From contig NZ_CP089095.1 of assembly GCF_021172145.1 (NCBI RefSeq), forward strand, positions 372,001 to 436,000: a DNA stretch of 64,000 nt, written 5' to 3'. The notes under the pieces were generated by a model that was given only the letters and a program-made list of their open reading frames with translations, did no database searches and had not been told where the DNA came from. Position numbers and translations under genes: made by a program. This DNA comes from Flavobacterium cyclinae (GTDB taxonomy: Bacteria; Bacteroidota; Bacteroidia; Flavobacteriales; Flavobacteriaceae). This document shows positions 1-64,000 of the stretch, in pieces; within the stretch, counting starts at the first letter, position 1; the number at the start of each line of letters is the position of its first letter.

Positions 1-1
1 G

Positions 2-628
2 CCTTTTTATACATCCATACAAATTAACGCTACTACAACTGCATACTTTTGGCATATTACCGAAGATGTAACTTCATTATTTAGAGCGGTTTCGCTGAAA
101 GATACTTCATTATTTAGATTAGAGGGAATGAAATCTAAAGAACATCAAAAGGGTTTTTTAGCGGTTCGAATGTTGTTGCAACATATTGGATATAATGATT
201 ATGATTTAACATATACTGAAACAGGAAAACCAGTTTTAAATGATGGTAAAAATATTTCTATTTCGCATTCTCATAAATTTTCTTGCATTTGTATAAGTAA
301 TCAAATAATGGGTATTGATATTGAAATTCTAAAAGAGAAAACCTTGAAAATTGCCCCTCGTTTTTTAGAAATGAAGCATCTTGAAAATCTTTCGGAAGTT
401 GAAAAAATAATGAAGGCAACTATTATTTGGGGTGTTAAAGAATCGATATTCAAAATTAAAAATGAAGTAGGAATTAGTTTTCCTGAACATATTTTTGAAG
501 ACGAATTTTGTTTATCTGACAAGAAATGTTCGGCAGAATTGCATTTTAATAACACTATTGAAAAATTTAATTTTCATTTTTATAAAGTAGAAGATTATAT
601 CTTTGTGTGTGTGTTCTCAAATAACTAA
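2..628 (+). CDS. 4'-phosphopantetheinyl transferase superfamily protein (5' end cut by window)
   Basis: The frame is open to the left edge of the window. The first visible codons read P-F-Y-T, and base 1 is a G, so the ATG probably lies only two bases outside (inference). The family transfers the phosphopantetheine arm from CoA to a serine of acyl or peptidyl carrier proteins. Family motifs are visible: a conserved S-H-S-H segment near base 265, the Mg-binding GIDIE stretch near base 310, and the W-x-x-KES helix near base 430. An internal ATG at 128 would drop about 40 residues and is not the start. The size and position ahead of GGGP synthase suggest a general flavobacterial PPTase; whether it is AcpS-like or Sfp-like cannot be decided here. 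Confidence 0.85.
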   Translation, partial: PFYTSIQINATTTAYFWHITEDVTSLFRAVSLKDTSLFRLEGMKSKEHQKGFLAVRMLLQHIGYNDYDLTYTETGKPVLNDGKNISISHSHKFSCICISNQIMGIDIEILKEKTLKIAPRFLEMKHLENLSEVEKIMKATIIWGVKESIFKIKNEVGISFPEHIFEDEFCLSDKKCSAELHFNNTIEKFNFHFYKVEDYIFVCVFSNN

Positions 629-629
629 A

Positions 630-1346
630 ATGCAAAATCTCTTATCAAATATACTTCAAGCTAAAAAAGACAATCAAAAACTATTGGCTATTCTTATCGA
701 TCCAGAAAAAGTTACGATAGAAAAAGTTCAAGTTTTGTCAGATAAAATAAAGACATCACCTGCAACTCATATTTTTGTTGGAGGAAGTACTTTTAGCGGA
801 ATGCATTTAGATGAATTAATTGCATTGTTAAAAAAACAAACACAATTACCAGTTTTAATTTTTCCAGGACATCCCTCTCAAATTTCCAATGAAGCCGACG
901 GGATTTTATTCCTAAGCTTACTTTCAGGTAGAAATCCAGAATATTTAATTGAACATCATATTAATTCGGTAGAAGCGTTAGAAAAATCAAATTTGGAAAT
1001 TATCCCAACAGGTTATTTGCTTATCGATGGAGGTAAAGAAACGGCTGTGCAACGCGTGAGTAAAACCCAACCCATTGAACATCACAATATCGAGTTAGCA
1101 TACAAAACGGCTAAAGCAGGAGAATTTTTAGGGAAGAAATTAATTTATTTAGAAGCAGGTAGTGGTGCAAATCATCACGTTTCGTTAGAAATGATTCGTT
1201 TCGTTTCGCAAAATATTCATATTCCTTTGATTGTTGGTGGCGGTATTCGTTCAATGAAATCGATTCAACAAGTGTATGAGGCTGGTGCTGATTTAATAGT
1301 AATTGGAACCGCTTTTGAAAATGATAGTAATTTCTTTGCATTATGA
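630..1346 (+). CDS. Geranylgeranylglyceryl (or heptaprenylglyceryl) phosphate synthase
   Basis: This is a 238-residue TIM-barrel prenyltransferase of the PcrB/GGGPS family. It joins a polyprenyl diphosphate to sn-glycerol-1-phosphate, making an ether lipid precursor. Visible family marks are the N-terminal LIDPEK motif, the VGGST phosphate-binding loop, the FPGHP segment, the Y-LEAGSG stretch and the C-terminal GGGIRS and GTAFE phosphate-binding loops. I chose ATG 630 because the nine residues encoded from an upstream ATG at 603 overlap the PPTase end and precede the conserved start. The stop overlaps the next start (ATGA at 1343-1346), so translational coupling is likely. Bacteroidetes members form a distinct group of this otherwise archaeal-type enzyme; the chain-length preference is not readable from sequence alone. 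Confidence 0.93.
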   Translation: MQNLLSNILQAKKDNQKLLAILIDPEKVTIEKVQVLSDKIKTSPATHIFVGGSTFSGMHLDELIALLKKQTQLPVLIFPGHPSQISNEADGILFLSLLSGRNPEYLIEHHINSVEALEKSNLEIIPTGYLLIDGGKETAVQRVSKTQPIEHHNIELAYKTAKAGEFLGKKLIYLEAGSGANHHVSLEMIRFVSQNIHIPLIVGGGIRSMKSIQQVYEAGADLIVIGTAFENDSNFFAL

Positions 1347-1957
1347 TAGAATTTTTATTTGACCAATACAAAGAATATCCTACCTATCTTATTGTTTTAG
1401 AATTAATTGCAGTAGTTTTCGGTATTATCAGTGTTTTATTTGCTCGGAAAAACAATATTTTGGTTTACCCAACTGGATTGGTTAGTACAATTCTTTACGT
1501 TTATATTTTGTTTGAATTTCAACTGTATGGCGATTTAATCATCAATTTCTACTATACGATTATGAGTTTTTTGGGTTGGTATTTATGGTCCAAAACAAAA
1601 AATGGTGAAGATGAATTTCCAATTTCTACGATTAATCGTAAAGAATGTATTATTTCTGCATTAATTTTTACAATTACCTTAACATTTGTTGCATTTGTTT
1701 ATCATTTTTTTGATAAATTTACCCATTGGACAGCTTATGTAGATGCATTTACCACAGGTTTATTCTTTGTTGGGATGTGGCTCATGGCTAAAAGAAAAAT
1801 AGAAAACTGGATTTTATGGATAATTGCCGATGTAATTTCCATTCCTTTATACTTTTATAAAGGTTTAACTTTTTCGAGTTTTCAATTTATACTATTTACA
1901 ATTATTGCTATTTTAGGCTATAAAGAATGGAGAAAATTTTTACAAAAGACGATTTAA
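1343..1957 (+). CDS. pnuC: PnuC-family vitamin transporter (nicotinamide riboside, or thiamin as PnuT)
   Basis: The 204-residue protein has about seven hydrophobic segments and the PnuC-family pattern: aromatic-rich helices with Y-x-x-x-S-F-L-G-W-Y-x-W around residue 70-80 and W-I-x-x-D near residue 155, ending in a G-Y-K-E-W tail. PnuC proteins move vitamin-type substrates by facilitated diffusion, with trapping by intracellular phosphorylation. The start overlaps the GGGPS stop by four bases, and the 3' end overlaps DUF4301 by 31 bases. No NadR-like nicotinamide riboside kinase or thiamin pyrophosphokinase gene is adjacent. A TPP-riboswitch-controlled receptor lies about 2 kb downstream, so a thiamin substrate (PnuT) is a fair alternative to nicotinamide riboside. 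A second, divergent PnuC-like gene is at 16734-17444. Confidence 0.88.
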   Translation: MIEFLFDQYKEYPTYLIVLELIAVVFGIISVLFARKNNILVYPTGLVSTILYVYILFEFQLYGDLIINFYYTIMSFLGWYLWSKTKNGEDEFPISTINRKECIISALIFTITLTFVAFVYHFFDKFTHWTAYVDAFTTGLFFVGMWLMAKRKIENWILWIIADVISIPLYFYKGLTFSSFQFILFTIIAILGYKEWRKFLQKTI

Positions 1958-3462
1958 TATACATACAAAATAGAGGAAACTCAATAGATAAAATTCAACA
2001 GCAGTTGGATTTTTTTATCCAAGGTATTCCCAAAATTAACTTAGTGCGCTCTGCTAAAGTAGGAGATGGTATTTGGCAATTTTCTGAAAAAGAAATACAA
2101 AATTTAGTAACGTATTTTGATAAACATAAAGATAATTATTCTATCGAAAAGTTTGTGCCTGCTTCTGGAGCTGCCACTCGTATGTTTAAGTTTCTAAATG
2201 AGTTTTTGAACGAGTTTGATGCTAAAAAAGACACTATTAATGGGTACATAAATAAACGAAATGCAAAAGATATTTCGATATTTATTTTCGGATTGAAGAA
2301 TTTTCCATTTTACAAAGAATTAAAAGAGAAAACCATTCAATTACATCCTGATTATTATTCATTTTCTAATGATGCAAAATACTATGCATTAATTAAAACA
2401 TTGTTAAGCAAAGAAGGATTAGATTTTGCTAATAAACCAAAAGGAATTTTACCTTTTCATGTTAGAGATGAAAAAATAATTAACCCAATTGAAGAAAATA
2501 TTTTTGAAGCTGGGTTTTTTAGAAAAAATAACCAAAAGACTAAAATACATTTTACAATAAATCAAGAGTTTCAACCTCATTTTGAAAAGATAACGAGTCA
2601 GTTTTTAGATTTTGAAATTTCATTTTCTTATCAAAATCAGTCAACTGATACATTGGCTGTTAATGAAGATAACACGCCATTTCGAGTTGAAAATAATGAA
2701 TTGTTTTTTAGACCAGGTGGACATGGTGCTTTGATTGATAATTTGAATGCACTGCAATCCGATATTATTTTTATAAAAAATATTGATAACGTTTCTCAGA
2801 ATCATAAAACGTTAATTGAAACCAATAAAAAATTATTAGGAGGAGTTTTAATTTGGATACAATATAAAATTTTTACGTATTTACAATTACTTTCAAAAGG
2901 GGATGTTACAGAATCTCAAATTGCCGAAATAAAAGATTTTGCCGAAAATAAAACTGCTTTTCCTTTACCTGAAGAATTTAATTTTTTTCAAACCGATTAT
3001 AAAATTGACTATTTAATTAAAGTGTTAAATCGTCCAATTCGTGTTTGTGGAATGGTTAAAAATGAAGGTGAGCCAGGAGGTGGACCGTTTTGGGTTCAGG
3101 ATGAAAAAGGACGTCAAACTCTCCAAATTGTTGAATCTTCTCAAATAGATTTGAGTAATAAAACTCAAAAAAAGATTTCAAAAGAGGCAACGCATTTCAA
3201 TCCAGTAGATATTGTTTGTGGAGTAAAAAACTATAAGGGAGAAAAATTTGATTTAACCCAATTTGTTGACCCTAAAACAGCATTTATCACTGAAAAAACA
3301 AAAAACGGGAAGCCTATTAAAGCTTTTGAACTTCCTGGATTATGGAATGGAGCTATGGCAAAATGGACTACCATTTTTGTAGAAGTACCTTTGGAAACAT
3401 TTAATCCAGTGAAAACTGTAAATGATTTACTAAAACCAGCTCACCAACCCGATAATGGATAA
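1927..3462 (+). CDS. DUF4301 family protein
   Basis: The 511-residue soluble protein matches the Bacteroidetes family DUF4301, whose function I do not know. Recognisable features are the N-terminal segment followed by V-P-A-S-G-A-A-T-R-M near residue 80, an R-P-G-G-H-G-A-L-I motif near residue 262, and a C-G-M-V-K-N-E-G-E-P-G-G-G-P-F-W stretch near residue 375. The glycine-rich motifs resemble nucleotide-handling folds, but no reaction is assigned. The gene starts inside pnuC and its end overlaps arfB by eight bases, so it belongs to the same tightly packed run. No signal peptide or membrane segment is seen, so it is probably cytoplasmic. Confidence 0.85.
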   Translation: MEKIFTKDDLIYIQNRGNSIDKIQQQLDFFIQGIPKINLVRSAKVGDGIWQFSEKEIQNLVTYFDKHKDNYSIEKFVPASGAATRMFKFLNEFLNEFDAKKDTINGYINKRNAKDISIFIFGLKNFPFYKELKEKTIQLHPDYYSFSNDAKYYALIKTLLSKEGLDFANKPKGILPFHVRDEKIINPIEENIFEAGFFRKNNQKTKIHFTINQEFQPHFEKITSQFLDFEISFSYQNQSTDTLAVNEDNTPFRVENNELFFRPGGHGALIDNLNALQSDIIFIKNIDNVSQNHKTLIETNKKLLGGVLIWIQYKIFTYLQLLSKGDVTESQIAEIKDFAENKTAFPLPEEFNFFQTDYKIDYLIKVLNRPIRVCGMVKNEGEPGGGPFWVQDEKGRQTLQIVESSQIDLSNKTQKKISKEATHFNPVDIVCGVKNYKGEKFDLTQFVDPKTAFITEKTKNGKPIKAFELPGLWNGAMAKWTTIFVEVPLETFNPVKTVNDLLKPAHQPDNG

Positions 3463-3856
3463 ATCAATAATTTCATCTGAATTTTTATTTAAAGCAGTTC
3501 GAAGCAGTGGAGCAGGAGGACAAAATGTAAACAAAGTGTCTTCTAAAGTAGTATTGACTTTCGATTTGATAAATTCAAAAGGATTAACAGAAGAGGAAAA
3601 AACAGTGTTGCAAACTAAAATTGCAACTAAACTCACGCAAGAAGGAATCCTAATTTTAACTAGTGAAGAAGATAGAAGTCAACTAAAAAACAAAGAAAAA
3701 GTCATTAAGAAATGTTTTAAGTTGCTAGAAAACGCTTTGGTTGTTCCTAAAGAGCGAAAAGAAACTAAAATTCCAAGAGCTGTAAAAGAAAAACGCCTCA
3801 ATGCAAAAAAAGTAATGAGTGTTTTGAAACAAAATAGGAAAAAACCAAACTACTAA
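3455..3856 (+). CDS. arfB: Alternative ribosome-rescue peptidyl-tRNA hydrolase (ArfB/YaeJ-like)
   Basis: This is a 133-residue release-factor-like protein with the catalytic GGQ at residues 21-23 in the context SSGAGGQNVNK, which positions the glutamine for hydrolysis of peptidyl-tRNA. A lysine/arginine-rich C-terminal tail (residues about 95-133) is the part that in ArfB enters the empty mRNA channel of stalled ribosomes. There is no codon-recognition domain, which separates it from RF1/RF2. It overlaps the DUF4301 stop by eight bases. The length fits the family (about 130-140 residues). Confidence 0.93.
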   Translation: MDKSIISSEFLFKAVRSSGAGGQNVNKVSSKVVLTFDLINSKGLTEEEKTVLQTKIATKLTQEGILILTSEEDRSQLKNKEKVIKKCFKLLENALVVPKERKETKIPRAVKEKRLNAKKVMSVLKQNRKKPNY

Positions 3857-3890
3857 ACTTCAATGGCAAGTTCAAAATTCAAGTTCAATA
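3857..3890. repeat. Heptad-periodic intergenic tract (TTCAA-containing units)
   Basis: Immediately after the arfB stop, TTCAA recurs at about seven-base spacing (near 3859, 3871 and 3878, then again about 3884). It is one of several such seven-base-period tracts in this window. No inverted partner is visible nearby. The function is unknown. Confidence 0.5.
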
Positions 3891-3915
3891 AAAATGTGAT
3901 AAATTAAAATTGTTC

Positions 3916-3947
3916 TTGTAATTGTCATTGATATTGCATTATCTTTG
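3916..3947 (+). promoter_or_regulatory. Promoter of the TPP-riboswitch/TonB receptor transcript
   Basis: A -7 box TATCTTTG at 3940-3947 matches the Bacteroidetes TAnnTTTG consensus exactly. A TTG at 3916-3918 sits 21 bases upstream. Transcription would begin just before the riboswitch, near 3954. Confidence 0.7.
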
Positions 3948-3954
3948 CGTTGTC

Positions 3955-4030
3955 TCAAAGGGGTGCTCAAAATAACGAGCTGAGATCATACCCATAGAAC
4001 CTAGAACAGGTAATGCTGTTTAGGGATTTG
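3955..4030 (+). promoter_or_regulatory. TPP (thiamin pyrophosphate) riboswitch, THI element
   Basis: The conserved THI-element blocks are present in order: AGGGGTGC at about 3959-3966, the GCTGAGAT core at about 3979-3986, ATACCC at 3988-3993, GAACCT at about 3997-4002, and the 3' strand with ACAGGTAATGCTG and AGGGA ending near 4026. The element binds TPP and in bacteria represses thiamin genes. It lies directly after a good promoter and about 100 bases before the TonB-dependent receptor start. No strong terminator follows, so control is more likely at translation initiation (inference): the leader TTTATTCG...CGAATGAAAA around 4107-4133 could pair near the start codon. Confidence 0.93.
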
Positions 4031-4126
4031 ACAAAAATAAATGTGCACGTTTATTGGCGTCTAAGAGTATCAATTTAATTTTTAACCAAAGAATAATTAC
4101 CCCTTTTATTCGTATTTATTTTACGA

Positions 4127-6322
4127 ATGAAAACTTTATTCAACCAAGATGGCTTAATGCCAAAAACAAAAAGTCGCTATTTTAGTTACCTTTTGCCTTT
4201 TGCCTTTTACCTTTTACCTTTTGTTTCTTTCTCACAAGAAACTCAGAAAGACAGTTTAAAAACTACTGAACTTAAAGAAGTAGTTGTCGCATCAGTAAGA
4301 GCAAAAGACAAAAATCCAATTACGTACACCAATGTTTCAAAAGAACAGATTGCACCTCGAAATTTAGGTCAAGATGTGCCGGTATTAATGCAATATTTAC
4401 CATCTGTGGTGAGTACAACTGATGCTGGAAATGGAGTTGGGTACACTTATATGAGAGTTCGTGGATCTGATGGTTCTCGAATTAATGTTACCTTAAACGG
4501 AGTTCCTTTTAATGATAGCGAGAGTCAGGGAACGTTCTTTGTGAATTTACCTGATTTTGCCTCTTCGTTAGAAAGTGTTCAATTGCAAAGAGGGGTTGGA
4601 ACTTCAACTAATGGTGCTGGTGCTTTTGGAGCAAGTTTAAATATGGCAACCAAATCGTATCAAGAAAAATCGTATGCTGAAATAGCAAATTCCTTTGGAA
4701 GTTTTAATACAAGAAAGCACACTTTGTCGTTTGGAACTGGCTTGCATAATAATTTTGAATTGAACGGTCGCATTTCCAATATCGCATCTGATGGATTTAT
4801 CGATAGAGCCTCATCCAATATGTTTGGTTACTTCTTTAATGCCAATTATGTTAAAGAATCTACTTTAGTGAAATTTATGGCATTTGGAGGAAAAGAAAAA
4901 ACCTATCAAGCTTGGTACGGAATTGAAGATCCTGAAAAACTTAGAAATGACAGAACATTCAATCCTGCCGGAATGTATTTCGATGAAAACGGCAACATGC
5001 AATTTTATGATAATGAAACCGATAATTATTGGCAAAATCATTTTCAATTGCATTGGACTGAAAAATGGACTGAAAAATGGATTTCAAATACCGCTTTACA
5101 TTATACAAAAGGAAAAGGATATTTTGAACAATATAAAGAAGATGAAGATCTAACAGATTATAATTTGCCAGCTTTTAACGGAAATTCAATTTCTGATTTG
5201 GTAAGAAAACGTTGGTTAGACAATGATTTTTTTGGAGCTACTTTTTCATTAAACTATAGAGATGAAAAGACAGATTTATTATTTGGTGGTGCAGCTAATC
5301 GTTATTTAGGATTACATTATGGAGAAGTTATTTGGACAACAAATTATATTCCAAATCCAAATCGCTACTACGATAATTATGGAAATAAAGACGATGTGAA
5401 TTTCTATACAAAAGCATCATATAACGTTACAAACAAGTTGAATTTGTTTGCCGACTTACAATATAGAATGGTTTTCTATAATGCTACAAGTGTAAAATTT
5501 GACGACGTAAATGATACATTCCGATTTTTTAATCCAAAAGCAGGTTTAAATTATCAATTAGATGAAAAAAATACTTTTTATGGTTATTTTGGAATTGCAA
5601 ACAAAGAACCAAGACGCGACGATTACGAAAGTGGAGCAATTAAACCAGAGCGTTTGTTTGATTATGAATTGGGTTGGAAATACAACACTAAAAATGTGAA
5701 ATTGTATGCCAATGCATTTTATATGAGATACAATAATCAGTTGGTAATGACTGGAGCATTAAATGATGTAGGTTCGCCAATTTTCACGAATAGCGGTAAA
5801 AGTTATCGATTAGGTTTAGAAGTAGAATCTACCATTGCTTTAACAGATAAATTATTTTTGAACCCTAATTTTACCTTAAGTCAAAATAAAAATATAGACT
5901 TTTATTTTCAACGTGATGGAATTATTCAAGATTTAGGAAATACAAATATTGCCTATTCGCCTAATTTTGTAGCTGCTAATAGTTTTACGTATTTGCCAGT
6001 TAAAGGATTACAACTAGCTATTTTGTCAAAATTTGTTGGCGAACAATATATGGGAAATATTGATTCGGCTAATTCTAAATTGGATAGTTATTTTGTTAGT
6101 GATTTCAATGCTTCATACGATTGGCAAATCAATAAAGGAATTAAGTCAATTGTTTTTTCTGCTTTGGTCAATAACATTTTCAATTTAGAATATGAGTCAA
6201 ATGGGTATTTCTACACCTATGATGACACTTGGTCTGGACCAACTCCAGTTACAATAGAAGGAGCCGGTTTTTATCCACAAGCTGGGATAAATTTCATACT
6301 TGGCGCCACCTTAAAATTTTAG
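4127..6322 (+). CDS. TonB-dependent outer-membrane receptor, probably for thiamin
   Basis: The 731-residue protein has a signal peptide ending near FSQ/ET (about residue 37), a TonB-box-like ELKEVVV segment, a plug domain (about residues 55-160, with M-R-V-R-G and GVPFND), then a beta-barrel that closes with the aromatic C-terminus KF. TonB-dependent receptors import scarce solutes across the outer membrane using energy from TonB-ExbB-ExbD. The TPP riboswitch ahead of it makes thiamin or a precursor the likely ligand. THI-regulated receptors of this kind are known from comparative genomics of Bacteroidetes. An alternative start at ATG 4157 would shorten the leader by ten residues. The signal peptide contains a heptad repeat (separate entry) that could slip. 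It ends at a bidirectional terminator. Confidence 0.9.
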   Translation: MKTLFNQDGLMPKTKSRYFSYLLPFAFYLLPFVSFSQETQKDSLKTTELKEVVVASVRAKDKNPITYTNVSKEQIAPRNLGQDVPVLMQYLPSVVSTTDAGNGVGYTYMRVRGSDGSRINVTLNGVPFNDSESQGTFFVNLPDFASSLESVQLQRGVGTSTNGAGAFGASLNMATKSYQEKSYAEIANSFGSFNTRKHTLSFGTGLHNNFELNGRISNIASDGFIDRASSNMFGYFFNANYVKESTLVKFMAFGGKEKTYQAWYGIEDPEKLRNDRTFNPAGMYFDENGNMQFYDNETDNYWQNHFQLHWTEKWTEKWISNTALHYTKGKGYFEQYKEDEDLTDYNLPAFNGNSISDLVRKRWLDNDFFGATFSLNYRDEKTDLLFGGAANRYLGLHYGEVIWTTNYIPNPNRYYDNYGNKDDVNFYTKASYNVTNKLNLFADLQYRMVFYNATSVKFDDVNDTFRFFNPKAGLNYQLDEKNTFYGYFGIANKEPRRDDYESGAIKPERLFDYELGWKYNTKNVKLYANAFYMRYNNQLVMTGALNDVGSPIFTNSGKSYRLGLEVESTIALTDKLFLNPNFTLSQNKNIDFYFQRDGIIQDLGNTNIAYSPNFVAANSFTYLPVKGLQLAILSKFVGEQYMGNIDSANSKLDSYFVSDFNASYDWQINKGIKSIVFSALVNNIFNLEYESNGYFYTYDDTWSGPTPVTIEGAGFYPQAGINFILGATLKF
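4189..4223 (+). repeat. Five tandem heptamers CCTTTTR inside the receptor signal peptide
   Basis: Five uninterrupted seven-base units with consensus CCTTTTR (R = G,G,A,A,G) run from 4189 to 4223. Seven is not a multiple of three, so the tract is read in all three frames and yields the hydrophobic pattern LLPFAFYLLPF. Gain or loss of one unit would shift the frame and truncate the receptor; gain or loss of three would keep it. Confidence 0.85.
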
Positions 6323-6340
6323 TTAAATTAAGTTAAGTTA

Positions 6341-6376
6341 AAAAAAGCCTGAAAAATATTTTTTCAGGCTTTTTTG
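6341..6376. terminator. Bidirectional intrinsic terminator
   Basis: A hairpin with arms AAAAAAGCCTGAAAAA and TTTTTCAGGCTTTTTT separates the convergent receptor and lipoprotein genes. A and T tracts on either side allow termination on both strands. Confidence 0.9.
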
Positions 6377-6799
6377 TTAGTTATAAACTCTAAGTGAAAG
6401 TGCATCTAATTGCTCTACACGATATTGTTTCATGGGGTATTGCATTCCTGCTGCTTGACCAGTAAATAAGCTATAGCTTGATCCATCACATTCGCAAATA
6501 GCATTAATGCCACTTAAGGTCATAGTAGAACAACTGCTTAAAGGTTGATTTGGACAAGCTGCATCAAAAGCTACATAACTTCCGCCGGTGTTAAATACGA
6601 TAATCCCTCTTACACCAGCGCTTCCGTTGTTAATATAAACGGCATTACTAGGGAATTGCAAATTGCTAAATTGAGGTAAATTCATATTGATATTTACATT
6701 AAAGCTATAATTAGGCAAATACGGATTATTATTGTTGAAATTTTCTTTTTCACAACTAAAAAATAAGGGAAATATCAGGAATAATAGGAGTTTTTTCAT
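6377..6799 (-). CDS. Lipoprotein with a degenerate Rieske-like domain
   Basis: The 140-residue protein has a lipoprotein signal ending at C16 (LFFSC), then an Asn-rich linker and a domain that aligns by pattern with Rieske [2Fe-2S] folds. Box I reads C82-P-N84 where a cluster-binding protein has C-x-H. Box II reads C102-E-C-D105-G where it has C-P-C-H-G. Both histidine ligands are therefore replaced, so binding of a normal Rieske cluster is unlikely; C90, C102 and C104 could form disulfides. The ending P-M-K-Q-Y-R-V-E...L-R-V-Y-N is typical of the fold's last strands. Function unknown. A -7-like box lies about 25 bases upstream. Confidence 0.7.
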   Translation of the reverse strand: MKKLLLFLIFPLFFSCEKENFNNNNPYLPNYSFNVNINMNLPQFSNLQFPSNAVYINNGSAGVRGIIVFNTGGSYVAFDAACPNQPLSSCSTMTLSGINAICECDGSSYSLFTGQAAGMQYPMKQYRVEQLDALSLRVYN

Positions 6800-6823
6800 A
6801 ATTCATTTATAAAATTGATAAAA

Positions 6824-6831
6824 CAAATTTA
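6824..6831 (-). promoter_or_regulatory. -7 box for the Rieske-like lipoprotein gene
   Basis: Read on the minus strand this is TAAATTTG, matching TAnnTTTG, 25 bases upstream of the start codon. No TTG is found at the expected -33 distance. Confidence 0.45.
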
Positions 6832-6892
6832 ATTAATTACTTTTGACTAAACATTACGTGATAACAATAAATTAATATTTAAAATAAATTAC

Positions 6893-6900
6893 TATCTTTG
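6893..6900 (+). promoter_or_regulatory. -7 box of the greA promoter
   Basis: TATCTTTG matches the Bacteroidetes -7 consensus exactly. No good TTG lies 19-21 bases upstream. The predicted RNA start is about 6906, directly before a hairpin. Confidence 0.65.
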
Positions 6901-6907
6901 TGAAAAG

Positions 6908-6938
6908 GAATCCCATGTAGGTGGGATTCTTTCTATTT
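6908..6938 (+). promoter_or_regulatory. Promoter-proximal terminator-like hairpin in the greA leader
   Basis: GAATCCCA (6908-6915) pairs with TGGGATTC (6922-6929) around a six-base loop, followed by a T-rich run to 6938. It lies at the very 5' end of the predicted greA transcript and before the ATG at 6955. It has the shape of an intrinsic terminator, so it may act as an attenuator or an RNA-stabilising cap. The rimP-nusA-infB leader has the same arrangement. Confidence 0.7.
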
Positions 6939-6954
6939 TATAAACTATGAAGTT

Positions 6955-7431
6955 ATGAGCACAGTATCGTATTACACAGCAGAAGGATTAAAAAAATTAA
7001 GAGAAGAATTAGACCAACTTAAAAGTATAGAACGACCTAAAGCATCGCAAGCCATTGCAGAAGCAAGAGATAAAGGAGATTTATCTGAAAATGCTGAATA
7101 TGATGCAGCTAAAGAAGCGCAAGGGTTGTTAGAAATGCGTATTGCTAAAATGGAGGAATTAGTTGCAAACGCACGTTTAATTGATGAATCGCAATTGGAT
7201 TTATCAAAAGTATTGGTTTTATCTACGGTTAAAATCAAAAATCAAGCTAATGGTATGGAAATGAAATATACATTAGTAGCAGAAAGTGAAGCCGATTTAA
7301 AATCAGGTAAAATTTCGGTAACTTCTCCTATTGGAAAAGGATTATTAGGAAAATCAGTAGGTGAAATAGCAGAAATTAAAGTTCCAAATGGAGTTTTAAA
7401 AGTTGAAATTTTAGAAATTTCTAGAGATTAA
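6955..7431 (+). CDS. greA: Transcription elongation factor GreA
   Basis: The 158-residue protein has the GreA layout: an N-terminal antiparallel coiled coil (residues about 8-75) whose tip carries the acidic D-L-S-E-N-A-E-Y motif that stimulates RNA polymerase to cleave backtracked RNA, then the FKBP-like C-terminal domain with the SPIGKGLLGKSVGE segment. It rescues arrested elongation complexes. Length and motif are normal. A terminator-like hairpin in its own leader suggests that elongation factors could feed back on its expression (inference). It is followed by a spacer with a 16-base-period direct repeat and then the HIT gene. Confidence 0.97.
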   Translation: MSTVSYYTAEGLKKLREELDQLKSIERPKASQAIAEARDKGDLSENAEYDAAKEAQGLLEMRIAKMEELVANARLIDESQLDLSKVLVLSTVKIKNQANGMEMKYTLVAESEADLKSGKISVTSPIGKGLLGKSVGEIAEIKVPNGVLKVEILEISRD

Positions 7432-7435
7432 ATTA

Positions 7436-7466
7436 ATGAGGCAATTTGTCGATGAGGCAATTTGTC
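7436..7466. repeat. Two direct copies of a 15-base unit, period 16
   Basis: ATGAGGCAATTTGTC occurs at 7436-7450 and 7452-7466 in the greA-HIT spacer. It resembles the other short periodic intergenic tracts in this window but has an eight/sixteen-base rather than seven-base period. No function is evident. Confidence 0.7.
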
Positions 7467-7537
7467 AATTAAAAATAAAATAACAACAATTTTCTTGATC
7501 TTAATCATTGAAAATTAGATAATTGAAAACCATTAAA

Positions 7538-7927
7538 ATGAGTTCAATATTCACGAAAATAGTAAACGGAGAAATTCCATGTTATAAAATAGCCGAAGAC
7601 GAAAATTATTTGGCTTTTTTAGATGTTAATCCAAATGCAAAAGGACATACTTTATGTATTCCAAAGCAAGAGATTAATAAAATCTTTGATATGGAAGAAG
7701 AGCATTATTTAGGATTAATGAAGTTTGCTAGAAAAGTGGCAAAAGCATTAGAAAAAGCAGTTGCATGTAAGCGAATTGGTGTTGCGGTTGTAGGGCTAGA
7801 AGTACCGCATGTTCATGTACATTTAATTCCGCTTCAAGATATGGATGATATGCGTTTCCAAAGAAAAACAAGTTTAACACCTGAAGAGTTTCAGGAATTG
7901 GCAAAGCAAATTGCTTCTAACTTATAA
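7538..7927 (+). CDS. HIT family nucleotide hydrolase
   Basis: The 129-residue histidine-triad protein carries the catalytic H-V-H-V-H-L motif near residue 96-101, a conserved N-terminal SIFTKIVNGEIP start and an F-L-D-x-N-P-x-x-x-G-H-T nucleotide-binding segment. HINT-like members hydrolyse AMP-lysine-type phosphoramidates and related adenylates in the cytoplasm. I chose ATG 7538 because the family begins with S-S-I-F; an ATG at 7523 would add five unconserved residues. A terminator follows immediately, and the convergent histidine kinase overlaps its tail. Confidence 0.94.
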   Translation: MSSIFTKIVNGEIPCYKIAEDENYLAFLDVNPNAKGHTLCIPKQEINKIFDMEEEHYLGLMKFARKVAKALEKAVACKRIGVAVVGLEVPHVHVHLIPLQDMDDMRFQRKTSLTPEEFQELAKQIASNL

Positions 7928-7931
7928 ATTT

Positions 7932-7956
7932 ATCCCGATTCAATCGGGATTTTTTA
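7932..7956. terminator. Intrinsic terminator between HIT and histidine kinase genes
   Basis: ATCCCGA and TCGGGAT pair around a five-base loop (7932-7950) and are followed by six T residues. It serves the HIT transcript; the histidine kinase stop codon lies in the T tract. Confidence 0.9.
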
Positions 7957-9102
7957 TGCTATTTTGTAACTAATTTGCATTGTAGTTCCTTTTCCAATTT
8001 CAGATTGGGCTACTTTAATTTTTCCTTTATGATATTCTTGAACAATTCGCTTAGTTAACGATAATCCTAATCCCCAACCTCTTTTTTTAGTGGTAAATCC
8101 GGGTTCAAAAACTTTAGAAAATTGATTTTTAGGAATTCCCTTTCCAGTATCTGTAATTCGTATTTTGACAATTTTTTCAAGTTCGGTTATGTTGATGTTA
8201 AGTGCTCCTTTTCCTTTCATGGCATCAATTGCATTTTTGACTAAATTTTCAATTGTCCAACTATGTAAAGCAGGATTAAATTCAACATAAATAGGATGAT
8301 GAGGTGCATTAAAGGTAAAGGACACCTGTTGCGATACACGACTCTGTAAATATTCAACCGTATTTTTAGTGTCTTCGATGATATCGCGTTTTTCTAATAC
8401 AGGTTCACTTCCAATTTTAGAAAAACGATCTGTTATGGTTTGAAGTCGCGAAATGTCTTTTTCAATTTCGATAATCGTGCTTTCTTCAACATTGTCCAAT
8501 TTCAAAATTTCAAGCCAACCAATTAATGAAGAAAGTGGCGTTCCAATTTGATGTGCAGTTTCTTTTGCCATTCCGGCCCAAAGTTTGTTTTGGGTAGCCA
8601 TTTTGGTAGCACGATAAAAATTATACACCACAGCACCAAATAAAATGATAATCAACAATAAAGCAATTGGATAGTATTTTAATTTATTTAATAATGGCGA
8701 ATTTCCATAATAAACCAAATGATACTTATTATTAGAACTTTCCATTTTTATGGGTTGGTTATCGTTTTTAATCGAATAAAAATATTCTTTTAAAGCAATG
8801 CTGTCTTTTGTAATGGCTTCATCTATATTATTAGAATCTATGATTTTATCATCTTCATCTGTAATAAAGATTGGAATTGTAGTGTTTTTACTTATAATTT
8901 CAAGTGGTAAATCTAAATCAGAATTTTCATTAGCATTGGCAACACTTGTTAAGGCACTTGCCCAAAATTCCATTTTTGCACGCTCTTCGTTTTTGAAAAT
9001 TTGGAAAAAGTTATAGGTATTCCAAAGTATCAAAACTACTATGAAAAAGGAAGCTATAATAATAAACCAACGAGTTAGATTTCGTCTTTCTGAAAACTGC
9101 AT
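7954..9102 (-). CDS. Sensor histidine kinase (membrane-bound, short periplasmic sensor)
   Basis: The 382-residue protein has transmembrane helices at about residues 12-31 and 144-165 enclosing a roughly 110-residue periplasmic domain. The cytoplasmic transmitter has the H-box A-K-E-T-A-H184-Q-I-G-T-P-L, the N-box L-V-K-N-A-I-D-A-M, G1 D-T-G-K-G-I, the F-box F-E-P-G-F-T-T-K and G2 G-W-G-L-G-L-S. All catalytic boxes are intact. There is no HAMP or PAS domain that I can recognise, and no response regulator next to it, so it is an orphan kinase here. The H-box form with Q-I-G-T-P is common in Bacteroidetes kinases. The signal is unknown. Confidence 0.93.
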   Translation of the reverse strand: MQFSERRNLTRWFIIIASFFIVVLILWNTYNFFQIFKNEERAKMEFWASALTSVANANENSDLDLPLEIISKNTTIPIFITDEDDKIIDSNNIDEAITKDSIALKEYFYSIKNDNQPIKMESSNNKYHLVYYGNSPLLNKLKYYPIALLLIIILFGAVVYNFYRATKMATQNKLWAGMAKETAHQIGTPLSSLIGWLEILKLDNVEESTIIEIEKDISRLQTITDRFSKIGSEPVLEKRDIIEDTKNTVEYLQSRVSQQVSFTFNAPHHPIYVEFNPALHSWTIENLVKNAIDAMKGKGALNINITELEKIVKIRITDTGKGIPKNQFSKVFEPGFTTKKRGWGLGLSLTKRIVQEYHKGKIKVAQSEIGKGTTMQISYKIA

Positions 9103-9194
9103 GCATTCGTATTTGAAGTAAAAATACTAAAATCCTTTTTAATTTGGTGTTTATTATTGTATTTGGATTTGTTTTTTGTTCCGTAACTTCGGAA

Positions 9195-9224
9195 TTGAAA
9201 TTTCACTTGTTCTTGTTATCTTTG
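9195..9224 (+). promoter_or_regulatory. Promoter of the flavin reductase-like gene
   Basis: TTG at 9195-9197, a 19-base spacer and TATCTTTG at 9217-9224 form an exact Bacteroidetes promoter. It predicts an RNA start near 9230 and so supports ATG 9242 rather than an upstream ATG at 9176 as the start codon. Confidence 0.85.
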
Positions 9225-9241
9225 TAAAAAATAGTTTCAAC

Positions 9242-10117
9242 ATGTTAAGCATCGATCCAAAAGAAATTGCACCAGCAAAATTACAAGGCTATTTACAAAG
9301 TGCTGTAGCGCCTAGACCTATTGCTTTTGCTAGTACAATAGATAGTAATGGAAATCCTAATTTATCGCCATTTAGTTTTTTTAATGTATTCAGTTCTAAC
9401 CCGCCTATTTTGATTTTTTCGCCAGCGAGACGTGTACGCGATAATACAGTTAAACACACTTTAATTAATGCTCAAAACACAAAAGAAGTTGTTGTTAATG
9501 TGGTGAATTATGACATCGTAGAACAAATGTCATTATCAAGTACTGAATATCCAGATGGTGTAAATGAGTTTGAAAAAGCAGGATTTACGATGCTAAAATC
9601 AGATAAAGTAAAACCATTTCGCGTGGCCGAAAGTCCGGTGCAATTTGAATGTAAGATTAATGATGTAATTGCATTAGGAGATCAAGGTGGTGCAGGAAAT
9701 TTAGTGATTTGTGAAGTAGTGAAAATTCACATCAACGAAGCTATTTTAGACGCTAATGGTATGATTGACCAATACAAGATTGATTTAGTTGCCCGAATGG
9801 GAGCTAATTGGTACAGTCGTTCTAATGTAGGAATGTTTGAAGTAGAAAAACCGCTAACTACTTTAGGAATTGGTATAGATAGTATTCCAGATTTCATAAA
9901 AGAAAGTGGTTATTTTACAGGTAATGATTTAGCAAGATTAGGAAATATCGAAAGTGTCCCAACCGAAGAAGAAATTGCTATATTTGTAAAAGAAAATTTT
10001 GAAGTCAAAGCAGTTTTAAGTGCCGATGATATGGACACAAAATTTCAAAAAGCAAAAGAGTATGTAGATAATGGAAGAGCGATTGATGCTTGGAAATTGT
10101 TATTAGCAAAAAAATAA
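9242..10117 (+). CDS. Flavin reductase-like, FMN-binding split-barrel protein
   Basis: The 291-residue protein has the flavin-reductase-like split barrel in its N-terminal two thirds: A-V-A-P-R-P-I-A-F-A-S-T near residue 22, N-L-S-P-F-S-F-F-N and P-P-I-L-I-F-S-P-A. Such proteins bind FMN and often reduce flavins or act as FMN-dependent oxidoreductases; the substrate here is unknown. A C-terminal extension of about 90 residues is mostly helical. The start is set by the promoter at 9195-9224, which leaves a leader of about 12 bases. DUF3127 follows after 11 bases, so the two are probably co-transcribed. Confidence 0.85.
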   Translation: MLSIDPKEIAPAKLQGYLQSAVAPRPIAFASTIDSNGNPNLSPFSFFNVFSSNPPILIFSPARRVRDNTVKHTLINAQNTKEVVVNVVNYDIVEQMSLSSTEYPDGVNEFEKAGFTMLKSDKVKPFRVAESPVQFECKINDVIALGDQGGAGNLVICEVVKIHINEAILDANGMIDQYKIDLVARMGANWYSRSNVGMFEVEKPLTTLGIGIDSIPDFIKESGYFTGNDLARLGNIESVPTEEEIAIFVKENFEVKAVLSADDMDTKFQKAKEYVDNGRAIDAWKLLLAKK

Positions 10118-10128
10118 ATTTTAGTATT

Positions 10129-10515
10129 ATGGAAGTTTTAGGAAGAGTAAAAGTAATTAATCCAGTTCAACAAGTAAGTGCATCTTTTAAAAAGAGAGAG
10201 CTTGTAGTAACTACAGAAGAGCAATATCCACAGCATATTTTAATCGAGTTTACACAAGATAAAACCGATTTATTAAATAATTATAATGTTGGTGAACAAG
10301 TAAAAGTTTCTATCAATTTAAGAGGTAGAGAATGGGTAAATCCACAAGGAGAAACAAAATATTTTAACTCTATCCAGGGTTGGAGAATTGAAAAAGCACA
10401 AGCAGAAGTTCCTGCAGCAGCAGCGGCACCTCAAATGCCACCAATTCCACCAGCAGCCGCTTTTGAACCAGCAACCAACTTTAATGAAGAAGAACACGAC
10501 GATTTACCTTTTTAA
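10129..10515 (+). CDS. DUF3127 protein with an SSB-like acidic tail
   Basis: The 128-residue protein belongs to DUF3127, a Bacteroidetes family with a predicted OB-like core (residues about 1-85, with F-x-K-R-E-L-V-V-T-T-E-E-Q-Y-P-Q). A linker rich in Ala and Pro follows (residues about 90-115), then an acidic tail ending D-D-L-P-F. The overall layout (OB-like core, flexible linker, D-D-x-P-F tip) copies that of single-stranded-DNA-binding protein SSB, whose D-D-x-P-F tip recruits repair proteins. DNA binding is inferred, not shown. An ATG at 10090 lies inside the previous gene; ATG 10129 gives the conserved M-E-V-L-G-R start. Confidence 0.85.
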   Translation: MEVLGRVKVINPVQQVSASFKKRELVVTTEEQYPQHILIEFTQDKTDLLNNYNVGEQVKVSINLRGREWVNPQGETKYFNSIQGWRIEKAQAEVPAAAAAPQMPPIPPAAAFEPATNFNEEEHDDLPF

Positions 10516-10516
10516 T

Positions 10517-10637
10517 AAAGAGTAAAGAGAATAGAACATAGAAAAAAAGAGTCATTCAAAATTTACGTTTTGAATGGCTTTTTAATTTCTTGATAGTTAA
10601 GTCTATTCTCTTTCTTCTATTCTCTATTTTCTTAAAA
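10517..10637. repeat. Inverted heptad tracts enclosing a terminator hairpin
   Basis: Left arm 10517-10551: about five purine-rich seven-base units such as AAAGAGT and AAAGAGA. Right arm 10603-10637: about five pyrimidine-rich units such as CTATTCT and CTTTCTT, in inverted orientation. Between them lies a terminator hairpin: ATTCAAAA at about 10554-10561 pairs with TTTTGAAT at about 10568-10575, followed by GGCTTTTT. The right arm runs up to the ribosome-binding region of aat. The arrangement matches those at 13641-13731 and 47921-48364. Confidence 0.7.
10550..10584 (+). terminator. Intrinsic terminator after DUF3127
   Basis: The hairpin, built on ATTCAAAA/TTTTGAAT and extended by an AGTC/GGCT pairing, is followed by five T residues. 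It ends the flavin reductase-DUF3127 transcript. It forms the centre of the inverted heptad structure. Confidence 0.75.
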
Positions 10638-10638
10638 G

Positions 10639-11274
10639 ATGTACTATTTAACCCAAGAATTATATTTCCCACCAGTTGAAACCGCTTCTCCAGAAGGAAT
10701 TGTTGCGGTAGGAGGCGATTTATCTCCAGAACGACTTGTTTTGGCTTATAATTCAGGTATTTTTCCTTGGTTTGAAGATGATGAGCCAATATTGTGGTGG
10801 AGTCCGCCAGAACGCATGGTTTTGTTTTTTGAAGATTTAAAGATTTCAAAAAGCATGCGAAACGTTATCAATCAAAGAAAATTTAAAGTTACGTTCAATA
10901 CAGCTTTTAGAGACGTAATTCTAAATTGCAAAAAAATATCCAGAAAAGATCAACTAGGTACTTGGATTACCGACAATATGGTGGAAGCGTATTGTAAACT
11001 CCACGAATTGGGTATAGCCAAAAGTGTTGAGGTGTGGCAAGATGATGAATTAGTAGGTGGTTTGTATGGCGTGGATTTAGGTCATATTTTTTGTGGTGAA
11101 AGTATGTTTTCTAAAGTTTCAAATGCTAGTAAAATGGCTTTCATAGCTTTAGCAAAACAATTAGAAATGGCAAATTATCGTTTGTTAGATTGCCAAGTGT
11201 ATAACGATCATTTAGCCAGTTTAGGTTGCGTAGAAATTGAGAGAGAATATTTTTTAATGGTGTTGAAAAGTTAA
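10639..11274 (+). CDS. aat: Leucyl/phenylalanyl-tRNA--protein transferase
   Basis: This is a 211-residue Aat protein. It transfers Leu or Phe from tRNA to N-terminal Lys or Arg of proteins, making a bacterial N-degron for ClpS-ClpAP. Family motifs are F-P-P near the N-terminus, G-G-D-L-S-P-E-R-L-x-x-A-Y-x-x-G-I-F-P-W, the W-W-S-P-x-x-R substrate pocket, G-T-W-I and G-G-L-Y-G-V...F-x-G-E-S-M-F-S. All are intact. It is convergent with the VF530 gene and overlaps its end by four bases. The heptad tract lies directly before its ribosome-binding region. Confidence 0.96.
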   Translation: MYYLTQELYFPPVETASPEGIVAVGGDLSPERLVLAYNSGIFPWFEDDEPILWWSPPERMVLFFEDLKISKSMRNVINQRKFKVTFNTAFRDVILNCKKISRKDQLGTWITDNMVEAYCKLHELGIAKSVEVWQDDELVGGLYGVDLGHIFCGESMFSKVSNASKMAFIALAKQLEMANYRLLDCQVYNDHLASLGCVEIEREYFLMVLKS

Positions 11275-11483
11275 AACTTTGGCAACGTTCTCACATACAA
11301 TTCCTCTACTTTTTTTCTTGCCCAATCTGTTTTTCTTAAAAATTTTAAAGTAGAATTTATAGATGGATTTTCTTTAAAACAATTGATGTTTATAAGTTCT
11401 GCCAAAGTGTCAAAACCGTAAAAATCTACTAATTGCTCAACAATAGTTTTTAATGATTTTCCGTGAAGTGGGTCGTTACTCAT
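11271..11483 (-). CDS. VF530 family (DUF2132) small protein
   Basis: The 70-residue protein begins N-D-P-L-H-G-K-S-L-K-T-I-V and contains a C-F-x-x-x-P-S-I-x-S-T-L-K-F-L-R-K-T-x-W-A-R sequence, both typical of the VF530/DUF2132 family. These small helical proteins have no assigned biochemical role; DNA binding has been suggested from structure. It is the last gene of the yhhQ-tag-VF530 run, four bases after tag. Confidence 0.9.
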   Translation of the reverse strand: MSNDPLHGKSLKTIVEQLVDFYGFDTLAELININCFKENPSINSTLKFLRKTDWARKKVEELYVRTLPKF

Positions 11484-11487
11484 AATC

Positions 11488-12048
11488 TTATTTTCTAGTC
11501 CAGCAATCCATTACATGATCATTTACCATTCCGGTTGCTTGCATGTGTGCATAAACAACGGTAGAACCCACAAATTTAAATCCGCGTTTTTTTAAATCTT
11601 TGCTCAAAGCATCTGAGTTAGGAGTGGTGGCTTTGACTTCGCTTAAAGTTTTGGGTTGGTTGTCAATAGGTTTTCCATCTACAAATCCCCAAATGTATTT
11701 AGAAAATGTCCCAAATTCTTCTTGCACTTTTATAAACACTTGCGCATTGGTAACCGTAGCTTTAATCTTTAATTTGTTTCGAATAATTCCTGCATCTTCA
11801 GTTAATTCTGCTATTTTTTCTTCAGAATAATTAGCTATTTTCAATAAATCGAAATTATCAAATGCGCTTCTAAAATTTTCTCTTTTAGCTAAAACGGTGT
11901 ACCAACTCAATCCTGCTTGAAACGTTTCTAAAATTAAAAATTCGAAAATAGTTTCATCATCATAAATAGGTTTTCCCCATTCGTTATCATGATAATTTCG
12001 GTATAAATCGTCTTTTTCGCACCAAGCGCATCGGGTTTTATTTTGCAT
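11488..12048 (-). CDS. tag: DNA-3-methyladenine glycosylase I
   Basis: The 186-residue HhH glycosylase excises 3-methyladenine from alkylated DNA. Zinc-binding residues C7 and C10 (C-A-W-C) and the C-terminal H...H...C group (Y-A-H, N-D-H, D-C-W) are present. So are the N-terminal Y-H-D-N-E-W-G-x-P, the Q-A-G-L-S-W pocket and the I-R-N-K segment. It overlaps yhhQ by 11 bases and precedes VF530, so it is part of one operon on the minus strand. Length and motifs are normal. Confidence 0.97.
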   Translation of the reverse strand: MQNKTRCAWCEKDDLYRNYHDNEWGKPIYDDETIFEFLILETFQAGLSWYTVLAKRENFRSAFDNFDLLKIANYSEEKIAELTEDAGIIRNKLKIKATVTNAQVFIKVQEEFGTFSKYIWGFVDGKPIDNQPKTLSEVKATTPNSDALSKDLKKRGFKFVGSTVVYAHMQATGMVNDHVMDCWTRK

Positions 12049-12691
12049 CTCTAGCTAAGTATTTTTCAATTAAATAATGGCCTAAATAAATCAACGGTGT
12101 TAATCCAACAGCAATTAAAAGTTTTACTGTATATCCGGTTAATGCGGATGCAATGAACATTTTAGTATCAATTTTTCCAGGTAGCCAAAAGGCAATTCCC
12201 AATACAATGAAACTATCAAAAAGTTGCGAAATTACTGTTGAACCCGTACTCCTCAACCAAATCATTTTTTTACCCGTTCGGTTTTTTACAAAATGGAAAA
12301 TGGTAACATCAATTAATTGGGAAACTAAAAAAGCTGTGATACTTCCCACAATAATCCACATACTTTGCCCGAAAACAGCAGAAAATTGTTCGTCTGTAAT
12401 TAAACCATCGCCTTTAACTGCAGGAATTTGTAATCCAATCAACAGTAGAAAAAAAGTATAAGCAATTAATCCTGCCGTAATGAAGGATAGTTTTTTTACT
12501 CCTTTTTCACCAAAGTATTCGTTGATTAAATCGGTTGTAATGAAGACAATGGGCCAAGGTAAAATGCCTAAACTCATCACAACATCTCCAATATAAATTA
12601 ATTTTCCACCTATTAATTCGGCAACTAGAGCATTGGTTATAAAAATACCAGCAAGAATTACATAAATAATATCTTTTCTTCTTTGAAACAT
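12038..12691 (-). CDS. Queuosine precursor transporter (YhhQ/QPTR, VUT family)
   Basis: The 217-residue membrane protein has about six hydrophobic helices and family motifs: an N-terminal I-x-N-A-L-V-A-E-L-I-G-G-K segment, P-x-x-F-I-x-T-D-L-I-N-E-Y-F-G near residue 50 and R-S-T-G-S-T-V-I-S-Q-x-F-D-S near residue 150. YhhQ takes up queuine/preQ0-type bases. queG, the last step of queuosine synthesis, is at 48332-49276, so both synthesis and salvage may operate. It is the first gene of its operon, with a -7 box 15 bases ahead of the start. Confidence 0.93.
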   Translation of the reverse strand: MFQRRKDIIYVILAGIFITNALVAELIGGKLIYIGDVVMSLGILPWPIVFITTDLINEYFGEKGVKKLSFITAGLIAYTFFLLLIGLQIPAVKGDGLITDEQFSAVFGQSMWIIVGSITAFLVSQLIDVTIFHFVKNRTGKKMIWLRSTGSTVISQLFDSFIVLGIAFWLPGKIDTKMFIASALTGYTVKLLIAVGLTPLIYLGHYLIEKYLARDAK

Positions 12692-12705
12692 AGCAATTGT
12701 TTTAC

Positions 12706-12713
12706 CAAAAGTA
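12706..12713 (-). promoter_or_regulatory. -7 box of the yhhQ-tag-VF530 operon
   Basis: On the minus strand it reads TACTTTTG, matching TAnnTTTG. It ends about 15 bases before the yhhQ start, implying a leader under 10 bases. No clear -33 TTG. Confidence 0.5.
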
Positions 12714-12730
12714 GAGAATTATATTGCAAA

Positions 12731-12764
12731 AAAAAACTTCAACCCGAAGATTGAAGTTTTTAAT
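12731..12764 (-). terminator. Intrinsic terminator after tsf
   Basis: AAAAACTTCAA and TTGAAGTTTTT pair around a short loop. On the minus strand the hairpin is followed by a T tract and ends the rpsB-tsf transcript. Confidence 0.85.
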
Positions 12765-12782
12765 ATGATTGAGTTGGATAAA

Positions 12783-13604
12783 TTATCCTAAAGCAACTCT
12801 TCTGAAACCTGTAACAGTTAAGTTAGCATCTACAGATTTAATGTAGTTAGCAACACTCATAGAACTGTCTTTGATAAAATCTTGGTTTACTAAAGTATTG
12901 TCTTTGTAGAAACGTTGGATTTTCCCTTTAGAAATGTTGTCTAACATTGCTTCTGGTTTTCCTTCTGCTCTTAATTGCTCTTTAGCAATTTCAATTTCTT
13001 TTTCAATGATTGCAGCATCAACACCAGCTTCGTTTAAAGCAATTGGGTTCATAGCAGCAGCTTGCATTGCAACGTTTTTAGCAGCTTCTTCAGCACCAGC
13101 AACATTTGCAGATAATGCCACTAATGTAGCGATTTTACCAGCGTGAATGTAAGAACCAACATAAGCACCTTCTAATCTTTCGAAAGCACCGATTTCGATT
13201 TTTTCTCCAATTACTCCAGTTTGCTCGATTAATTTCTCAGCAACAGTGATTCCGTTGAAATCAGAAGCTAATAATTCTTCTTTTGTAGCATAGTTTAAAG
13301 CTTGGTTAGCTAAATCATTTGCTAATTTAACGAAAGATTCGTTTTTACCTACGAAGTCAGTTTCACAGTTTAAAGTGATTGCAACTCCAGCAGTGTTGTC
13401 AGCATTGATAACAGCAACAGCAGCTCCTTCAGTAGATTCTCTATCTGAACGGTTAGCAGCTACTTTTTGACCTTTTTTTCTTAAGTTTTCGATAGCTAAA
13501 TCGAAATCTCCTTCAGCCTCCACTAATGCTTTTTTACAATCCATCATTCCAGCACCAGTGATAGTTCTTAATTTATTTACGTCTGCAGCAGTAATATTTG
13601 CCAT
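12783..13604 (-). CDS. tsf: Translation elongation factor Ts
   Basis: The 273-residue EF-Ts has the N-terminal UBA-like domain with L-R-x-x-T-G-A-G-M-M-D-C-K-K-A-L and the core T-D-F-V-G-K motif (residues near 80) that intrudes into EF-Tu to release GDP. It recharges EF-Tu after each aminoacyl-tRNA delivery. It lies downstream of rpsB on the minus strand, the usual bacterial pairing, but is separated from it by a 136-base spacer holding inverted heptad tracts and a small hairpin. It ends at an intrinsic terminator. Confidence 0.98.
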   Translation of the reverse strand: MANITAADVNKLRTITGAGMMDCKKALVEAEGDFDLAIENLRKKGQKVAANRSDRESTEGAAVAVINADNTAGVAITLNCETDFVGKNESFVKLANDLANQALNYATKEELLASDFNGITVAEKLIEQTGVIGEKIEIGAFERLEGAYVGSYIHAGKIATLVALSANVAGAEEAAKNVAMQAAAMNPIALNEAGVDAAIIEKEIEIAKEQLRAEGKPEAMLDNISKGKIQRFYKDNTLVNQDFIKDSSMSVANYIKSVDANLTVTGFRRVALG

Positions 13605-13640
13605 TTTGTATTTTTTTTATTTGTTGTTTATAAAAGTAAA

Positions 13641-13738
13641 AATTCCAATTACTAAATCCCAAATTCCAATTTTACTAAATTGCTAACTAAAAGTTAGAAC
13701 AAGTTTGGAATTTGGAATTTAATTCTTGGAATTAATTG
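13641..13738. repeat. Inverted heptad tracts enclosing a hairpin in the rpsB-tsf spacer
   Basis: Left arm 13641-13675 consists of units like AATTCCA; right arm 13704-13731 of units like TTTGGAA, in inverted orientation. The centre holds a small hairpin, CTAACT (13683-13688) with AGTTAG (13692-13697). The two arms could pair over about 90 bases. It is inside an operon transcript, so it would appear in the rpsB-tsf mRNA. Confidence 0.75.
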
Positions 13739-13740
13739 AT

Positions 13741-14502
13741 TTATGCTTCAGTTTCAGTAGCAGGAGCTTCAGTAGCTTCTACTTCTTTAGCTGGTAATTC
13801 ATCTTTTTCAACTTTTCTATCAGAAAGACCTTCAACGATAGCAGAAGAAACTAATGATAAAACTTTTTCAATTGATTTAGAAGCATCGTCATTTGCAGGA
13901 ATTACGAAATCAATTGGACGTGGATCCGAATTCGTATCTACCATTGCGAACACTGGAATGTTTAATTTTTGAGCTTCTTTAACAGCGATATGCTCAGCTT
14001 TTACGTCAACTACGAATAAAGCAGCTGGTAATCTAGACATATCTGCAATTGAACCTAAGTTTTTCTCTAACTTAGCTCTTAAACGATCGATTTGTAATTT
14101 TTCTTTTTTAGATAAAGTGTTGAAAGTACCGTCTTTCTTCATTCTATCAATTGAAGCCATTTTCTTAACAGCTTTACGGATAGTTACGAAGTTAGTTAAC
14201 ATACCACCTGGCCATCTTTCAGTGATGTAAGGCATGTTACAAGCTGCTGCTTTTTCAGCAACGATATCTTTCGCTTGTTTTTTGGTAGCAACGAATAATA
14301 CTTTTCTACCAGAAGCAGCGATTTTTTTCAAAGCTTCGTTAGCTTCTTCAATTTTAGCTGCAGTTTTATATAGGTTAATGATATGAATACCATTACGCTC
14401 CATATAAATGTAAGGAGCCATGTTTGGATCCCATTTACGAGTCATGTGTCCGAAGTGTACACCTGCTTCTAATAACTCTTTAACGTCAATTTTGTTTGCC
14501 AT
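13741..14502 (-). CDS. rpsB: 30S ribosomal protein S2
   Basis: The 253-residue S2 shows the family start K-E-L-L-E-A-G-V-H-F-G-H, R-K-W-D-P-N-M-A-P-Y-I-Y, F-V-A-T-K-K-Q-A and E-R-W-P-G-G-M-L-T-N, and ends with a Glu/Ala-rich tail. S2 binds late on the 30S head next to S1. It is followed by tsf. A roughly 50-base hairpin lies about 25 bases upstream of the start and is a candidate for autoregulation. Confidence 0.98.
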   Translation of the reverse strand: MANKIDVKELLEAGVHFGHMTRKWDPNMAPYIYMERNGIHIINLYKTAAKIEEANEALKKIAASGRKVLFVATKKQAKDIVAEKAAACNMPYITERWPGGMLTNFVTIRKAVKKMASIDRMKKDGTFNTLSKKEKLQIDRLRAKLEKNLGSIADMSRLPAALFVVDVKAEHIAVKEAQKLNIPVFAMVDTNSDPRPIDFVIPANDDASKSIEKVLSLVSSAIVEGLSDRKVEKDELPAKEVEATEAPATETEA

Positions 14503-14527
14503 TGTGTAATAGTTTACGTTCCGTGAT

Positions 14528-14577
14528 TAGCAATTTTCAAGTAGTCACTTGCGTTAGTCTTGAAAATTTAGATGCTA
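14528..14577 (-). promoter_or_regulatory. Long hairpin in the rpsB leader
   Basis: TAGCA plus ATTTTCAAG on one side (14528-14541) pair with CTTGAAAAT plus TGCTA on the other (about 14559-14577), with a small internal loop and a 17-base apical loop. On the minus strand it ends 25 bases before the rpsB ATG. Leader hairpins that bind S2 are known in other phyla; here only the structure is seen. Confidence 0.55.
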
Positions 14578-14677
14578 AACTAATTCCCTTTTTACAAGGA
14601 ATATCGACAACTTTGTTTTTAATTCAATTTTAATTGTAAAAATAAATCTGAAAATATATTCTGATAAATATCGAATA

Positions 14678-15064
14678 TTAACGTTTTGAGAATTGGAATC
14701 TCTTACGTGCTTTTTTCTGACCGAATTTTTTACGTTCTACCATTCTAGGATCTCTTGTTAATAATCCTTCTGGTTTAAGGATAGCTCTGTTTTCAGCTTC
14801 TACCTCACACATTGCGCGAGCAATAGCCATTCTTACAGCTTCTGCTTGTCCTGTTGAACCACCACCATAAACGTTTACTTTAACGTCAAAGTTTGATGCA
14901 TTTTCAGTCATTGCTAAAGGTTGCATTACTTTGTACTGTAAAGTAGCAGTTGGGAAGTAGTTACTGAATTCTCTTTTGTTTACAGTGATTTTTCCTGTTC
15001 CTTCAGAAACATAAACACGTGCAACAGCGCATTTTCTTCTACCGATTTTGTGAATAACTCCCAT
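14678..15064 (-). CDS. rpsI: 30S ribosomal protein S9
   Basis: The 128-residue S9 has the characteristic I-G-R-R-K-x-A-V-A-R-V start, G-G-G-S-T-G-Q-A-E-A-V-R, L-T-R-D-P-R-M-V-E-R-K-K and the K-K-A-R-K-R-x-Q-F-S-K-R C-terminal tail whose last residues contact P-site tRNA. It overlaps rplM by one base, the classical L13-S9 operon. Confidence 0.99.
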   Translation of the reverse strand: MGVIHKIGRRKCAVARVYVSEGTGKITVNKREFSNYFPTATLQYKVMQPLAMTENASNFDVKVNVYGGGSTGQAEAVRMAIARAMCEVEAENRAILKPEGLLTRDPRMVERKKFGQKKARKRFQFSKR

Positions 15065-15519
15065 TACTTAAGATCGTTTAGGTTAACGGTTTTAGGTGAT
15101 TGAGCAGCATGTTTGTGCTCAGGACCTACATATACATTTAAATTACGGAATAATTCTGCACCTAATTTGTTTTTAGGTAACATTCCTTTAATAGCTTTTT
15201 CTACTAATAATGCAGGATTTTTTTGTTGCATTACTTTAGCAGTTAAAGTTCTTTGTCCTCCTGGGTAACCTGTGTGACGAACGTAAGTTTTGTCATCTAA
15301 CTTGTTACCAGTAAGGTTGATTTTTTCTGCATTGATAACAATTACGTTATCTCCACAGTCAACGTGCGGTGTATAACTTGGTTTGTATTTACCTCTTAAA
15401 AGCATCGCTACTTTTGTAGATAAACGACCTAAGTTATGACCTTCAGCGTCTACAACAATCCACTGCTTGTCTGCAGTAGCTTTGTTAGCTGATACTGTCT
15501 TGTAGCTTAATGTGTTCAC
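15064..15519 (-). CDS. rplM: 50S ribosomal protein L13
   Basis: The 151-residue L13 shows W-x-x-V-D-A-E-G-x-x-L-G-R-L-S-T, D-N-V-I-V-I-N-A, the Y-x-R-H-T-G-Y-P-G-G segment and the M-L-P-K-N-K-L-G motif. L13 binds early in 50S assembly. It heads the rplM-rpsI operon with a textbook promoter and a leader of roughly 40 bases that can fold a small hairpin around 15545-15562. Confidence 0.99.
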   Translation of the reverse strand: MNTLSYKTVSANKATADKQWIVVDAEGHNLGRLSTKVAMLLRGKYKPSYTPHVDCGDNVIVINAEKINLTGNKLDDKTYVRHTGYPGGQRTLTAKVMQQKNPALLVEKAIKGMLPKNKLGAELFRNLNVYVGPEHKHAAQSPKTVNLNDLK

Positions 15520-15564
15520 AATAATTTATTTTAATTAAACATTCCATTCCCAATAAAGGGAGTG

Positions 15565-15594
15565 CAAAAGTACAATTATTTATTAGAATTGCAA
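15565..15594 (-). promoter_or_regulatory. Promoter of rplM-rpsI
   Basis: On the minus strand: TTG (complement of 15592-15594), exactly 19 bases, then TACTTTTG (complement of 15565-15572). This fits the consensus well. The predicted RNA start is about 15558, leaving a leader near 40 bases that includes a short TCCC/GGGA hairpin. Confidence 0.85.
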
Positions 15595-15716
15595 ACCCCT
15601 TTTTGAAAATATTATTTTTTCTAATTCGTTATATCTCACATCTTTAATAAAAATTCATTTCAAGATGTTTTTTTAAATCCGATAAATACACTATTTTTAC
15701 GTCTTAACTTGTTTAT

Positions 15717-16739
15717 ATGAAAGCAAAAGCAACTCTAAAACAGATTGCCCTTGAGTTTGGGGTGTCTATTTCTACCGTTTCAAAAGCATTAAGTGATAGT
15801 CCTGAAATCAGCGAAGCTACTAAAATTAAAATTCAAGAGTACGCCGCTTTGCAGAATTACAAACCTAATAGTATTGCTAAGAATCTCAAAAATCAGCGTA
15901 CAAATACAATAGGGGTAATCATACCTAATATCTTAAATCCTTTTTTTGCAAAAGTATTTAGCGGTATTGAAAAAGAAGCTTTGTCAAAAGGGTATAATGT
16001 AATTACCGGAATTTCTAATGAATCTTTAACGAAAGAACAACAAGTTATGGATATGCTCAACAATGGAACTATTGACGGTTTTATTGTGGCAATTGCCGAA
16101 GAAACTCAGTCGTTAAAAGATTATAAGCATTTTAGAGATATTATGAATAGTGGAACGCCTATCGTTATGTTTGATAGGGTAGCTGATGGAATTAATTGCG
16201 ATAAAGTTGTGGTAGACGATTTTGATTCCGCTTACGATGCTACAACTCATTTAATAAAATTAGGTGGAAAAAAGATTGCATTGCTTTCTACCATACATAA
16301 TTTAAGTGTAGGAGAATTACGTTTTGATGGTTACCAAAAAGCACTATCAGATGCTGCTATTCCTATTGATGAAAACTTGGTTGTTTTAGAAACTTCAATT
16401 GATGACTTTGATATAAAATTGCAAAACCTTATAGCTTCTAAACAAATGGATGCGATTTTTGCTTTAGACGAGCACAGCGCAACAGCTGCTATGAAGATGG
16501 CGCTAAAAAAAGGAATCAAAATTCCAGAAGAGTTAAATATTATTGGTTTTGCTGATGGTGTTTGGTCAAGACGATTAACACCTAGTTTGTCAACTGTAAG
16601 TCAACACGCGCCAGAAATTGGGGCTAAAGCTGCTGAATTGTTAATCCATAAGTTAAATTCTAAAGATGAGTTTTACCAACCACAAACGGTTGTAATTAAA
16701 ACAGAATTGCGTCAGAGAGAATCGACTAGGAAGTTATAA
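15717..16739 (+). CDS. LacI-family transcriptional regulator
   Basis: The 340-residue protein has an N-terminal LacI helix-turn-helix (A-T-L-K-Q-I-A-L-E-F-G-V-S-I-S-T-V-S-K-A-L, residues about 4-24) with the hinge helix around residue 50. A periplasmic-binding-protein-like sensor domain follows (residues about 60-338). Family members bind palindromic operators and respond to sugars or nucleosides. No sugar-use genes are adjacent and the 3' end overlaps the convergent pnuC-like gene by six bases, so the regulon is not visible here. Confidence 0.94.
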   Translation: MKAKATLKQIALEFGVSISTVSKALSDSPEISEATKIKIQEYAALQNYKPNSIAKNLKNQRTNTIGVIIPNILNPFFAKVFSGIEKEALSKGYNVITGISNESLTKEQQVMDMLNNGTIDGFIVAIAEETQSLKDYKHFRDIMNSGTPIVMFDRVADGINCDKVVVDDFDSAYDATTHLIKLGGKKIALLSTIHNLSVGELRFDGYQKALSDAAIPIDENLVVLETSIDDFDIKLQNLIASKQMDAIFALDEHSATAAMKMALKKGIKIPEELNIIGFADGVWSRRLTPSLSTVSQHAPEIGAKAAELLIHKLNSKDEFYQPQTVVIKTELRQRESTRKL

Positions 16740-17444
16740 TTGTTTCGCTTTATCATCCTTCCAAGTGATATAACCTAGAATTGCATTGAACATATAGAAC
16801 ACATATTTTGCGGTGTTGGCAATATTCATCAACATTACATTTTGTAGGATTTTGAATAAATTATATACTTGCCAGTTAATCCAATTGTCGGGATACATTC
16901 TTCCTATATTAAAGGTGCCGCCAAAACTAATTCCGGCTGGAATAGCGATGGCGAAAAACAGTTTCCAATCAATCGTTTTTTCTGAAAAAGTTGAAAATGC
17001 AATGTAGTTCAATACTAACGAAAGCAGTAAACCAATTGCCATATTTCGGAAAAATATGGCATCAATCGAATTCAAATATTGTTTCTTTTTCCAAATTCGG
17101 AACGCAAAATAATTTCCAAAAAATGAAACTGGATAGGTTAAAATCGCACCGATATTTCCCAAAAGATAATCGATACTTCCGCTTAATAACGTATTGCAAG
17201 TGCTGATTAAATTCCCAATATTATTTTTCTTCGTGACCAATCGAGTCGCCATCATGGATAAACATGTGTTTATAATGGAAAAGTAACCTAAGTAAAAGGA
17301 ATAGTTCTTTCCGTTGAAATCAAATTCGTAAGTTGATAAATGATATTCTAAATATAGGGATACTCCAACCACCAAAATCACACCGATAACATCAAGATAT
17401 TTGCTGTTGGTAATACTTTTGATAGTTGCAATTGTATTTTGCAT
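16734..17444 (-). CDS. Second PnuC-like membrane transporter
   Basis: The 236-residue protein has about seven hydrophobic segments. Near the C-terminus it has W-I-N-W-Q-V-Y-N-L-x-K-I-x-Q-N and an ending G-Y-I-T-W-K-D, which match the PnuC pattern by position. It is clearly diverged from the protein at 1343-1957. The substrate is probably a vitamin precursor such as nicotinamide riboside, but this is inference. It starts two bases after the serine hydrolase stop, so it is the last gene of the sdpR-sdpI-hydrolase operon. Confidence 0.7.
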   Translation of the reverse strand: MQNTIATIKSITNSKYLDVIGVILVVGVSLYLEYHLSTYEFDFNGKNYSFYLGYFSIINTCLSMMATRLVTKKNNIGNLISTCNTLLSGSIDYLLGNIGAILTYPVSFFGNYFAFRIWKKKQYLNSIDAIFFRNMAIGLLLSLVLNYIAFSTFSEKTIDWKLFFAIAIPAGISFGGTFNIGRMYPDNWINWQVYNLFKILQNVMLMNIANTAKYVFYMFNAILGYITWKDDKAKQL

Positions 17445-17446
17445 TT

Positions 17447-18814
17447 TTATTCTTTTGTAAAGTTGAATTTCATTCCACCCTGAATTAAAACAAACGAATT
17501 GTTTCCAAAAACCATTTCAATTCCGGCAGGTGCAAAAACAAATGTTGTTTCTTCTTTAAATGTTAATGGAAATGCACTTTGTCCTGTAGCTTGTGCTGAT
17601 AATTCTCCATTCTTTTCAGAAACTGTAATTTTTAATGGTAAATCTTTTGAAGCATACGTCCCGGTAAATTTTGCCAATTCCGCTTTATCCATTTTCAAAA
17701 ACTTTGGAAAAGGGAATGGCATTTTGTAGTAAATACTCAAAATCCCAATGATAATATCATTTTGTACAAAATTATCGCCATTAGAGATTAAAGAAAAACT
17801 CAATTTTTCGGTTGGATAATACCCTAACATCGAACTGAAATTTTCAATTCTTCCGCCATGACCATAAAAGCGTCTCTCTCCAAAAGGAAATTGAATTAGC
17901 GCTTTTCCGTATCCTTCTTTGATTTCTTTCATTTGGTCTAAGGATGTTGAATGGACTAATTTCCCTTCAAAAAGGGCATTAATGAACTTCGTTAAATCAG
18001 CAGTAGTTGAAGTAATTCCGCCAGAAGCAAACGCAATCGAATTGTGATTTTCTGGTGATTTTACCCAATTCGTGCCATCAAAATAATAGGAATAACTTTC
18101 TTTTCCTTCTGTATTTGTAGCTTCTTCACTAAAATATGTTGTAGGAATAAATACTTTTTTAGTTACAGCACCTTTATCCGTCATTTCGGTTTTGTTTTCG
18201 TAAGTGCCTAATTCTACTTTTTTTACGATTCTATTTTGAAGATTTTCTGCGTATGATTTTTTAGTCAACTTTTCGATAATACAGCCTAAAATATAAAAGT
18301 TAGAATTGCTGTATTCGTATTTGCTTCCAGGTTCAAAATTCGATTTATAAGCTGTAATTACTTTTAAAATGTCTTCTTTCGAATGTTTTTTATCTATTAC
18401 TTTATGAAAAGTAGTATCCTGATTTACTAAATCTACTATTCCGGTTCTATGGTGCAATAAGTCATAAATCGAAATCTTTTCAGCATTTTTAATTTTTGGA
18501 TAAAATCGATTTAATTTGGTTTGCAAGGTTAGTTTTTTCTCTTCAATCAATTGCATCACCATTACAGCGGTAAAAGTTTTAGAAATTGAACCTATTTTGT
18601 ATCGTGTTAAGCGATCGGCTTTGATATTTTTTTCAACATCAGCAAAACCATACGCTTTATTAAAAACCACATTTTCCCCTTCACGAATGGTTAACGAACC
18701 CATGAATTTGTTGTTTTCGTATAAATAGTTCAACAAACTATCCATTCGAGTAAATTTATCTTGGGCAAAAGTGAAACTCGAAAAAGCAAATACAAAAAGA
18801 AGTAATTTTTTCAT
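17447..18814 (-). CDS. Secreted serine hydrolase, beta-lactamase (class C/PBP4*) fold
   Basis: The 455-residue protein has a Sec signal peptide (about residues 1-17, ending FTFAQ). The beta-lactamase-related domain has the nucleophile motif S76-I-S-K79, the Y-S-N motif near residue 160 and H-G-G near residue 315, all intact. The last 100 residues form a separate beta-rich domain. Such proteins are usually D-Ala-D-Ala peptidases or esterases rather than true beta-lactamases. It sits in an operon with sdpR/sdpI and a PnuC-like gene. Confidence 0.88.
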   Translation of the reverse strand: MKKLLLFVFAFSSFTFAQDKFTRMDSLLNYLYENNKFMGSLTIREGENVVFNKAYGFADVEKNIKADRLTRYKIGSISKTFTAVMVMQLIEEKKLTLQTKLNRFYPKIKNAEKISIYDLLHHRTGIVDLVNQDTTFHKVIDKKHSKEDILKVITAYKSNFEPGSKYEYSNSNFYILGCIIEKLTKKSYAENLQNRIVKKVELGTYENKTEMTDKGAVTKKVFIPTTYFSEEATNTEGKESYSYYFDGTNWVKSPENHNSIAFASGGITSTTADLTKFINALFEGKLVHSTSLDQMKEIKEGYGKALIQFPFGERRFYGHGGRIENFSSMLGYYPTEKLSFSLISNGDNFVQNDIIIGILSIYYKMPFPFPKFLKMDKAELAKFTGTYASKDLPLKITVSEKNGELSAQATGQSAFPLTFKEETTFVFAPAGIEMVFGNNSFVLIQGGMKFNFTKE

Positions 18815-18856
18815 GGTATTTCTGTTTTTCTAATTAGTAGTTGAGATTTTTTTTTG

Positions 18857-19498
18857 TTACTGATTTTTGATTTTTTTGAATTCTAAATACGAATATACAA
18901 TTGGAACAATTGTAATAACGCCCACAATAGTTAGAAAAGTATAAATTTGGATATTATTTGGCAACACAAATGTCAATGCCATTAAAAGTCCGCCAACGAA
19001 CCATAATTTTCCTCCCATTACATGCGTTTTTTTCCAAACTTCTTCGTTTTCTAATGTCCAAGGCGTTTTGATGCCAATGAAATAATTCGGTTTTATGGTT
19101 TTAAAATAATTACCTAAGAAAGCAAAAAGTAAGCCAACCAATGGAAAAATCAAAACTGGATTACTTGTTTTTTGTTGTACACTATATAAAATGTAAATCG
19201 CTAAAGCCGACATGAATAATGCTAAAATTAGGCGTAAATTATTCAGTTTGTTACCCATGTTTTGCAATTTTTGTTTTGGATCTATGTACGGAATTATTAA
19301 AAAGATGAAATAGCTAATTCCAGTTAGCATGAAAATCATTAATAAAAGTTCGTTTTTATCGCCATAACGATCAATTTCTCCAGCGCCATTCCAATGCATT
19401 GGAACACTTTCTGGTAAACTTTTCCAAATGTAAGCCAAGTAAACAAAAGGTAACAAAGCCACAGCAATAAACGGAATTTCTTTTTTAAACTTCTCCAT
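18857..19498 (-). CDS. SdpI-family membrane protein (DUF1648)
   Basis: The 213-residue protein has about six transmembrane segments. The N-terminal DUF1648 region has L-P-x-x-V-P-M-H-W-N-x-x-G-E-x-D-R-Y-G-D-K (residues about 29-50), and the SdpI core has N-Y-F-I-G-I-K-T-P-W-T-L-E-N-E-x-V-W-x-K-T-H near residue 140. In Bacillus, SdpI gives immunity to the SdpC toxin and signals to the SdpR repressor. It lies four bases downstream of the sdpR-like gene. No toxin gene resembling sdpC is present in the window. Confidence 0.92.
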   Translation of the reverse strand: MEKFKKEIPFIAVALLPFVYLAYIWKSLPESVPMHWNGAGEIDRYGDKNELLLMIFMLTGISYFIFLIIPYIDPKQKLQNMGNKLNNLRLILALFMSALAIYILYSVQQKTSNPVLIFPLVGLLFAFLGNYFKTIKPNYFIGIKTPWTLENEEVWKKTHVMGGKLWFVGGLLMALTFVLPNNIQIYTFLTIVGVITIVPIVYSYLEFKKIKNQ

Positions 19499-19501
19499 AC
19501 T

Positions 19502-19756
19502 TTATTTTTTTAGGGTAATAATCCATTGTAAAATATCATCAACAATTGTAGTATTTAAAGAATAGACTACAAATTGTCCTTTTTTTTCGCTCGTGACTAA
19601 ATCGGCACGTTTTAAAATATCTAAATGATGCGAAATACTAGGTTTTGAAATATGAAATTGGTCCGCAATATCGCCAGCCGTCATTTCCTGTTTGCGCAGC
19701 AATTCCAGAATATCTCTTCTGGTTTCGTCGTTTAAGGCTTTGAAAATTACGTTCAT
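19502..19756 (-). CDS. ArsR-family repressor (SdpR-like)
   Basis: The 84-residue winged-helix protein begins F-K-A-L-N-D-E-T-R-R-D-I-L and has the recognition helix I-S-K-P-S-I-S-H-H-L-D-I-L-K-x-A-D-L-V, typical of the SdpR branch of ArsR regulators. No metal-binding cysteine pair (CVC) is present, so it is not a metal sensor of the ArsR/SmtB type. It heads the operon. A perfect dyad overlaps its promoter, consistent with autorepression relieved when the membrane protein SdpI sequesters it. Confidence 0.93.
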   Translation of the reverse strand: MNVIFKALNDETRRDILELLRKQEMTAGDIADQFHISKPSISHHLDILKRADLVTSEKKGQFVVYSLNTTIVDDILQWIITLKK

Positions 19757-19766
19757 ATTAATTTAT

Positions 19767-19805
19767 ATATTTAGACAAATATCTAAATATTATTTGAAAT
19801 GGCAA
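19767..19805 (-). promoter_or_regulatory. sdpR promoter with overlapping operator dyad
   Basis: ATATTTAGA (19767-19775) and TCTAAATAT (19782-19790) are perfect inverted arms with a six-base spacer, centred on a minus-strand -7-like box GATATTTG (complement of 19776-19783). A TTG (complement of 19803-19805) lies 19 bases upstream of it. A repressor on the dyad would cover the -7 box, 11 bases before the start codon. Confidence 0.75.
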
Positions 19806-19821
19806 AATGTTTTCAAAAAAT

Positions 19822-19853
19822 AAACCCGATAGGTTTTGTAACGTATCGGGTTT
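19822..19853 (-). terminator. Intrinsic terminator after the 19875-20297 lipoprotein gene
   Basis: AAACCCGATA and TATCGGGTTT pair around a 12-base loop; on the minus strand a T-rich run follows. Confidence 0.85.
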
Positions 19854-19874
19854 GTAATAAATATTTGAGACTTC

Positions 19875-20297
19875 TTATTCAATTACCTCATGGACTAAAT
19901 ATGAATTTAGTGTGATTCTTTTATTGTTGTCTTTTGTAAATGAAATCTCATCAAGAGTTTTGCCTTTTTGGTAAATGGTTAATATTTCCATACTATATTT
20001 TGTCTCATTAACATCATTTTTTGTAACGCTAGAAGTTTGAGTTTTATTGATGTCAACTTTAATTATTTCTCCATAGTCTTGTAGGTTTTTCTTAACTAAT
20101 TTGCCAAGTTCTTCTTTAGCAATTGATTTGTCTAAGTAACTACTAATTTTGGTTGTGTCTTTATTAGATAATTCTTCATAAAATTTAGTTGCTAATTCTT
20201 TAGCAAATTCAATATCTTCAGGAGCATTGTTTTTTGTTGTAATGTTTTCACATGAAGCCAAAATTGCTAAAACGGCTACTAATAAAATTTTCTTCAT
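19875..20297 (-). CDS. Small lipoprotein, DUF4878-like NTF2 fold possible
   Basis: The 140-residue protein has a lipoprotein signal ending at C16 (L-A-I-L-A-S-C). The mature part begins with an acidic helix containing A-K-E-L-A-T-K-F-Y-E-E-L and continues with alternating strands, a pattern seen in small NTF2-like lipoproteins. I do not recognise a specific family. It stands alone between the sdpR promoter and polA, with its own terminator. Confidence 0.7.
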   Translation of the reverse strand: MKKILLVAVLAILASCENITTKNNAPEDIEFAKELATKFYEELSNKDTTKISSYLDKSIAKEELGKLVKKNLQDYGEIIKVDINKTQTSSVTKNDVNETKYSMEILTIYQKGKTLDEISFTKDNNKRITLNSYLVHEVIE

Positions 20298-20330
20298 ATC
20301 TAAATATTTGTTTTTAATTGTTTTTATAAA

Positions 20331-20362
20331 CTACCAACTGCTACTGTCCACTGAACACTTTC
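20331..20362. repeat. Heptad-like tract after polA
   Basis: About four seven-base units related to CTGCCAA (for example CTACCAA, CTGCTAC) end just before the polA stop codon. Divergent copies; no inverted partner seen. The rest of the 65-base spacer is plain AT-rich sequence. Confidence 0.45.
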
Positions 20363-23215
20363 CTAATGCGCTTCCAACCAATTTTTGCCTAATCCAATTT
20401 CTACATCTAACGGAACTGCCATTTTGAACGCGTTTTCCATTTCGTGTTTAATCATCGGTTGAATTTTTTCTAATTCGGAGTTGTGTACGTCAAATACTAA
20501 TTCGTCATGAACTTGCAATAGCATTTTTGATTTCCAATTTTCAGAAGTCAATTTTTTGTGGATGTTAATCATCGCAATTTTAATGATATCCGCAGCCGAA
20601 CCTTGTATTGGCGCATTCACCGCATTTCGTTCCGCACCACCACGAACAATTGCGTTGGCTGAGTTGATGTCTTTTAAATAACGTCTTCTTCCTGAAATGG
20701 TTTCTACATAACCGTTTTCTCTAGCAAAATCTACTTGCTCTTGAATGAACGATTTTAATCTTGGATATGTTTTGTAATACGCTTCAATTAATTCTGCGCT
20801 TTCTTTTCGTGATAAGTTGGTTTGGTTGCTCAATCCAAAAGCCGAAACGCCATAGATAATTCCGAAGTTTACGGTTTTGGCGTGACTTCTTTGCTCTTTT
20901 GTCACTTCATCTAAGGGCACATTGAACACTTTTGCAGCCGTACTTTTGTGAATATCTTCGTGATTTTGAAACGCTTTAATCATGTTTTCTTCCCCACACA
21001 AAGCGGCAATAATACGCAATTCAATTTGAGAATAATCGGCAGAAAGTAGCGTGTAATTTTCATCACGCGCAATGAAGGCTTTTCTAATTTGTCTTCCTCT
21101 TTCGGTACGAATTGGAATGTTTTGTAAATTCGGATTATTCGAACTCAATCGACCTGTAGCCGCAACCGTTTGCATATAATCGGTATGCACTCTTCCTGTT
21201 TTTTTATCGACTTGATTTGGTAAAGCATCAATATACGTACTTTGCAATTTCACCATTTGACGCCATTCTAAAATATCGCGTACAATTTGATGTTCGTTTG
21301 CCAAATAACTCAACACTTCTTCACCAGTGGCATATTGACCGGTTTTGGTTTTCTTTTGTTTTGCGCCACCAATTTTTAGTTTGTCAAATAAAATATCGCC
21401 TAACTGTTTTGGAGAAGCCAAATTGAATTTCTCACCAGCGGTTTCATAGATTTGTTGTTCAAAAGCATCGATTTCTTTTTGCATATCAACCGACATACTT
21501 TTTAGAAATTCCACATCCAAACGAATTCCTTCTTTTTCCATATCGGCTAAAACAGGAACTAATGGAATTTCGATTTCGTCAAACAATTTTTTCGTACCTA
21601 CTTTTTCTAAAATCGGTTGGAAGTGTTCCTTCAATTGGAAGGTAATATCAGCATCTTCAGTAGCATATTCTTTGATGTCTTCCAAAGGAACATCGCGCAT
21701 TGACAATTGATTTTTTCCTTTTTTACCAATTAAAGTTTCAATCGATTTTGGGGCATATTTCAAATACGTTTCACTCAAAACATCCATATTATGACGCATA
21801 TCAGGATTAATCAGATAATGCGCAATCATGGTATCGAATAATTTACCTTTGACTTGAATGTTATAATTCGAAAGAATTTTCAAGTCGTATTTCATGTTCT
21901 GACCGATTTTTTCGATAGTTTCATTTTCGAAGAATGGTCGGAATTTTTCAATTAAAGTTTGTGCTTCTTCCTGATTTTCGGGAAACGGAACATAAAATCC
22001 TTTTCCTTTTTCGAAAGAGAACGACATTCCTACTAATTCAGCATTCAAAGCATCAATTCCAGTAGTTTCCGTATCAAAACAAACCGAAGTTTGATTTAGT
22101 AAATTCTGTAATAACAGCTTTACAGGTAAATCGCCTTGAACAATTTGATAGAAATGCGTTGTATTTTCTAATGTAGCATAATACGAATGATTCGCAGTTG
22201 GTTCATCCGATTCATCGCTAAAACCAAATAAGTCGAATTGATCTTCGTTTGATTTTTTTGCAGGAGATTTTTTAGTGGGTTGTGGCGTATCTGAAGTTGT
22301 TCCGTTAGTGTCAATTTCATCATATTCTTTACCTGAACCAAATAATTTATCAAACTGCGCTTTCATTTGGCGGAATTCTAATTCCTGAAACAAAGCATCG
22401 GTTTTCTCCACATCAGGTTTTGATAATTCAAAATCATCCGCATCAAAAGTCACCGGACAATCGAGTAGGATAGTGGCTAACTTTTTAGATAAAATTCCCA
22501 ACTCTTTATTGGCTTCAATTTTTTCTTTCATCGCACCTTTTAGTTGATGCGTGTTGGCTAATAAATTCTCTAAAGTTCCATATTCCGCTAAGAATTTCTT
22601 AGCTGTTTTTTCTCCCACACCAGGCAATCCAGGAATATTATCGGCAGAATCGCCCATCATTCCTAAGAAATCAATTACTTGGTCAGGACGCTCGATTTCA
22701 AATTTTTCTAAGACTTCAGGAATTCCCCAGATTTCGATATCATTCCCCATTCGGGCTGGTTTGTACATGAAAATATTTTCCGAAACCAATTGGGCAAAAT
22801 CCTTATCTGGCGTTACCATGAAAACTTGGAAACCTTCTTTTTCGGCTTGTTTGGCTAAAGTTCCAATTAAATCATCGGCTTCAAAACCTGCTTTTTCTAT
22901 AATGGGAATGTGCATAGCGCGTAACAATTCCTGAATATAGGGAACTGCAATTTTTATCGCTTCAGGAGTTTCGTCACGATGCGCTTTGTATTCTTGATAC
23001 ATTTCGAAACGGTAATCACTTCCGCCTTTATCGAATGCTACTGCTAAATGATCTGGTTTTTCACGCTTAATAACATCCATCAAAGAATTCATGAATCCCA
23101 TAATGGCAGAAGTATCCATTCCTTTAGAGTTGATTCGAGGATTTTTTATAAAAGCGTAATAGCCGCGAAAGATAAGTGCGTAGGCGTCTAATAAGAATAA
23201 TCGTTTTTGTGACAT
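20363..23215 (-). CDS. polA: DNA polymerase I
   Basis: The protein is 950 residues from the M-S-Q-K-R-L-F-L-L-D-A-Y start at 23215; an upstream ATG at 23284 adds 23 unconserved residues and is rejected. Domains: 5'-3' exonuclease (about 1-300, with G-D-S-A-D-N-I-P-G-L-P-G-V-G-E-K-T-A), an Asp/Ser-rich linker, 3'-5' exonuclease with intact F-D-T-E-T-T-G (about residue 385) and E-D-A-D-I, then polymerase with D-Y-S-Q-I-E-L-R-I and Q-V-H-D-E-L. All three activities look complete. It fills gaps in repair and removes Okazaki primers. Confidence 0.98.
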   Translation of the reverse strand: MSQKRLFLLDAYALIFRGYYAFIKNPRINSKGMDTSAIMGFMNSLMDVIKREKPDHLAVAFDKGGSDYRFEMYQEYKAHRDETPEAIKIAVPYIQELLRAMHIPIIEKAGFEADDLIGTLAKQAEKEGFQVFMVTPDKDFAQLVSENIFMYKPARMGNDIEIWGIPEVLEKFEIERPDQVIDFLGMMGDSADNIPGLPGVGEKTAKKFLAEYGTLENLLANTHQLKGAMKEKIEANKELGILSKKLATILLDCPVTFDADDFELSKPDVEKTDALFQELEFRQMKAQFDKLFGSGKEYDEIDTNGTTSDTPQPTKKSPAKKSNEDQFDLFGFSDESDEPTANHSYYATLENTTHFYQIVQGDLPVKLLLQNLLNQTSVCFDTETTGIDALNAELVGMSFSFEKGKGFYVPFPENQEEAQTLIEKFRPFFENETIEKIGQNMKYDLKILSNYNIQVKGKLFDTMIAHYLINPDMRHNMDVLSETYLKYAPKSIETLIGKKGKNQLSMRDVPLEDIKEYATEDADITFQLKEHFQPILEKVGTKKLFDEIEIPLVPVLADMEKEGIRLDVEFLKSMSVDMQKEIDAFEQQIYETAGEKFNLASPKQLGDILFDKLKIGGAKQKKTKTGQYATGEEVLSYLANEHQIVRDILEWRQMVKLQSTYIDALPNQVDKKTGRVHTDYMQTVAATGRLSSNNPNLQNIPIRTERGRQIRKAFIARDENYTLLSADYSQIELRIIAALCGEENMIKAFQNHEDIHKSTAAKVFNVPLDEVTKEQRSHAKTVNFGIIYGVSAFGLSNQTNLSRKESAELIEAYYKTYPRLKSFIQEQVDFARENGYVETISGRRRYLKDINSANAIVRGGAERNAVNAPIQGSAADIIKIAMINIHKKLTSENWKSKMLLQVHDELVFDVHNSELEKIQPMIKHEMENAFKMAVPLDVEIGLGKNWLEAH

Positions 23216-23340
23216 TTGAAATGAAATTGGTTTTAAAATGTAAAAGTACAATTCTTTGATTAAAAAAACTTTGTTAAAATTCATTTAATAACAGGTTAAT
23301 TTGTCAAACTTGTTCATTACTTTGCAAAAAAAAAGAGCTA

Positions 23341-24567
23341 ATGATTCGTTGGATTGTTTTTTTAGTATTTGTAATCATTCTTGAAATCTATGCTTTTCAG
23401 GCATTTAAGACTTTGATAAAATCAAAGTTGTTTTTTGTGTTTTATTATGCAACCTCTGCTATTGCCTTAGCATATATTATTTATCAATTATATCATTTTG
23501 ATAGAAGTGTAGGACAAACTCCAAAAACTATGATGACCATGGGTTTGTTGTTGCTACTATACGTACCAAAATTATTATTGACTATCATATTATTTGGAGA
23601 AGATATTATTCGTGTTTTTGTGGGGTTATTTTCTTTAGTTAATAGTAATTCCGAAGCTTTTTTACCCGAAAGAAGAAAGTTTGTCAGCCAAATAGCGTTA
23701 GGAATTGCAGCCATTCCGTTTACTTCTTTTTTATATGGTATTACTTTTGGTAAATACAATTTTAAAGTAATCAAGCAAACATTATTTTTCCCTGATTTAC
23801 CAGAAGCTTTTGATGGAACCACAATAACCCATATTTCGGATGTTCACAGTGGAAGTTTTGATGATGCAGAGAAAATCCAATATGCAATAAACTTAATTAA
23901 TGAACAAAATTCAGATATGGTTTTGTTTACAGGTGATATTGTGAATACTCATGCTACCGAAATGGATCCATGGATTGATACCTTCAAAAGAATTCATAAT
24001 CCAAAATTTGGAAAATTCTCAGTTTTAGGAAATCATGATTATGGCGAATACATTAATTGGCCTTCACAACAAGATAAAATTCAAAATTTTGAAAATATAA
24101 AAGCGATTCACGGTAAAATTGATTTTAAATTGTTATTAAATGAACATGTAAAAATCAAAAAAGATAATCAGGAATTAGCGATCGTAGGTGTTGAAAATTG
24201 GGGAAGAAAATTTGGAGAACGCGGCGATTTGAATTTGGCTTCACAAGGTTTAAAGAAAGAAGATTTTAAAATTGTGATGAGTCACGACCCAAGTCATTGG
24301 GATGAGAAAATTCAGCACGATGACAATCATTATCATTTAACGCTTTCGGGGCATACACATGGGTTACAATTTGGTATAGAGATTCCGGGTTGGATCAAAT
24401 GGAGTCCGGTGCAATATGTTTACAAGCAATGGGCTGGCTTATATGAAAATGCAGGAAGATATATTTATGTAAATCGTGGTTTTGGTTTCCATGCGTATCC
24501 AGGTCGTGTTGGAATTATGCCAGAAATTACGGTAATTGAATTAAAAAAAGGAGAAAAAGTAGCGTAA
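23341..24567 (+). CDS. Membrane-anchored calcineurin-like metallophosphoesterase
   Basis: The 408-residue protein has about four N-terminal hydrophobic segments (residues about 1-150) followed by a metallophosphoesterase domain with D-V-H (I-S-D-V-H-S-G), G-D-I-V-N, G-N-H-D-Y, M-S-H-D-P and the S-G-H-T-H-G end motif. All metal ligands are present. The YkuE-like layout suggests a hydrolase of phosphodiesters or lipid phosphates at the membrane; the substrate is not known. It is divergent from polA and followed by a separate promoter for the thioredoxin-like gene. Confidence 0.92.
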   Translation: MIRWIVFLVFVIILEIYAFQAFKTLIKSKLFFVFYYATSAIALAYIIYQLYHFDRSVGQTPKTMMTMGLLLLLYVPKLLLTIILFGEDIIRVFVGLFSLVNSNSEAFLPERRKFVSQIALGIAAIPFTSFLYGITFGKYNFKVIKQTLFFPDLPEAFDGTTITHISDVHSGSFDDAEKIQYAINLINEQNSDMVLFTGDIVNTHATEMDPWIDTFKRIHNPKFGKFSVLGNHDYGEYINWPSQQDKIQNFENIKAIHGKIDFKLLLNEHVKIKKDNQELAIVGVENWGRKFGERGDLNLASQGLKKEDFKIVMSHDPSHWDEKIQHDDNHYHLTLSGHTHGLQFGIEIPGWIKWSPVQYVYKQWAGLYENAGRYIYVNRGFGFHAYPGRVGIMPEITVIELKKGEKVA

Positions 24568-24581
24568 TTCAGTAAAAATGC

Positions 24582-24589
24582 TACATTTG
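24582..24589 (+). promoter_or_regulatory. -7 box of the thioredoxin-like gene
   Basis: TACATTTG matches the -7 consensus, 51 bases before the ATG at 24641. No clear TTG at -33. Confidence 0.55.
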
Positions 24590-24640
24590 TATATTATTTT
24601 GTTTGAAAAATAATTTTTTGATACTAATAAATTGCAATTT

Positions 24641-24937
24641 ATGTCAAAATTTGGAGAACTTATCGATGCTCAAGTACCTGTGCTAATCGATTTCTTTACA
24701 GAGTGGAATGAACCTTCTGTTGCTATGAATGAAGTTATACGTCATGTAGCGGCAGCCTTAGGGGATAAAGCACGAGTAATTAAAATTGATGTGGATAAGA
24801 ATCAAGAATTAGCCGATGCGCTTCGTATTAAAGGTTTGCCTACTTTAATGATTTACAAAGAAGGACAAATGGTGTGGAGACAAAGTGGCGAACTTGATGC
24901 TAATACTTTGATTTCTTTAGTACAAGAACAAGTATAG
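24641..24937 (+). CDS. Thioredoxin-fold protein lacking both active-site cysteines
   Basis: The 98-residue protein has the thioredoxin fold pattern (L-I-D-F-F-T-E-W, I-K-I-D-V-D-K-N, and the cis-proline segment K-G-L-P67-T-L-M-I). The W-C-G-P-C site reads W22-N-E-P-S26, and no cysteine is present anywhere. It therefore cannot do thiol-disulfide exchange and probably works as a binding or chaperone-like protein. I start at 24641 (M-S-K-F); an ATG nine bases earlier is possible. The frame is otherwise intact and well conserved in pattern, so it does not look like a decaying gene. Confidence 0.85.
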   Translation: MSKFGELIDAQVPVLIDFFTEWNEPSVAMNEVIRHVAAALGDKARVIKIDVDKNQELADALRIKGLPTLMIYKEGQMVWRQSGELDANTLISLVQEQV

Positions 24938-24975
24938 TCTTTCGATTTCACTCGTATGATAATTTGTAGTAAAAT

Positions 24976-25614
24976 TTATTTTATTACATCAAAAGTAAAC
25001 CCTTTATTTTTTAAAATTTGTATTGCTTTTGGCAGTCCATACTTCAGATTTTTTTCTGCTTTTAGACTATCGTGAAAAACGATAATGCTTCCTTGTGATG
25101 TGTTTGAAATCACGTTTTTTAAGCATTCCTCTTCAGAAATGTTTTGGTCAAAATCATAACTCAATACATCCCACATAATTATTTTATAGCCTAACTGTCT
25201 AATTTCTTTAGATTGACTTGGTTTTATTTTTCCGTAAGGAGGACGAAATAGAAAAGAGTGTTTAGGGTTCAGTTTTGAGTGTTCAGTTTCGCACAATTTG
25301 AAATTTTCAATGTAATAATTTGTCTTGGTTTTCCACCCGTTTAAGTGATTGAATGTGTGATTTCCTATTTGGTGTCCTTCCGTTAGTATTCGTTTGTAAA
25401 TTTCAGGATATTTCTTAATGTTATCACCTATACAAAAGAATGTTGCTTTTATGTTTTCTGATTTTAAAACATCTAAAACCCATTCTGTAACACTTGGAAT
25501 TGGGCCATCATCAAAAGTTAAATAGATTTTATTTTCTGAGTTTGGTATATCCCAAACCAGATTATTGAAAATCTTTTTAATTACTTTATTTGTTTTAACC
25601 CACTTGAAGTTCAT
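24976..25614 (-). CDS. Polysaccharide deacetylase family protein (NodB domain)
   Basis: The 212-residue protein has the NodB motifs: T-F-D35-D36-G-P, H86-T-F-N-H90, R-P-P-Y-G and a late I-V-x-F-H-D segment. These supply the catalytic base, the metal ligands and the substrate groove of carbohydrate esterase family 4, which removes acetyl groups from GlcNAc polymers. No clear signal peptide is seen; the N-terminus is basic and amphipathic. It is separated from the DUF2723 gene by a strong terminator, so it is transcribed alone. Confidence 0.93.
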   Translation of the reverse strand: MNFKWVKTNKVIKKIFNNLVWDIPNSENKIYLTFDDGPIPSVTEWVLDVLKSENIKATFFCIGDNIKKYPEIYKRILTEGHQIGNHTFNHLNGWKTKTNYYIENFKLCETEHSKLNPKHSFLFRPPYGKIKPSQSKEIRQLGYKIIMWDVLSYDFDQNISEEECLKNVISNTSQGSIIVFHDSLKAEKNLKYGLPKAIQILKNKGFTFDVIK

Positions 25615-25636
25615 CTTGTAAATTTAGTATAAAAAA

Positions 25637-25670
25637 AATGTTCCAAAAGAATTATTTCTTTTGGAACATT
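25637..25670 (-). terminator. Intrinsic terminator after the DUF2723 gene
   Basis: A 15-base-pair stem (25637-25651 with 25656-25670) with a TTAT loop; the minus strand continues with eight T residues. A very strong hairpin. Confidence 0.95.
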
Positions 25671-25689
25671 AGTATTCGTTAAAAAATAG

Positions 25690-28600
25690 TTATTCCATTT
25701 TTCTTCCAAAACGTTCAAACATTTTATTGTAATTATTAAACTTTACTTTTTCTTTATTGTAAAATTCTAAATCACCTGCTGCTTCAGCTGCTTGAATAAA
25801 ACTTCTGTAATATTCAATATCACTCACAATATCAATAGCACTAAAGTTTTGTTCACTTGGTTTCCATCCGTTATAAAAAGATAAATTTTCTTGATATTTT
25901 TTAATCACTTCTTTAATTATAGCTCTTGCTTTTTCTTTTTTGCCTACTTCATAATATCCAATAACAAAAGGTTCAAGCATTGAATAATATTCAAAATATT
26001 GCAACGGCATTTTTTCCATTGCTAAATCAATTACTTTTTCTGCCTTTTCAAGTTTTTCTTCAAAAATTAAAGTTTCAGCTAAACGAGCTAAATTTGTTCT
26101 GTAAGTAATGCTGTTTTTACGAGTTTCTACATCATGATAAATTATTGGTTTTCCGCTATTACCCCAATCCCATTTCATAACAATGTCATACATTTTTTCA
26201 GAATCAATTTGTCCCATTTTCATCGGACTTGGAGAATCTGCTGGAGTTTTTATAGGTACTAATTTAAAACACATTCCGTCTAATTGTAAATAGTCTTTCA
26301 TCCATAGATAATCGTCTTCACCAAAACTTCCTCCTGTAAAATATATTGGTCGTTTCCAGTTGTTTTGATTTACAATATCTAACATCATTAACCTGTTTTT
26401 ATATAAAGCATGATCTTTGATTTCAAATTCAATTGCTGGTACAATGGAATCATAATACTTTTCAGAAACAACTTTATTTTTAATGATAGTAGCTTTGTCA
26501 ATTGGTAAAATTACCTTCTTAGATGGGAAATAATTTACTTTTCTACCATTGTTTAATTCAATTTTAGCTCTTTCATCATCAAGTGCAATGAATTTTAGCA
26601 TTTCATCAAGTAATAATGGATCTTTAGTTCTTTCAACATATAAACTATAATCGCGATTACTTCCTTTATATTGGTCTCTGTTAAATGAACTAGGAATTGG
26701 TTCAGAATCATGAGTTTTCATTTTCATTTGATCTATATACCAATCGGTCATAAATAAACTAGTGTTTACAATTCTAACATCTGTTCTGTAGCCTTCAATT
26801 TCTTGCATGTACCACAATGGGAAAGTATCGTTGTCACCAATTGTAAATAAAATGGCATTTGGCTCACACGAATCTAAATATGCTTTTGCCATAGTATATG
26901 CGGTATCTTTATTTGAACGGTCATGATCGTCCCAATTTTCTTTTGCTAAAATCACAGGAGAAATTAATAAAGAAGCAATTAATACTAAAGGTATTGCAAC
27001 TTTAGGTTGAAGGTATTTTTTTACTGTTTCATAAATTGCGAATATGCCATAAGCAATCCACATAGCAAATACATAGAAAGAACCCACTAAAGCATAGTCT
27101 CGTTCTCTAGGTTCAAAAGGTCTCTCATTTAAATATATTTTTAAAGCGAAACCAGTAAATAAAAACAGCACTAGTAAAACATAGAAACTTTTTTTGTCTC
27201 GAATTGCATGAAATACAAAGCCTATTAATGCTAAAAGTAAAGGGATGGCAAAATAAATGTTTCGCCCTTTATTATTTTGCATATCCGAAGGCAAGTTCTT
27301 TTGTGTACCATGAAAAATTTCATCAATAAAATTAATTCCTGTAAGCCAATTTCCATTTGAATTGTCGTATTTTCCTTGAACATCACTTTGTCTTCCAGCA
27401 AAATTCCAAAGTAAATATCTAATGTACATGTATCCAAATTGGTATTGAATCATGAACTTCATATTGTTTACGAAAGTAGGCTTGTCAACAATTAAATAAT
27501 CACCATAACCTTTTAAAAATTTATCGTAATCACCTTCATCAATATCGCCTGCTTCATATGCTTTTCTAAATTGAGTAACGATTTGTACCAATTCATCTTC
27601 ATGCGCATATTCTGGATTAATTCTAAACTCAAGAGGTTCAGTAAATATCATGTAATTTTCTCTATGCTCATTGCTCCACATTCTAGGTAAAATAGCCTTA
27701 TGAGCATCGTCAGTATTTTGTTTTGCGTTTTTATAATCATTAGTAATTACATACTTTTTTGTTTTGTAATCACGCTCATAATTAGGCTTATCGTCTAAAT
27801 AAGGAGTAACAGGGTCTAATCCTGAGTAGGTATCAGAAAATTGAGGGCCATAAAATAATTTTTGTTCTCCATATTGCTCACGATTATAATAGGCTAAAAC
27901 CTCTGCTGCATCTGAAGGCTTGTTTTCATTAATTGGTGTATTAGCATTTGCACGAATAGGTAACATCATCCAAGTTGAAAACCCAATTAATATAAAAAAT
28001 GTAGACAATATTAAAGTATTGTAAAAAACGTGACCTTTTTTCTTAGTATAGTTTAAACCAAAATAGAAAGCCGCAACAATTAATAAGAATGCAAATATAG
28101 TTCCTGAGTTAAACGGCATTCCAAGGCTGTTCACCATAAATATTTCTGTTTTACCAAAGAAAGCTAATGTATAAGGAAGTAATAGTTTGAAGATAAAAAG
28201 CAATATTGCAACGATAACAATATTTGCAATTACAAAACTTTTTAAAGTAATATTTTCATACTTTTTGAAATAATATAGAAATCCAATTGCAGGAAAAGCT
28301 AATAAAGCCATGAAGTGAACTCCAAATGAAAGCCCAATAACTAAAGAAATTATTAAAAGCCATTTGTTTCCTCTTGGAGTATTAATTTCTTGTTCCCATC
28401 TTAATCCTAACCAAAAAAGTAATGCAATTAAGAAAGTCGCCATTGCATAAACTTCTGCTTCTACAGCATTATACCAAAAGCTATCGGTAAAAGTAAAAGA
28501 TAAACTTGCTACTAATGAACTTCCTAAAATCATAACCGCGTTGTTTGCAGAAAGTTCTTTTTCACCTACGAATAGTTTTTTTAGTAAAATTGTAAGTGAC

Positions 28601-28890
28601 CAAAACATAAATAAAATAGTAAAGGCACTTGAAAACACAGAAAGATAATTAACCATTAACGCAATCTTGTCTGGACTAAAAGCAAACATTGCAAAAAAGG
28701 CACCTAACATTTGGAATAATGGTGCTCCTGGTGGGTGACCTACTTCAAGATTGGCAGAAGTAGCAATGTATTCACCACAATCCCAAAAACTAAGGGTCGG
28801 CTCAACGGTTAATGAATATGTAATTAATGCTACAACAAACGTAGTCCAGCCTAAAATGGTATTCCACTTTTTAAAGTTGAATGAATTCAT
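25690..28890 (-). CDS. DUF2723 membrane glycosyltransferase-like protein
   Basis: The 1066-residue protein has about twelve to fourteen hydrophobic segments in the first 650 residues. It begins with the family signature V-E-P-T-L-S-F-W-D-C-G-E-Y-I-A-T-S-A-N-L-E-V-G-H-P-P-G-A-P, reminiscent of the acidic first loop of GT-C enzymes such as protein O-mannosyltransferases. The C-terminal 350 residues are soluble, with TPR-like helices near the end. The family is very common in Bacteroidetes and may glycosylate lipids or exported proteins; this activity is inferred. Length is usual for the family. Confidence 0.9.
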   Translation of the reverse strand: MNSFNFKKWNTILGWTTFVVALITYSLTVEPTLSFWDCGEYIATSANLEVGHPPGAPLFQMLGAFFAMFAFSPDKIALMVNYLSVFSSAFTILFMFWSLTILLKKLFVGEKELSANNAVMILGSSLVASLSFTFTDSFWYNAVEAEVYAMATFLIALLFWLGLRWEQEINTPRGNKWLLIISLVIGLSFGVHFMALLAFPAIGFLYYFKKYENITLKSFVIANIVIVAILLFIFKLLLPYTLAFFGKTEIFMVNSLGMPFNSGTIFAFLLIVAAFYFGLNYTKKKGHVFYNTLILSTFFILIGFSTWMMLPIRANANTPINENKPSDAAEVLAYYNREQYGEQKLFYGPQFSDTYSGLDPVTPYLDDKPNYERDYKTKKYVITNDYKNAKQNTDDAHKAILPRMWSNEHRENYMIFTEPLEFRINPEYAHEDELVQIVTQFRKAYEAGDIDEGDYDKFLKGYGDYLIVDKPTFVNNMKFMIQYQFGYMYIRYLLWNFAGRQSDVQGKYDNSNGNWLTGINFIDEIFHGTQKNLPSDMQNNKGRNIYFAIPLLLALIGFVFHAIRDKKSFYVLLVLFLFTGFALKIYLNERPFEPRERDYALVGSFYVFAMWIAYGIFAIYETVKKYLQPKVAIPLVLIASLLISPVILAKENWDDHDRSNKDTAYTMAKAYLDSCEPNAILFTIGDNDTFPLWYMQEIEGYRTDVRIVNTSLFMTDWYIDQMKMKTHDSEPIPSSFNRDQYKGSNRDYSLYVERTKDPLLLDEMLKFIALDDERAKIELNNGRKVNYFPSKKVILPIDKATIIKNKVVSEKYYDSIVPAIEFEIKDHALYKNRLMMLDIVNQNNWKRPIYFTGGSFGEDDYLWMKDYLQLDGMCFKLVPIKTPADSPSPMKMGQIDSEKMYDIVMKWDWGNSGKPIIYHDVETRKNSITYRTNLARLAETLIFEEKLEKAEKVIDLAMEKMPLQYFEYYSMLEPFVIGYYEVGKKEKARAIIKEVIKKYQENLSFYNGWKPSEQNFSAIDIVSDIEYYRSFIQAAEAAGDLEFYNKEKVKFNNYNKMFERFGRKME

Positions 28891-28983
28891 ATTGTGTTTA
28901 TTTTCTATATTCTCCTACAAAGAAACTATTTTTTTATATATAATAGTTGTTAAATATTTTTTTTAATATTTTTTTTAGAAAAA

Positions 28984-29014
28984 TTTGCAGAATAAAAAAT
29001 ATGTTTTACATTTG
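28984..29014 (+). promoter_or_regulatory. Promoter of tRNA-Gln
   Basis: TTTG at 28984-28987, a 19-base spacer and TACATTTG at 29007-29014: the best consensus promoter in the window. The tRNA begins 30 bases after the -7 box. Confidence 0.9.
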
Positions 29015-29043
29015 CACTCGCAATCGAAAAGGTTGTTAGGTAT

Positions 29044-29114
29044 TGGCCCATGGTGTAATGGTAACACTCCGGTTTTTGGTACCGTCATTCAAGGTTCGAG
29101 TCCTTGTGGGCCAA
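29044..29114 (+). tRNA. tRNA-Gln (anticodon TTG)
   Basis: The acceptor arms TGGCCCA (29044-29050) and TGGGCCA (29107-29113), D arm GTGT/ACAC with the GG-containing loop, anticodon loop TTTTGGT giving anticodon TTG, and the T arm with GGTTCGAGTCC are all present. The discriminator base is A at 29114, and no CCA tail is encoded. The last pair of the anticodon stem is a C-T mismatch. It decodes CAA (and CAG by wobble). A terminator follows three bases later. Confidence 0.97.
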
Positions 29115-29116
29115 CA

Positions 29117-29147
29117 AAACTCCGTTCAATTTTGAACGGAGTTTTTT
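29117..29147 (+). terminator. Intrinsic terminator of tRNA-Gln
   Basis: AAACTCCGTTCA and TGAACGGAGTTT form a 12-pair stem with a four-base loop, followed by more T residues. It ends the single-tRNA transcript. Confidence 0.93.
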
Positions 29148-29175
29148 TATTTTTGTACTTGACTGGTTTGGTGAA

Positions 29176-29224
29176 TTTTATCATAAAAAAAGACCGCAAT
29201 TTGCGGTCTTTTTTTATGATAAAA
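29176..29224. terminator. 22-pair perfect palindromic hairpin, bidirectional terminator
   Basis: Positions 29176-29197 are the exact reverse complement of 29203-29224, with a five-base loop. The GC core GACCGC/GCGGTC is flanked by A7/T7 runs, so it terminates on both strands, chiefly the minus-strand Usp gene. The pairing continues beyond the A/T runs, which is longer than an ordinary terminator needs. Confidence 0.93.
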
Positions 29225-29232
29225 TCTGCTAA

Positions 29233-30057
29233 TTAGATTTTGAAAGTAATAACAGGTCTCTTAGCATGGTTTACTAAGTCTTCGCTTATGCTTCCATTGA
29301 AAAAGTGTGATAAACCTTTTCTTCCATGAGTACTCATACCAATAATATCAGCATTAATGCTTTTAGCAAAATGTAAAATACCTTTTTCTACATTTATATC
29401 GTTGTAAATATGAGTAGTACAATTATTGATATTGAATTCAGCAACAAATTCGTCCATAGTTTTTTGAGCAACTTTAGTTGATTTAAAGTTATTTGGAGTA
29501 TTGATGTTTACTAAATGTAAATGAGAATTGAATTTGTTAACAAACTCAACTACTTTTTCAAAAGGTTTTTTTATTTCTTCAGAAAAATCAGAAGCAAAAA
29601 CAAAATTATGTGCATTAAAGTTTTCTTCTTCACGTTTAATAACCAATACAGGAACGTTTGAATTTCTTACAACTTTTTCAGTATTTGAACCAATAAACAT
29701 TTCTTGCATTCCGTTAGAACCATGAGATCCCATAACAATTAAATCAGCGTCATGAGCTTCACCGTTTTTGATAATTCCTTCAAAAGCTAATTCAAATTGA
29801 ATAATTTTAGTTATTTTGATTCCGTCAAGATAATCAGCATTCATTAATTCATCTAGTTTTGATACAACAGCATTCTTAAAGAATATCAATTCTGGAATTT
29901 CATGAGAATTAGAAAGACTGTCATTGCCAGATGAAGGTAGTTCTAACATGTGAACTAAAAATATTTCACCGTCATTTTTTTTTGCAATTTGTGCGGCTAC
30001 TTTTAATGCATATTCAGCGTGTTTAGAAAAATCGGTAGGTACTAAAATTCGTTTCAT
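29233..30057 (-). CDS. Tandem-domain universal stress protein
   Basis: The 274-residue protein consists of two Usp domains (about 1-143 and 150-274). Each shows the ATP-binding signature G-x2-G-x9-G-S/T: G-S-H-G-S-N-G-M...G-S-N-T-E in the first and S-T-H-G-R-K-G-L...G-S-I-S-E in the second. Such cytoplasmic proteins bind ATP and aid survival under growth arrest; the exact role is unclear. It is divergent from the rimP operon across 165 bases and ends at the 22-pair palindrome. Confidence 0.93.
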   Translation of the reverse strand: MKRILVPTDFSKHAEYALKVAAQIAKKNDGEIFLVHMLELPSSGNDSLSNSHEIPELIFFKNAVVSKLDELMNADYLDGIKITKIIQFELAFEGIIKNGEAHDADLIVMGSHGSNGMQEMFIGSNTEKVVRNSNVPVLVIKREEENFNAHNFVFASDFSEEIKKPFEKVVEFVNKFNSHLHLVNINTPNNFKSTKVAQKTMDEFVAEFNINNCTTHIYNDINVEKGILHFAKSINADIIGMSTHGRKGLSHFFNGSISEDLVNHAKRPVITFKI

Positions 30058-30158
30058 AAATTTGTTTTAGGTTAGATAATAAAGTAAAATTAATTACACC
30101 ATAAAAGTATAAAAAATATCTAAACTAACAATCTTTTTTTTATTTCAAAAAAAAATAA

Positions 30159-30166
30159 TATATTTG
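30159..30166 (+). promoter_or_regulatory. -7 box of the rimP-nusA-infB promoter
   Basis: TATATTTG matches the -7 consensus. The predicted RNA start is about 30173, 17 bases before a terminator hairpin. Confidence 0.7.
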
Positions 30167-30189
30167 TTGCCGTTAAAACTAAAGGTTAT

Positions 30190-30215
30190 GAGGCACGCAC
30201 AGCGTGCCTCTTTTT
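30190..30215 (+). promoter_or_regulatory. Promoter-proximal terminator hairpin in the rimP-nusA-infB leader
   Basis: GAGGCACGC (30190-30198) pairs perfectly with GCGTGCCTC (30202-30210) around an ACA loop and is followed by TTTTT: a complete intrinsic terminator, GC-rich against its surroundings. It lies between the promoter and the rimP start at 30223. All operon transcripts must read through it, so it can work as an attenuator. Confidence 0.85.
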
Positions 30216-30222
30216 ATAAAAT

Positions 30223-30690
30223 ATGACATTTAAAGATAAAGTTCAAAATTCAGTTGATTTAGCATTATCGCAACGAGAACATTTATTTTTAATTGATTTA
30301 ACAATCAATGAAAATAATAAAATTAATGTTGTGTTAGATGGAGATTTTGGAGTAAATTTACAAGATTGCATCGATGTAAGTAGGGCAGTAGAAAATGGTT
30401 TGGATCGTGAAGAGCAAGATTTTTCTTTAGAAGTAGCATCTGCTGGTGTTTCAAGTCCTTTAAAACTTGTTCGTCAATTTAAAAAAAATATTGGAAGAAC
30501 ATTAAAGGTTAAAACAACTACATTTGAAGAAGTTGAAGCAAAGTTAACCGCTGCTAATGATGTGAAAATAACGTTAGAATGGCAAGCGCGTGAGCCAAAA
30601 AAAATAGGTAAAGGAAAAGAAACTGTAGAAAAAAAGTTAGAACTTCCTTATGAAAATATAAAAGAAGCAATTGTTATAATATCATTTTAA
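30223..30690 (+). CDS. rimP: Ribosome maturation factor RimP
   Basis: The 155-residue protein has the RimP N-terminal alpha/beta domain with V-V-L-D-G-D-F-G-V and C-x-D-V-S-R-A-V-E, then [11 protein letters not shown], the most conserved family sequence, and a C-terminal Sm-like domain. It helps 30S subunit assembly. It is the first gene of the universally conserved rimP-nusA-infB group, 13 bases before nusA. Confidence 0.97.
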
Positions 30691-30703
30691 ATAAAGAGTT
30701 GAC

Positions 30704-31945
30704 ATGGAGAATATTGCGTTAATAGAATCGTTTTCAGAATTTAAAGACGATAAACTCATTGATAGAGTTACACTAATGGCAATTTTAGAGGATGTATTTA
30801 GAAATGCATTAAAAAAGAAATACGGATCAGACGATAATTTTGATATCATCATTAATCCTGATAAAGGAGATATGGAAATATGGAGAAATCGTGTTGTAGT
30901 TGAAGATGGTGAAGTAGAAGATCCAAATTCTGAAATTTCTTTATCTGAAGCTAGACGAATTGAGCCTGATTTTGAAGTAGGTGAAGATGTTTCAGAAGAA
31001 GTGAAGTTAATTCAATTAGGTAGAAGAGCTATTTTGTCATTACGCCAAAATTTGATTTCTAAAATCCATGAGCACGATAATACTAATCTTTATAAACAAT
31101 TTAAAGATTTAGTAGGTGATATTTATACAGCAGAAGTGCATCATGTACGTCCAAAAGCTGTAATTTTGATGGATGATGAAGGAAATGAGATTGTTTTACC
31201 TAAAGAAAAACAAATTCCAAACGATTATTTCAAAAAAGGAGATAATGTTAGAGGTGTTATTGAAAATGTAGAGTTGAAAGGAAATAAACCTCAAATTATC
31301 ATGTCGAGAACAGCTCCAGAATTCCTTGAGAAATTATTTGAACAAGAAATTCCTGAAGTATTTGATGGTTTAATTACTATCAAAAAAGTGGTTCGTATAC
31401 CAGGAGAAAAAGCAAAAGTTGCAGTAGATTCTTATGATGATAGAATTGATCCAGTTGGTGCTTGTGTGGGTATGAAAGGATCGCGTATTCACGGAATTGT
31501 TCGTGAGTTAGGAAATGAGAATATTGATGTAATCAATTATACAACTAACGCACAATTATATATTACTAGAGCTTTAAGTCCTGCTAAAGTATCTTCAGTT
31601 AAAATTAATGAAGAAGCTAAAACGGCTGAAGTTTTCTTGAAAATTGAAGAAGTTTCTAAAGCAATTGGTAGAGGAGGAAACAATATTAAATTAGCTAGTT
31701 TATTAACAGGTTATGAAATTGATGTAATCCGTGAAGGAATTGCTGAAGAAGAAGATGATGTTGAATTAAGAGAATTCTCAGACGAAATCGAAGGATGGGT
31801 TATTGAAGAGTTCGAAAAAATTGGTTTAGATACTGCAAGAAGTGTATTGAATCAAGATGTTGCTGATTTAGTGAGAAGAACAGATCTTGAAGAAGAAACC
31901 ATTTTAGATGTAATCAATATTTTGAAAGAAGAATTTGAAGGATAA
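30704..31945 (+). CDS. nusA: Transcription termination/antitermination factor NusA
   Basis: The 413-residue NusA has the N-terminal RNA-polymerase-binding domain (about 1-130), an S1 domain (about 135-200), and KH1 and KH2 domains (about 230-345, with G-A-C-V-G-M-K-G-S-R-I and I-G-R-G-G-N-N-I-K-L-A). A short acidic C-terminal part follows without the paired AR repeats of E. coli. NusA modulates pausing and hairpin-dependent termination. Its operon leader holds a terminator hairpin, an obvious site for self-control (inference). Confidence 0.98.
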   Translation: MENIALIESFSEFKDDKLIDRVTLMAILEDVFRNALKKKYGSDDNFDIIINPDKGDMEIWRNRVVVEDGEVEDPNSEISLSEARRIEPDFEVGEDVSEEVKLIQLGRRAILSLRQNLISKIHEHDNTNLYKQFKDLVGDIYTAEVHHVRPKAVILMDDEGNEIVLPKEKQIPNDYFKKGDNVRGVIENVELKGNKPQIIMSRTAPEFLEKLFEQEIPEVFDGLITIKKVVRIPGEKAKVAVDSYDDRIDPVGACVGMKGSRIHGIVRELGNENIDVINYTTNAQLYITRALSPAKVSSVKINEEAKTAEVFLKIEEVSKAIGRGGNNIKLASLLTGYEIDVIREGIAEEEDDVELREFSDEIEGWVIEEFEKIGLDTARSVLNQDVADLVRRTDLEEETILDVINILKEEFEG

Positions 31946-31994
31946 TTCTTTTGTCAACAACACAACAACAAACAAAGAATTTTAAAAAGATTAT

Positions 31995-34790
31995 ATGTCT
32001 GAAGAAAGAGTAATAAGAATAAACAAAGTTTTAAGGGAGTTAAATATTTCTCTTGATAGAGCTGTGGATTTTTTAAAAGAAAAGGGTCATGAAATTGAGT
32101 CGAGTCCAAATGCTAAAATATCACAAGAGGAATACAAAGTCTTATGCGGTCAATTTTCTGCTGACAAAGGGAATAAGGTTGCCTCTCTTGAAGTAAGTGA
32201 AGAAAAAAGAAAAGAGAAAGAGGCGCTTAAGCGTGAACTTGAAAAAGAACAAGAAGCAAAGCGTTTACAAGAAGAAGAACGTCAAAGACAAGAGATTATC
32301 AAAGCTAAAGCTGTTTTATCTGGGCCAAAAGCTATTGGTAAAATCGATTTAGATCCTAAAAAACCAGAAGTTAAATCTGAAAAAGCTATTTCTGAAGAAA
32401 AACCTGTTGAGGCAGTTGAAAAGGTAGTGGAAGAAAAAGTTTCAGAACCTGTAAAGGCTGAAGTTAAAGAAGAACCACAAGTGGTTAAAAAACCTGAAAT
32501 AGTTAAACCGGTTAAAGAAGTAGAGGCTAAATCTGAAACTTCATCTGATGAAGCAGTTGAGGAAAAAATCGAAACACAATATCAAAAATTGTCTGGAGCT
32601 ACTTTTACAGGTCAAAAAATTGATTTATCTCAATTTGAAAAACCTAAAAAGAAAAAAGAAGATCCTAAGAAAGATTTCAAAAAACCTGGAACTCCACAAG
32701 CTCAAAATGCTGGTGGTGCTAATGCGGCAAACAATAAAAACAAACGTAAGCGTATTGTTAAACCAGGAACACCTGGGGCTCCTGGGGCAAGTAATGCTGC
32801 TGGAGGGCCTAAGAAAGAATTTATTAAAGGTGGAGCGGGTGGTTTCAATAAGGGTAAAAAACCAATTATTCAAAAGGTAGAGCCTTCTGAAGAAGACGTT
32901 AAAAACCAAATTAAAGAAACGCTTGAAAGACTTCAAGGAAAAGGTAATAAATCGAAATCGGCAAAATACCGTAGAGATAAAAGAGATTCTCACCGTCAGC
33001 GTGTAGATGATGAATTACAAGCACAAGAAGAAGGAAGTAAAACTTTAAAAGTAACTGAATTTGTTACTGTTGGAGAAATCGCTTCATTAATGGATGTGCC
33101 AATTACTAAGGTAATCGGAACTTGTATGTCATTAGGTATCATGGTTACCATGAACCAACGTTTAGATGCAGAAACTTTATCAATTGTAGCGGATGAATTT
33201 GGGTATGAAGTAGAATTTATTACTACTGATATCGAAGAAGCAGCAGTTGTTGTAGAAGATAATCCAGAAGATTTAGTTCACAGAGCACCTATTGTAACGG
33301 TGATGGGTCACGTTGACCACGGTAAAACATCGTTATTAGATTACATTCGTAAAGCTAACGTAATTGCTGGTGAATCTGGAGGAATTACGCAACATATTGG
33401 TGCTTACGGAGTGGTTCTAGAGAATGGTGAAAAAATCACGTTCTTAGATACACCAGGTCACGAAGCGTTTACAGCGATGCGTGCTCGTGGTGCTCAAGTT
33501 ACCGATATTGCTATTATTGTAGTAGCTGCTGATGATGAAATCATGCCACAAACAAAAGAGGCAATTAGTCACGCACAAGCTGCAGGAGTGCCAATGATTT
33601 TTGCTATCAATAAAGTGGATAAGCCAACGGCAAATCCTGAGAAAATTAAAGAGCAATTAGCAGGTATGAACTTATTAGTTGAAGACTGGGGTGGTAAATA
33701 TCAATCTCAAGATATTTCGGCTAAATTTGGTCAAGGAGTTCCTGAATTATTAGAAAAAGTATTGTTAGAGGCTGAAATTTTAGAATTGAAAGCCAATCCA
33801 AATAAACCAGCTTTAGGAACTGTAGTGGAAGCTCAGTTGGATAAAGGTAGAGGTTATGTTTCAACTATTTTAGTTCAAGCAGGAACTTTGAAAGTTGGAG
33901 ATTATGTTTTAGCAGGAAAAAATCATGGTAAAATTAGAGCCATGTTTGACGAAAGAGGTCACCAAATTAAATCAGCTGGACCATCAACTCCAGTATCTGT
34001 TTTAGGTTTAGATGGAGCTCCAACAGCGGGTGATAAGTTCAATGTTTATGAAGACGAAAGAGAAGCAAAACAAATTGCTGCTAAACGTACTCAATTACAA
34101 CGTGAGCAATCAGTTCGTACTCAAAAACATATTACGCTTGCCGAAATCGGTCGTCGTATTGCATTAGGACAATTTAAAGAATTGAATATTATCCTTAAAG
34201 GAGACGTGGATGGTTCTGTGGAAGCATTATCGGATTCATTTTCTAAATTATCTACAGAAGAAATTCAAATTAACATTATTCATAAAGGAGTTGGAGCAAT
34301 TACGGAATCTGACGTATTGTTAGCTTCTGCTTCTGATGCGATTATTATTGGATTTAACGTTCGTCCTCAAGGGAATGCAAAACAATTAGCAGAAAAAGAA
34401 GAAATCGATATTCGTAACTACTCAATTATTTACGATGCAATTGATGACTTAAAAGATGCTATGGAAGGAATGTTGTCTCCAGAAATGAAAGAGGAGATTA
34501 CTGGTACTGCAGAAATTAGAGAATTGTTTAAAGTATCTAAAGTAGGAACTATTGCTGGATGTATGGTTACTGATGGTAAAATCTTCAGAAATTCTAAGAT
34601 TCGTTTAATTAGAGAAGGAGTTGTTATTTACACTGGTGAATTGGCTACTTTAAAACGTTTCAAAGACGATGTGAAAGAAGTTTCTAAAGGATACGATTGC
34701 GGTATGCAAATTAAAAATTACAACGATATTCGTGAGTATGATTTAATTGAAGGATTCCACGAAGTAGAAGTAAAGAAAAAATTGAAATAA
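31995..34790 (+). CDS. infB: Translation initiation factor IF-2
   Basis: The 931-residue IF-2 has an N-terminal helical domain followed by a long Lys/Glu/Pro/Ala and Gly-rich low-complexity region (about 60-340). The GTPase domain has the P-loop G-H-V-D-H-G-K-T near residue 438, the D-T-P-G-H switch and N-K-V-D, then domains II, III and the fMet-tRNA-binding C-terminus. It delivers initiator tRNA to the 30S and promotes subunit joining. It is the last gene of the operon and ends at an intrinsic terminator. Confidence 0.98.
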
Positions 34791-34808
34791 TATTATTTGC
34801 AATTTATA

Positions 34809-34836
34809 AAAAAGCCATTCATTTGAATGGCTTTTT
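34809..34836. terminator. Terminator after infB
   Basis: AAAAAGCCATTC and GAATGGCTTTTT pair across a four-base loop; A and T runs make it usable from both strands. It separates infB from the convergent SPOR gene. Confidence 0.93.
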
Positions 34837-34844
34837 ATTTATAA

Positions 34845-35234
34845 TTAATTAGAAGGTTTTATAATTAATGCATTTGGATATTTTTTTCTGATTTCTACCA
34901 TTTCTCTTTCTACATCTATTCTTGTTTTGAAATTCCCTATCCATACTTTATAATTAGGACTATTAAAAATTATAGTTCCGTCTAAATCCTTGAATTCTTT
35001 TTTAAATTCATCTAATTTCTTTTTTGAATCTTCACTGCTTCCATGAAAAATCTGAATTTTATAGCATTCATTCAAAAACAAATTAGCGTTTAATTTTCTT
35101 TTTTCTTTTAACAAATTATCAATTTTTGGATCAACAGAAATGTTGTTTTTTAATTCTTGCCCATTTATTGTTAAGCAAAAAAGAGATGATACAATAAAGA
35201 AGTACAATGAGTTATGTTTAGTTGTTTTTTTCAT
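34845..35234 (-). CDS. Secreted SPOR-domain protein
   Basis: The 129-residue protein has a signal peptide (about residues 1-25, ending in T-I-N-G-Q). A C-terminal SPOR-like domain (about 55-127) contains Y-K-I-Q-I-F-H-G, Y-K-V-W-I-G-N-F-K-T-R and K-K-Y-P-N-A-L-I-I. SPOR domains bind denuded peptidoglycan glycan strands, often at division sites. The protein is little more than one such domain, so it is likely a small periplasmic wall binder. It stands alone. Confidence 0.88.
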   Translation of the reverse strand: MKKTTKHNSLYFFIVSSLFCLTINGQELKNNISVDPKIDNLLKEKRKLNANLFLNECYKIQIFHGSSEDSKKKLDEFKKEFKDLDGTIIFNSPNYKVWIGNFKTRIDVEREMVEIRKKYPNALIIKPSN

Positions 35235-35450
35235 ATTGAAATGATTTTAATACAAAAATACAATTTAAGACGAGATTAAGTTGCTTTAATATTATTTAGA
35301 ACAAATATAAATTACATTTTAAGATAAAATTAAGGTTTTAATAATAGTTCGAATATTGTATTTTTGTCGGAGTTTTGAAAAAATAACGTGTTGTTTTTAG
35401 ATAATCTTATATCTAAAAGTATACCAATTAAGTCGATAATCATTTTAAAT
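35235..35450. other. 216-base divergent spacer before the act-cox operon
   Basis: AT-rich spacer between the SPOR gene and actA. It holds a -7 box TATTTTTG at 35359-35366, about 85 bases before the actA ATG. No other gene or clear hairpin is seen. An ATG at 35388 in frame with actA would add 21 residues before the signal peptide and is not chosen. Confidence 0.6.
35359..35366 (+). promoter_or_regulatory. -7 box of the act-cox operon
   Basis: TATTTTTG matches TAnnTTTG. The -33 region lacks a clear TTG, so the promoter may need an activator or another sigma factor. Confidence 0.55.
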
Positions 35451-36722
35451 ATGAAAAAGGTGGGGAACCATAAATCGTTTTCAAAGATTTTCTTCGGTTT
35501 AGCATTCGTGCTAGTAACTTCTTTATCAGCATTCGCTCAGGATGCAGCAAAAGGTAAAGAATTATTTAATACCAATTGTGCTGCTTGTCATAAATTAGAT
35601 GCAAAAGCTACGGGTCCTGCACTTCGTGGTGTAGCTGCTAAGTATGACAAAGAATGGTTGTACAAATGGATTAAAAATAGTGGAGAATTAATCAAGTCAG
35701 GAGATGCGCAAGCTGTAAAAGTTTTTGAGGAAAATAACAAAGTTCCGATGACTGCATTTCCACAATTGTCAAATGAAGATATTGACAATATTTTAGCATA
35801 TACTTCAGAACCTAAACCAGAAGCTCCAGTTGTAGCTCCTGGTGCTGCTGTTGCTGGTGCTGCAAATGCTGACTCTGGTGTTTCTAATAATGTTATATTA
35901 GGAGTACTTTCTTTAGTAATGATGATGTTAGTGGTAATGTTGTTCTTAGTGAATAATATGTTAACTAAGATTGCTGGTGCTAAAGGCTTAGAGTTGCAAC
36001 AAAAAGACCGTTCAATAATGAACATCTTCAGAGCTTATGCAAAAAATCAATTTTTAGTGTTAGTTTCTGCAATCTTGTTATTATTGGTTTCAGCTTATTT
36101 TGCGTACGGATGGATGATGCAAATTGGTGTTGATCAAGGGTATGAGCCTGTACAACCAATTCATTACTCACACAGAATTCATGCTGGTGATAATGGTATC
36201 GATTGTAAATATTGTCACTCTGCAGCAAGAGTTAGTAAGCATTCAAATATTCCTTCATTAAATGTTTGTATGAACTGTCATAAAAACATTAGTGAGGTTG
36301 CTGAGACAACTGCTACTGAAGAGCATTCTAAAGAATTCTATGATAAACAAATCGCTGCTTTATATGAAGCTGTAGGATGGGATAAATCGTTACAAAAATA
36401 TACAGGAAAAACGAAACCAGTTAAATGGGTGAGAATTCATAATTTACCTGATCACGTATATTTCAATCACTCACAACACGTTTCAGTTGCTGGAGTTGAG
36501 TGTCAAACTTGTCATGGTCCAGTTGAGGAAATGGAAATCATGAAACAACATGCTCCATTAACAATGGGATGGTGTATCAACTGTCACAGAGAAACAAATG
36601 TGAAAGTAGAAGATAATGCTTACTACAAAAAAATTCATGAAGAACTTTCTAAAAAATACGGAGTATCTCAGTTAACTGCTGCTCAAATGGGAGGTTTAGA
36701 ATGTGGTAAATGTCACTATTAA
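35451..36722 (+). CDS. actA: Alternative complex III subunit A, hexaheme cytochrome c
   Basis: The protein is 423 residues from ATG 35451, with a signal peptide (1-30, ending S-A-F-A-Q). There are six C-x-x-C-H heme sites at residues about 43, 252, 273, 351, 375 and 418. The first lies in a separate class I cytochrome domain (about 31-120), followed by two transmembrane helices (about 142-163 and 195-220) and then the multiheme domain with five sites. ActA passes electrons from the quinol site of alternative complex III towards the oxidase. The five-heme core plus an extra fused monoheme domain looks like a fusion compared with the pentaheme form described for Rhodothermus. Confidence 0.95.
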   Translation: MKKVGNHKSFSKIFFGLAFVLVTSLSAFAQDAAKGKELFNTNCAACHKLDAKATGPALRGVAAKYDKEWLYKWIKNSGELIKSGDAQAVKVFEENNKVPMTAFPQLSNEDIDNILAYTSEPKPEAPVVAPGAAVAGAANADSGVSNNVILGVLSLVMMMLVVMLFLVNNMLTKIAGAKGLELQQKDRSIMNIFRAYAKNQFLVLVSAILLLLVSAYFAYGWMMQIGVDQGYEPVQPIHYSHRIHAGDNGIDCKYCHSAARVSKHSNIPSLNVCMNCHKNISEVAETTATEEHSKEFYDKQIAALYEAVGWDKSLQKYTGKTKPVKWVRIHNLPDHVYFNHSQHVSVAGVECQTCHGPVEEMEIMKQHAPLTMGWCINCHRETNVKVEDNAYYKKIHEELSKKYGVSQLTAAQMGGLECGKCHY

Positions 36723-36755
36723 TAAAAATAATTTAAGAAGCTAATATACTATACA

Positions 36756-39700
36756 ATGGCATCAAACAAAAAATACTGGAAAAGTGTTGAGGAGCTAAAC
36801 GAAAATAGCTCTATTGTTGAGACGCTAAGAAACAACGAGTTTGTGGAACCAATTCCGGTTGACCAATTCTTAGGTGATAAAGAAACTTTATCAGCTTCGT
36901 CAACTACTCGTCGTGACTTTTTAAAATATGTTGGATTTAGCACTGCTGCAGCTTCATTAGCAGCTTGTGAAGGTCCTGTTGTAAAGTCAATTCCTTACGT
37001 AGTTCAACCAGAAGAAATTATTCCTGGTGTTGCAGACTATTATGCAACAACAATGGCTGATGGTTTTGATTTTGCTAATATTTTAATCAAAACTCGTGAG
37101 GGTCGTCCTATTAAAGTAGAGAACAATAATTTAGAAGGAGCAAAAACTGGAGCTAATGCAAGAGTTCATGCTTCTGTTCTTTCATTATATGATAGTTTAC
37201 GTTTAAAACAACCTAAAATTGCTGGTAAAGACGCAACTTGGGCTGATGTAAACACTAAAGTTAAAGCTAGTTTAGAAGAGGCTAAAGCAAAAGGTGGAAA
37301 TGTAGTGGTGTTAACAAACACTATGGCAAGTCCTTCAACTGATGCTTTAATTGCTTCTTTAGTTGCTAAATATCCAACAACGAAACATGTTGTTTATGAT
37401 GCAGTTTCTGAATCAAATGCTTTAGACGCTTTTCAAGCGGTTTATGGTGTTAGAGCTTTAGCAAATTATGATTTTTCAAAATCGGATGTTATCGTTTCTG
37501 TTGGTGCAGATTTCTTAGGAGATTGGCAAGGTGGAGGTTTTGATGCAGGATATGCTCAAGGTCGTATTCCTAAAAACGGAATGATGTCTAAACATATTCA
37601 AATTGAAGCTAACATGTCTTTAGCAGGAGCTAATGCAGATGTTAGAATTCCAATGACAGTTGCACAACAAAAACAAGCATTAGCTGATTTATATTATGCA
37701 GTAGTAAATGGAGCACAACCTAAAAATGCTCAAGTTGCTAAAGTGGCTAAACAATTAAAAGATGCTAAAAATAAAGGTGTAGTTGTAACTGGATTAGATG
37801 ATGTAAATGCACAATTAGTGGTTTTAGCTATAAATAATGCTTTACAATCTGAAGCTTTCAATCCATCTGATGCTATCTTAACTAGAAAAGGTGATGCAAA
37901 AGCTGTTGCTCAGTTAGTGGCTGATATGAAAGCAGGAAAAGTTCATACATTAATTATGAGCGGTGTAAATCCAGCTTATACTTTAGCTGATTCAAAAGAG
38001 TTTGTTGCTGCTTTAAAATCTGTTAAACTTTCTGTTGCTTTCTCAATGAAAGAAGATGAAACTTCAAGTTTAACTACGATTGCTGCTGCTGCTCCACATT
38101 ATTTAGAGTCTTGGGGTGATGTTACAATTACGAGAAGTAATTACAGCATCATGCAACCTACGATTCGTCCTTTATTCAATACAAAACAGTTCCAAGAAGC
38201 TTTATTAACTTGGACAGACAATACAGTTGCTTATTATGATTTCTTGAAGTCTTTTTCTGCTGGTTCTTTAGCTGGAAAATCATGGAATCAAGCAGTTCAT
38301 GATGGTTTTGTTGCTTCTGTAGCAAGTCCATTATCTGCAGCTTCTGCTGATTTTGCTTCGGCAGCTTCAGCTTTAGCACAAGCAAAATCTTCTAATTTCG
38401 ATTTAGTTTTATATTCTAAAGTTGGAATGGGAGATGGTCAACAAGCTAACAACCCATGGTTACAAGAATTCCCAGATCCAATTACAAGAGTATCTTGGGA
38501 CAACTATGTTACAATGTCAAAAGCTGATGCTGATGAGAAAGGTTTTAAAAACTGGAATGTTGCTAACGGTGGTTTAAACGGAAGTTATGCAACTATCAAA
38601 GTAGGTAACGCTACTTTAGAAAATGTACCAGTTATTATTCAACCTGGACAAGCTAAAGGAACTTTAGGTTTAGCTTTTGGTTATGGTAAAAAATTAGGTT
38701 TAAAAGAAGAAATGCAAGTTGGTTTAAACGCTTATGCTTTATATGCTAACTTAAATTCTAATCAATCTGCTACAATTACTGTTGCAAATGGTGAACATGA
38801 ATTTGCTTGTGTTCAGTTACAGAAAACATTAATGGGTAGAGGTGATATTATCAAAGAAACTACATTAGAAGTTTTCAATACTCAAAAAGCAGAAATTTGG
38901 AATCCAATTCCAATGGTGTCATTAGATCACAAACCAACAGCTGCTACAGAAGTTGATTTATGGGATTCTTTTGATCGTTCTACAGGTCACCACTTTAATT
39001 TATCTATCGATTTAAATGCTTGTACAGGTTGTGGAGCATGTGTTATTGCATGTCACGCTGAAAATAATGTGCCAGTGGTAGGTAAATCTGAAGTAAGAAG
39101 AAGTAGAGATATGCATTGGTTACGTATCGATAGATATTACTCATCTAAAGAAACTTTTGCTGGAGATGTTGAATTAAAAGAATCTACATCAGGTTTAATG
39201 AATTCAATTGATACTTTCACTGGAATGGAAGATCCTTCTGAAAATCCACAAGTAGCATTCCAACCAGTAATGTGTCAACACTGTAATCACGCTCCTTGTG
39301 AGACAGTTTGTCCGGTAGCTGCTACTTCTCATGGTAGAGAAGGTCAAAACCACATGGCATACAACAGATGTGTTGGTACTCGTTACTGTGCAAATAACTG
39401 TCCATATAAAGTTAGACGTTTCAACTGGTTCTTATATAACAAAAACAGCGAGTTTGATTATCATATGAATGATGATTTAGGTCGTATGGTTATTAATCCA
39501 GATGTAAATGTACGTTCTCGTGGAGTTATGGAAAAATGTTCTATGTGTATCCAAATGACTCAAGCAGTTAAGTTAAAAGCGAAACGCGAAGGTAGACCAG
39601 TAGGTAAGGATGAATTCCAAACTGCTTGTTCTGCAGCTTGTACAAGTGGTGCTATGAAATTTGGAGACATTAATGATCCTGCATCAGATGTTGCTAAATT

Positions 39701-39791
39701 AGTAGAATCTGATAGAATGTATCATTTATTAGAGCACATTGGAACAAAACCAAACGTGATGTACCACGTGAAAGTTAGAAACGATAAATAA
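36756..39791 (+). CDS. actB: Alternative complex III subunit B, molybdopterin-oxidoreductase-like iron-sulfur protein
   Basis: The 1011-residue protein has a Tat-type motif T-R52-R53-D-F-L-K near residue 51 followed by a lipobox-like cysteine at 71 (L-A-A-C). The middle is a molybdopterin-oxidoreductase-like region that in this family carries no cofactor. The C-terminal third holds ferredoxin-like clusters: C-T-G-C-G-A-C-V-I-A-C-H, C-Q-H-C...C-E-T-V-C-P, C...Y-C-A-N-N-C-P and C-S-M-C...C-S-A-A-C. It wires electrons within the complex, on the periplasmic side. It begins 33 bases after actA. Confidence 0.95.
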   Translation: MASNKKYWKSVEELNENSSIVETLRNNEFVEPIPVDQFLGDKETLSASSTTRRDFLKYVGFSTAAASLAACEGPVVKSIPYVVQPEEIIPGVADYYATTMADGFDFANILIKTREGRPIKVENNNLEGAKTGANARVHASVLSLYDSLRLKQPKIAGKDATWADVNTKVKASLEEAKAKGGNVVVLTNTMASPSTDALIASLVAKYPTTKHVVYDAVSESNALDAFQAVYGVRALANYDFSKSDVIVSVGADFLGDWQGGGFDAGYAQGRIPKNGMMSKHIQIEANMSLAGANADVRIPMTVAQQKQALADLYYAVVNGAQPKNAQVAKVAKQLKDAKNKGVVVTGLDDVNAQLVVLAINNALQSEAFNPSDAILTRKGDAKAVAQLVADMKAGKVHTLIMSGVNPAYTLADSKEFVAALKSVKLSVAFSMKEDETSSLTTIAAAAPHYLESWGDVTITRSNYSIMQPTIRPLFNTKQFQEALLTWTDNTVAYYDFLKSFSAGSLAGKSWNQAVHDGFVASVASPLSAASADFASAASALAQAKSSNFDLVLYSKVGMGDGQQANNPWLQEFPDPITRVSWDNYVTMSKADADEKGFKNWNVANGGLNGSYATIKVGNATLENVPVIIQPGQAKGTLGLAFGYGKKLGLKEEMQVGLNAYALYANLNSNQSATITVANGEHEFACVQLQKTLMGRGDIIKETTLEVFNTQKAEIWNPIPMVSLDHKPTAATEVDLWDSFDRSTGHHFNLSIDLNACTGCGACVIACHAENNVPVVGKSEVRRSRDMHWLRIDRYYSSKETFAGDVELKESTSGLMNSIDTFTGMEDPSENPQVAFQPVMCQHCNHAPCETVCPVAATSHGREGQNHMAYNRCVGTRYCANNCPYKVRRFNWFLYNKNSEFDYHMNDDLGRMVINPDVNVRSRGVMEKCSMCIQMTQAVKLKAKREGRPVGKDEFQTACSAACTSGAMKFGDINDPASDVAKLVESDRMYHLLEHIGTKPNVMYHVKVRNDK

Positions 39792-39821
39792 GTATTAATT
39801 AAAGAATCAATATAAAGGATT

Positions 39822-41231
39822 ATGTCGTCTCATTACGAAGCACCCATTAGAAAACCTTTAGTAGTAGGAAGTAAATCTTACCACGACGTAACGGTAGATG
39901 TTGCTAAACCTGTAGAAGGTAGAGCTAACAAACAATGGTGGACAGTATTTTTAATTGCATTAGCCGCTTTCCTATGGGGATTAGGTTGTATGATTTATAC
40001 TGTTTCCACTGGAATTGGAACATGGGGATTAAATAAAACAGTAGGTTGGGCTTGGGATATCACCAATTTCGTTTGGTGGGTTGGTATTGGTCACGCTGGA
40101 ACTCTTATCTCTGCCGTATTATTATTATTCCGTCAAAAATGGAGAATGGCTATTAACCGTTCTGCAGAAGCTATGACGATTTTCTCAGTAATGCAAGCAG
40201 GTTTATTCCCAATTATTCACATGGGTCGTCCATGGTTAGGATACTGGGTATTGCCAATTCCAAATCAATTCGGATCATTATGGGTTAACTTTAACTCTCC
40301 ATTATTATGGGACGTATTCGCAATTTCTACGTATTTATCAGTTTCATTAGTTTTCTGGTGGACTGGATTATTACCTGACTTTGCAATGTTACGTGATAGA
40401 GCTGTAACTCCTTTTACAAAAAGAATTTATTCAACATTATCTTTTGGATGGTCGGGTAGAGCTAAAGATTGGCAACGTTTTGAAGAGGTTTCTCTTGTAT
40501 TAGCTGGTTTAGCAACCCCTCTTGTACTTTCAGTACACACAATTGTATCATTTGACTTTGCTACTTCTGTAATTCCAGGATGGCATACAACAATCTTACC
40601 TCCTTACTTCGTAGCAGGTGCAATTTTCTCAGGATTCGCAATGGTAAATACATTACTTATCATCATGAGAAAAGTTTCTAACTTAGAAGATTATATTACA
40701 ATTCAACATATTGAATTAATGAACATCGTAATCATGATTACAGGTTCTATTGTTGGTATTGCATATATTACTGAGTTATTCGTAGCTTGGTACTCTGGTG
40801 TAGAATACGAACAATATGCGTTCTTAAACAGAGCAACAGGTCCTTACTGGTGGTCATATTGGTTGATGATGACTTGTAACGTAATTTCTCCACAAGTTAT
40901 GTGGTCTAAGAAAATTAGAACAAACATCATGGCGTCTTTCATCATATCTATTGTAGTAAACGTAGGAATGTGGTTTGAGCGTTTTGTAATTATCGTAACT
41001 TCATTACATAGAGATTATTTACCATCTTCATGGACAATGTTCCAACCAACTTTTGTTGATGCTGGTATTTACATAGGAACAATCGGATTCTTCTTTGTAT
41101 TATTCTTATTGTATTCTAGAAGTTTCCCTGTAATTGCTCAAGCAGAGGTTAAGACTATCTTAAAATCATCTGGAGATAATTATAAGGCAGAGAGAGAAAA
41201 ACACGGTCATAATCATTCAGATAATCATTAA
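39822..41231 (+). CDS. actC: Alternative complex III subunit C, NrfD-like quinol-binding membrane protein
   Basis: The 469-residue protein has about ten transmembrane helices of the NrfD/PsrC family, with the G-H-A-G-T-L-I-S-A-V-L-L motif near residue 90 and H-M-G-R-P-W. It binds and oxidises menaquinol in the membrane and is paralogous to ActF. A histidine-rich tail (H-G-H-N-H-S-D-N-H) ends the protein. It stands in the order usual for the operon. Confidence 0.96.
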   Translation: MSSHYEAPIRKPLVVGSKSYHDVTVDVAKPVEGRANKQWWTVFLIALAAFLWGLGCMIYTVSTGIGTWGLNKTVGWAWDITNFVWWVGIGHAGTLISAVLLLFRQKWRMAINRSAEAMTIFSVMQAGLFPIIHMGRPWLGYWVLPIPNQFGSLWVNFNSPLLWDVFAISTYLSVSLVFWWTGLLPDFAMLRDRAVTPFTKRIYSTLSFGWSGRAKDWQRFEEVSLVLAGLATPLVLSVHTIVSFDFATSVIPGWHTTILPPYFVAGAIFSGFAMVNTLLIIMRKVSNLEDYITIQHIELMNIVIMITGSIVGIAYITELFVAWYSGVEYEQYAFLNRATGPYWWSYWLMMTCNVISPQVMWSKKIRTNIMASFIISIVVNVGMWFERFVIIVTSLHRDYLPSSWTMFQPTFVDAGIYIGTIGFFFVLFLLYSRSFPVIAQAEVKTILKSSGDNYKAEREKHGHNHSDNH

Positions 41232-41235
41232 TATT

Positions 41236-41760
41236 ATGAGTAATAAAGTAATACACGCTATATATAATGATGATGATGTTTTAATGGATGCTGTAAAACA
41301 AACAAGAGCAGCTCATCATCATATTGAAGAAATTTATACACCTTTTCCAGTTCACGGATTGGACAAAGCAATGGGGTTAGCGCCAACAAGAATTGCAATT
41401 TGTGCATTCATCTACGGATTAGTTGGTCTTTCAATTTATACGGCTTTGATGAATTATATAATGATTAATGATTGGCCACAAGATATTGGAGGAAAACCAA
41501 GTTTCAGCTACATTGATAATATGCCTGCATTCGTGCCTATTATGTTTGAAGGTACTGTTTTCTTTGCTGCTCACTTAATGGTAATCACTTTTTATATGAG
41601 AAGTAAATTATGGCCATTCAAAAAAGCTGAAAATCCAGATGTAAGAACTACAGATGACCATTTCTTAATGGAAGTTGGTGTTCATGGAAACGAAGAAGAA
41701 TTAGTTTCTTTCTTTACAAGTACTGGAGCTGTTGAAGTTAAAGTTGTAGAAAAGCATTAA
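41236..41760 (+). CDS. actD: Alternative complex III subunit D (DUF3341)
   Basis: The 174-residue protein has an N-terminal cytoplasmic DUF3341 domain (I-Y-T-P-F-P-V-H-G-L near residue 35) and two transmembrane helices (about 57-79 and 97-121), then a short C-terminal part with D-D-H-F. It is a structural subunit of alternative complex III. The gene is four bases after actC and nine before actE. Confidence 0.95.
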   Translation: MSNKVIHAIYNDDDVLMDAVKQTRAAHHHIEEIYTPFPVHGLDKAMGLAPTRIAICAFIYGLVGLSIYTALMNYIMINDWPQDIGGKPSFSYIDNMPAFVPIMFEGTVFFAAHLMVITFYMRSKLWPFKKAENPDVRTTDDHFLMEVGVHGNEEELVSFFTSTGAVEVKVVEKH

Positions 41761-41769
41761 TAGATAGTT

Positions 41770-42315
41770 ATGAAAAGTTTATATAAAATAGTAGCAGTAG
41801 TAGGATTGTCTTTTATGGCAACTTCATGTTTCGATAAAGCAAAGCCTAACTATCAGTTTTTTCCTAACATGTATGAGGCAGTTTCATATGAAACGTATTC
41901 TGAACATGATGTGTTTAAAGGTGGTGTTGAGGCACAATTACCTGCTCCAGGTAGTGTGAAAAGAGGATTTGTACCATATGAAATTCCAAATACACCAGAA
42001 GGTTATGCTTTAGCAAAAGCGTCATTACAATCTCCTTTAGATTCAGTTGCTATAAATCCTGAAAAAGGTAAAGAATTGTTCAATATTTACTGTGCAATTT
42101 GTCATGGTGAAAAAGGTGACGGTAAAGGAAATTTAGTATTGAAAGAAAAATTCCTTGGAGTTCCAAGTTATAAAGATAGAGAAATTACAGAAGGAAGTGT
42201 TTTTCACGTAATTACTTATGGATTAAATTCTATGGGTTCTCATGCTAATCAACTTTCTCAAGAAGAAAGATGGCAAGTAACCGATTACGTTTTAAAACTT
42301 AAATCTGGATTATAA
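41770..42315 (+). CDS. actE: Alternative complex III subunit E, monoheme cytochrome c lipoprotein
   Basis: The 181-residue protein has a lipoprotein signal ending at C20 (M-A-T-S-C) and one C-A-I-C-H heme site at residues 108-112, with a distal methionine candidate in S-M-G-S-H. It anchors to the periplasmic face and extends the heme wire of ActA. Position and length match the family. Confidence 0.95.
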   Translation: MKSLYKIVAVVGLSFMATSCFDKAKPNYQFFPNMYEAVSYETYSEHDVFKGGVEAQLPAPGSVKRGFVPYEIPNTPEGYALAKASLQSPLDSVAINPEKGKELFNIYCAICHGEKGDGKGNLVLKEKFLGVPSYKDREITEGSVFHVITYGLNSMGSHANQLSQEERWQVTDYVLKLKSGL

Positions 42316-42342
42316 TATTAATACTTTTTGAAAATAATAGAT

Positions 42343-43854
42343 ATGTACACGTTTTCAAGTAAATTAAAAACTTTTTCATTAATCCTAATGGTTTTAGGTG
42401 CAATTGGTATTGGAATTGGTTTCATGGCCTCTCCTAAAACAATTGAGGATGTAGAAAAAATATTAGCTGCAGATAGTCATCATGGTCACGAGGCTTCTCA
42501 CTCTGAAAAAGTAGCTCCTCATGCTGCAGAAGTTCACAATACTGAAGCTCATGTTGTAAGTGATTCAGTAAAAGCTGATGATACTCATGCTGTAGATTCA
42601 ACACATACAGAAGCACATGCTGTAGCTGATTCAACTAATCATGCTGATGTTGCTGCACCTGCTGTAGCTGATGCTCATGGTAATAATCATGAAGAACATG
42701 CTAATGCAGATGTTCATTCTCATGATGATCACAAAGCACATTTAGAACACGTTCTTCACCAATTAAAAAATAAACCTTGGGCTGCTTTATATGTAGCTTG
42801 TATATTTTTCATGTTAATCTCTGTAGGAGTTTTAGCATTCTATGCTATCCAATATGCTGCTCAAGCAGGTTGGTCTCCAATTTTATTTAGAGTTATGGAA
42901 GGTATCACAGCTTACTTATTACCAGGTTCTATTATTTTCTTTATTTTGTTAGTTGCTGCTGGTTTACATTTTAATCATTTATTTGTATGGATGGATCCAG
43001 AAGTTTTAGACAAAACAAGTGTAAAATATGATAAACTTATTGATTTAAAATCAGGTTATTTAAATGTACCTTTCTTCTTAGGTAGAGCTGCATTCTTTTT
43101 AATTGTTTGGAATTTATATCGTTTTTTCTCTAGAAAAAATTCATTAGCACAAGATGAAGCTTCAGATAACACGTTCTACAAGAAAAATTTTAAAATGGCT
43201 GCTGCCTTCTTAGTATTCTTTATAGTATCTGAATCTATCATGTCTTGGGACTGGGTAATGTCAGTTGATCCTCACTGGTACAGTACATTATTTGGGTGGT
43301 ATGTTTTTGCAAGTTTCTTTGTAAGTGGTATTACTGTAATTGCTATGGTAACATTATACTTAAAATCAAAAGGATATTTAGAACACGTGAATACTAGTCA
43401 TATCCATGACTTAGCTAAATTTATGTTTGGTATCAGTATTTTCTGGACTTATTTATGGTTCTCTCAATTTATGTTGATTTGGTATTCAAATATTCCAGAA
43501 GAGGTTACTTATTTTGTAACTCGTATAGAACACTATAAATTACCATTCTTCGGAATGTTAGCAATGAACTTTATCTTCCCATTATTGATCTTAATCAATA
43601 CAGATTTCAAACGTTTGACTTGGATTGTTGTAATGGCAGGTATTGTAATTTTATGTGGTCATTATATTGATTTCTTCAATATGATTATGCCTGCTACAGT
43701 TGGTGATCAATGGTTTATTGGTATTCCTGAAATCGGAGCTTTATTGTTCTTCTTAGGTTTATTCATTTTCGTTGTATTCAATGCTTTAACTAAGGCTCCA
43801 TTAGTTCCAAAAGGAAATCCTTTAATTGAGGAAAGTAAACATTTTCATTATTAA
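42343..43854 (+). CDS. actF: Alternative complex III subunit F, with a His-rich insertion
   Basis: The protein is 503 residues from ATG 42343; the in-frame TTG at 42328 is less likely. The first helix is at about 10-30. Residues about 46-140 form a low-complexity segment of His, Ala, Asp and Glu with about 20 histidines. Then come about nine more transmembrane helices of the NrfD-like ActF subunit (W-D-W-V-M-S and H-L-F-V-W-M-D segments). The subunit is the second quinone-type membrane half of the complex. The His-rich loop may bind copper or other metal for the neighbouring oxidase (inference). Confidence 0.94.
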   Translation: MYTFSSKLKTFSLILMVLGAIGIGIGFMASPKTIEDVEKILAADSHHGHEASHSEKVAPHAAEVHNTEAHVVSDSVKADDTHAVDSTHTEAHAVADSTNHADVAAPAVADAHGNNHEEHANADVHSHDDHKAHLEHVLHQLKNKPWAALYVACIFFMLISVGVLAFYAIQYAAQAGWSPILFRVMEGITAYLLPGSIIFFILLVAAGLHFNHLFVWMDPEVLDKTSVKYDKLIDLKSGYLNVPFFLGRAAFFLIVWNLYRFFSRKNSLAQDEASDNTFYKKNFKMAAAFLVFFIVSESIMSWDWVMSVDPHWYSTLFGWYVFASFFVSGITVIAMVTLYLKSKGYLEHVNTSHIHDLAKFMFGISIFWTYLWFSQFMLIWYSNIPEEVTYFVTRIEHYKLPFFGMLAMNFIFPLLILINTDFKRLTWIVVMAGIVILCGHYIDFFNMIMPATVGDQWFIGIPEIGALLFFLGLFIFVVFNALTKAPLVPKGNPLIEESKHFHY

Positions 43855-43873
43855 TAGTTAAAAAGAAATAAAA

Positions 43874-45025
43874 ATGACAAGTTTCTTGGTATTTATAATT
43901 TTAGTTCTAGTAGGTATCGCTGTATGGCAATTGACTAAAATTTTTGATTTAACCCAAATTGGCGGTTCTTCTTCTAGTGACGAAATTGCTAATGATAAAG
44001 ATAATAGTGTAAATGGTTATTTAATGTTTGCCTTTGTAGGTTTCATTTATGTATTTACAATCTATTCATTATATGCTTGGGGTGATTTAGTATTAGGTAC
44101 TCCAGCTTCAGAACATGGTCCAGATTATGATAATTTAATGTTCATTTCTTTGGCAATCATTTTCTTTGTTCAAACTATTACTCAGTTCTTATTACATTAC
44201 TTTGCTTTCAAATATAGAGGTAAAGAAGGTCAAAAAGCACTTTATTTTGCTGATAACAATAAATTAGAAGCAGTTTGGACAATTATCCCAGTTATTGTTT
44301 TAGCAGGTTTAATTATGTATGGTTTATTCACTTGGAATAACATTATGTTTGTTGATGAAGAAGATAAACAAGATGCAATTGTGATTGAATTATATGCGAA
44401 ACAATTTGGTTGGGAAGCTCGTTATGCTGGAGATGATAAAACATTAGGTAAAGCTAACGTTAGATTAATTGAAGGTATTAATACTTTAGGTGTTGATTTA
44501 GCTGATCCAGCTGCTCAAGATGATAAAGTGGTTACAGAATTACATTTACCAGTTGGTAAAAAAGTAATTTTCAAAATGCGTTCTCAAGACGTTCTACACT
44601 CAGCTTATATGCCACATTTTAGAGCGCAAATGAACTGTGTTCCGGGAATGGTTACTCAATTTTCATTCACTCCAACTGTTACTACAGCAGATATGAGATC
44701 TGATGCTGCTATTATGGCAAAAGTGGATAAAATCAATAAAATTCGTACTGAGAACAGTAAAAAAATTGTTGCTGAAGGTGGAACAGCATTAGATCCTTAC
44801 ACTTTTGATTACTTATTGTTATGTAATAAAATTTGTGGAGCTTCTCATTACAACATGCAAATGAAAATCGTTGTGGATACTCCAGAAGATTTCAAAGCAT
44901 GGTTAGCTGAAAAACCAACATTAGCTCAACAATGGAAAGATGCTAACGCACCTGCTTCAGTAGAAGTAGCTGCACCAGTTGTAGCTGTAGATTCATCTAA
45001 AGTTGTAGCTCAAGTTATTAAATAA
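43874..45025 (+). CDS. coxB: Cytochrome c oxidase subunit II
   Basis: The 383-residue protein has an N-terminal helix and two further transmembrane helices, then a cupredoxin domain with the CuA ligands in C-N-K-I-C-G-A-S-H-Y-N-M, an upstream D-V-L-H-S ligand region and the W-K/R-F-G-W-like K-Q-F-G-W-E-A-R contact segment. The extra hydrophobic segment and the A/P/V-rich tail are lineage features. No cytochrome c domain is fused. It accepts electrons directly from alternative complex III and passes them to subunit I. Confidence 0.95.
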   Translation: MTSFLVFIILVLVGIAVWQLTKIFDLTQIGGSSSSDEIANDKDNSVNGYLMFAFVGFIYVFTIYSLYAWGDLVLGTPASEHGPDYDNLMFISLAIIFFVQTITQFLLHYFAFKYRGKEGQKALYFADNNKLEAVWTIIPVIVLAGLIMYGLFTWNNIMFVDEEDKQDAIVIELYAKQFGWEARYAGDDKTLGKANVRLIEGINTLGVDLADPAAQDDKVVTELHLPVGKKVIFKMRSQDVLHSAYMPHFRAQMNCVPGMVTQFSFTPTVTTADMRSDAAIMAKVDKINKIRTENSKKIVAEGGTALDPYTFDYLLLCNKICGASHYNMQMKIVVDTPEDFKAWLAEKPTLAQQWKDANAPASVEVAAPVVAVDSSKVVAQVIK

Positions 45026-45057
45026 GTTATTTTTATATCACATATAATAGAATTAGT

Positions 45058-46824
45058 ATGTCACACGAACACGGTCATCATAAAGAAACTTTCATTACTA
45101 AATACATCTTTAGTCTTGATCACAAAATGATAGCAAAGCAATACCTAATTTCAGGGTTATTGATGGGTATTGTTGGAGTTGTTTTATCTTTATTCTTCCG
45201 TATGCAAATTGCATGGCCTGAAGAATCTTTCGAAATTTTCAAAGTATTCTTAGGAGATAATTTTGCACCTGATGGTGTAATGCGAAATGATATTTATCTT
45301 GCATTGGTAACTATCCACGGAACAATAATGGTATTCTTTGTACTTACAGCTGGATTAAGTGGTACATTTAGTAACTTGTTAATTCCATTACAAATTGGAG
45401 CACGTGATATGGCTTCAGGATTCATGAACATGCTTTCTTTTTGGTTGTTCTTCGTTTCTTGTGTTATCATGATTTGTTCTTTATTTGTTGAATCAGGACC
45501 AGCATCTGCAGGTTGGACAATTTATCCTCCTTTAAGTGCTTTACCTCAAGCTATTCCTGGATCTGGTTTAGGAATGACTTTATGGTTATCTTCTATGGCA
45601 ATTTTCATTGCATCTTCATTAATGGGGTCTTTGAATTATGTTGTAACTGTAATCAACTTAAGAACTAAGGGGATGACAATGACAAGATTGCCTTTAACAG
45701 TTTGGGCTTTCTTCGTAACAGCTATTATTGGTATCGTTTCATTCCCAGTATTATTTTCTGCGGCATTATTATTAATTTTCGATAGAAGTTTTGGAACATC
45801 ATTCTTCTTATCAGATATCTTCATTCAAGGTGAAGTTTTACATTACCAAGGTGGTTCTCCAGTATTGTTTGAACACTTATTTTGGTTCTTAGGTCACCCT
45901 GAAGTTTACATTGTATTATTACCTGCTTTAGGTATTACTTCTGAAATTATTGCTACAAACTCTAGAAAACCAATCTTCGGTTACCGTGCCATGATTGCTT
46001 CTATCTTAGCAATTGCTTTCTTATCAACAATTGTATGGGGTCACCACATGTTCGTATCAGGTATGAATCCTTTCTTAGGTTCTGTATTTACCTTTACAAC
46101 ACTATTAATTGCAATTCCATCTGCAGTAAAAGCATTTAACTATATTACTACACTTTGGAAAGGTAACTTACAGTTAAACCCTGCAATGTTATTCTCTATC
46201 GGATTGGTTTCTACTTTCATTACAGGAGGTTTAACAGGAATTATTCTTGGAGATTCAACTTTAGATATTAACGTTCACGATACTTATTTCGTAGTAGCTC
46301 ACTTCCATTTAGTAATGGGTATCTCTGCACTTTACGGATTCTTTGCTGGTGTTTACCACTGGTTCCCTAAAATGTTTGGTAGAATGATGAATAAAAACTT
46401 AGGTTATGTTCACTTCTGGGTAACGGCTATCTGTGCTTACGGAGTTTTCTTTCCAATGCACTTTATTGGAATGGCTGGTTTACCAAGACGTTATTATACA
46501 AATTCAGCTTTCCCATTATTTGACGAATTAGCTGATGTTAACGTGTTAATTACTATGTTTGCTATTGTAGGAGCAGCATTCCAAATTGTATTTTTCTGGA
46601 ACTTCTTCTATAGTATTTTCTACGGAAAGAAAGCAACTCAAAACCCTTGGAAATCGAATACTTTAGAATGGACTACTCCAGTTGAGCACATTCACGGTAA
46701 CTGGCCAGGTGAAATTCCTGAAGTACACAGATGGCCATATGATTATAGTAAACCAGGTCATGATGAAGATTTTGTTCCTCAGGTTACACCAATGAAAGAC
46801 GGTGAAGAACAATTACATCATTAA
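45058..46824 (+). CDS. coxA: Cytochrome c oxidase subunit I
   Basis: The 588-residue heme-copper oxidase subunit has about twelve helices, with a heme a ligand in T-I-H-G-T-I-M, the CuB site in G-H-P-E-V-Y (with the Tyr cross-link), W-G-H-H-M-F and H-D-T-Y-F-V-V-A-H-F-H. It reduces oxygen and pumps protons. It is the last gene of the operon and ends at a terminator; no subunit III gene follows, so that subunit must be encoded elsewhere. Confidence 0.97.
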   Translation: MSHEHGHHKETFITKYIFSLDHKMIAKQYLISGLLMGIVGVVLSLFFRMQIAWPEESFEIFKVFLGDNFAPDGVMRNDIYLALVTIHGTIMVFFVLTAGLSGTFSNLLIPLQIGARDMASGFMNMLSFWLFFVSCVIMICSLFVESGPASAGWTIYPPLSALPQAIPGSGLGMTLWLSSMAIFIASSLMGSLNYVVTVINLRTKGMTMTRLPLTVWAFFVTAIIGIVSFPVLFSAALLLIFDRSFGTSFFLSDIFIQGEVLHYQGGSPVLFEHLFWFLGHPEVYIVLLPALGITSEIIATNSRKPIFGYRAMIASILAIAFLSTIVWGHHMFVSGMNPFLGSVFTFTTLLIAIPSAVKAFNYITTLWKGNLQLNPAMLFSIGLVSTFITGGLTGIILGDSTLDINVHDTYFVVAHFHLVMGISALYGFFAGVYHWFPKMFGRMMNKNLGYVHFWVTAICAYGVFFPMHFIGMAGLPRRYYTNSAFPLFDELADVNVLITMFAIVGAAFQIVFFWNFFYSIFYGKKATQNPWKSNTLEWTTPVEHIHGNWPGEIPEVHRWPYDYSKPGHDEDFVPQVTPMKDGEEQLHH

Positions 46825-46840
46825 GATTTTAAAATAGTAT

Positions 46841-46868
46841 AAAAACCTCTCTTTTTGAGAGGTTTTTT
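46841..46868 (+). terminator. Terminator of the act-cox operon
   Basis: AAAAACCTCTC and GAGAGGTTTTT pair around a five-T loop with further T residues. Confidence 0.93.
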
Positions 46869-46883
46869 ATTTTATAACTTTAC

Positions 46884-46891
46884 TATCTTTG
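46884..46891 (+). promoter_or_regulatory. -7 box immediately before ruvB
   Basis: TATCTTTG matches the -7 consensus and ends five bases before the ruvB ATG, so the RNA would begin at or within the start codon. No TTG at the usual -33 distance. Confidence 0.6.
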
Positions 46892-46895
46892 TTAT

Positions 46896-47918
46896 ATGAA
46901 TGATAATTTGAATCCCAATAAAGAATCGTATTCTCCGCAAGATATTGATATCGAAAAAGCGTTACGACCTCTAAGTTTTGATGACTTTACAGGACAAGAT
47001 CAAGTTTTAGAAAATTTGACTGTTTTTGTTCAAGCTGCAAATTTGCGTAAAGAAGCATTAGATCACACGTTGTTTCATGGACCTCCTGGTTTAGGAAAAA
47101 CAACTTTGGCAAATATTTTAGCAAATGAATTAGGAGTAGGAATTAAAATCACTTCAGGCCCCGTTTTAGATAAGCCTGGTGATTTAGCTGGATTATTAAC
47201 GAATCTTGAAGAACGTGACGTTCTCTTTATTGACGAAATCCATCGTTTAAGTCCAATTGTTGAAGAATATTTGTATTCGGCAATGGAAGATTTCAAGATT
47301 GATATCATGATAGAATCTGGGCCTAATGCTAGAACCGTTCAAATCAATTTGAATCCGTTTACTTTAGTTGGAGCAACAACTCGTTCGGGATTATTAACTG
47401 CGCCTATGCGTGCTCGTTTTGGAATTCAAAGTCGTTTACAATATTACAATACCGAACTATTAACTACCATTGTGCAAAGAAGTGCTTCTATTTTAAAAAT
47501 GCCAATTACAATGGAAGCTGCAATTGAAATTGCTGGAAGAAGTAGAGGAACACCTCGTATTGCTAATGCTTTATTGCGTCGTGTGAGAGATTTTGCTCAA
47601 ATTAAAGGAAATGGTAAAATTGATATCGAAATAGCAAGATTTGCATTGAAAGCATTAAATGTTGATGCTCATGGATTGGATGAGATGGATAATAAAATTT
47701 TATCTACAATTATCGATAAATTCAAAGGAGGTCCAGTTGGATTGACCACACTGGCAACAGCTGTTTCCGAAAGTGGCGAAACCATTGAAGAAGTATACGA
47801 ACCATTTTTGATTCAAGAAGGTTTTATAATTAGAACCCCACGAGGAAGAGAAGTAACCGAAAAAGCGTACAAGCATTTAGGGAAAATTAAAAACAATATT
47901 CAAGGAGGACTTTTTTAA
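46896..47918 (+). CDS. ruvB: Holliday junction branch migration helicase RuvB
   Basis: The 340-residue AAA+ protein has [12 protein letters not shown], Walker [10 protein letters not shown], Walker [10 protein letters not shown], sensor I G-A-T-T-R and arginine-finger region R-A-R-F-G, and ends with the winged helix T-P-R-G-R. It drives branch migration with RuvA (at 53276). The promoter is so close that the message is probably leaderless. After its stop comes the left arm of an inverted repeat. Confidence 0.97.
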
Positions 47919-47920
47919 GA

Positions 47921-47949
47921 GCTGGAAGATGGAAGCTTGAAGTTGGAAG
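47921..47949 (+). repeat. Left inverted-repeat arm (four heptads, consensus GNTGGAA)
   Basis: Four seven-base units, from GCTGGAA to GTTGGAA, run from 47921 to 47948, two bases after the ruvB stop. The 29-base tract equals the reverse complement of 48336-48364 at 26 of 29 positions. Confidence 0.9.
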
Positions 47950-47976
47950 TTTTATTTCGTTTTAAAAGATATTTTT

Positions 47977-48330
47977 ATGAGTTTTAAGTTTGAAAAATTA
48001 ATTATTTGGCAAAATGCAATGAGTTTTGGTGAAGACATTTTCAAAATTTCTCAAAACTTTCCTAAAAGTGAAATATATAATTTGACTTCCCAAATCAATC
48101 GTGCGGTTGATTCGATAGCTTTAAATATTTCTGAAGGTTCAATTGAGCAAAGTAATCCTGAGTTTAGAAGGTTTTTAGGATATGCAATTCGCTCTTTAGC
48201 AGAAGTTGTGACTTGTTTGCACAAAGCAAAAAGGAGAGCATATATTAGTGAAGTAGATTTTGATAAATTTTATCAGGATTCATATAATTTGATGAATATG
48301 ATGATTGCTTTTAGAAATAAATTATCGTAG
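47977..48330 (+). CDS. Four-helix-bundle protein, S23 / 23S rRNA intervening-sequence protein (IVP) family
   Basis: The 117-residue protein has the family start [10 protein letters not shown] and the central [17 protein letters not shown] followed by [15 protein letters not shown]. Relatives are encoded in insertions of bacterial 23S rRNA genes, and a distant branch is the Avd accessory of diversity-generating retroelements; most chromosomal copies have no known role. This one is not in an rRNA gene. It is flanked by 29-base inverted repeats and sits between ruvB and queG, so it looks like the cargo of a small mobile element (inference). Confidence 0.93.
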
Positions 48331-48331
48331 T

Positions 48332-49276
48332 ATGTCTTCCAACTTCCGGCTTCCATCTTCCAACTATTCAAAGATTATAAAATCCGAATCCAAAAGACTC
48401 GGCTTTTTGTCTTGCGGTATTTCAAGAGCTGGTTTTTTGGAAGAAGAAGCGCCTCGTTTAGAAATTTGGCTCAACAATCAAATGCACGGTGAAATGAGCT
48501 ATATGGAAAATCATTTTGACAAACGTTTGAATCCAGCACTTTTGGTGGATGGAGCAAAAAGTGTGATTTCGTTATTGTTGAATTATTATCCTTCCGAACA
48601 TCAAAATAAGGATTCCTATAAGATTTCAAAATACGCCTACGGACAAGATTATCATCATGTTATAAAAGGAAAATTAAAAGAATTATTACTTTTCATACAG
48701 ACTGAAATTGGAGAAGTGTCAGGAAGAGCTTTTGTGGATTCAGCACCGGTTTTAGATAAAGCTTGGGCAGCAAAAAGTGGCTTAGGTTGGGTAGGAAAAA
48801 ATAGCAATCTCATCACCCAAAAAGTGGGTTCGTTTTATTTCATAGCCGAATTAATTGTCGATTTGGAATTAGAATACGACACACCAACAACCGATCATTG
48901 CGGAACTTGTACCGCTTGTTTAGACGCTTGTCCTACGGAAGCTATAGTAGCGCCTTATGTGGTTGATGGAAGCAAATGTATTTCTTATTTTACTATTGAA
49001 TTGAAAGATAATTTACCTCAAGAAATGAAAGGTAAATTTGATGATTGGATGTTTGGTTGCGATGTTTGCCAAGATGTTTGTCCTTGGAACCGATTTTCAA
49101 AACCACATAATGAACCACTTTTTAATACAAACTCGGAGATTTTAAATTTCTCAAAATCAGATTGGGAAGAAATTACTCTTGATACTTTTCAGAAAGTATT
49201 TAAAAATTCAGCTGTAAAACGAACCAAATATGAAGGTTTACTTCGTAATATCAATTTTTTAAAGAATAAAGGGTAA
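48332..49276 (+). CDS. queG: Epoxyqueuosine reductase
   Basis: QueG reduces epoxyqueuosine in tRNA to queuosine, the last step of the pathway, with cobalamin and two [4Fe-4S] clusters. Seen: [27 protein letters not shown], cluster motifs [12 protein letters not shown] and [11 protein letters not shown] take ATG 48332, one base after the IVP stop; it makes 314 residues. Residues 2-11 are encoded by the right inverted repeat (48336-48364), so the original N-terminal codons appear to have been replaced. Another in-frame ATG at 48305 lies inside the IVP gene and is less likely. Confidence 0.95.
48336..48364 (-). repeat. Right inverted-repeat arm (four heptads, CTTCCNN), within queG
   Basis: Four units CTTCCAA, CTTCCGG, CTTCCAT and CTTCCAA, inverted relative to 47921-47949 (26 of 29 matching). 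It is translated as residues 2-11 of QueG. Confidence 0.9.
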
Positions 49277-49355
49277 TAATTCATAACAAAAAATAGTTTC
49301 CAAAAGAAAACTTTGATGTAGTTTTGAGCGTTATTAAAAAGGAAAATATAAAATT

Positions 49356-50237
49356 ATGGCTTCAGGATTTTTTGCAATATTAGACGATATAGCGGCATTG
49401 ATGGACGATGTGGCAATGACTAGTAAACTGGCAACCAAAAAAACAGCTGGAATTTTAGGTGATGACTTAGCAGTTAATGCCGAAAAAGCTACAGGGTTTT
49501 TAGCTTCAAGAGAAATTCCGGTGTTGTGGGCAATTACAAAAGGTTCATTTATCAATAAATTGATTATTCTTCCAGTTGTTTTTGTTTTGAATTGGTTGTA
49601 TCCGCCAGCCATTAAAGCGGCTTTAATTATTGGAGGGTTTTATTTAGCCTACGAAGGAGTTGAAAAAATTATTGAATACTTTTTTCATCGCGCTAAAAAA
49701 AGCGAAGATGTAATTATTGAAAGTAAATTAGAAGAAGATGACGAAAATTCAGAAAAAGCAAAAGTAAGTTCAGCAATTAAAACGGATTTTATTTTATCTC
49801 TTGAAATTGTCATTATCGCTCTAGGAACGGCAATGGAAAAACAACATGATCTTATTGCCCAAATCATAAGTGTTAGTATTGTAGCTGTTTTAGCTACTAT
49901 TGGAGTTTACGGAATCGTAGCTTTAATTGTAAGAATGGATGACGCTGGATTTTATTTGATGCGAAAAGGTAACGATAAAGGATTTTTATCTTCTTTTGGT
50001 GGGGTTTTAATTAAAGCGCTACCATTAGTCATTAAGTTTCTTGCTGTAGTTGGAACTATCGCACTTCTTTTAGTTTCGGGAGGAATTTTTATTCATAATA
50101 TCGAATATATACATCATTTAATTCCACAAAGTATTCCATCAACAATAGCTGAATTTGGCGTTGGAATTGCTTTTGGATTTATAGCTGTTTTATTGATGAC
50201 AGTTTTTAAAAAGGTGAAGGGTTTGGTTAAAAAATAG
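49356..50237 (+). CDS. DUF808 family inner-membrane protein (YedI-like)
   Basis: The 293-residue protein begins with the family signature G-F-F-A-I-L-D-D-I-A-A-L-M-D-D-V-A and K-K-T-A-G-I-L-G-D-D-L-A-V-N-A. It has hydrophobic helices at about 70-105, 145-200 and 210-285. DUF808 proteins have no proven role. It is preceded by an 80-base AT-rich spacer and is followed by a small membrane protein 50 bases downstream. Confidence 0.92.
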   Translation: MASGFFAILDDIAALMDDVAMTSKLATKKTAGILGDDLAVNAEKATGFLASREIPVLWAITKGSFINKLIILPVVFVLNWLYPPAIKAALIIGGFYLAYEGVEKIIEYFFHRAKKSEDVIIESKLEEDDENSEKAKVSSAIKTDFILSLEIVIIALGTAMEKQHDLIAQIISVSIVAVLATIGVYGIVALIVRMDDAGFYLMRKGNDKGFLSSFGGVLIKALPLVIKFLAVVGTIALLLVSGGIFIHNIEYIHHLIPQSIPSTIAEFGVGIAFGFIAVLLMTVFKKVKGLVKK

Positions 50238-50287
50238 AATGCGTTATCGATGATTTCTAATGCGTTAAATATGGAAATGAAAAAATC

Positions 50288-50665
50288 ATGACAAAAAAAC
50301 ATTTTAATTACAGTGTATTTATTTTAGTTTTAATTTGGATTCTTTATATTATTTATAAAGGAGAAAATTATGATAATGAAATTAAAAAATTTGGTATTTC
50401 TACAATTGGTAAAGTAACTAATCTAAAAGGCGCGTCAAAAAGACCTGGAATAGATTATAGATTTAATGTCAGTGGTAAAAAGGTTTTTTCAGATTCTCCT
50501 GTAAGTATTAATTCAATAAAAGAAGGTGAATTTTATAAAGTAGTTTATTCTTCTAAAAACCCAGAAATATGTAGAATTTACCTTGATGAGAAAATTACAG
50601 ACACAGCATTAATACTAAAAGCAGGTTTTTCAAGAGAAGATATTGCAAATATGTCAAATGAGTAA
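50288..50665 (+). CDS. Hypothetical small membrane protein
   Basis: The 125-residue protein has one N-terminal transmembrane helix (about residues 9-24) followed by a beta-rich segment (about 35-105) containing G-K-V-T-N-L-K-G and Y-K-V-V-Y-S-S-K-N-P-E, a pattern like DUF3592-type domains. I do not recognise a family with confidence. The codon use looks like its neighbours. Confidence 0.65.
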   Translation: MTKKHFNYSVFILVLIWILYIIYKGENYDNEIKKFGISTIGKVTNLKGASKRPGIDYRFNVSGKKVFSDSPVSINSIKEGEFYKVVYSSKNPEICRIYLDEKITDTALILKAGFSREDIANMSNE

Positions 50666-50981
50666 TGATTTAAACGAGTTTAAAACTATTCAGAAATTTA
50701 AGTTTAAAAGTAAATACTAAGAATTGTTAGCAAAAATTTACAGAATTAATATTGTTGATATAAAATTCAAAAATCCCTTTTTTATTAGTAAGAAAAGAAA
50801 GCCTTAAGTTATATATTGCCTAAAAACAGTGTCTTTCTTTTAAGTGTTGTGCATTTTTGAGGATTAATTTTTAGGGTTAAACTTACTGTTTTAACTAAAA
50901 TATTTTTTCAAAAGAATGCTAAAATAATTTCTCATTTTATGCGCATACTACTATATTTGTAAGTTAGTAAAATAAAAAACC
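50666..50981. other. 316-base spacer before maeB
   Basis: No gene is seen. AAAAGAAAG at 50793-50801 can pair with CTTTCTTTT at 50833-50841 around a 31-base loop. A -7 box lies at 50952-50959. The rest is plain AT-rich sequence. Confidence 0.6.
50952..50959 (+). promoter_or_regulatory. -7 box of maeB
   Basis: TATATTTG matches the -7 consensus, 23 bases before the maeB ATG. No clear TTG upstream. Confidence 0.6.
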
Positions 50982-53264
50982 ATGCATAAAGATAGTAAAC
51001 GTAGAGAAGCCTTATTATATCACGCAAAACCAACACCCGGAAAAATTCAGGTAGTACCTACCAAAAAATATGCAACACAAAGAGATTTAGCTTTAGCCTA
51101 TTCTCCAGGAGTAGCAGAACCTTGTTTAGAAATTGAAAAAGACGTTAATAACGTTTATAAATATACCGCAAAAGGAAATTTAGTAGATGTAATCTCAAAC
51201 GGAACCGCTGTTTTAGGTTTAGGAGATATTGGTCCAGAAGCTTCAAAACCGGTAATGGAAGGAAAAGGTTTGTTGTTCAAAATCTTCGCTGATATCGATG
51301 TATTTGATATCGAAGTGGGAACAAAAGACATCGAAGAATTCATTGCTACAGTAAAAAATATTGCTCCAACTTTCGGAGGAATTAACCTAGAAGACATCAA
51401 AGCACCAGAATCTTTCGAAATTGAAAGACGATTGGTAGAAGAGTTGAATATTCCAGTTATGCACGATGACCAACACGGAACTGCTATCATTTCATCAGCC
51501 GCTTTATTGAATGCAGTAGAGTTAGCAGGAAAGAAAATGGATGAAGTGAAAATGGTTATTTCTGGGGCGGGTTCGGCTGCTATTGCTTGTGCTAATTTAT
51601 ATGTTTCTTTTGGTGTGAAACCTGAAAATGTTGTGATGTTCAATAGTAAAGGAGCATTACGAAAAGACGATCCAAGAGTTACCGATATGCAACGCCGATA
51701 CGCAACCGATAAGCATTATGACGATTTAGCCCATGCTATGAAAGGTGCTGATGTATTTATCGGATTGTCTTCTGGAGATATCGTTACGCCTGAAATGTTA
51801 TTGTCTATGGCAGATAATCCAATTGTTTTTGCAATGGCAAATCCTACGCCTGAAATCAATTATAATTTAGCTATTGATACGCGTAAAGATATCATTATGG
51901 CAACAGGTCGTTCTGATCATCCTAACCAAGTGAATAATGTATTAGGTTTCCCATTTATTTTTAGAGGGGCTCTAGATGTTAGAGCTACGAAAATTAATGA
52001 GGAAATGAAAAAAGCTGCTGTTATCGCATTAGCAGAATTAGCTAAAGAATCGGTTCCGGAGCAAGTAAATATTGCGTATGGCGAAACTAAATTAACGTTT
52101 GGTCGCGATTATATTATTCCAAAACCTTTTGATCCAAGGTTAATTGCAGCAGTTCCTCCAGCCGTAGCCAAAGCTGCTATGGATTCAGGTGTAGCAACGG
52201 CTCCAATTACCGATTGGGATAAATACAAAGATGAATTGTTAGAACGAATGGGTTCTGATAATAAAATGATTCGTTTGTTGACCAATAGAGCAAGAACCAA
52301 TCCAAAACGTATTATTTTCGCTGAAGCTGATCAAATTGATGTGTTAAAAGCAGCCCAAATTGTTCATGAAGAAGGTATTGGTTTCCCAATTTTATTAGGA
52401 AATAAAGAAATAATTTTAGAATTAAAAGAAGAAATAGGATTTGATGCTGATGTTCAAATTTTTGACCCAAAAACAAAAGAGTCAGAAGCAAAAAGATTAG
52501 AATATGCACATCATTTTTGGGAAACTAGAAAGCGAAAAGGAGTTACGTTATATGAAGCAGAAAAATGGATGCGAGAGCGTAATTATTTTGGTTTAATGAT
52601 GGTAAATACAGGTGAAGCAGATGCTATGGTTACAGGGCATTCAAGAAGTTATCCTTCAACGATTAAACCTGTAATGCAATTAATTGATAAAGCCCCTGGT
52701 GTTTCAAAAATTGCTACAACCAATATGATGATGACCTCAAGAGGTCCTATTTTCTTATCAGATACTGCGATAAATCCAAATCCATCTGCTGATGATTTAG
52801 CTAGAATTGCATTAATGACAGCTAAAACGGTTAGAATGTTTGGTATTGAACCTGTAATTGCAATGGTTTCGTATTCTAATTTTGGTTCTTCTCATAATGA
52901 AGGAGCTACAAAAATTAGTCAGGCAGTTGCTTATCTTCACGAAAATTTCCCAGATTTAATTGTGGATGGAGAAATTCAAACGGATTTTGCTTTAAATCCT
53001 GAATTATTAAAAAGTAAGTTTCCATTCTCTAAATTGGTTAATAAAAAAGTAAATACATTAATTTTTCCTAACTTAGATTCGGCAAACATTACCTATAAAT
53101 TATTGAAAGAATTAAACAAGTCAGAATCTATTGGACCAATTATTTTAGGTTTAGATAAGCCAGTTCACGTATTTCAATTAGGTGCAAGTGTAGAAGAAAT
53201 GGTAAACATGGCTGCAGTAGCAGTTGTTGATGCACAAGAAAAAAGTAGAAAGCAAAACAAATAA
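50982..53264 (+). CDS. maeB: NADP-dependent malic enzyme with phosphotransacetylase-like domain
   Basis: The 760-residue protein has a malic enzyme domain (about 1-420, with A-Y-S-P-G-V-A-E-P-C, H-D-D-Q-H-G-T-A and G-A-G-S-A-A-I-A) and a C-terminal phosphotransacetylase-like domain (about 430-755), the MaeB layout. It decarboxylates malate to pyruvate with NADP; the C-terminal domain in MaeB binds acetyl-CoA and is regulatory rather than catalytic. Length is usual for the type. ruvA follows after 11 bases, so co-transcription is likely. Confidence 0.96.
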   Translation: MHKDSKRREALLYHAKPTPGKIQVVPTKKYATQRDLALAYSPGVAEPCLEIEKDVNNVYKYTAKGNLVDVISNGTAVLGLGDIGPEASKPVMEGKGLLFKIFADIDVFDIEVGTKDIEEFIATVKNIAPTFGGINLEDIKAPESFEIERRLVEELNIPVMHDDQHGTAIISSAALLNAVELAGKKMDEVKMVISGAGSAAIACANLYVSFGVKPENVVMFNSKGALRKDDPRVTDMQRRYATDKHYDDLAHAMKGADVFIGLSSGDIVTPEMLLSMADNPIVFAMANPTPEINYNLAIDTRKDIIMATGRSDHPNQVNNVLGFPFIFRGALDVRATKINEEMKKAAVIALAELAKESVPEQVNIAYGETKLTFGRDYIIPKPFDPRLIAAVPPAVAKAAMDSGVATAPITDWDKYKDELLERMGSDNKMIRLLTNRARTNPKRIIFAEADQIDVLKAAQIVHEEGIGFPILLGNKEIILELKEEIGFDADVQIFDPKTKESEAKRLEYAHHFWETRKRKGVTLYEAEKWMRERNYFGLMMVNTGEADAMVTGHSRSYPSTIKPVMQLIDKAPGVSKIATTNMMMTSRGPIFLSDTAINPNPSADDLARIALMTAKTVRMFGIEPVIAMVSYSNFGSSHNEGATKISQAVAYLHENFPDLIVDGEIQTDFALNPELLKSKFPFSKLVNKKVNTLIFPNLDSANITYKLLKELNKSESIGPIILGLDKPVHVFQLGASVEEMVNMAAVAVVDAQEKSRKQNK

Positions 53265-53275
53265 GTTAAAGTAAT

Positions 53276-53857
53276 ATGATAGCTCACATTCAAGGAAGAT
53301 TAGTTGAAAAAACACCAACAGAAGTTGTAATTGACTGTAATGGTGTGGGATATCATATTAATATCTCGTTGCATACTTTTTCATTAATTCCAGATGCTGA
53401 GAATTTGAAATTATATACATTTCTTCAAGTAAAAGAGGATTCGCATAGTTTATTTGGATTTGTAGAAAAACAAGAAAGAGAACTATTTAAATTGTTACTA
53501 TCGGTTTCTGGTGTTGGAGCAAGTACAGCAAGAACCATGTTGTCATCATTAGCACCAGCCCAAATCATACAAGCTATAGCATCAAATGATGTGGCTACTA
53601 TTCAATCAATGAAAGGTATTGGGGCAAAAACTGCTCAGCGAATCATCCTTGATTTAAAAGAAAAAGTGTTAAAAGTGTATAATTTGGATGAAGTTTCTGT
53701 ACTTGAAAGCAATACAAATAAAGATGAAGCGTTATCTGCATTAGAAGTTTTAGGTTTTGCCAGAAAAACAGCTGAAAAGGTAATCGATAAAATTATAAGA
53801 GATATCCCAAATGCCTCTGTAGAAAACTTAATAAAACAAGCTTTAAAAAATTTATAA
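53276..53857 (+). CDS. ruvA: Holliday junction DNA helicase subunit RuvA
   Basis: The 193-residue protein has the N-terminal OB domain (I-A-H-I-Q-G-R-L-V-E-K), two helix-hairpin-helix motifs (L-L-S-V-S-G-V-G and M-K-G-I-G-A-K-T-A-Q-R-I-I-L-D-L-K-E-K) and a C-terminal RuvB-contact domain (E-A-L-S-A-L-E-V-L-G-F). It binds the junction as a tetramer and loads RuvB, encoded at 46896. It is followed after three bases by sprA. Confidence 0.97.
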   Translation: MIAHIQGRLVEKTPTEVVIDCNGVGYHINISLHTFSLIPDAENLKLYTFLQVKEDSHSLFGFVEKQERELFKLLLSVSGVGASTARTMLSSLAPAQIIQAIASNDVATIQSMKGIGAKTAQRIILDLKEKVLKVYNLDEVSVLESNTNKDEALSALEVLGFARKTAEKVIDKIIRDIPNASVENLIKQALKNL

Positions 53858-53860
53858 ATC

Positions 53861-56800
53861 TTGAAAAATTTAATTATAAAAACAATTAATAAATTACAAT
53901 ACAGTCTTGCATTATTATGTATGTTTTTTTCATTTTCACTACAAGCACAAGTAGATGAAGAAGAAAAAGATTCTGTTAAAACAGGTGTAGATTTAGGGAA
54001 ACTTTCTATGCCTAATCCACAATCTATTGTTGATAAATACACTTACGATCCTGTTTCTAATCGTTATATTTATACAAGTTCGGTAGATGGGTTTAATATT
54101 AATTATCCCATGATTTTAACACCAAAACAATATGAAGAACTTGTTTTGCGTGAACAAATGCGTAAGTATTATCAAGAGAAATCAGCTGCAATTGATGGAA
54201 AAAAATCAGGGTCTGAAGCTGCAAAAAAAGATTTGTTACCAAGATATTATGTAAATTCTAAGTTTTTTGAAAGTATTTTTGGAAGTAACACGATTGATGT
54301 AAAACCTACAGGTTCTGTTGAATTAGATTTAGGAGTGCGTTTTACCAAACAAGATAACCCATCGTTTTCTCCAAGAAACAGAAGAACAACTAGCTTTGAT
54401 TTTGATCAGCGAATTAGTGTTGGTCTTCAAGGAAAAGTGGGTACAAGATTGAATGTAAATGTAAATTATGATACCCAATCAACATTTGCCTTTCAGAATT
54501 TAATTAAATTAGAATATACACCAACAGAAGACGATATTATTAAAAAAATTGAGGTGGGAAATGTTAGTTTTCCATTATCAAATTCTTTAGTAAGAGGAGC
54601 TCAAAGTTTGTTTGGGGTAAAAGCCCAATTGCAATTTGGGAAAACAACATTTACAGGAGTTTTTTCTGAGCAAAAATCTCAAACAAAATCGGTTACAGCT
54701 CAAGGAGGTGGAACACTACAAGATTTTGAATTGTTTGCTTTAGATTATGATGCAGATCGCCATTATTTCCTTTCTCAATATTTTAGAAATAATTACGATA
54801 AAGCATTAGAAACTTTTCCACTGATTAACTCACGTGTTCAAATTAATAGAATTGAAGTTTGGATTACAAACAAGCAAAATAGAGTAAATACTACCGAAAA
54901 TAATCTTAGAAATATTGTAGCACTTCAAGATTTAGGTGAAGCGCCACTTACTACAGTATTACCACAAGAAACGGTTCATATCGATTTAGTAGCTAACCCT
55001 ACTTTTTACAATGCGCCAGCAAACTCACCTTCTGACAATTCCAATAATAAATATGATCCAAATGCCATTGGAAGTAACTTTTTGAATAGTGCAATTCGTG
55101 ATGTATCTTTAGCTTCTAATGGATTTAATATTGTGGGTGGTGCATCTGAAGGAGTAGATTTTGCAAAATTAGAAAATGCAAGAAAGTTAACCCCTTCTGA
55201 ATATACTTTTCATCCTCAATTGGGATATATTTCATTAAATCAAAGACTAGCTAATGATGAAGTATTAGCGGTTGCTTATCAATATACAATTGGTGGTGAT
55301 GTGTATCAAGTTGGTGAATTTGGTACTGATGGTGTTGACGCAACAAATGTGGGTGGGACAGGAGTTCCAAATTCTCAAGCATTGGTTTTAAAATTATTAA
55401 AAAGTAACTTAACTATTGATAAATACCAGGTTTCAGGTGTTGATTATACCATGCCAACTTGGAATTTGATGATGAAAAACATTTACCAAATTCCGGGAGG
55501 TTATCAATTGCAACAAGAAGATTTTAAATTAAATATTCTTTACACAGATCCTTCTCCTTTAAATTACATTACGCAATCAGGTATTGATGCATTGCCTTCT
55601 GATGTAGAGCAAACTCCTTTACTAAAAGTATTTAATTTAGATAAGTTAAATTATACAAACGACCCTCAAGAAGGAGGTGATGGATTCTTTGATTTTTATC
55701 CTGGTCTAACTGTGGATACACAAAGAGGAAAAATTATTTTTACTACTGTTGAGCCATTTGGAAAACATTTATTTGAAAAGTTAGACGTACCAGCACTAGC
55801 TGAAAATTATGATGATCCGTTAACCTACAATAGTAACCAAGCTAAATATGTTTTCAGAAGTTTGTATAAAACTACTCAAGCTGCTGCTTTACAAGAAAGT
55901 GCTAAGAATAAATTCCAATTAAAAGGTCGCTTTAAATCTATGGGTGGAGACGGAATTTCTATTGGTGCATTCAATGTACCTCAAGGTTCTGTTGTAGTTA
56001 CTGCTGGAGGTAGAGTTTTGGTAGAAGGTGTAGATTATACCGTTAATTACCAAATGGGTAAAGTACAAATTTTAGATCCATCACTACAAGCTTCAAATAC
56101 ACCAATTGAAGTTTCTGTTGAAAATAACTCCGTTTTCGGACAACAAACTAGAAGATTTTGGGGTTTAAATGTGGAACATAAATTCAATGATAAATTTTTA
56201 ATGGGTGCTACGATTTTAAATATGTCAGAGCGACCATTTACTACCAAATCAAATTATGGTCAAGAGTCGGTTAATAATACCATTTTTGGTTTCAATACCA
56301 ATTATTCAACTGAAATTCCATTTTTAACTCGATTAGTAAATAAATTACCAAATATTGATACAGACGTTCCTTCAAATCTTTCTTTTAGAGGTGAGATAGC
56401 TTATTTAAAACCAGGCGCTTCTAAAGCTGATCAGTTTAATGGCGAAGCAACTACATATATTGACGATTTTGAAGGTTCTCAAACGACGATTGATATGCGT
56501 TCGCCTCAAGCATGGACATTGTCAAGTGTACCTTTAGAAGGTGATTATGATGGTGTAGCTACTACTGCAGAACCAAGTACTGACGATTTATCCGTGGGAT
56601 ATAAAAGAAGTAAATTAGCTTGGTATTCTATAGATCCTGTTTTTTATACGCAAACACCTTCTGGAGTTGATGAGAATGATTTGTCATTCAATACAACTCG
56701 TCGTGTTTTTAGTCGCGAATTGTATCCAGTAACCGATATTGCTCAAGGGCAGTCAACGGTTATTAATACCTTAGATTTAACGTATTTTCCAAAAGACAGA

Positions 56801-59800
56801 GGACCATATAATTTTAATCCTTCTTTAGCAGCAACAAATCAATTTTCAGACTTAGAAGCTCCTGATACTTGGGCGGGAATTATGCGTTCTATTAATTCGA
56901 CTAATTTTGAGCAATCAAATGTAGAATACATTCAGTTTTGGGTAATGGATCCATATTATGGAAATGCTGGAGACAAAGCTGACCCAACAAATACAGGTAA
57001 ATTAGTATTCAATTTAGGTGAAATTTCGGAAGATATTTTAAGAGATGGTAGAAAATTATATGAAAATGGACTACCAGAAACCGATGCAACTCAACCCGTT
57101 GTTAGTACAGCTTGGGGGCAAGTGCCAGCTTCTCAATCTTTAATTTATGCTTTTGATACAAATGAAGCTAATCGAAATGTTCAAGATGCTGGTTTTGATG
57201 GTTTAACCGATTTAGGGGAGGCTTCAAAGTATCCTGATTTTGCATCTTATCCTGACCCGGCAGCAGATAATTATCAATTTTATTTGCAAAATTCAGGGGA
57301 TATCATTACTCGTTATAGAAATTACAATGGTTTTGAAGGAAATTCGCCTGTAAATGTAACTAATGATAATAGAGGTAATACAACTTTCCCTGATGTAGAA
57401 GATGTAAATCGTGATAATACGATGAACACAATTAATGCTTATTTTAAGTTTGAAGTTCCATTAATTGCTTATGGTGATAGTGATGCCGATGTTCCAGTAG
57501 GTCAAAATTATATTGCCGATTTTAGAACGGATAATAATGTGGATTTGCCTAATGGTTCAGTTGGAAAAGTAAGATGGATTTTATTTAAAATACCAATTTT
57601 AGAAATTACAGATGCTAATAAAGTAGGTCCTATTTCTGATTTTCGTTCTATTCGTTTCATGAGAATGTACATGAGCGGATTTAAAGAGGCGATCACACTT
57701 CGTTTTGGAGCTCTGGATTTAGTTAGAGGAGAATGGAGAAGATATACAGGTAATTTTGACGAGTTAGATCCAGATCCAGATGATGAAAATACAGGTTTTG
57801 ATGTTGTAGCTTTAAATATTCAGGAAAATGGTCAAAGAAGTCCAATAAATTATGTAACGCCTCCGGGAGTAGTTAGAGAACAATTGTATAACAACAACAC
57901 AATTATCAATCAAAATGAACAATCGCTTTCATTAAGAGTATATGATAAATTAGGAGGAACTACTAATGGATTAGAAAATGATGATGCTAGAGCCGTTTTT
58001 AAAAATGTAAATGTCGACATGCGTCAGTTTAAAAAACTAAGAATGTTTTTACATGCTGAAGCAGTCCAAAATGGAGATTTACAAGACGACGAGTTAATCG
58101 CTTTCATTCGTTTTGGTAACGATTTTACAGATAACTTTTATCAGGTGGAAATTCCATTAAAAGTTACATCATTTGGTGCTTCATCGCCTGACGATATTTG
58201 GCCAAGTGAAAATGAAATTGAAATTTCTTTAGACCTATTAACCAAGTTAAAAATATTAGCTCTTCAAAGTGACCCTTCTATTTCAATTGATCTAAATGGA
58301 ATAGGTTTTATTGAAGAAGAGGCTATAGGTTCTTCAAATAACAGATTGACTCTTGGAATTAAAGGTAATCCAAACTTTGGATTAGTGAGAACTTTAATGA
58401 TTGGTATTAAGAATAAATCAGGCAGTACAAAAAGAGGAGAAGTTTGGTTTAATGAACTTCGTATGTCTGATATGGATAATAAAGGAGGTTATGCTGCAGT
58501 AGCTAATTTAGATACGAATTTAGCTGATTTTGCTAATGTATCGGCTACAACTAGAGTGGGTACTATTGGTTTTGGTGCACTAGAGCAAGGTCCAAATGAA
58601 AGAAGTAGAGAAGATGTCTTTCAATATGATATTGTTACGAATGTTAATTTAGGTAAGTTACTACCAAAAAAATGGGGAATTAATTTACCTTTTAATTATG
58701 CGGTTGGAGAAGAAACGATTACTCCAAAATATGATCCTTTTTATCAAGATATTGAGTTAAATCAATTGTTAGATATTACTTCAGATCCTATTCAAAGATC
58801 TAATATTGAAGAAAGAGCAATTGATTATACTAAGAGAACAAGTTTCAATTTAATTGGGGTTAAAAAAGAAAAAAATCCAGAAAAGAAAACCCATTTTTAT
58901 GATGTTGAAAATTTAACTTTATCCTATTCGTTAAATGAAACAGAACATCATGATTATGAAATTGAAAATTTAATTGATAAACAAAATCGAACTACAGTTG
59001 ATTATGCTTATACGTTTAAGCCTAAGACTGTTGAACCATTTAAAAATACAAAAGCTTTCAAAAAGAGTGGATATTATAAAATGTTAAGCGATTTGAATTT
59101 CAATTATTTACCAAGTAATATTTCATTTAGTTCAAACATCATACGTCAATTTAATAGACAAAGATTCAGATTAGTTGATGTACAAGGAATTGGTTTAGGA
59201 GATTTGTATAGAAGAAATTATTTTTTCAATTATACTTATGGATTTAATTATAACATTACAAAATCACTACGATTGAATTATACGGCTTCATCTAATAATA
59301 TTGTTCGTAATTATTTAGATGAAAATAATTTACCAATAGATGGATTGGATATTTGGGATGATTATTGGAATGTAGGAGAATCTAATCAACATAACCAACA
59401 ATTAGTAGTTAATTATGATTTACCTATAAATAAGATTCCATTATTTAGTTTTGTAAAATCAACTTATTCCTATACGGGAGATTATAATTGGCAACGTTCT
59501 TCTGATGCTTTTTCATCAGTAACAGGAGCCGATGGTAATGTTTATGCCTTAGGGAATACCATTCAAAATGCCAATTCACATAAGTTAAATACAACTTTGA
59601 ACATGGATTTGTTTTATAAGTACATTGGTTTAACTAAGACAAAGCGAAATAAAAAAGTAACTACAAATACTAAAGATAAAAATAATGCTCCAAAACCTGG
59701 GCAACAAATTAAAGCGCCTAAAGGAAATGTTACCCAAGAGCGTGGTGTGTTTATGAGCGGGTTAATTGGAGTGATAACGAGTGTTAAAAACATCCAAATT

Positions 59801-61081
59801 AATTATACTGAAAATAACGGAACAGTGTTGCCAGGTTATTTACCAGGTCTAGGATTTTTTGGGTCTTCAAAACCAACTTTAGGGTTTGTATTTGGTAGTC
59901 AATCCGATGTGCGTTATGAAGCAGCAAGAAACGGATGGTTAACAACTTTCCCAGAATTCAATCAGAATTTTACCCAAATTCAAAATAAGAAATTGAATGT
60001 AACAGCACAAATGGAAGTGTTCCCTGATTTTAAAATAGATCTTACGGCAGATAGAACTTATGCTTATAATTTCTCAGAACAGTTTGATGTAACAGCAGGT
60101 CAATATAATTCAAGAGCACCTTATGATTTTGGTAATTTTAATATTTCAACAATATTAATATCTACAGCATTTACTCAAAGCGATGTCAATTTTTCTAAAA
60201 CATTCCAAGAATTTAGAGACAATCGAATAATAATAGCAGATAGATTAGCAGAGCGCTACTATGGAAATAGTTCATTCTTAAGGGATGCTGAAGGATATCC
60301 TTTAGGTTACGGAAAGAACAGTCAGCAAGTTTTATTACCGGCATTTTTAGCTGCTTATTCAGGTCAAAGTGCTGATAAAGTTTCAACTGGAGTATTTCGA
60401 AATGTGCCTTTACCAAACTGGACTATTAAATACACAGGTTTAATGCGTTATAAATGGTTTAAGGATAATTTTAAAAGATTTTCAATTCAACACGGATATA
60501 GAGCAAGTTATAATGTAAATGCATTTCGTTCTAATTTAAATTCGGCACCTCTTGATGCAAATGGTAACTTCTTTGCATCAAAAATTATTTCAAATGTAAA
60601 TCTTGCAGAACAATTTAATCCGCTTGTAAAAGTTGAGTTTGAAATGAAGAACTCCATAAAAGTATTAGCTGAACTTAAAAAGGACAGAACGTTGAATATG
60701 AGTTTTGATAATAACTTGCTTACAGAAGTTAGTGGAAACGAATATATAATTGGTTTAGGATATAGAATTAAAGATGTAACCATTAATTCTTCATTAGCAG
60801 ACAATGCAGCAGGAATTATTAAAAGTGATATCAATATTAAAGCAGATTTTTCACTAAGAAAAAACAATACAATTGTGCGTTATTTGGATTATGATAACAA
60901 TCAATTAGGAGGAGGGCAAGATTTATGGTCAGTACGATTAACAGCAGATTATTCTTTTAGTAAAAATTTAACTGCTATTTTCTTTTATGATCATCAGTTT
61001 TCTCAAGCAGTAATTTCAACTTCTTTTCCAACAACTAATATTAGAGGCGGATTTACATTGCGATATAATTTTGGTAATTAA
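53861..61081 (+). CDS. sprA: SprA, type IX secretion translocon (gliding motility protein)
   Basis: The 2406-residue protein is the giant outer-membrane barrel of the type IX secretion system, through which folded C-terminal-domain cargo and gliding adhesins such as SprB are exported. It begins with a signal peptide (S-L-Q-A-Q near residue 30), then long beta-rich repeats with many aromatic strand ends, and ends R-Y-N-F-G-N. The start is TTG 53861, three bases after the ruvA stop. I use it because the signal peptide needs it and no suitable ATG is near. The ruvA-sprA-gcvH neighbourhood is known from other flavobacteria. It ends at a terminator. Confidence 0.95.
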   Translation: MKNLIIKTINKLQYSLALLCMFFSFSLQAQVDEEEKDSVKTGVDLGKLSMPNPQSIVDKYTYDPVSNRYIYTSSVDGFNINYPMILTPKQYEELVLREQMRKYYQEKSAAIDGKKSGSEAAKKDLLPRYYVNSKFFESIFGSNTIDVKPTGSVELDLGVRFTKQDNPSFSPRNRRTTSFDFDQRISVGLQGKVGTRLNVNVNYDTQSTFAFQNLIKLEYTPTEDDIIKKIEVGNVSFPLSNSLVRGAQSLFGVKAQLQFGKTTFTGVFSEQKSQTKSVTAQGGGTLQDFELFALDYDADRHYFLSQYFRNNYDKALETFPLINSRVQINRIEVWITNKQNRVNTTENNLRNIVALQDLGEAPLTTVLPQETVHIDLVANPTFYNAPANSPSDNSNNKYDPNAIGSNFLNSAIRDVSLASNGFNIVGGASEGVDFAKLENARKLTPSEYTFHPQLGYISLNQRLANDEVLAVAYQYTIGGDVYQVGEFGTDGVDATNVGGTGVPNSQALVLKLLKSNLTIDKYQVSGVDYTMPTWNLMMKNIYQIPGGYQLQQEDFKLNILYTDPSPLNYITQSGIDALPSDVEQTPLLKVFNLDKLNYTNDPQEGGDGFFDFYPGLTVDTQRGKIIFTTVEPFGKHLFEKLDVPALAENYDDPLTYNSNQAKYVFRSLYKTTQAAALQESAKNKFQLKGRFKSMGGDGISIGAFNVPQGSVVVTAGGRVLVEGVDYTVNYQMGKVQILDPSLQASNTPIEVSVENNSVFGQQTRRFWGLNVEHKFNDKFLMGATILNMSERPFTTKSNYGQESVNNTIFGFNTNYSTEIPFLTRLVNKLPNIDTDVPSNLSFRGEIAYLKPGASKADQFNGEATTYIDDFEGSQTTIDMRSPQAWTLSSVPLEGDYDGVATTAEPSTDDLSVGYKRSKLAWYSIDPVFYTQTPSGVDENDLSFNTTRRVFSRELYPVTDIAQGQSTVINTLDLTYFPKDRGPYNFNPSLAATNQFSDLEAPDTWAGIMRSINSTNFEQSNVEYIQFWVMDPYYGNAGDKADPTNTGKLVFNLGEISEDILRDGRKLYENGLPETDATQPVVSTAWGQVPASQSLIYAFDTNEANRNVQDAGFDGLTDLGEASKYPDFASYPDPAADNYQFYLQNSGDIITRYRNYNGFEGNSPVNVTNDNRGNTTFPDVEDVNRDNTMNTINAYFKFEVPLIAYGDSDADVPVGQNYIADFRTDNNVDLPNGSVGKVRWILFKIPILEITDANKVGPISDFRSIRFMRMYMSGFKEAITLRFGALDLVRGEWRRYTGNFDELDPDPDDENTGFDVVALNIQENGQRSPINYVTPPGVVREQLYNNNTIINQNEQSLSLRVYDKLGGTTNGLENDDARAVFKNVNVDMRQFKKLRMFLHAEAVQNGDLQDDELIAFIRFGNDFTDNFYQVEIPLKVTSFGASSPDDIWPSENEIEISLDLLTKLKILALQSDPSISIDLNGIGFIEEEAIGSSNNRLTLGIKGNPNFGLVRTLMIGIKNKSGSTKRGEVWFNELRMSDMDNKGGYAAVANLDTNLADFANVSATTRVGTIGFGALEQGPNERSREDVFQYDIVTNVNLGKLLPKKWGINLPFNYAVGEETITPKYDPFYQDIELNQLLDITSDPIQRSNIEERAIDYTKRTSFNLIGVKKEKNPEKKTHFYDVENLTLSYSLNETEHHDYEIENLIDKQNRTTVDYAYTFKPKTVEPFKNTKAFKKSGYYKMLSDLNFNYLPSNISFSSNIIRQFNRQRFRLVDVQGIGLGDLYRRNYFFNYTYGFNYNITKSLRLNYTASSNNIVRNYLDENNLPIDGLDIWDDYWNVGESNQHNQQLVVNYDLPINKIPLFSFVKSTYSYTGDYNWQRSSDAFSSVTGADGNVYALGNTIQNANSHKLNTTLNMDLFYKYIGLTKTKRNKKVTTNTKDKNNAPKPGQQIKAPKGNVTQERGVFMSGLIGVITSVKNIQINYTENNGTVLPGYLPGLGFFGSSKPTLGFVFGSQSDVRYEAARNGWLTTFPEFNQNFTQIQNKKLNVTAQMEVFPDFKIDLTADRTYAYNFSEQFDVTAGQYNSRAPYDFGNFNISTILISTAFTQSDVNFSKTFQEFRDNRIIIADRLAERYYGNSSFLRDAEGYPLGYGKNSQQVLLPAFLAAYSGQSADKVSTGVFRNVPLPNWTIKYTGLMRYKWFKDNFKRFSIQHGYRASYNVNAFRSNLNSAPLDANGNFFASKIISNVNLAEQFNPLVKVEFEMKNSIKVLAELKKDRTLNMSFDNNLLTEVSGNEYIIGLGYRIKDVTINSSLADNAAGIIKSDINIKADFSLRKNNTIVRYLDYDNNQLGGGQDLWSVRLTADYSFSKNLTAIFFYDHQFSQAVISTSFPTTNIRGGFTLRYNFGN

Positions 61082-61099
61082 TTTATTAAATCCTAATAA

Positions 61100-61139
61100 A
61101 ATAACCTCTAGCATAAAAAGTTAGAGGTTATTTTTTTTC
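61100..61139 (+). terminator. Terminator after sprA
   Basis: AATAACCTCTA and TAGAGGTTATT pair over a small loop and are followed by eight T residues. It separates sprA from gcvH. Confidence 0.93.
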
Positions 61140-61183
61140 ACAAAAAATAACAAAAACCTTTTTCTCATTTCAATAAATACAAT

Positions 61184-61191
61184 TACATTTG
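61184..61191 (+). promoter_or_regulatory. -7 box of gcvH
   Basis: TACATTTG matches the -7 consensus, 21 bases before the gcvH ATG. Confidence 0.6.
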
Positions 61192-61212
61192 TACGTCAAA
61201 AAATTATAACAA

Positions 61213-61593
61213 ATGAATATACCAGCTAATTTAAAATACACTAAAGATCACGAATGGGTATCTGTTGAAGGAGATATTGCAATTGTAGGAATTACAGATT
61301 TTGCTCAAAAAGAATTGGGAGATATTGTTTATGTTGAAGTAGAAACACTTGATCAAACATTAAGTAAAGACGAGGTTTTTGGAACAGTTGAAGCTGTTAA
61401 AACCGTTTCTGATTTGTTTTTACCATTATCTGGTGAAATTATTGAATTTAATGATTCTTTAGAATCTGATCCTGAAAAAGTAAATACGGATCCTTATGGA
61501 GATGGTTGGATGGTAAAAGTAAAATTTACAGACGCATCTGAAATAGAAACGCTTTTGTCAAGTGAAGATTATAAAGCACTTATCGGAGCGTAA
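61213..61593 (+). CDS. gcvH: Glycine cleavage system H protein
   Basis: The 126-residue protein has the lipoyl domain with lipoyl lysine K63 in [17 protein letters not shown] near the N-terminus and [10 protein letters not shown] near residue 97. It shuttles the methylamine group of glycine between P, T and L proteins. Only the H gene is here; the other parts must lie elsewhere. The 3' end overlaps the VanZ-like gene by 32 bases. Confidence 0.97.
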
Positions 61594-61945
61594 TTATTTA
61601 TATCTTGCTGTAATTTGGGCTGTTTTAATTGCAGTTTTAAGTTTAGTAAGCTTAAATTCTATATCAAAAGAAATAAATATATCAAGTAACGATAAGTTTT
61701 TTCATTTTGTTTTTTATGCCATTTTAACTGTATTGTTGCTTTTATATAAAAGAAAAACAAAATATAATTTGTTAATTATTCTTTTTGTAATCATATATGG
61801 CATAATTATTGAGATATTACAAGCGTTATTAACAACAAACAGAGAGGCTGATATTTATGATGCAATTGCTAATTCTTTAGGAGCAATTACAGGTTTAGTC
61901 CTTTTGCGAATTGTTAAAAATAAAAAAAACAATAAAAATTTTTAA
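61562..61945 (+). CDS. VanZ-like membrane protein
   Basis: The 127-residue protein has about four transmembrane helices and the VanZ pattern S-x-D-K-x-F-H-F near residue 42, G-x-x-I-E-I-L-Q near residue 82 and [12 protein letters not shown] near residue 97. The start codon is GTG 61562, inside gcvH. No ATG is available before the first helix, so this or another non-ATG start is likely. VanZ-like proteins are mostly of unknown role. Confidence 0.85.
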
Positions 61946-61989
61946 AACATTTCTAATATTAATTATATTAGCATCTCAAAACTAAAATT

Positions 61990-62724
61990 ATGGAAATAAA
62001 GAAAAATCCTAATGTTGACCCTAAAAGAAATAGTTCTTTATATTTTTTAATAGGTCTTACGTCAGTGTTATTTATGACTTACTTGGGTATTGAACTTAAA
62101 TCAGAAGATCCAAGAGTAGTGGTTGAAAAATTAGACATTACAGATAATTTTGTTCAAGATGAAGAGGCAATTTTAACTATGCCTCCAGTTCAAAAATTAC
62201 CACCACCACCACCACCGGCACCTGAGGTTATTCAAATTGTAGATAATAAACAAGTTATTGAAGATAAAAAAATTGAAACTACTGAGGTAGATGAAAATAA
62301 ACCAGTAGTTGTTAATAATGCCGCACAATATGGTGATGAAGGTGGTACTGCAGAGGAAATTGATGAAGAAGTACCATTTGCTGTAATTGAAGATGTTCCT
62401 GTTTTTCCTGGTTGTGAAAAAGTTGAAAAAACTAAGCGATTAGATTGTTTTATGGAACAAATGGCTAAACATATTAAAAAGAATCAGCAATATCCAGAAA
62501 GAGCACAAGAAGATGGTATTCAAGGAAGAGTTTCTGTCTTGTTTGTAATTGATAAAGATGGTAGTATTACTAATGTTCAAGTAAGAGGTCCTAAAGGTGG
62601 TGAGCTTTTAGAGAAAGAAGCTAAACGTGTAATTGAAAAATTACCAAAGTTTAAACCTGGTATGCAAAGAGGTAAACCTGTTAAAGTTAAATACAGTCAG
62701 CCAATAACCTTTAGATTACAATAA
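61990..62724 (+). CDS. tonB: Energy transducer TonB (proline-rich)
   Basis: The 244-residue protein has one N-terminal transmembrane helix (about 16-35), a proline-rich stretch (P at 71-76) and a TonB C-terminal domain (about 150-244, with Y-P-E-R-A-Q-E-D-G-I-Q-G-R-V and P-V-K-V-K-Y-S-Q-P-I-T-F). It couples proton-motive force via ExbB/ExbD to receptors such as that at 4127. A second TonB-like gene follows. It ends at a terminator. Confidence 0.94.
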   Translation: MEIKKNPNVDPKRNSSLYFLIGLTSVLFMTYLGIELKSEDPRVVVEKLDITDNFVQDEEAILTMPPVQKLPPPPPPAPEVIQIVDNKQVIEDKKIETTEVDENKPVVVNNAAQYGDEGGTAEEIDEEVPFAVIEDVPVFPGCEKVEKTKRLDCFMEQMAKHIKKNQQYPERAQEDGIQGRVSVLFVIDKDGSITNVQVRGPKGGELLEKEAKRVIEKLPKFKPGMQRGKPVKVKYSQPITFRLQ

Positions 62725-62728
62725 TATC

Positions 62729-62758
62729 AATCCCAACTTTAAAGTTGGGATTTTTTTT
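62729..62758 (+). terminator. Terminator after tonB
   Basis: AATCCCAACTTT pairs exactly with AAAGTTGGGATT (62729-62752), followed by a T tract. The palindrome is continuous, so the loop forms from its centre. Confidence 0.93.
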
Positions 62759-62814
62759 GGCATATAAATTGTATAGGTTAATTAACATACTGTTAACTAT
62801 TAATCTATATAATT

Positions 62815-63573
62815 ATGAAAGCTAATGTTGAATTTCCGAAAAGAACTAAAAATAGTTTTATCTATTTTCAAGTGGGTTTAATTGCTACTATGTTTATTGT
62901 ACTTTTAGTGCTAGAGTTTAATTTTAAAAATGTATCAAAACCAATTGATGGTATTGCTTCAAGTGATATTTTTAATGAGCCTACCTATTACTATAATCCA
63001 GCACCTCAAACAAAAAAAGTGGAAATTGCTAAACCAGTGGCAACAAAAGTTGTTAAAGTTACTCATGAATTTGAAGCAACAAAAGAAGAACCAATGAAGA
63101 ATGAAGTGGAATTAGCAGTAGAAAATCAAGATAATTCTAATGAAAATCAAAATAATGCTACTACGCTTTCTACAGAAATTCCTAAAGAAGTTGAAGGAGG
63201 AGAAAAAATAGCAGAGCCTACAGTTTTTTCCGTAGAAGAATTGCCAATGTTTCCTGCTTGTAAAGGATTAAGTAGAGCAGAACAAAAAGCTTGTTTTGAT
63301 GAACAACTTGCCAAAGCTATTGTTAAACATTTAGTCTATCCTGAAGAAGATTTAGAAGATGGAAAACAAGGAGTAGCTCAAGTGGAGTTTGTTATAGATG
63401 AAAACGGTATGATTTCTAACGTTGTTGCATTAAATAATAAAAGAGCCTCTTTTGAAATGCAAAAAGCAGCAGAAAAGGCAGTAAGAAAATTGCCTAAATT
63501 AATACCGGCTAAGCAAGGTAAAAAGGCAGTAAGAATAAAATATTCGGTTCCAGTTGTGTTTAAAATTCGATAA
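62815..63573 (+). CDS. Second TonB-family energy transducer, without proline stretch
   Basis: The 252-residue protein is paralogous to the gene at 61990. It has an N-terminal helix (about 17-36), a charged linker rich in Glu, Asn and Lys where the first copy has prolines, and a TonB C-terminal domain (about 155-252, ending Y-S-V-P-V-V-F-K). The shared C-terminal pattern and the C-x-x-L-x-x-x-x-x-x-x-C pair (F-P-A-C...A-C-F-D, like F-P-G-C...D-C-F-M in copy one) support tandem duplication. It has its own terminator. Confidence 0.92.
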   Translation: MKANVEFPKRTKNSFIYFQVGLIATMFIVLLVLEFNFKNVSKPIDGIASSDIFNEPTYYYNPAPQTKKVEIAKPVATKVVKVTHEFEATKEEPMKNEVELAVENQDNSNENQNNATTLSTEIPKEVEGGEKIAEPTVFSVEELPMFPACKGLSRAEQKACFDEQLAKAIVKHLVYPEEDLEDGKQGVAQVEFVIDENGMISNVVALNNKRASFEMQKAAEKAVRKLPKLIPAKQGKKAVRIKYSVPVVFKIR

Positions 63574-63592
63574 TAAAATAATATTGTGATAA

Positions 63593-63617
63593 AAAGTCCC
63601 ATTTCGATGGGATTTTT
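63593..63617 (+). terminator. Terminator with TTCG loop
   Basis: AAGTCCCAT pairs with ATGGGATTT around a TTCG tetraloop and is followed by T residues. Confidence 0.9.
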
Positions 63618-63647
63618 TTATTTTTACACTTTGAAATTCTTTGTAAA

Positions 63648-64000
63648 ATGAACATAAAGCAATATTTAGATTCTACCTATCTTAAAACAGCGGCTCAGGC
63701 TAATATCACTGAAGAAGAGAATACTGAAGTGGTAAAAAAATGCATTCAAGAAGCTATTGATTACGATTTTAAACTAATCATGATACGCCCTGATAAAGTT
63801 GCTTTGGCAAAAAAAATGATTCAAGAATCTAATTCTAAAGTAACCATTGGAACTGTAATTGATTTTCCTCTAGGTGATGGAACTTTAGATGATAAGTTGC
63901 GTGAGGCAAATGAAGCTATTATCAATGGTGTTGATGATTTAGATTATGTTGTAAACTATGAAGCTTTTAAAAGAGGTGAATTAGATATTGTGAAAGAACA
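63648..64000 (+). CDS. deoC: Deoxyribose-phosphate aldolase (3' end cut by window)
   Basis: From ATG 63648 the frame is open to the right edge, giving 117 residues: L-D-S-T-Y-L-K-T near the start and T-I-G-T-V-I-D-F-P-L-G near residue 65, both typical of DeoC, a TIM barrel that splits 2-deoxyribose-5-phosphate into acetaldehyde and glyceraldehyde-3-phosphate. The catalytic Schiff-base lysine lies beyond the window. A box ATTCTTTG (63636-63643) just ahead is one step from the -7 consensus; if used, the message would be nearly leaderless. Confidence 0.9.
   Translation, partial: MNIKQYLDSTYLKTAAQANITEEENTEVVKKCIQEAIDYDFKLIMIRPDKVALAKKMIQESNSKVTIGTVIDFPLGDGTLDDKLREANEAIINGVDDLDYVVNYEAFKRGELDIVKE

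Follow-up and report, generated by a model that had tools for sequence, protein, structure and literature searches.

A four-helix-bundle gene between inverted heptad arms at the Flavobacterium ruvB-queG junction: probable member of a widespread group of minimal mobile elements

The ruvB-queG locus and its relatives

The DNA analysed here (the window) is a 64,000-nucleotide stretch from Flavobacterium cyclinae. Three genes, all on the forward strand, make up the locus: ruvB (46896..47918; TIGR00635 and PRK00080.1 equivalog models, both above cut-off), an S23/IVP-family gene for a four-helix bundle of 117 residues (47977..48330), and queG (48332..49276; TIGR00276, above cut-off). The family assignment of the small gene, originally made from the letters alone, is borne out by profile searches, PF05635 matching at 112.1 bits (cut-off 33.8) and TIGR02436 at 105 bits (cut-off 24). 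On either side of the gene lies a tract of tandem heptads. The left arm, four GGAAG-type units at 47921..47949 on the forward strand, begins two bases past the end of ruvB at 47918, as initially described; the right arm (48336..48364) carries the units in inverted form, reading CTTCC on the forward strand. Recounting gave the same figure as the first-pass annotation, the two tracts being reverse complements at 26 of 29 positions. In extended form, the inverted match reaches back to 47913 on the left and forward to 48372 on the right (47913-47949 against 48336-48372, 32 of 37 positions). The 117-residue frame is indeed the one gene enclosed by the arms, no other listed ORF of at least 60 amino acids lying there.

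The match between the flanks of the IVP gene scores z ~10 against dinucleotide shuffles and is therefore beyond chance; 0 of 52 other window ORFs exceed z 3. Inverted pairs of 29-mers no more than 1 kb apart and with at least 24 matches occur at three places in the 64-kb window, the element included; the members of the two other pairs start 38 and 66 bases from each other. The right arm does not lie wholly between genes: queG is readable from an ATG at 48332, and codons 1-11 read from there are made of right-arm sequence. At the empty junctions of relatives the queG start is a different, non-repetitive sequence. The copy lies outside rRNA genes, as noted from the start: it sits between ruvB and queG, and Rfam, at its gathering cut-off, matches nothing in the window except a tRNA at 29044.

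An AlphaFold2 model of the IVP protein (mean pLDDT 97.2) finds its best PDB match in 2gsc_B, the structure of XCC0516 (TM 0.96), with 2rld_B at TM 0.84; the next matches are Avd chains (4dwl_D, TM 0.80 / 0.87, 8% identity, Foldseek E 0.11). In the available part of one report, the XCC0516 structure is a homopentameric ring (PMC4990558). No catalytic domain was recognised in the protein, in which Pfam finds PF05635 and nothing else. It is a bundle of S23/Avd type and not a transposase; Pfam and fold matches show no HUH/Y1 tyrosine transposase.

Thirty genomes, including that of the window, were compared at the ruvB-queG junction. The empty sites sought in relatives were found: two genomes with RuvB 98% identical have a gap of 25 bp (L042 and L043), and further empty junctions measure 26 bases (L044 and L048) or 32 bases (L054). 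The window IVP subfamily occupies the junction in four of the 30 genomes (the window's own copy, L040, and L041, L047 and L058 at 98%, 71% and 72% identity). One junction (L051) holds a different PF05635 gene (47.9 bits) between different repeats, one (L065) a GGAAG-type tract and no gene, and the remaining 19 have 57 to 1382 bases of other sequence. The window element has taken the place of the 25 bases of an empty junction and has not split them; in L047 the old queG start is retained. Either insertion here took place repeatedly or by more than one route, or old copies were lost time and again. Comparison of filled and empty ruvB-queG junctions by eye revealed no evident target-site duplication and no clean insertion. 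A single origin of the IVP copies at this junction is neither demonstrated nor rejected (single-clade AU test, p = 0.06).

A search of 249 genus genomes (E 1e-28) found the window IVP subfamily in 23, at 24 loci: 13 at ruvB-queG, two beside queG with no ruvB in the stretch examined, and nine elsewhere. The other junctions include one before a HlyD-like gene (L133, L135, L139 and L150), one common to L142 and L146, and one before an agmatine-deiminase-like gene (L149 and L151, 63% and 52% identity). These two gene names and, below, leuS, dnaE, lpxB, rnhB, accB/accC, carA/carB and TonB receptor are presumptive labels, in part read by eye from the translations. Arm units vary with the junction, being GGAAG-type before the HlyD-like gene, GGATG/GGGTG-type in L142 and L146, and of a different unit in L151. 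One genome (G013) has an empty ruvB-queG junction (L048) and an element before the HlyD-like gene (L135). At ruvB-queG, two loci (L144 and L145) have GGATG-type arms on both sides instead of GGAAG-type ones. Across different junctions, a flank match of 18 or more was reached by 38 of 100 same-subfamily pairs versus 5 of 154 different-subfamily pairs, and in the wrong polarity by 3 of 100 same-subfamily pairs, these pairs being non-independent. Left out of this test were L150 and L152, whose flanks include IVP coding sequence, L148 and L153, for which stop codons had been reported, L140, where the stretch examined lacks ruvB, and the broken copy L008. The subfamily occurs at four or more junctions, arms and IVP protein thus travelling together. 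Among the 80 armed genus loci described below, no pair of IVPs more than 62% identical lies at different junctions, and movement thus looks rare or old; closer pairs at different junctions were found only in the directed subfamily search.

Inverted arms around S23/IVP genes

PF05635 matches nine places in the F. cyclinae genome, one of them with a stop, and is present in 146 of 150 genus genomes. The loci fetched, mostly those with the best-scoring matches, gave a flank set of 106 ORFs, or 104 once a duplicate locus was removed (L038, identical to L071); the window and L040, which is the same place as L004, were left out of it. Because many loci are orthologous, the arms of other loci were unsuitable as a null, and dinucleotide shuffles and real control genes were used. 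Inverted arms at z>3 flank 80 of the 104 ORFs (mostly best-E matches), compared with 11 of 362 control genes in a sample from the F. cyclinae genome, three of which reach z 4. The 104 ORFs represent 20 distinct junctions, 17 with at least one armed locus. Periodicity in the arms stands at 0.40 for lag 7 and 0.45 for lag 8 (other lags, 0.24 to 0.36). Direct-orientation flank matches above z 4 were seen at 21 of the 106 ORFs. When the PF05635 loci of three genomes were taken (F. cyclinae, G032 and G097), arms were present at 28 of the 34 ORFs called, with many different units; the broken F. cyclinae copy (L008) is absent from this count. The first-pass annotation had anticipated CTTCC-type heptads beside other IVP genes. 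Inverted heptad-type flanks are there at most of those tested; the unit is locus-specific and usually not of the CTTCC type. At one locus (L071, G147:C1:74243-78099) two IVP genes of equal score lie 545 bases apart, with CGAACAT-type heptads beside them.

The arms have a polarity. On the coding strand, the upstream arm contains more G than C at 72 of the 80 armed genus loci, the reverse at four and equal amounts at four. Moreover, the two arms of one locus match each other better than arms swapped between orthologues. In permutations of the three largest clusters, which ignored the species tree, own arms scored 20.1 against 15.9 for swapped ones in cluster 0 and 23.6 against 19.2 in cluster 1 (none of 2000 permutations as high in either), and 13.0 against 11.4 in cluster 2 (p 0.01). 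Mismatches within the arms comprise 101 wobble-type and 154 non-wobble transitions, the opposite of what an RNA stem predicts; lacking a G-U bias, they make pairing in sense RNA not the obvious cause of the arm match. Neighbours tend to run in the direction of the IVP gene. Of 32 genes on each side, 31 of the downstream and 29 of the upstream ones do so, against a background of 245 of 343; this bias is compatible with an RNA route as well as with selection against orientations that disrupt.

Outside the genus, a scan of GTDB species genomes with a 2gsc-led alignment gave at least 583 confirmed relatives, of which the best 80 were taken; 78 were testable, the other two (L220 and L274) lying at contig ends. 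Inverted arms at z>3, mostly of period 7, flank 56 of the 78 loci from these best 80 of at least 583, and the armed loci fall in 16 of the 21 named phyla sampled in this set, among them Bacteroidota, Bacillota, Planctomycetota, Pseudomonadota, Acidobacteriota and Chloroflexota. Polarity is again constant, with more G than C upstream in 54 of the 56 armed loci of the same best 80. Control ORFs in samples of five other genomes exceeded z 3 in 17 of 510 cases and z 4 in six. Non-IVP ORFs inside the cross-phylum loci (L201-L280) did so in 14 of 124 and 13 cases, respectively, at least three of the 14 (L229, L237 and L271) being antisense frames that span the IVP gene. Flanks that match strongly in inverted orientation (z 6 to 16) surround non-IVP ORFs at L206, L223, L249, L268 and L273.

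In Xanthomonas, Luteimonas, Dyella and Dokdonella, which we take to be relatives, the IVP gene, of the type that has been crystallised, lies between accB- and accC-like genes (L201-L205). Arms at these loci are of GGGAATC or GGGATTC type and extend, as judged by eye, from the stop codon of one neighbour to the start of the other. The Xanthomonas rows score z 0.0 despite GGGAATC-type arms visible on both sides, and some z>3 failures are thus effects of trimming. Conserved IVP residues were partly produced by the search patterns IPSNIAEG and [IF]P[DE][SQE]E[KR][FY]GL; those outside the patterns are Q39, R42, S73 and E76.

Heptad tracts and mini-elements without an IVP gene

Tracts of the same kind also occur alone. 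A 464-kb portion of the F. cyclinae genome contains 18 lag-7 tracts; one is the left arm of the window element, the sole arm of an intact IVP element among them. No such tract arises in shuffled sequence, and the counts for the remaining lags between 4 and 13 are 0 to 7. A strict search of the 464 kb yielded no IVP-less convergent pair besides the window element. Units of the window arm recur in two genomes in particular. The GGAAGNT triplet GGAAGNTGGAAGNTGGAAG has four matches in the F. cyclinae genome, at three places, all outside the element, and ten in G032, four of them within its ruvB-queG element; 16 other genomes have one match, as does the control read backwards. In G032, a GGAAG tract lies in frame within a leuS-like gene. 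Eight relatives compared have no GGAAG tract at this place; one of them (G028) has a longer insertion there, and another (G026, L312) carries GGTTGTC and GAGAACG heptads, unlike G032.

Three other arrangements were observed in F. cyclinae. A CTTTTGC/CTTTTAC-type heptad tract at window positions 4184-4226 runs in frame through the N-terminal region of a 731-residue ORF (4127-6322), a TonB receptor by eye, where it gives LLPFAFYLLPF. At 10516-10543 lies a solo period-7 tract, taaagagtaaagagaatagaacatagaa, intergenic or at a gene edge, with no IVP gene. Elsewhere in the genome (L183, 7785-8124), a 112-residue GIY-YIG gene (PF01541) sits between matching inverted repeats of TGTCATGCTGAACTCGTTTCAGCATCTC type and is perhaps another repeat-plus-protein unit.

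Dispersed tracts also occur in Xanthomonas and its relatives. The pattern GGGAATCGGGAATCGGGA has 124, 48, 92, 2 and 16 matches in the genomes of L201 to L205, respectively, overlapping matches in long tracts each being counted as in all pattern counts here; it has one match in all in 13 other genomes, and read backwards it matches nowhere. The arms of L205 itself are of GGGATTC type. In one Luteimonas genome (G274) with 49 tracts, all six close neighbours are convergent and none divergent. In one Xanthomonas genome (G297), close neighbours number 12 among 30 GGGACCN tracts; 11 of them are convergent, the IVP element being one of these, one is in tandem and none is divergent. Convergent mini-elements were also seen in G272. 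By eye, an AAAGC-like string follows the first tract in several convergent pairs, and likewise in the IVP element. A GGGAATC mini-element with 32 bases between its arm pattern matches lies, by eye, within a dnaE-like gene of Luteimonas (L297).

The relation between mini-elements and IVP genes was followed in Xanthomonas, where PF05635 was found in 13 of 16 genomes. All 25 loci read at a lpxB-rnhB-like junction hold a mini-element, whose unit is equal on both sides in each species and differs between species (GGGAATC, GGGATTC-like or GGGACCC). Three genomes (G297, G301 and G303) have an IVP gene with GGGACC arms at a carA-carB-like junction. These same genomes have 51, 70 and 86 matches to the GGGACCN triplet, the 13 others 0 to 46 (p 0.004). 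The association of the GGGATTC unit with IVP is weak (p 0.037). Tracts occur in three genomes where no IVP was found (46 GGGACCN matches in G309, 21 in G292, and 12 GGGATTC matches in G310), and in G288, G289 and G293 the unit of the mini-element and that of the resident IVP disagree by eye. In partial samples of five other genomes, own-unit tracts number 7 in the matched cells and 0 in the 20 mismatched ones; two of the five (G282 and G280) have no tract of their own IVP unit.

Interpretation and comparison with known systems

Sequence comparison establishes the association of S23/IVP genes with inverted heptad arms, the polarity of the arms, their joint change, the empty sites, and the presence of one subfamily with its arm type at different junctions. 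It likewise establishes that dispersed tracts share the unit of IVP arms in Xanthomonas and its relatives and in the window's own genome. The proposal that gene and arms form a minimal mobile element gains support from the empty sites and from the inverted flanks at most IVP genes, and extends more broadly than first put forward. We consider it roughly two-to-one probable that the window copy belongs to a widespread group of RAYT/REP-like minimal mobile elements, each with a single S23/IVP gene enclosed by inverted arms whose tandem units measure 7 bp or sometimes 8 bp, with the upstream arm richer in G than in C on the coding strand, and copied under the guidance of IVP. In such an element, the IVP ring would bind the G-rich heptad strand, perhaps with one unit per subunit, and would bring the two arms together. 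The unit, and with it IVP-less tracts, might thereby be copied to new sites, strand cutting and synthesis being provided by a host or trans-acting enzyme. Insertions would survive where the damage is slight: in frame, at the start or stop codon of a gene, or between two genes that run in one direction. None of the comparisons caught an element in the act of moving.

A bolder version, which we think less likely than not, makes S23/IVP the driver of a mobile DNA that spans many phyla and has no known transposase. IVP-guided repeat copying, in which the G-rich strand would lead from either end towards the middle, would rewrite the two arms in concert, possibly via RNA and a reverse transcriptase acting in trans, as the fold relative Avd does. 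The heptad repeats scattered in Xanthomonas, Flavobacterium and elsewhere would then be non-autonomous offspring, and 23S rRNA intervening sequences (IVS) would be copies that landed in rRNA genes.

Other readings accommodate part of these data. The gene and its arms could be a stable cassette for RNA processing or regulation, inherited and not mobile, whose arms pair in the transcript and are cut by RNase III, either separating upstream from downstream messages or regulating IVP. The co-directional neighbours agree with this, as do the many loci common by orthology (20 junctions for 104 ORFs) and the stem of the Coxiella 23S IVS, which the available text of one study describes as cut by RNase III (PMC4990558). 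The arm mismatches, however, lack a G-U bias (101 wobble-type versus 154 non-wobble transitions), same-unit IVP-less tracts and mini-elements are scattered through genomes, the subfamily is not confined to one junction, and some relatives have empty sites; we therefore regard a fixed cassette as improbable. Much the same standing is given to the converse idea, that the heptad tracts are themselves mobile or self-expanding, by slippage plus some other mobiliser, and that IVP is a passenger captured between two of them. Tracts do outnumber IVP genes: of the 18 with lag 7 in 464 kb of F. cyclinae DNA, a single one is the arm of an intact element. G309, G292 and G310, too, have tracts where no IVP was found. 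Against this idea, the arm unit follows the IVP subfamily between junctions, polarity is fixed relative to the gene, and counts of the GGGACC unit in Xanthomonas are highest in the three genomes whose IVP has GGGACC arms. That nothing more than chance repeats and noisy annotation surrounds a small, common gene is scarcely credible: 22 of 78 cross-phylum loci (best 80 of at least 583) and 24 of 104 genus ORFs do miss z>3, but controls pass that threshold at just 0/52, 11/362 and 17/510, and some failures result from trimming, as in the Xanthomonas rows with z 0.0 and visible arms.

If a mobile element guided by IVP is the right reading, it joins three matters: the function of S23/IVP proteins, still a puzzle despite two solved structures (2gsc and 2rld), the origin of bacterial heptamer repeats, and the selfish insertions in 23S rRNA. 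The protein would gain a candidate ligand in its own heptad, the repeats a candidate mobiliser and the insertions a candidate source, each puzzle becoming testable through the others. Recurrence in many phyla, with repeats that also lie alone in genomes, suggests a tiny, poorly recognised kind of mobile DNA. A warning for annotation would follow as well, in that the starts of queG-like genes and stretches inside leuS-like genes can be element DNA.

Among known systems, Avd of diversity-generating retroelements shares the four-helix bundle with IVP (TM 0.80 / 0.87) and differs in sequence (8% identity, Foldseek E 0.11); the direct neighbours of the window IVP are ruvB and queG. The TAACTGA heptamers of Beggiatoaceae, cyanobacteria and Bacteroidetes resemble the present tracts as intergenic heptamer arrays, but are, in the accessible account, nearly all direct arrays (PMC4679880), and the terms 'S23', '23S' and 'helix bundle' have 0 occurrences in that text. 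Closer are the heptameric repeats of Xanthomonas and Nostoc (GGGAATC, GGGGA[T/C]T), which share the GGGAATC unit with Xanthomonas IVP arms; in X. campestris, according to the available text, there are 186 GGGAATC-type tracts, most with four units, and 70 convergent inverted pairs among them (PMC4692102). Neither 'S23' nor 'four helix' occurs in the text of that paper, and the link of GGGAATC repeats to an XCC0516-type gene is drawn in the present analysis.

The IVS of 23S rRNA genes have a PF05635 protein and terminal inverted repeats around one ORF, as does the window element; they lie in an rRNA gene, whereas the window copy lies in a junction between protein genes. The portion of the source at hand calls the Coxiella IVS a selfish element; RNase III cuts its 28-bp terminal stem, and three tandem GACAGAT heptamers directly precede the S23p start (PMC4990558). 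The same portion makes no mention of two-sided heptad arms, arm turnover or IVP-less tracts (PMC4990558). In the open-licence literature, as far as it was available, no paper was found that joins S23/IVP genes to two-sided heptad arms or dispersed heptads, and we rate the group as new because of this.

REP/REPIN sequences and their RAYT (TnpA-REP) proteins offer a parallel: the part of the literature seen describes short repeats dispersed in genomes, some as inverted doublets, together with genes for associated proteins (PMC3116915). The first-pass annotation had already drawn this comparison, and it is strengthened by the same-unit tracts scattered in the same genome and by the convergent mini-elements of Xanthomonas and Luteimonas. 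The differences are that IVP has no HUH/tyrosine transposase and that the arms are tandem heptad arrays whose unit changes. On this analysis, then, the group appears to work like RAYT/REP without being a RAYT, and it may include the 23S rRNA intervening sequences.
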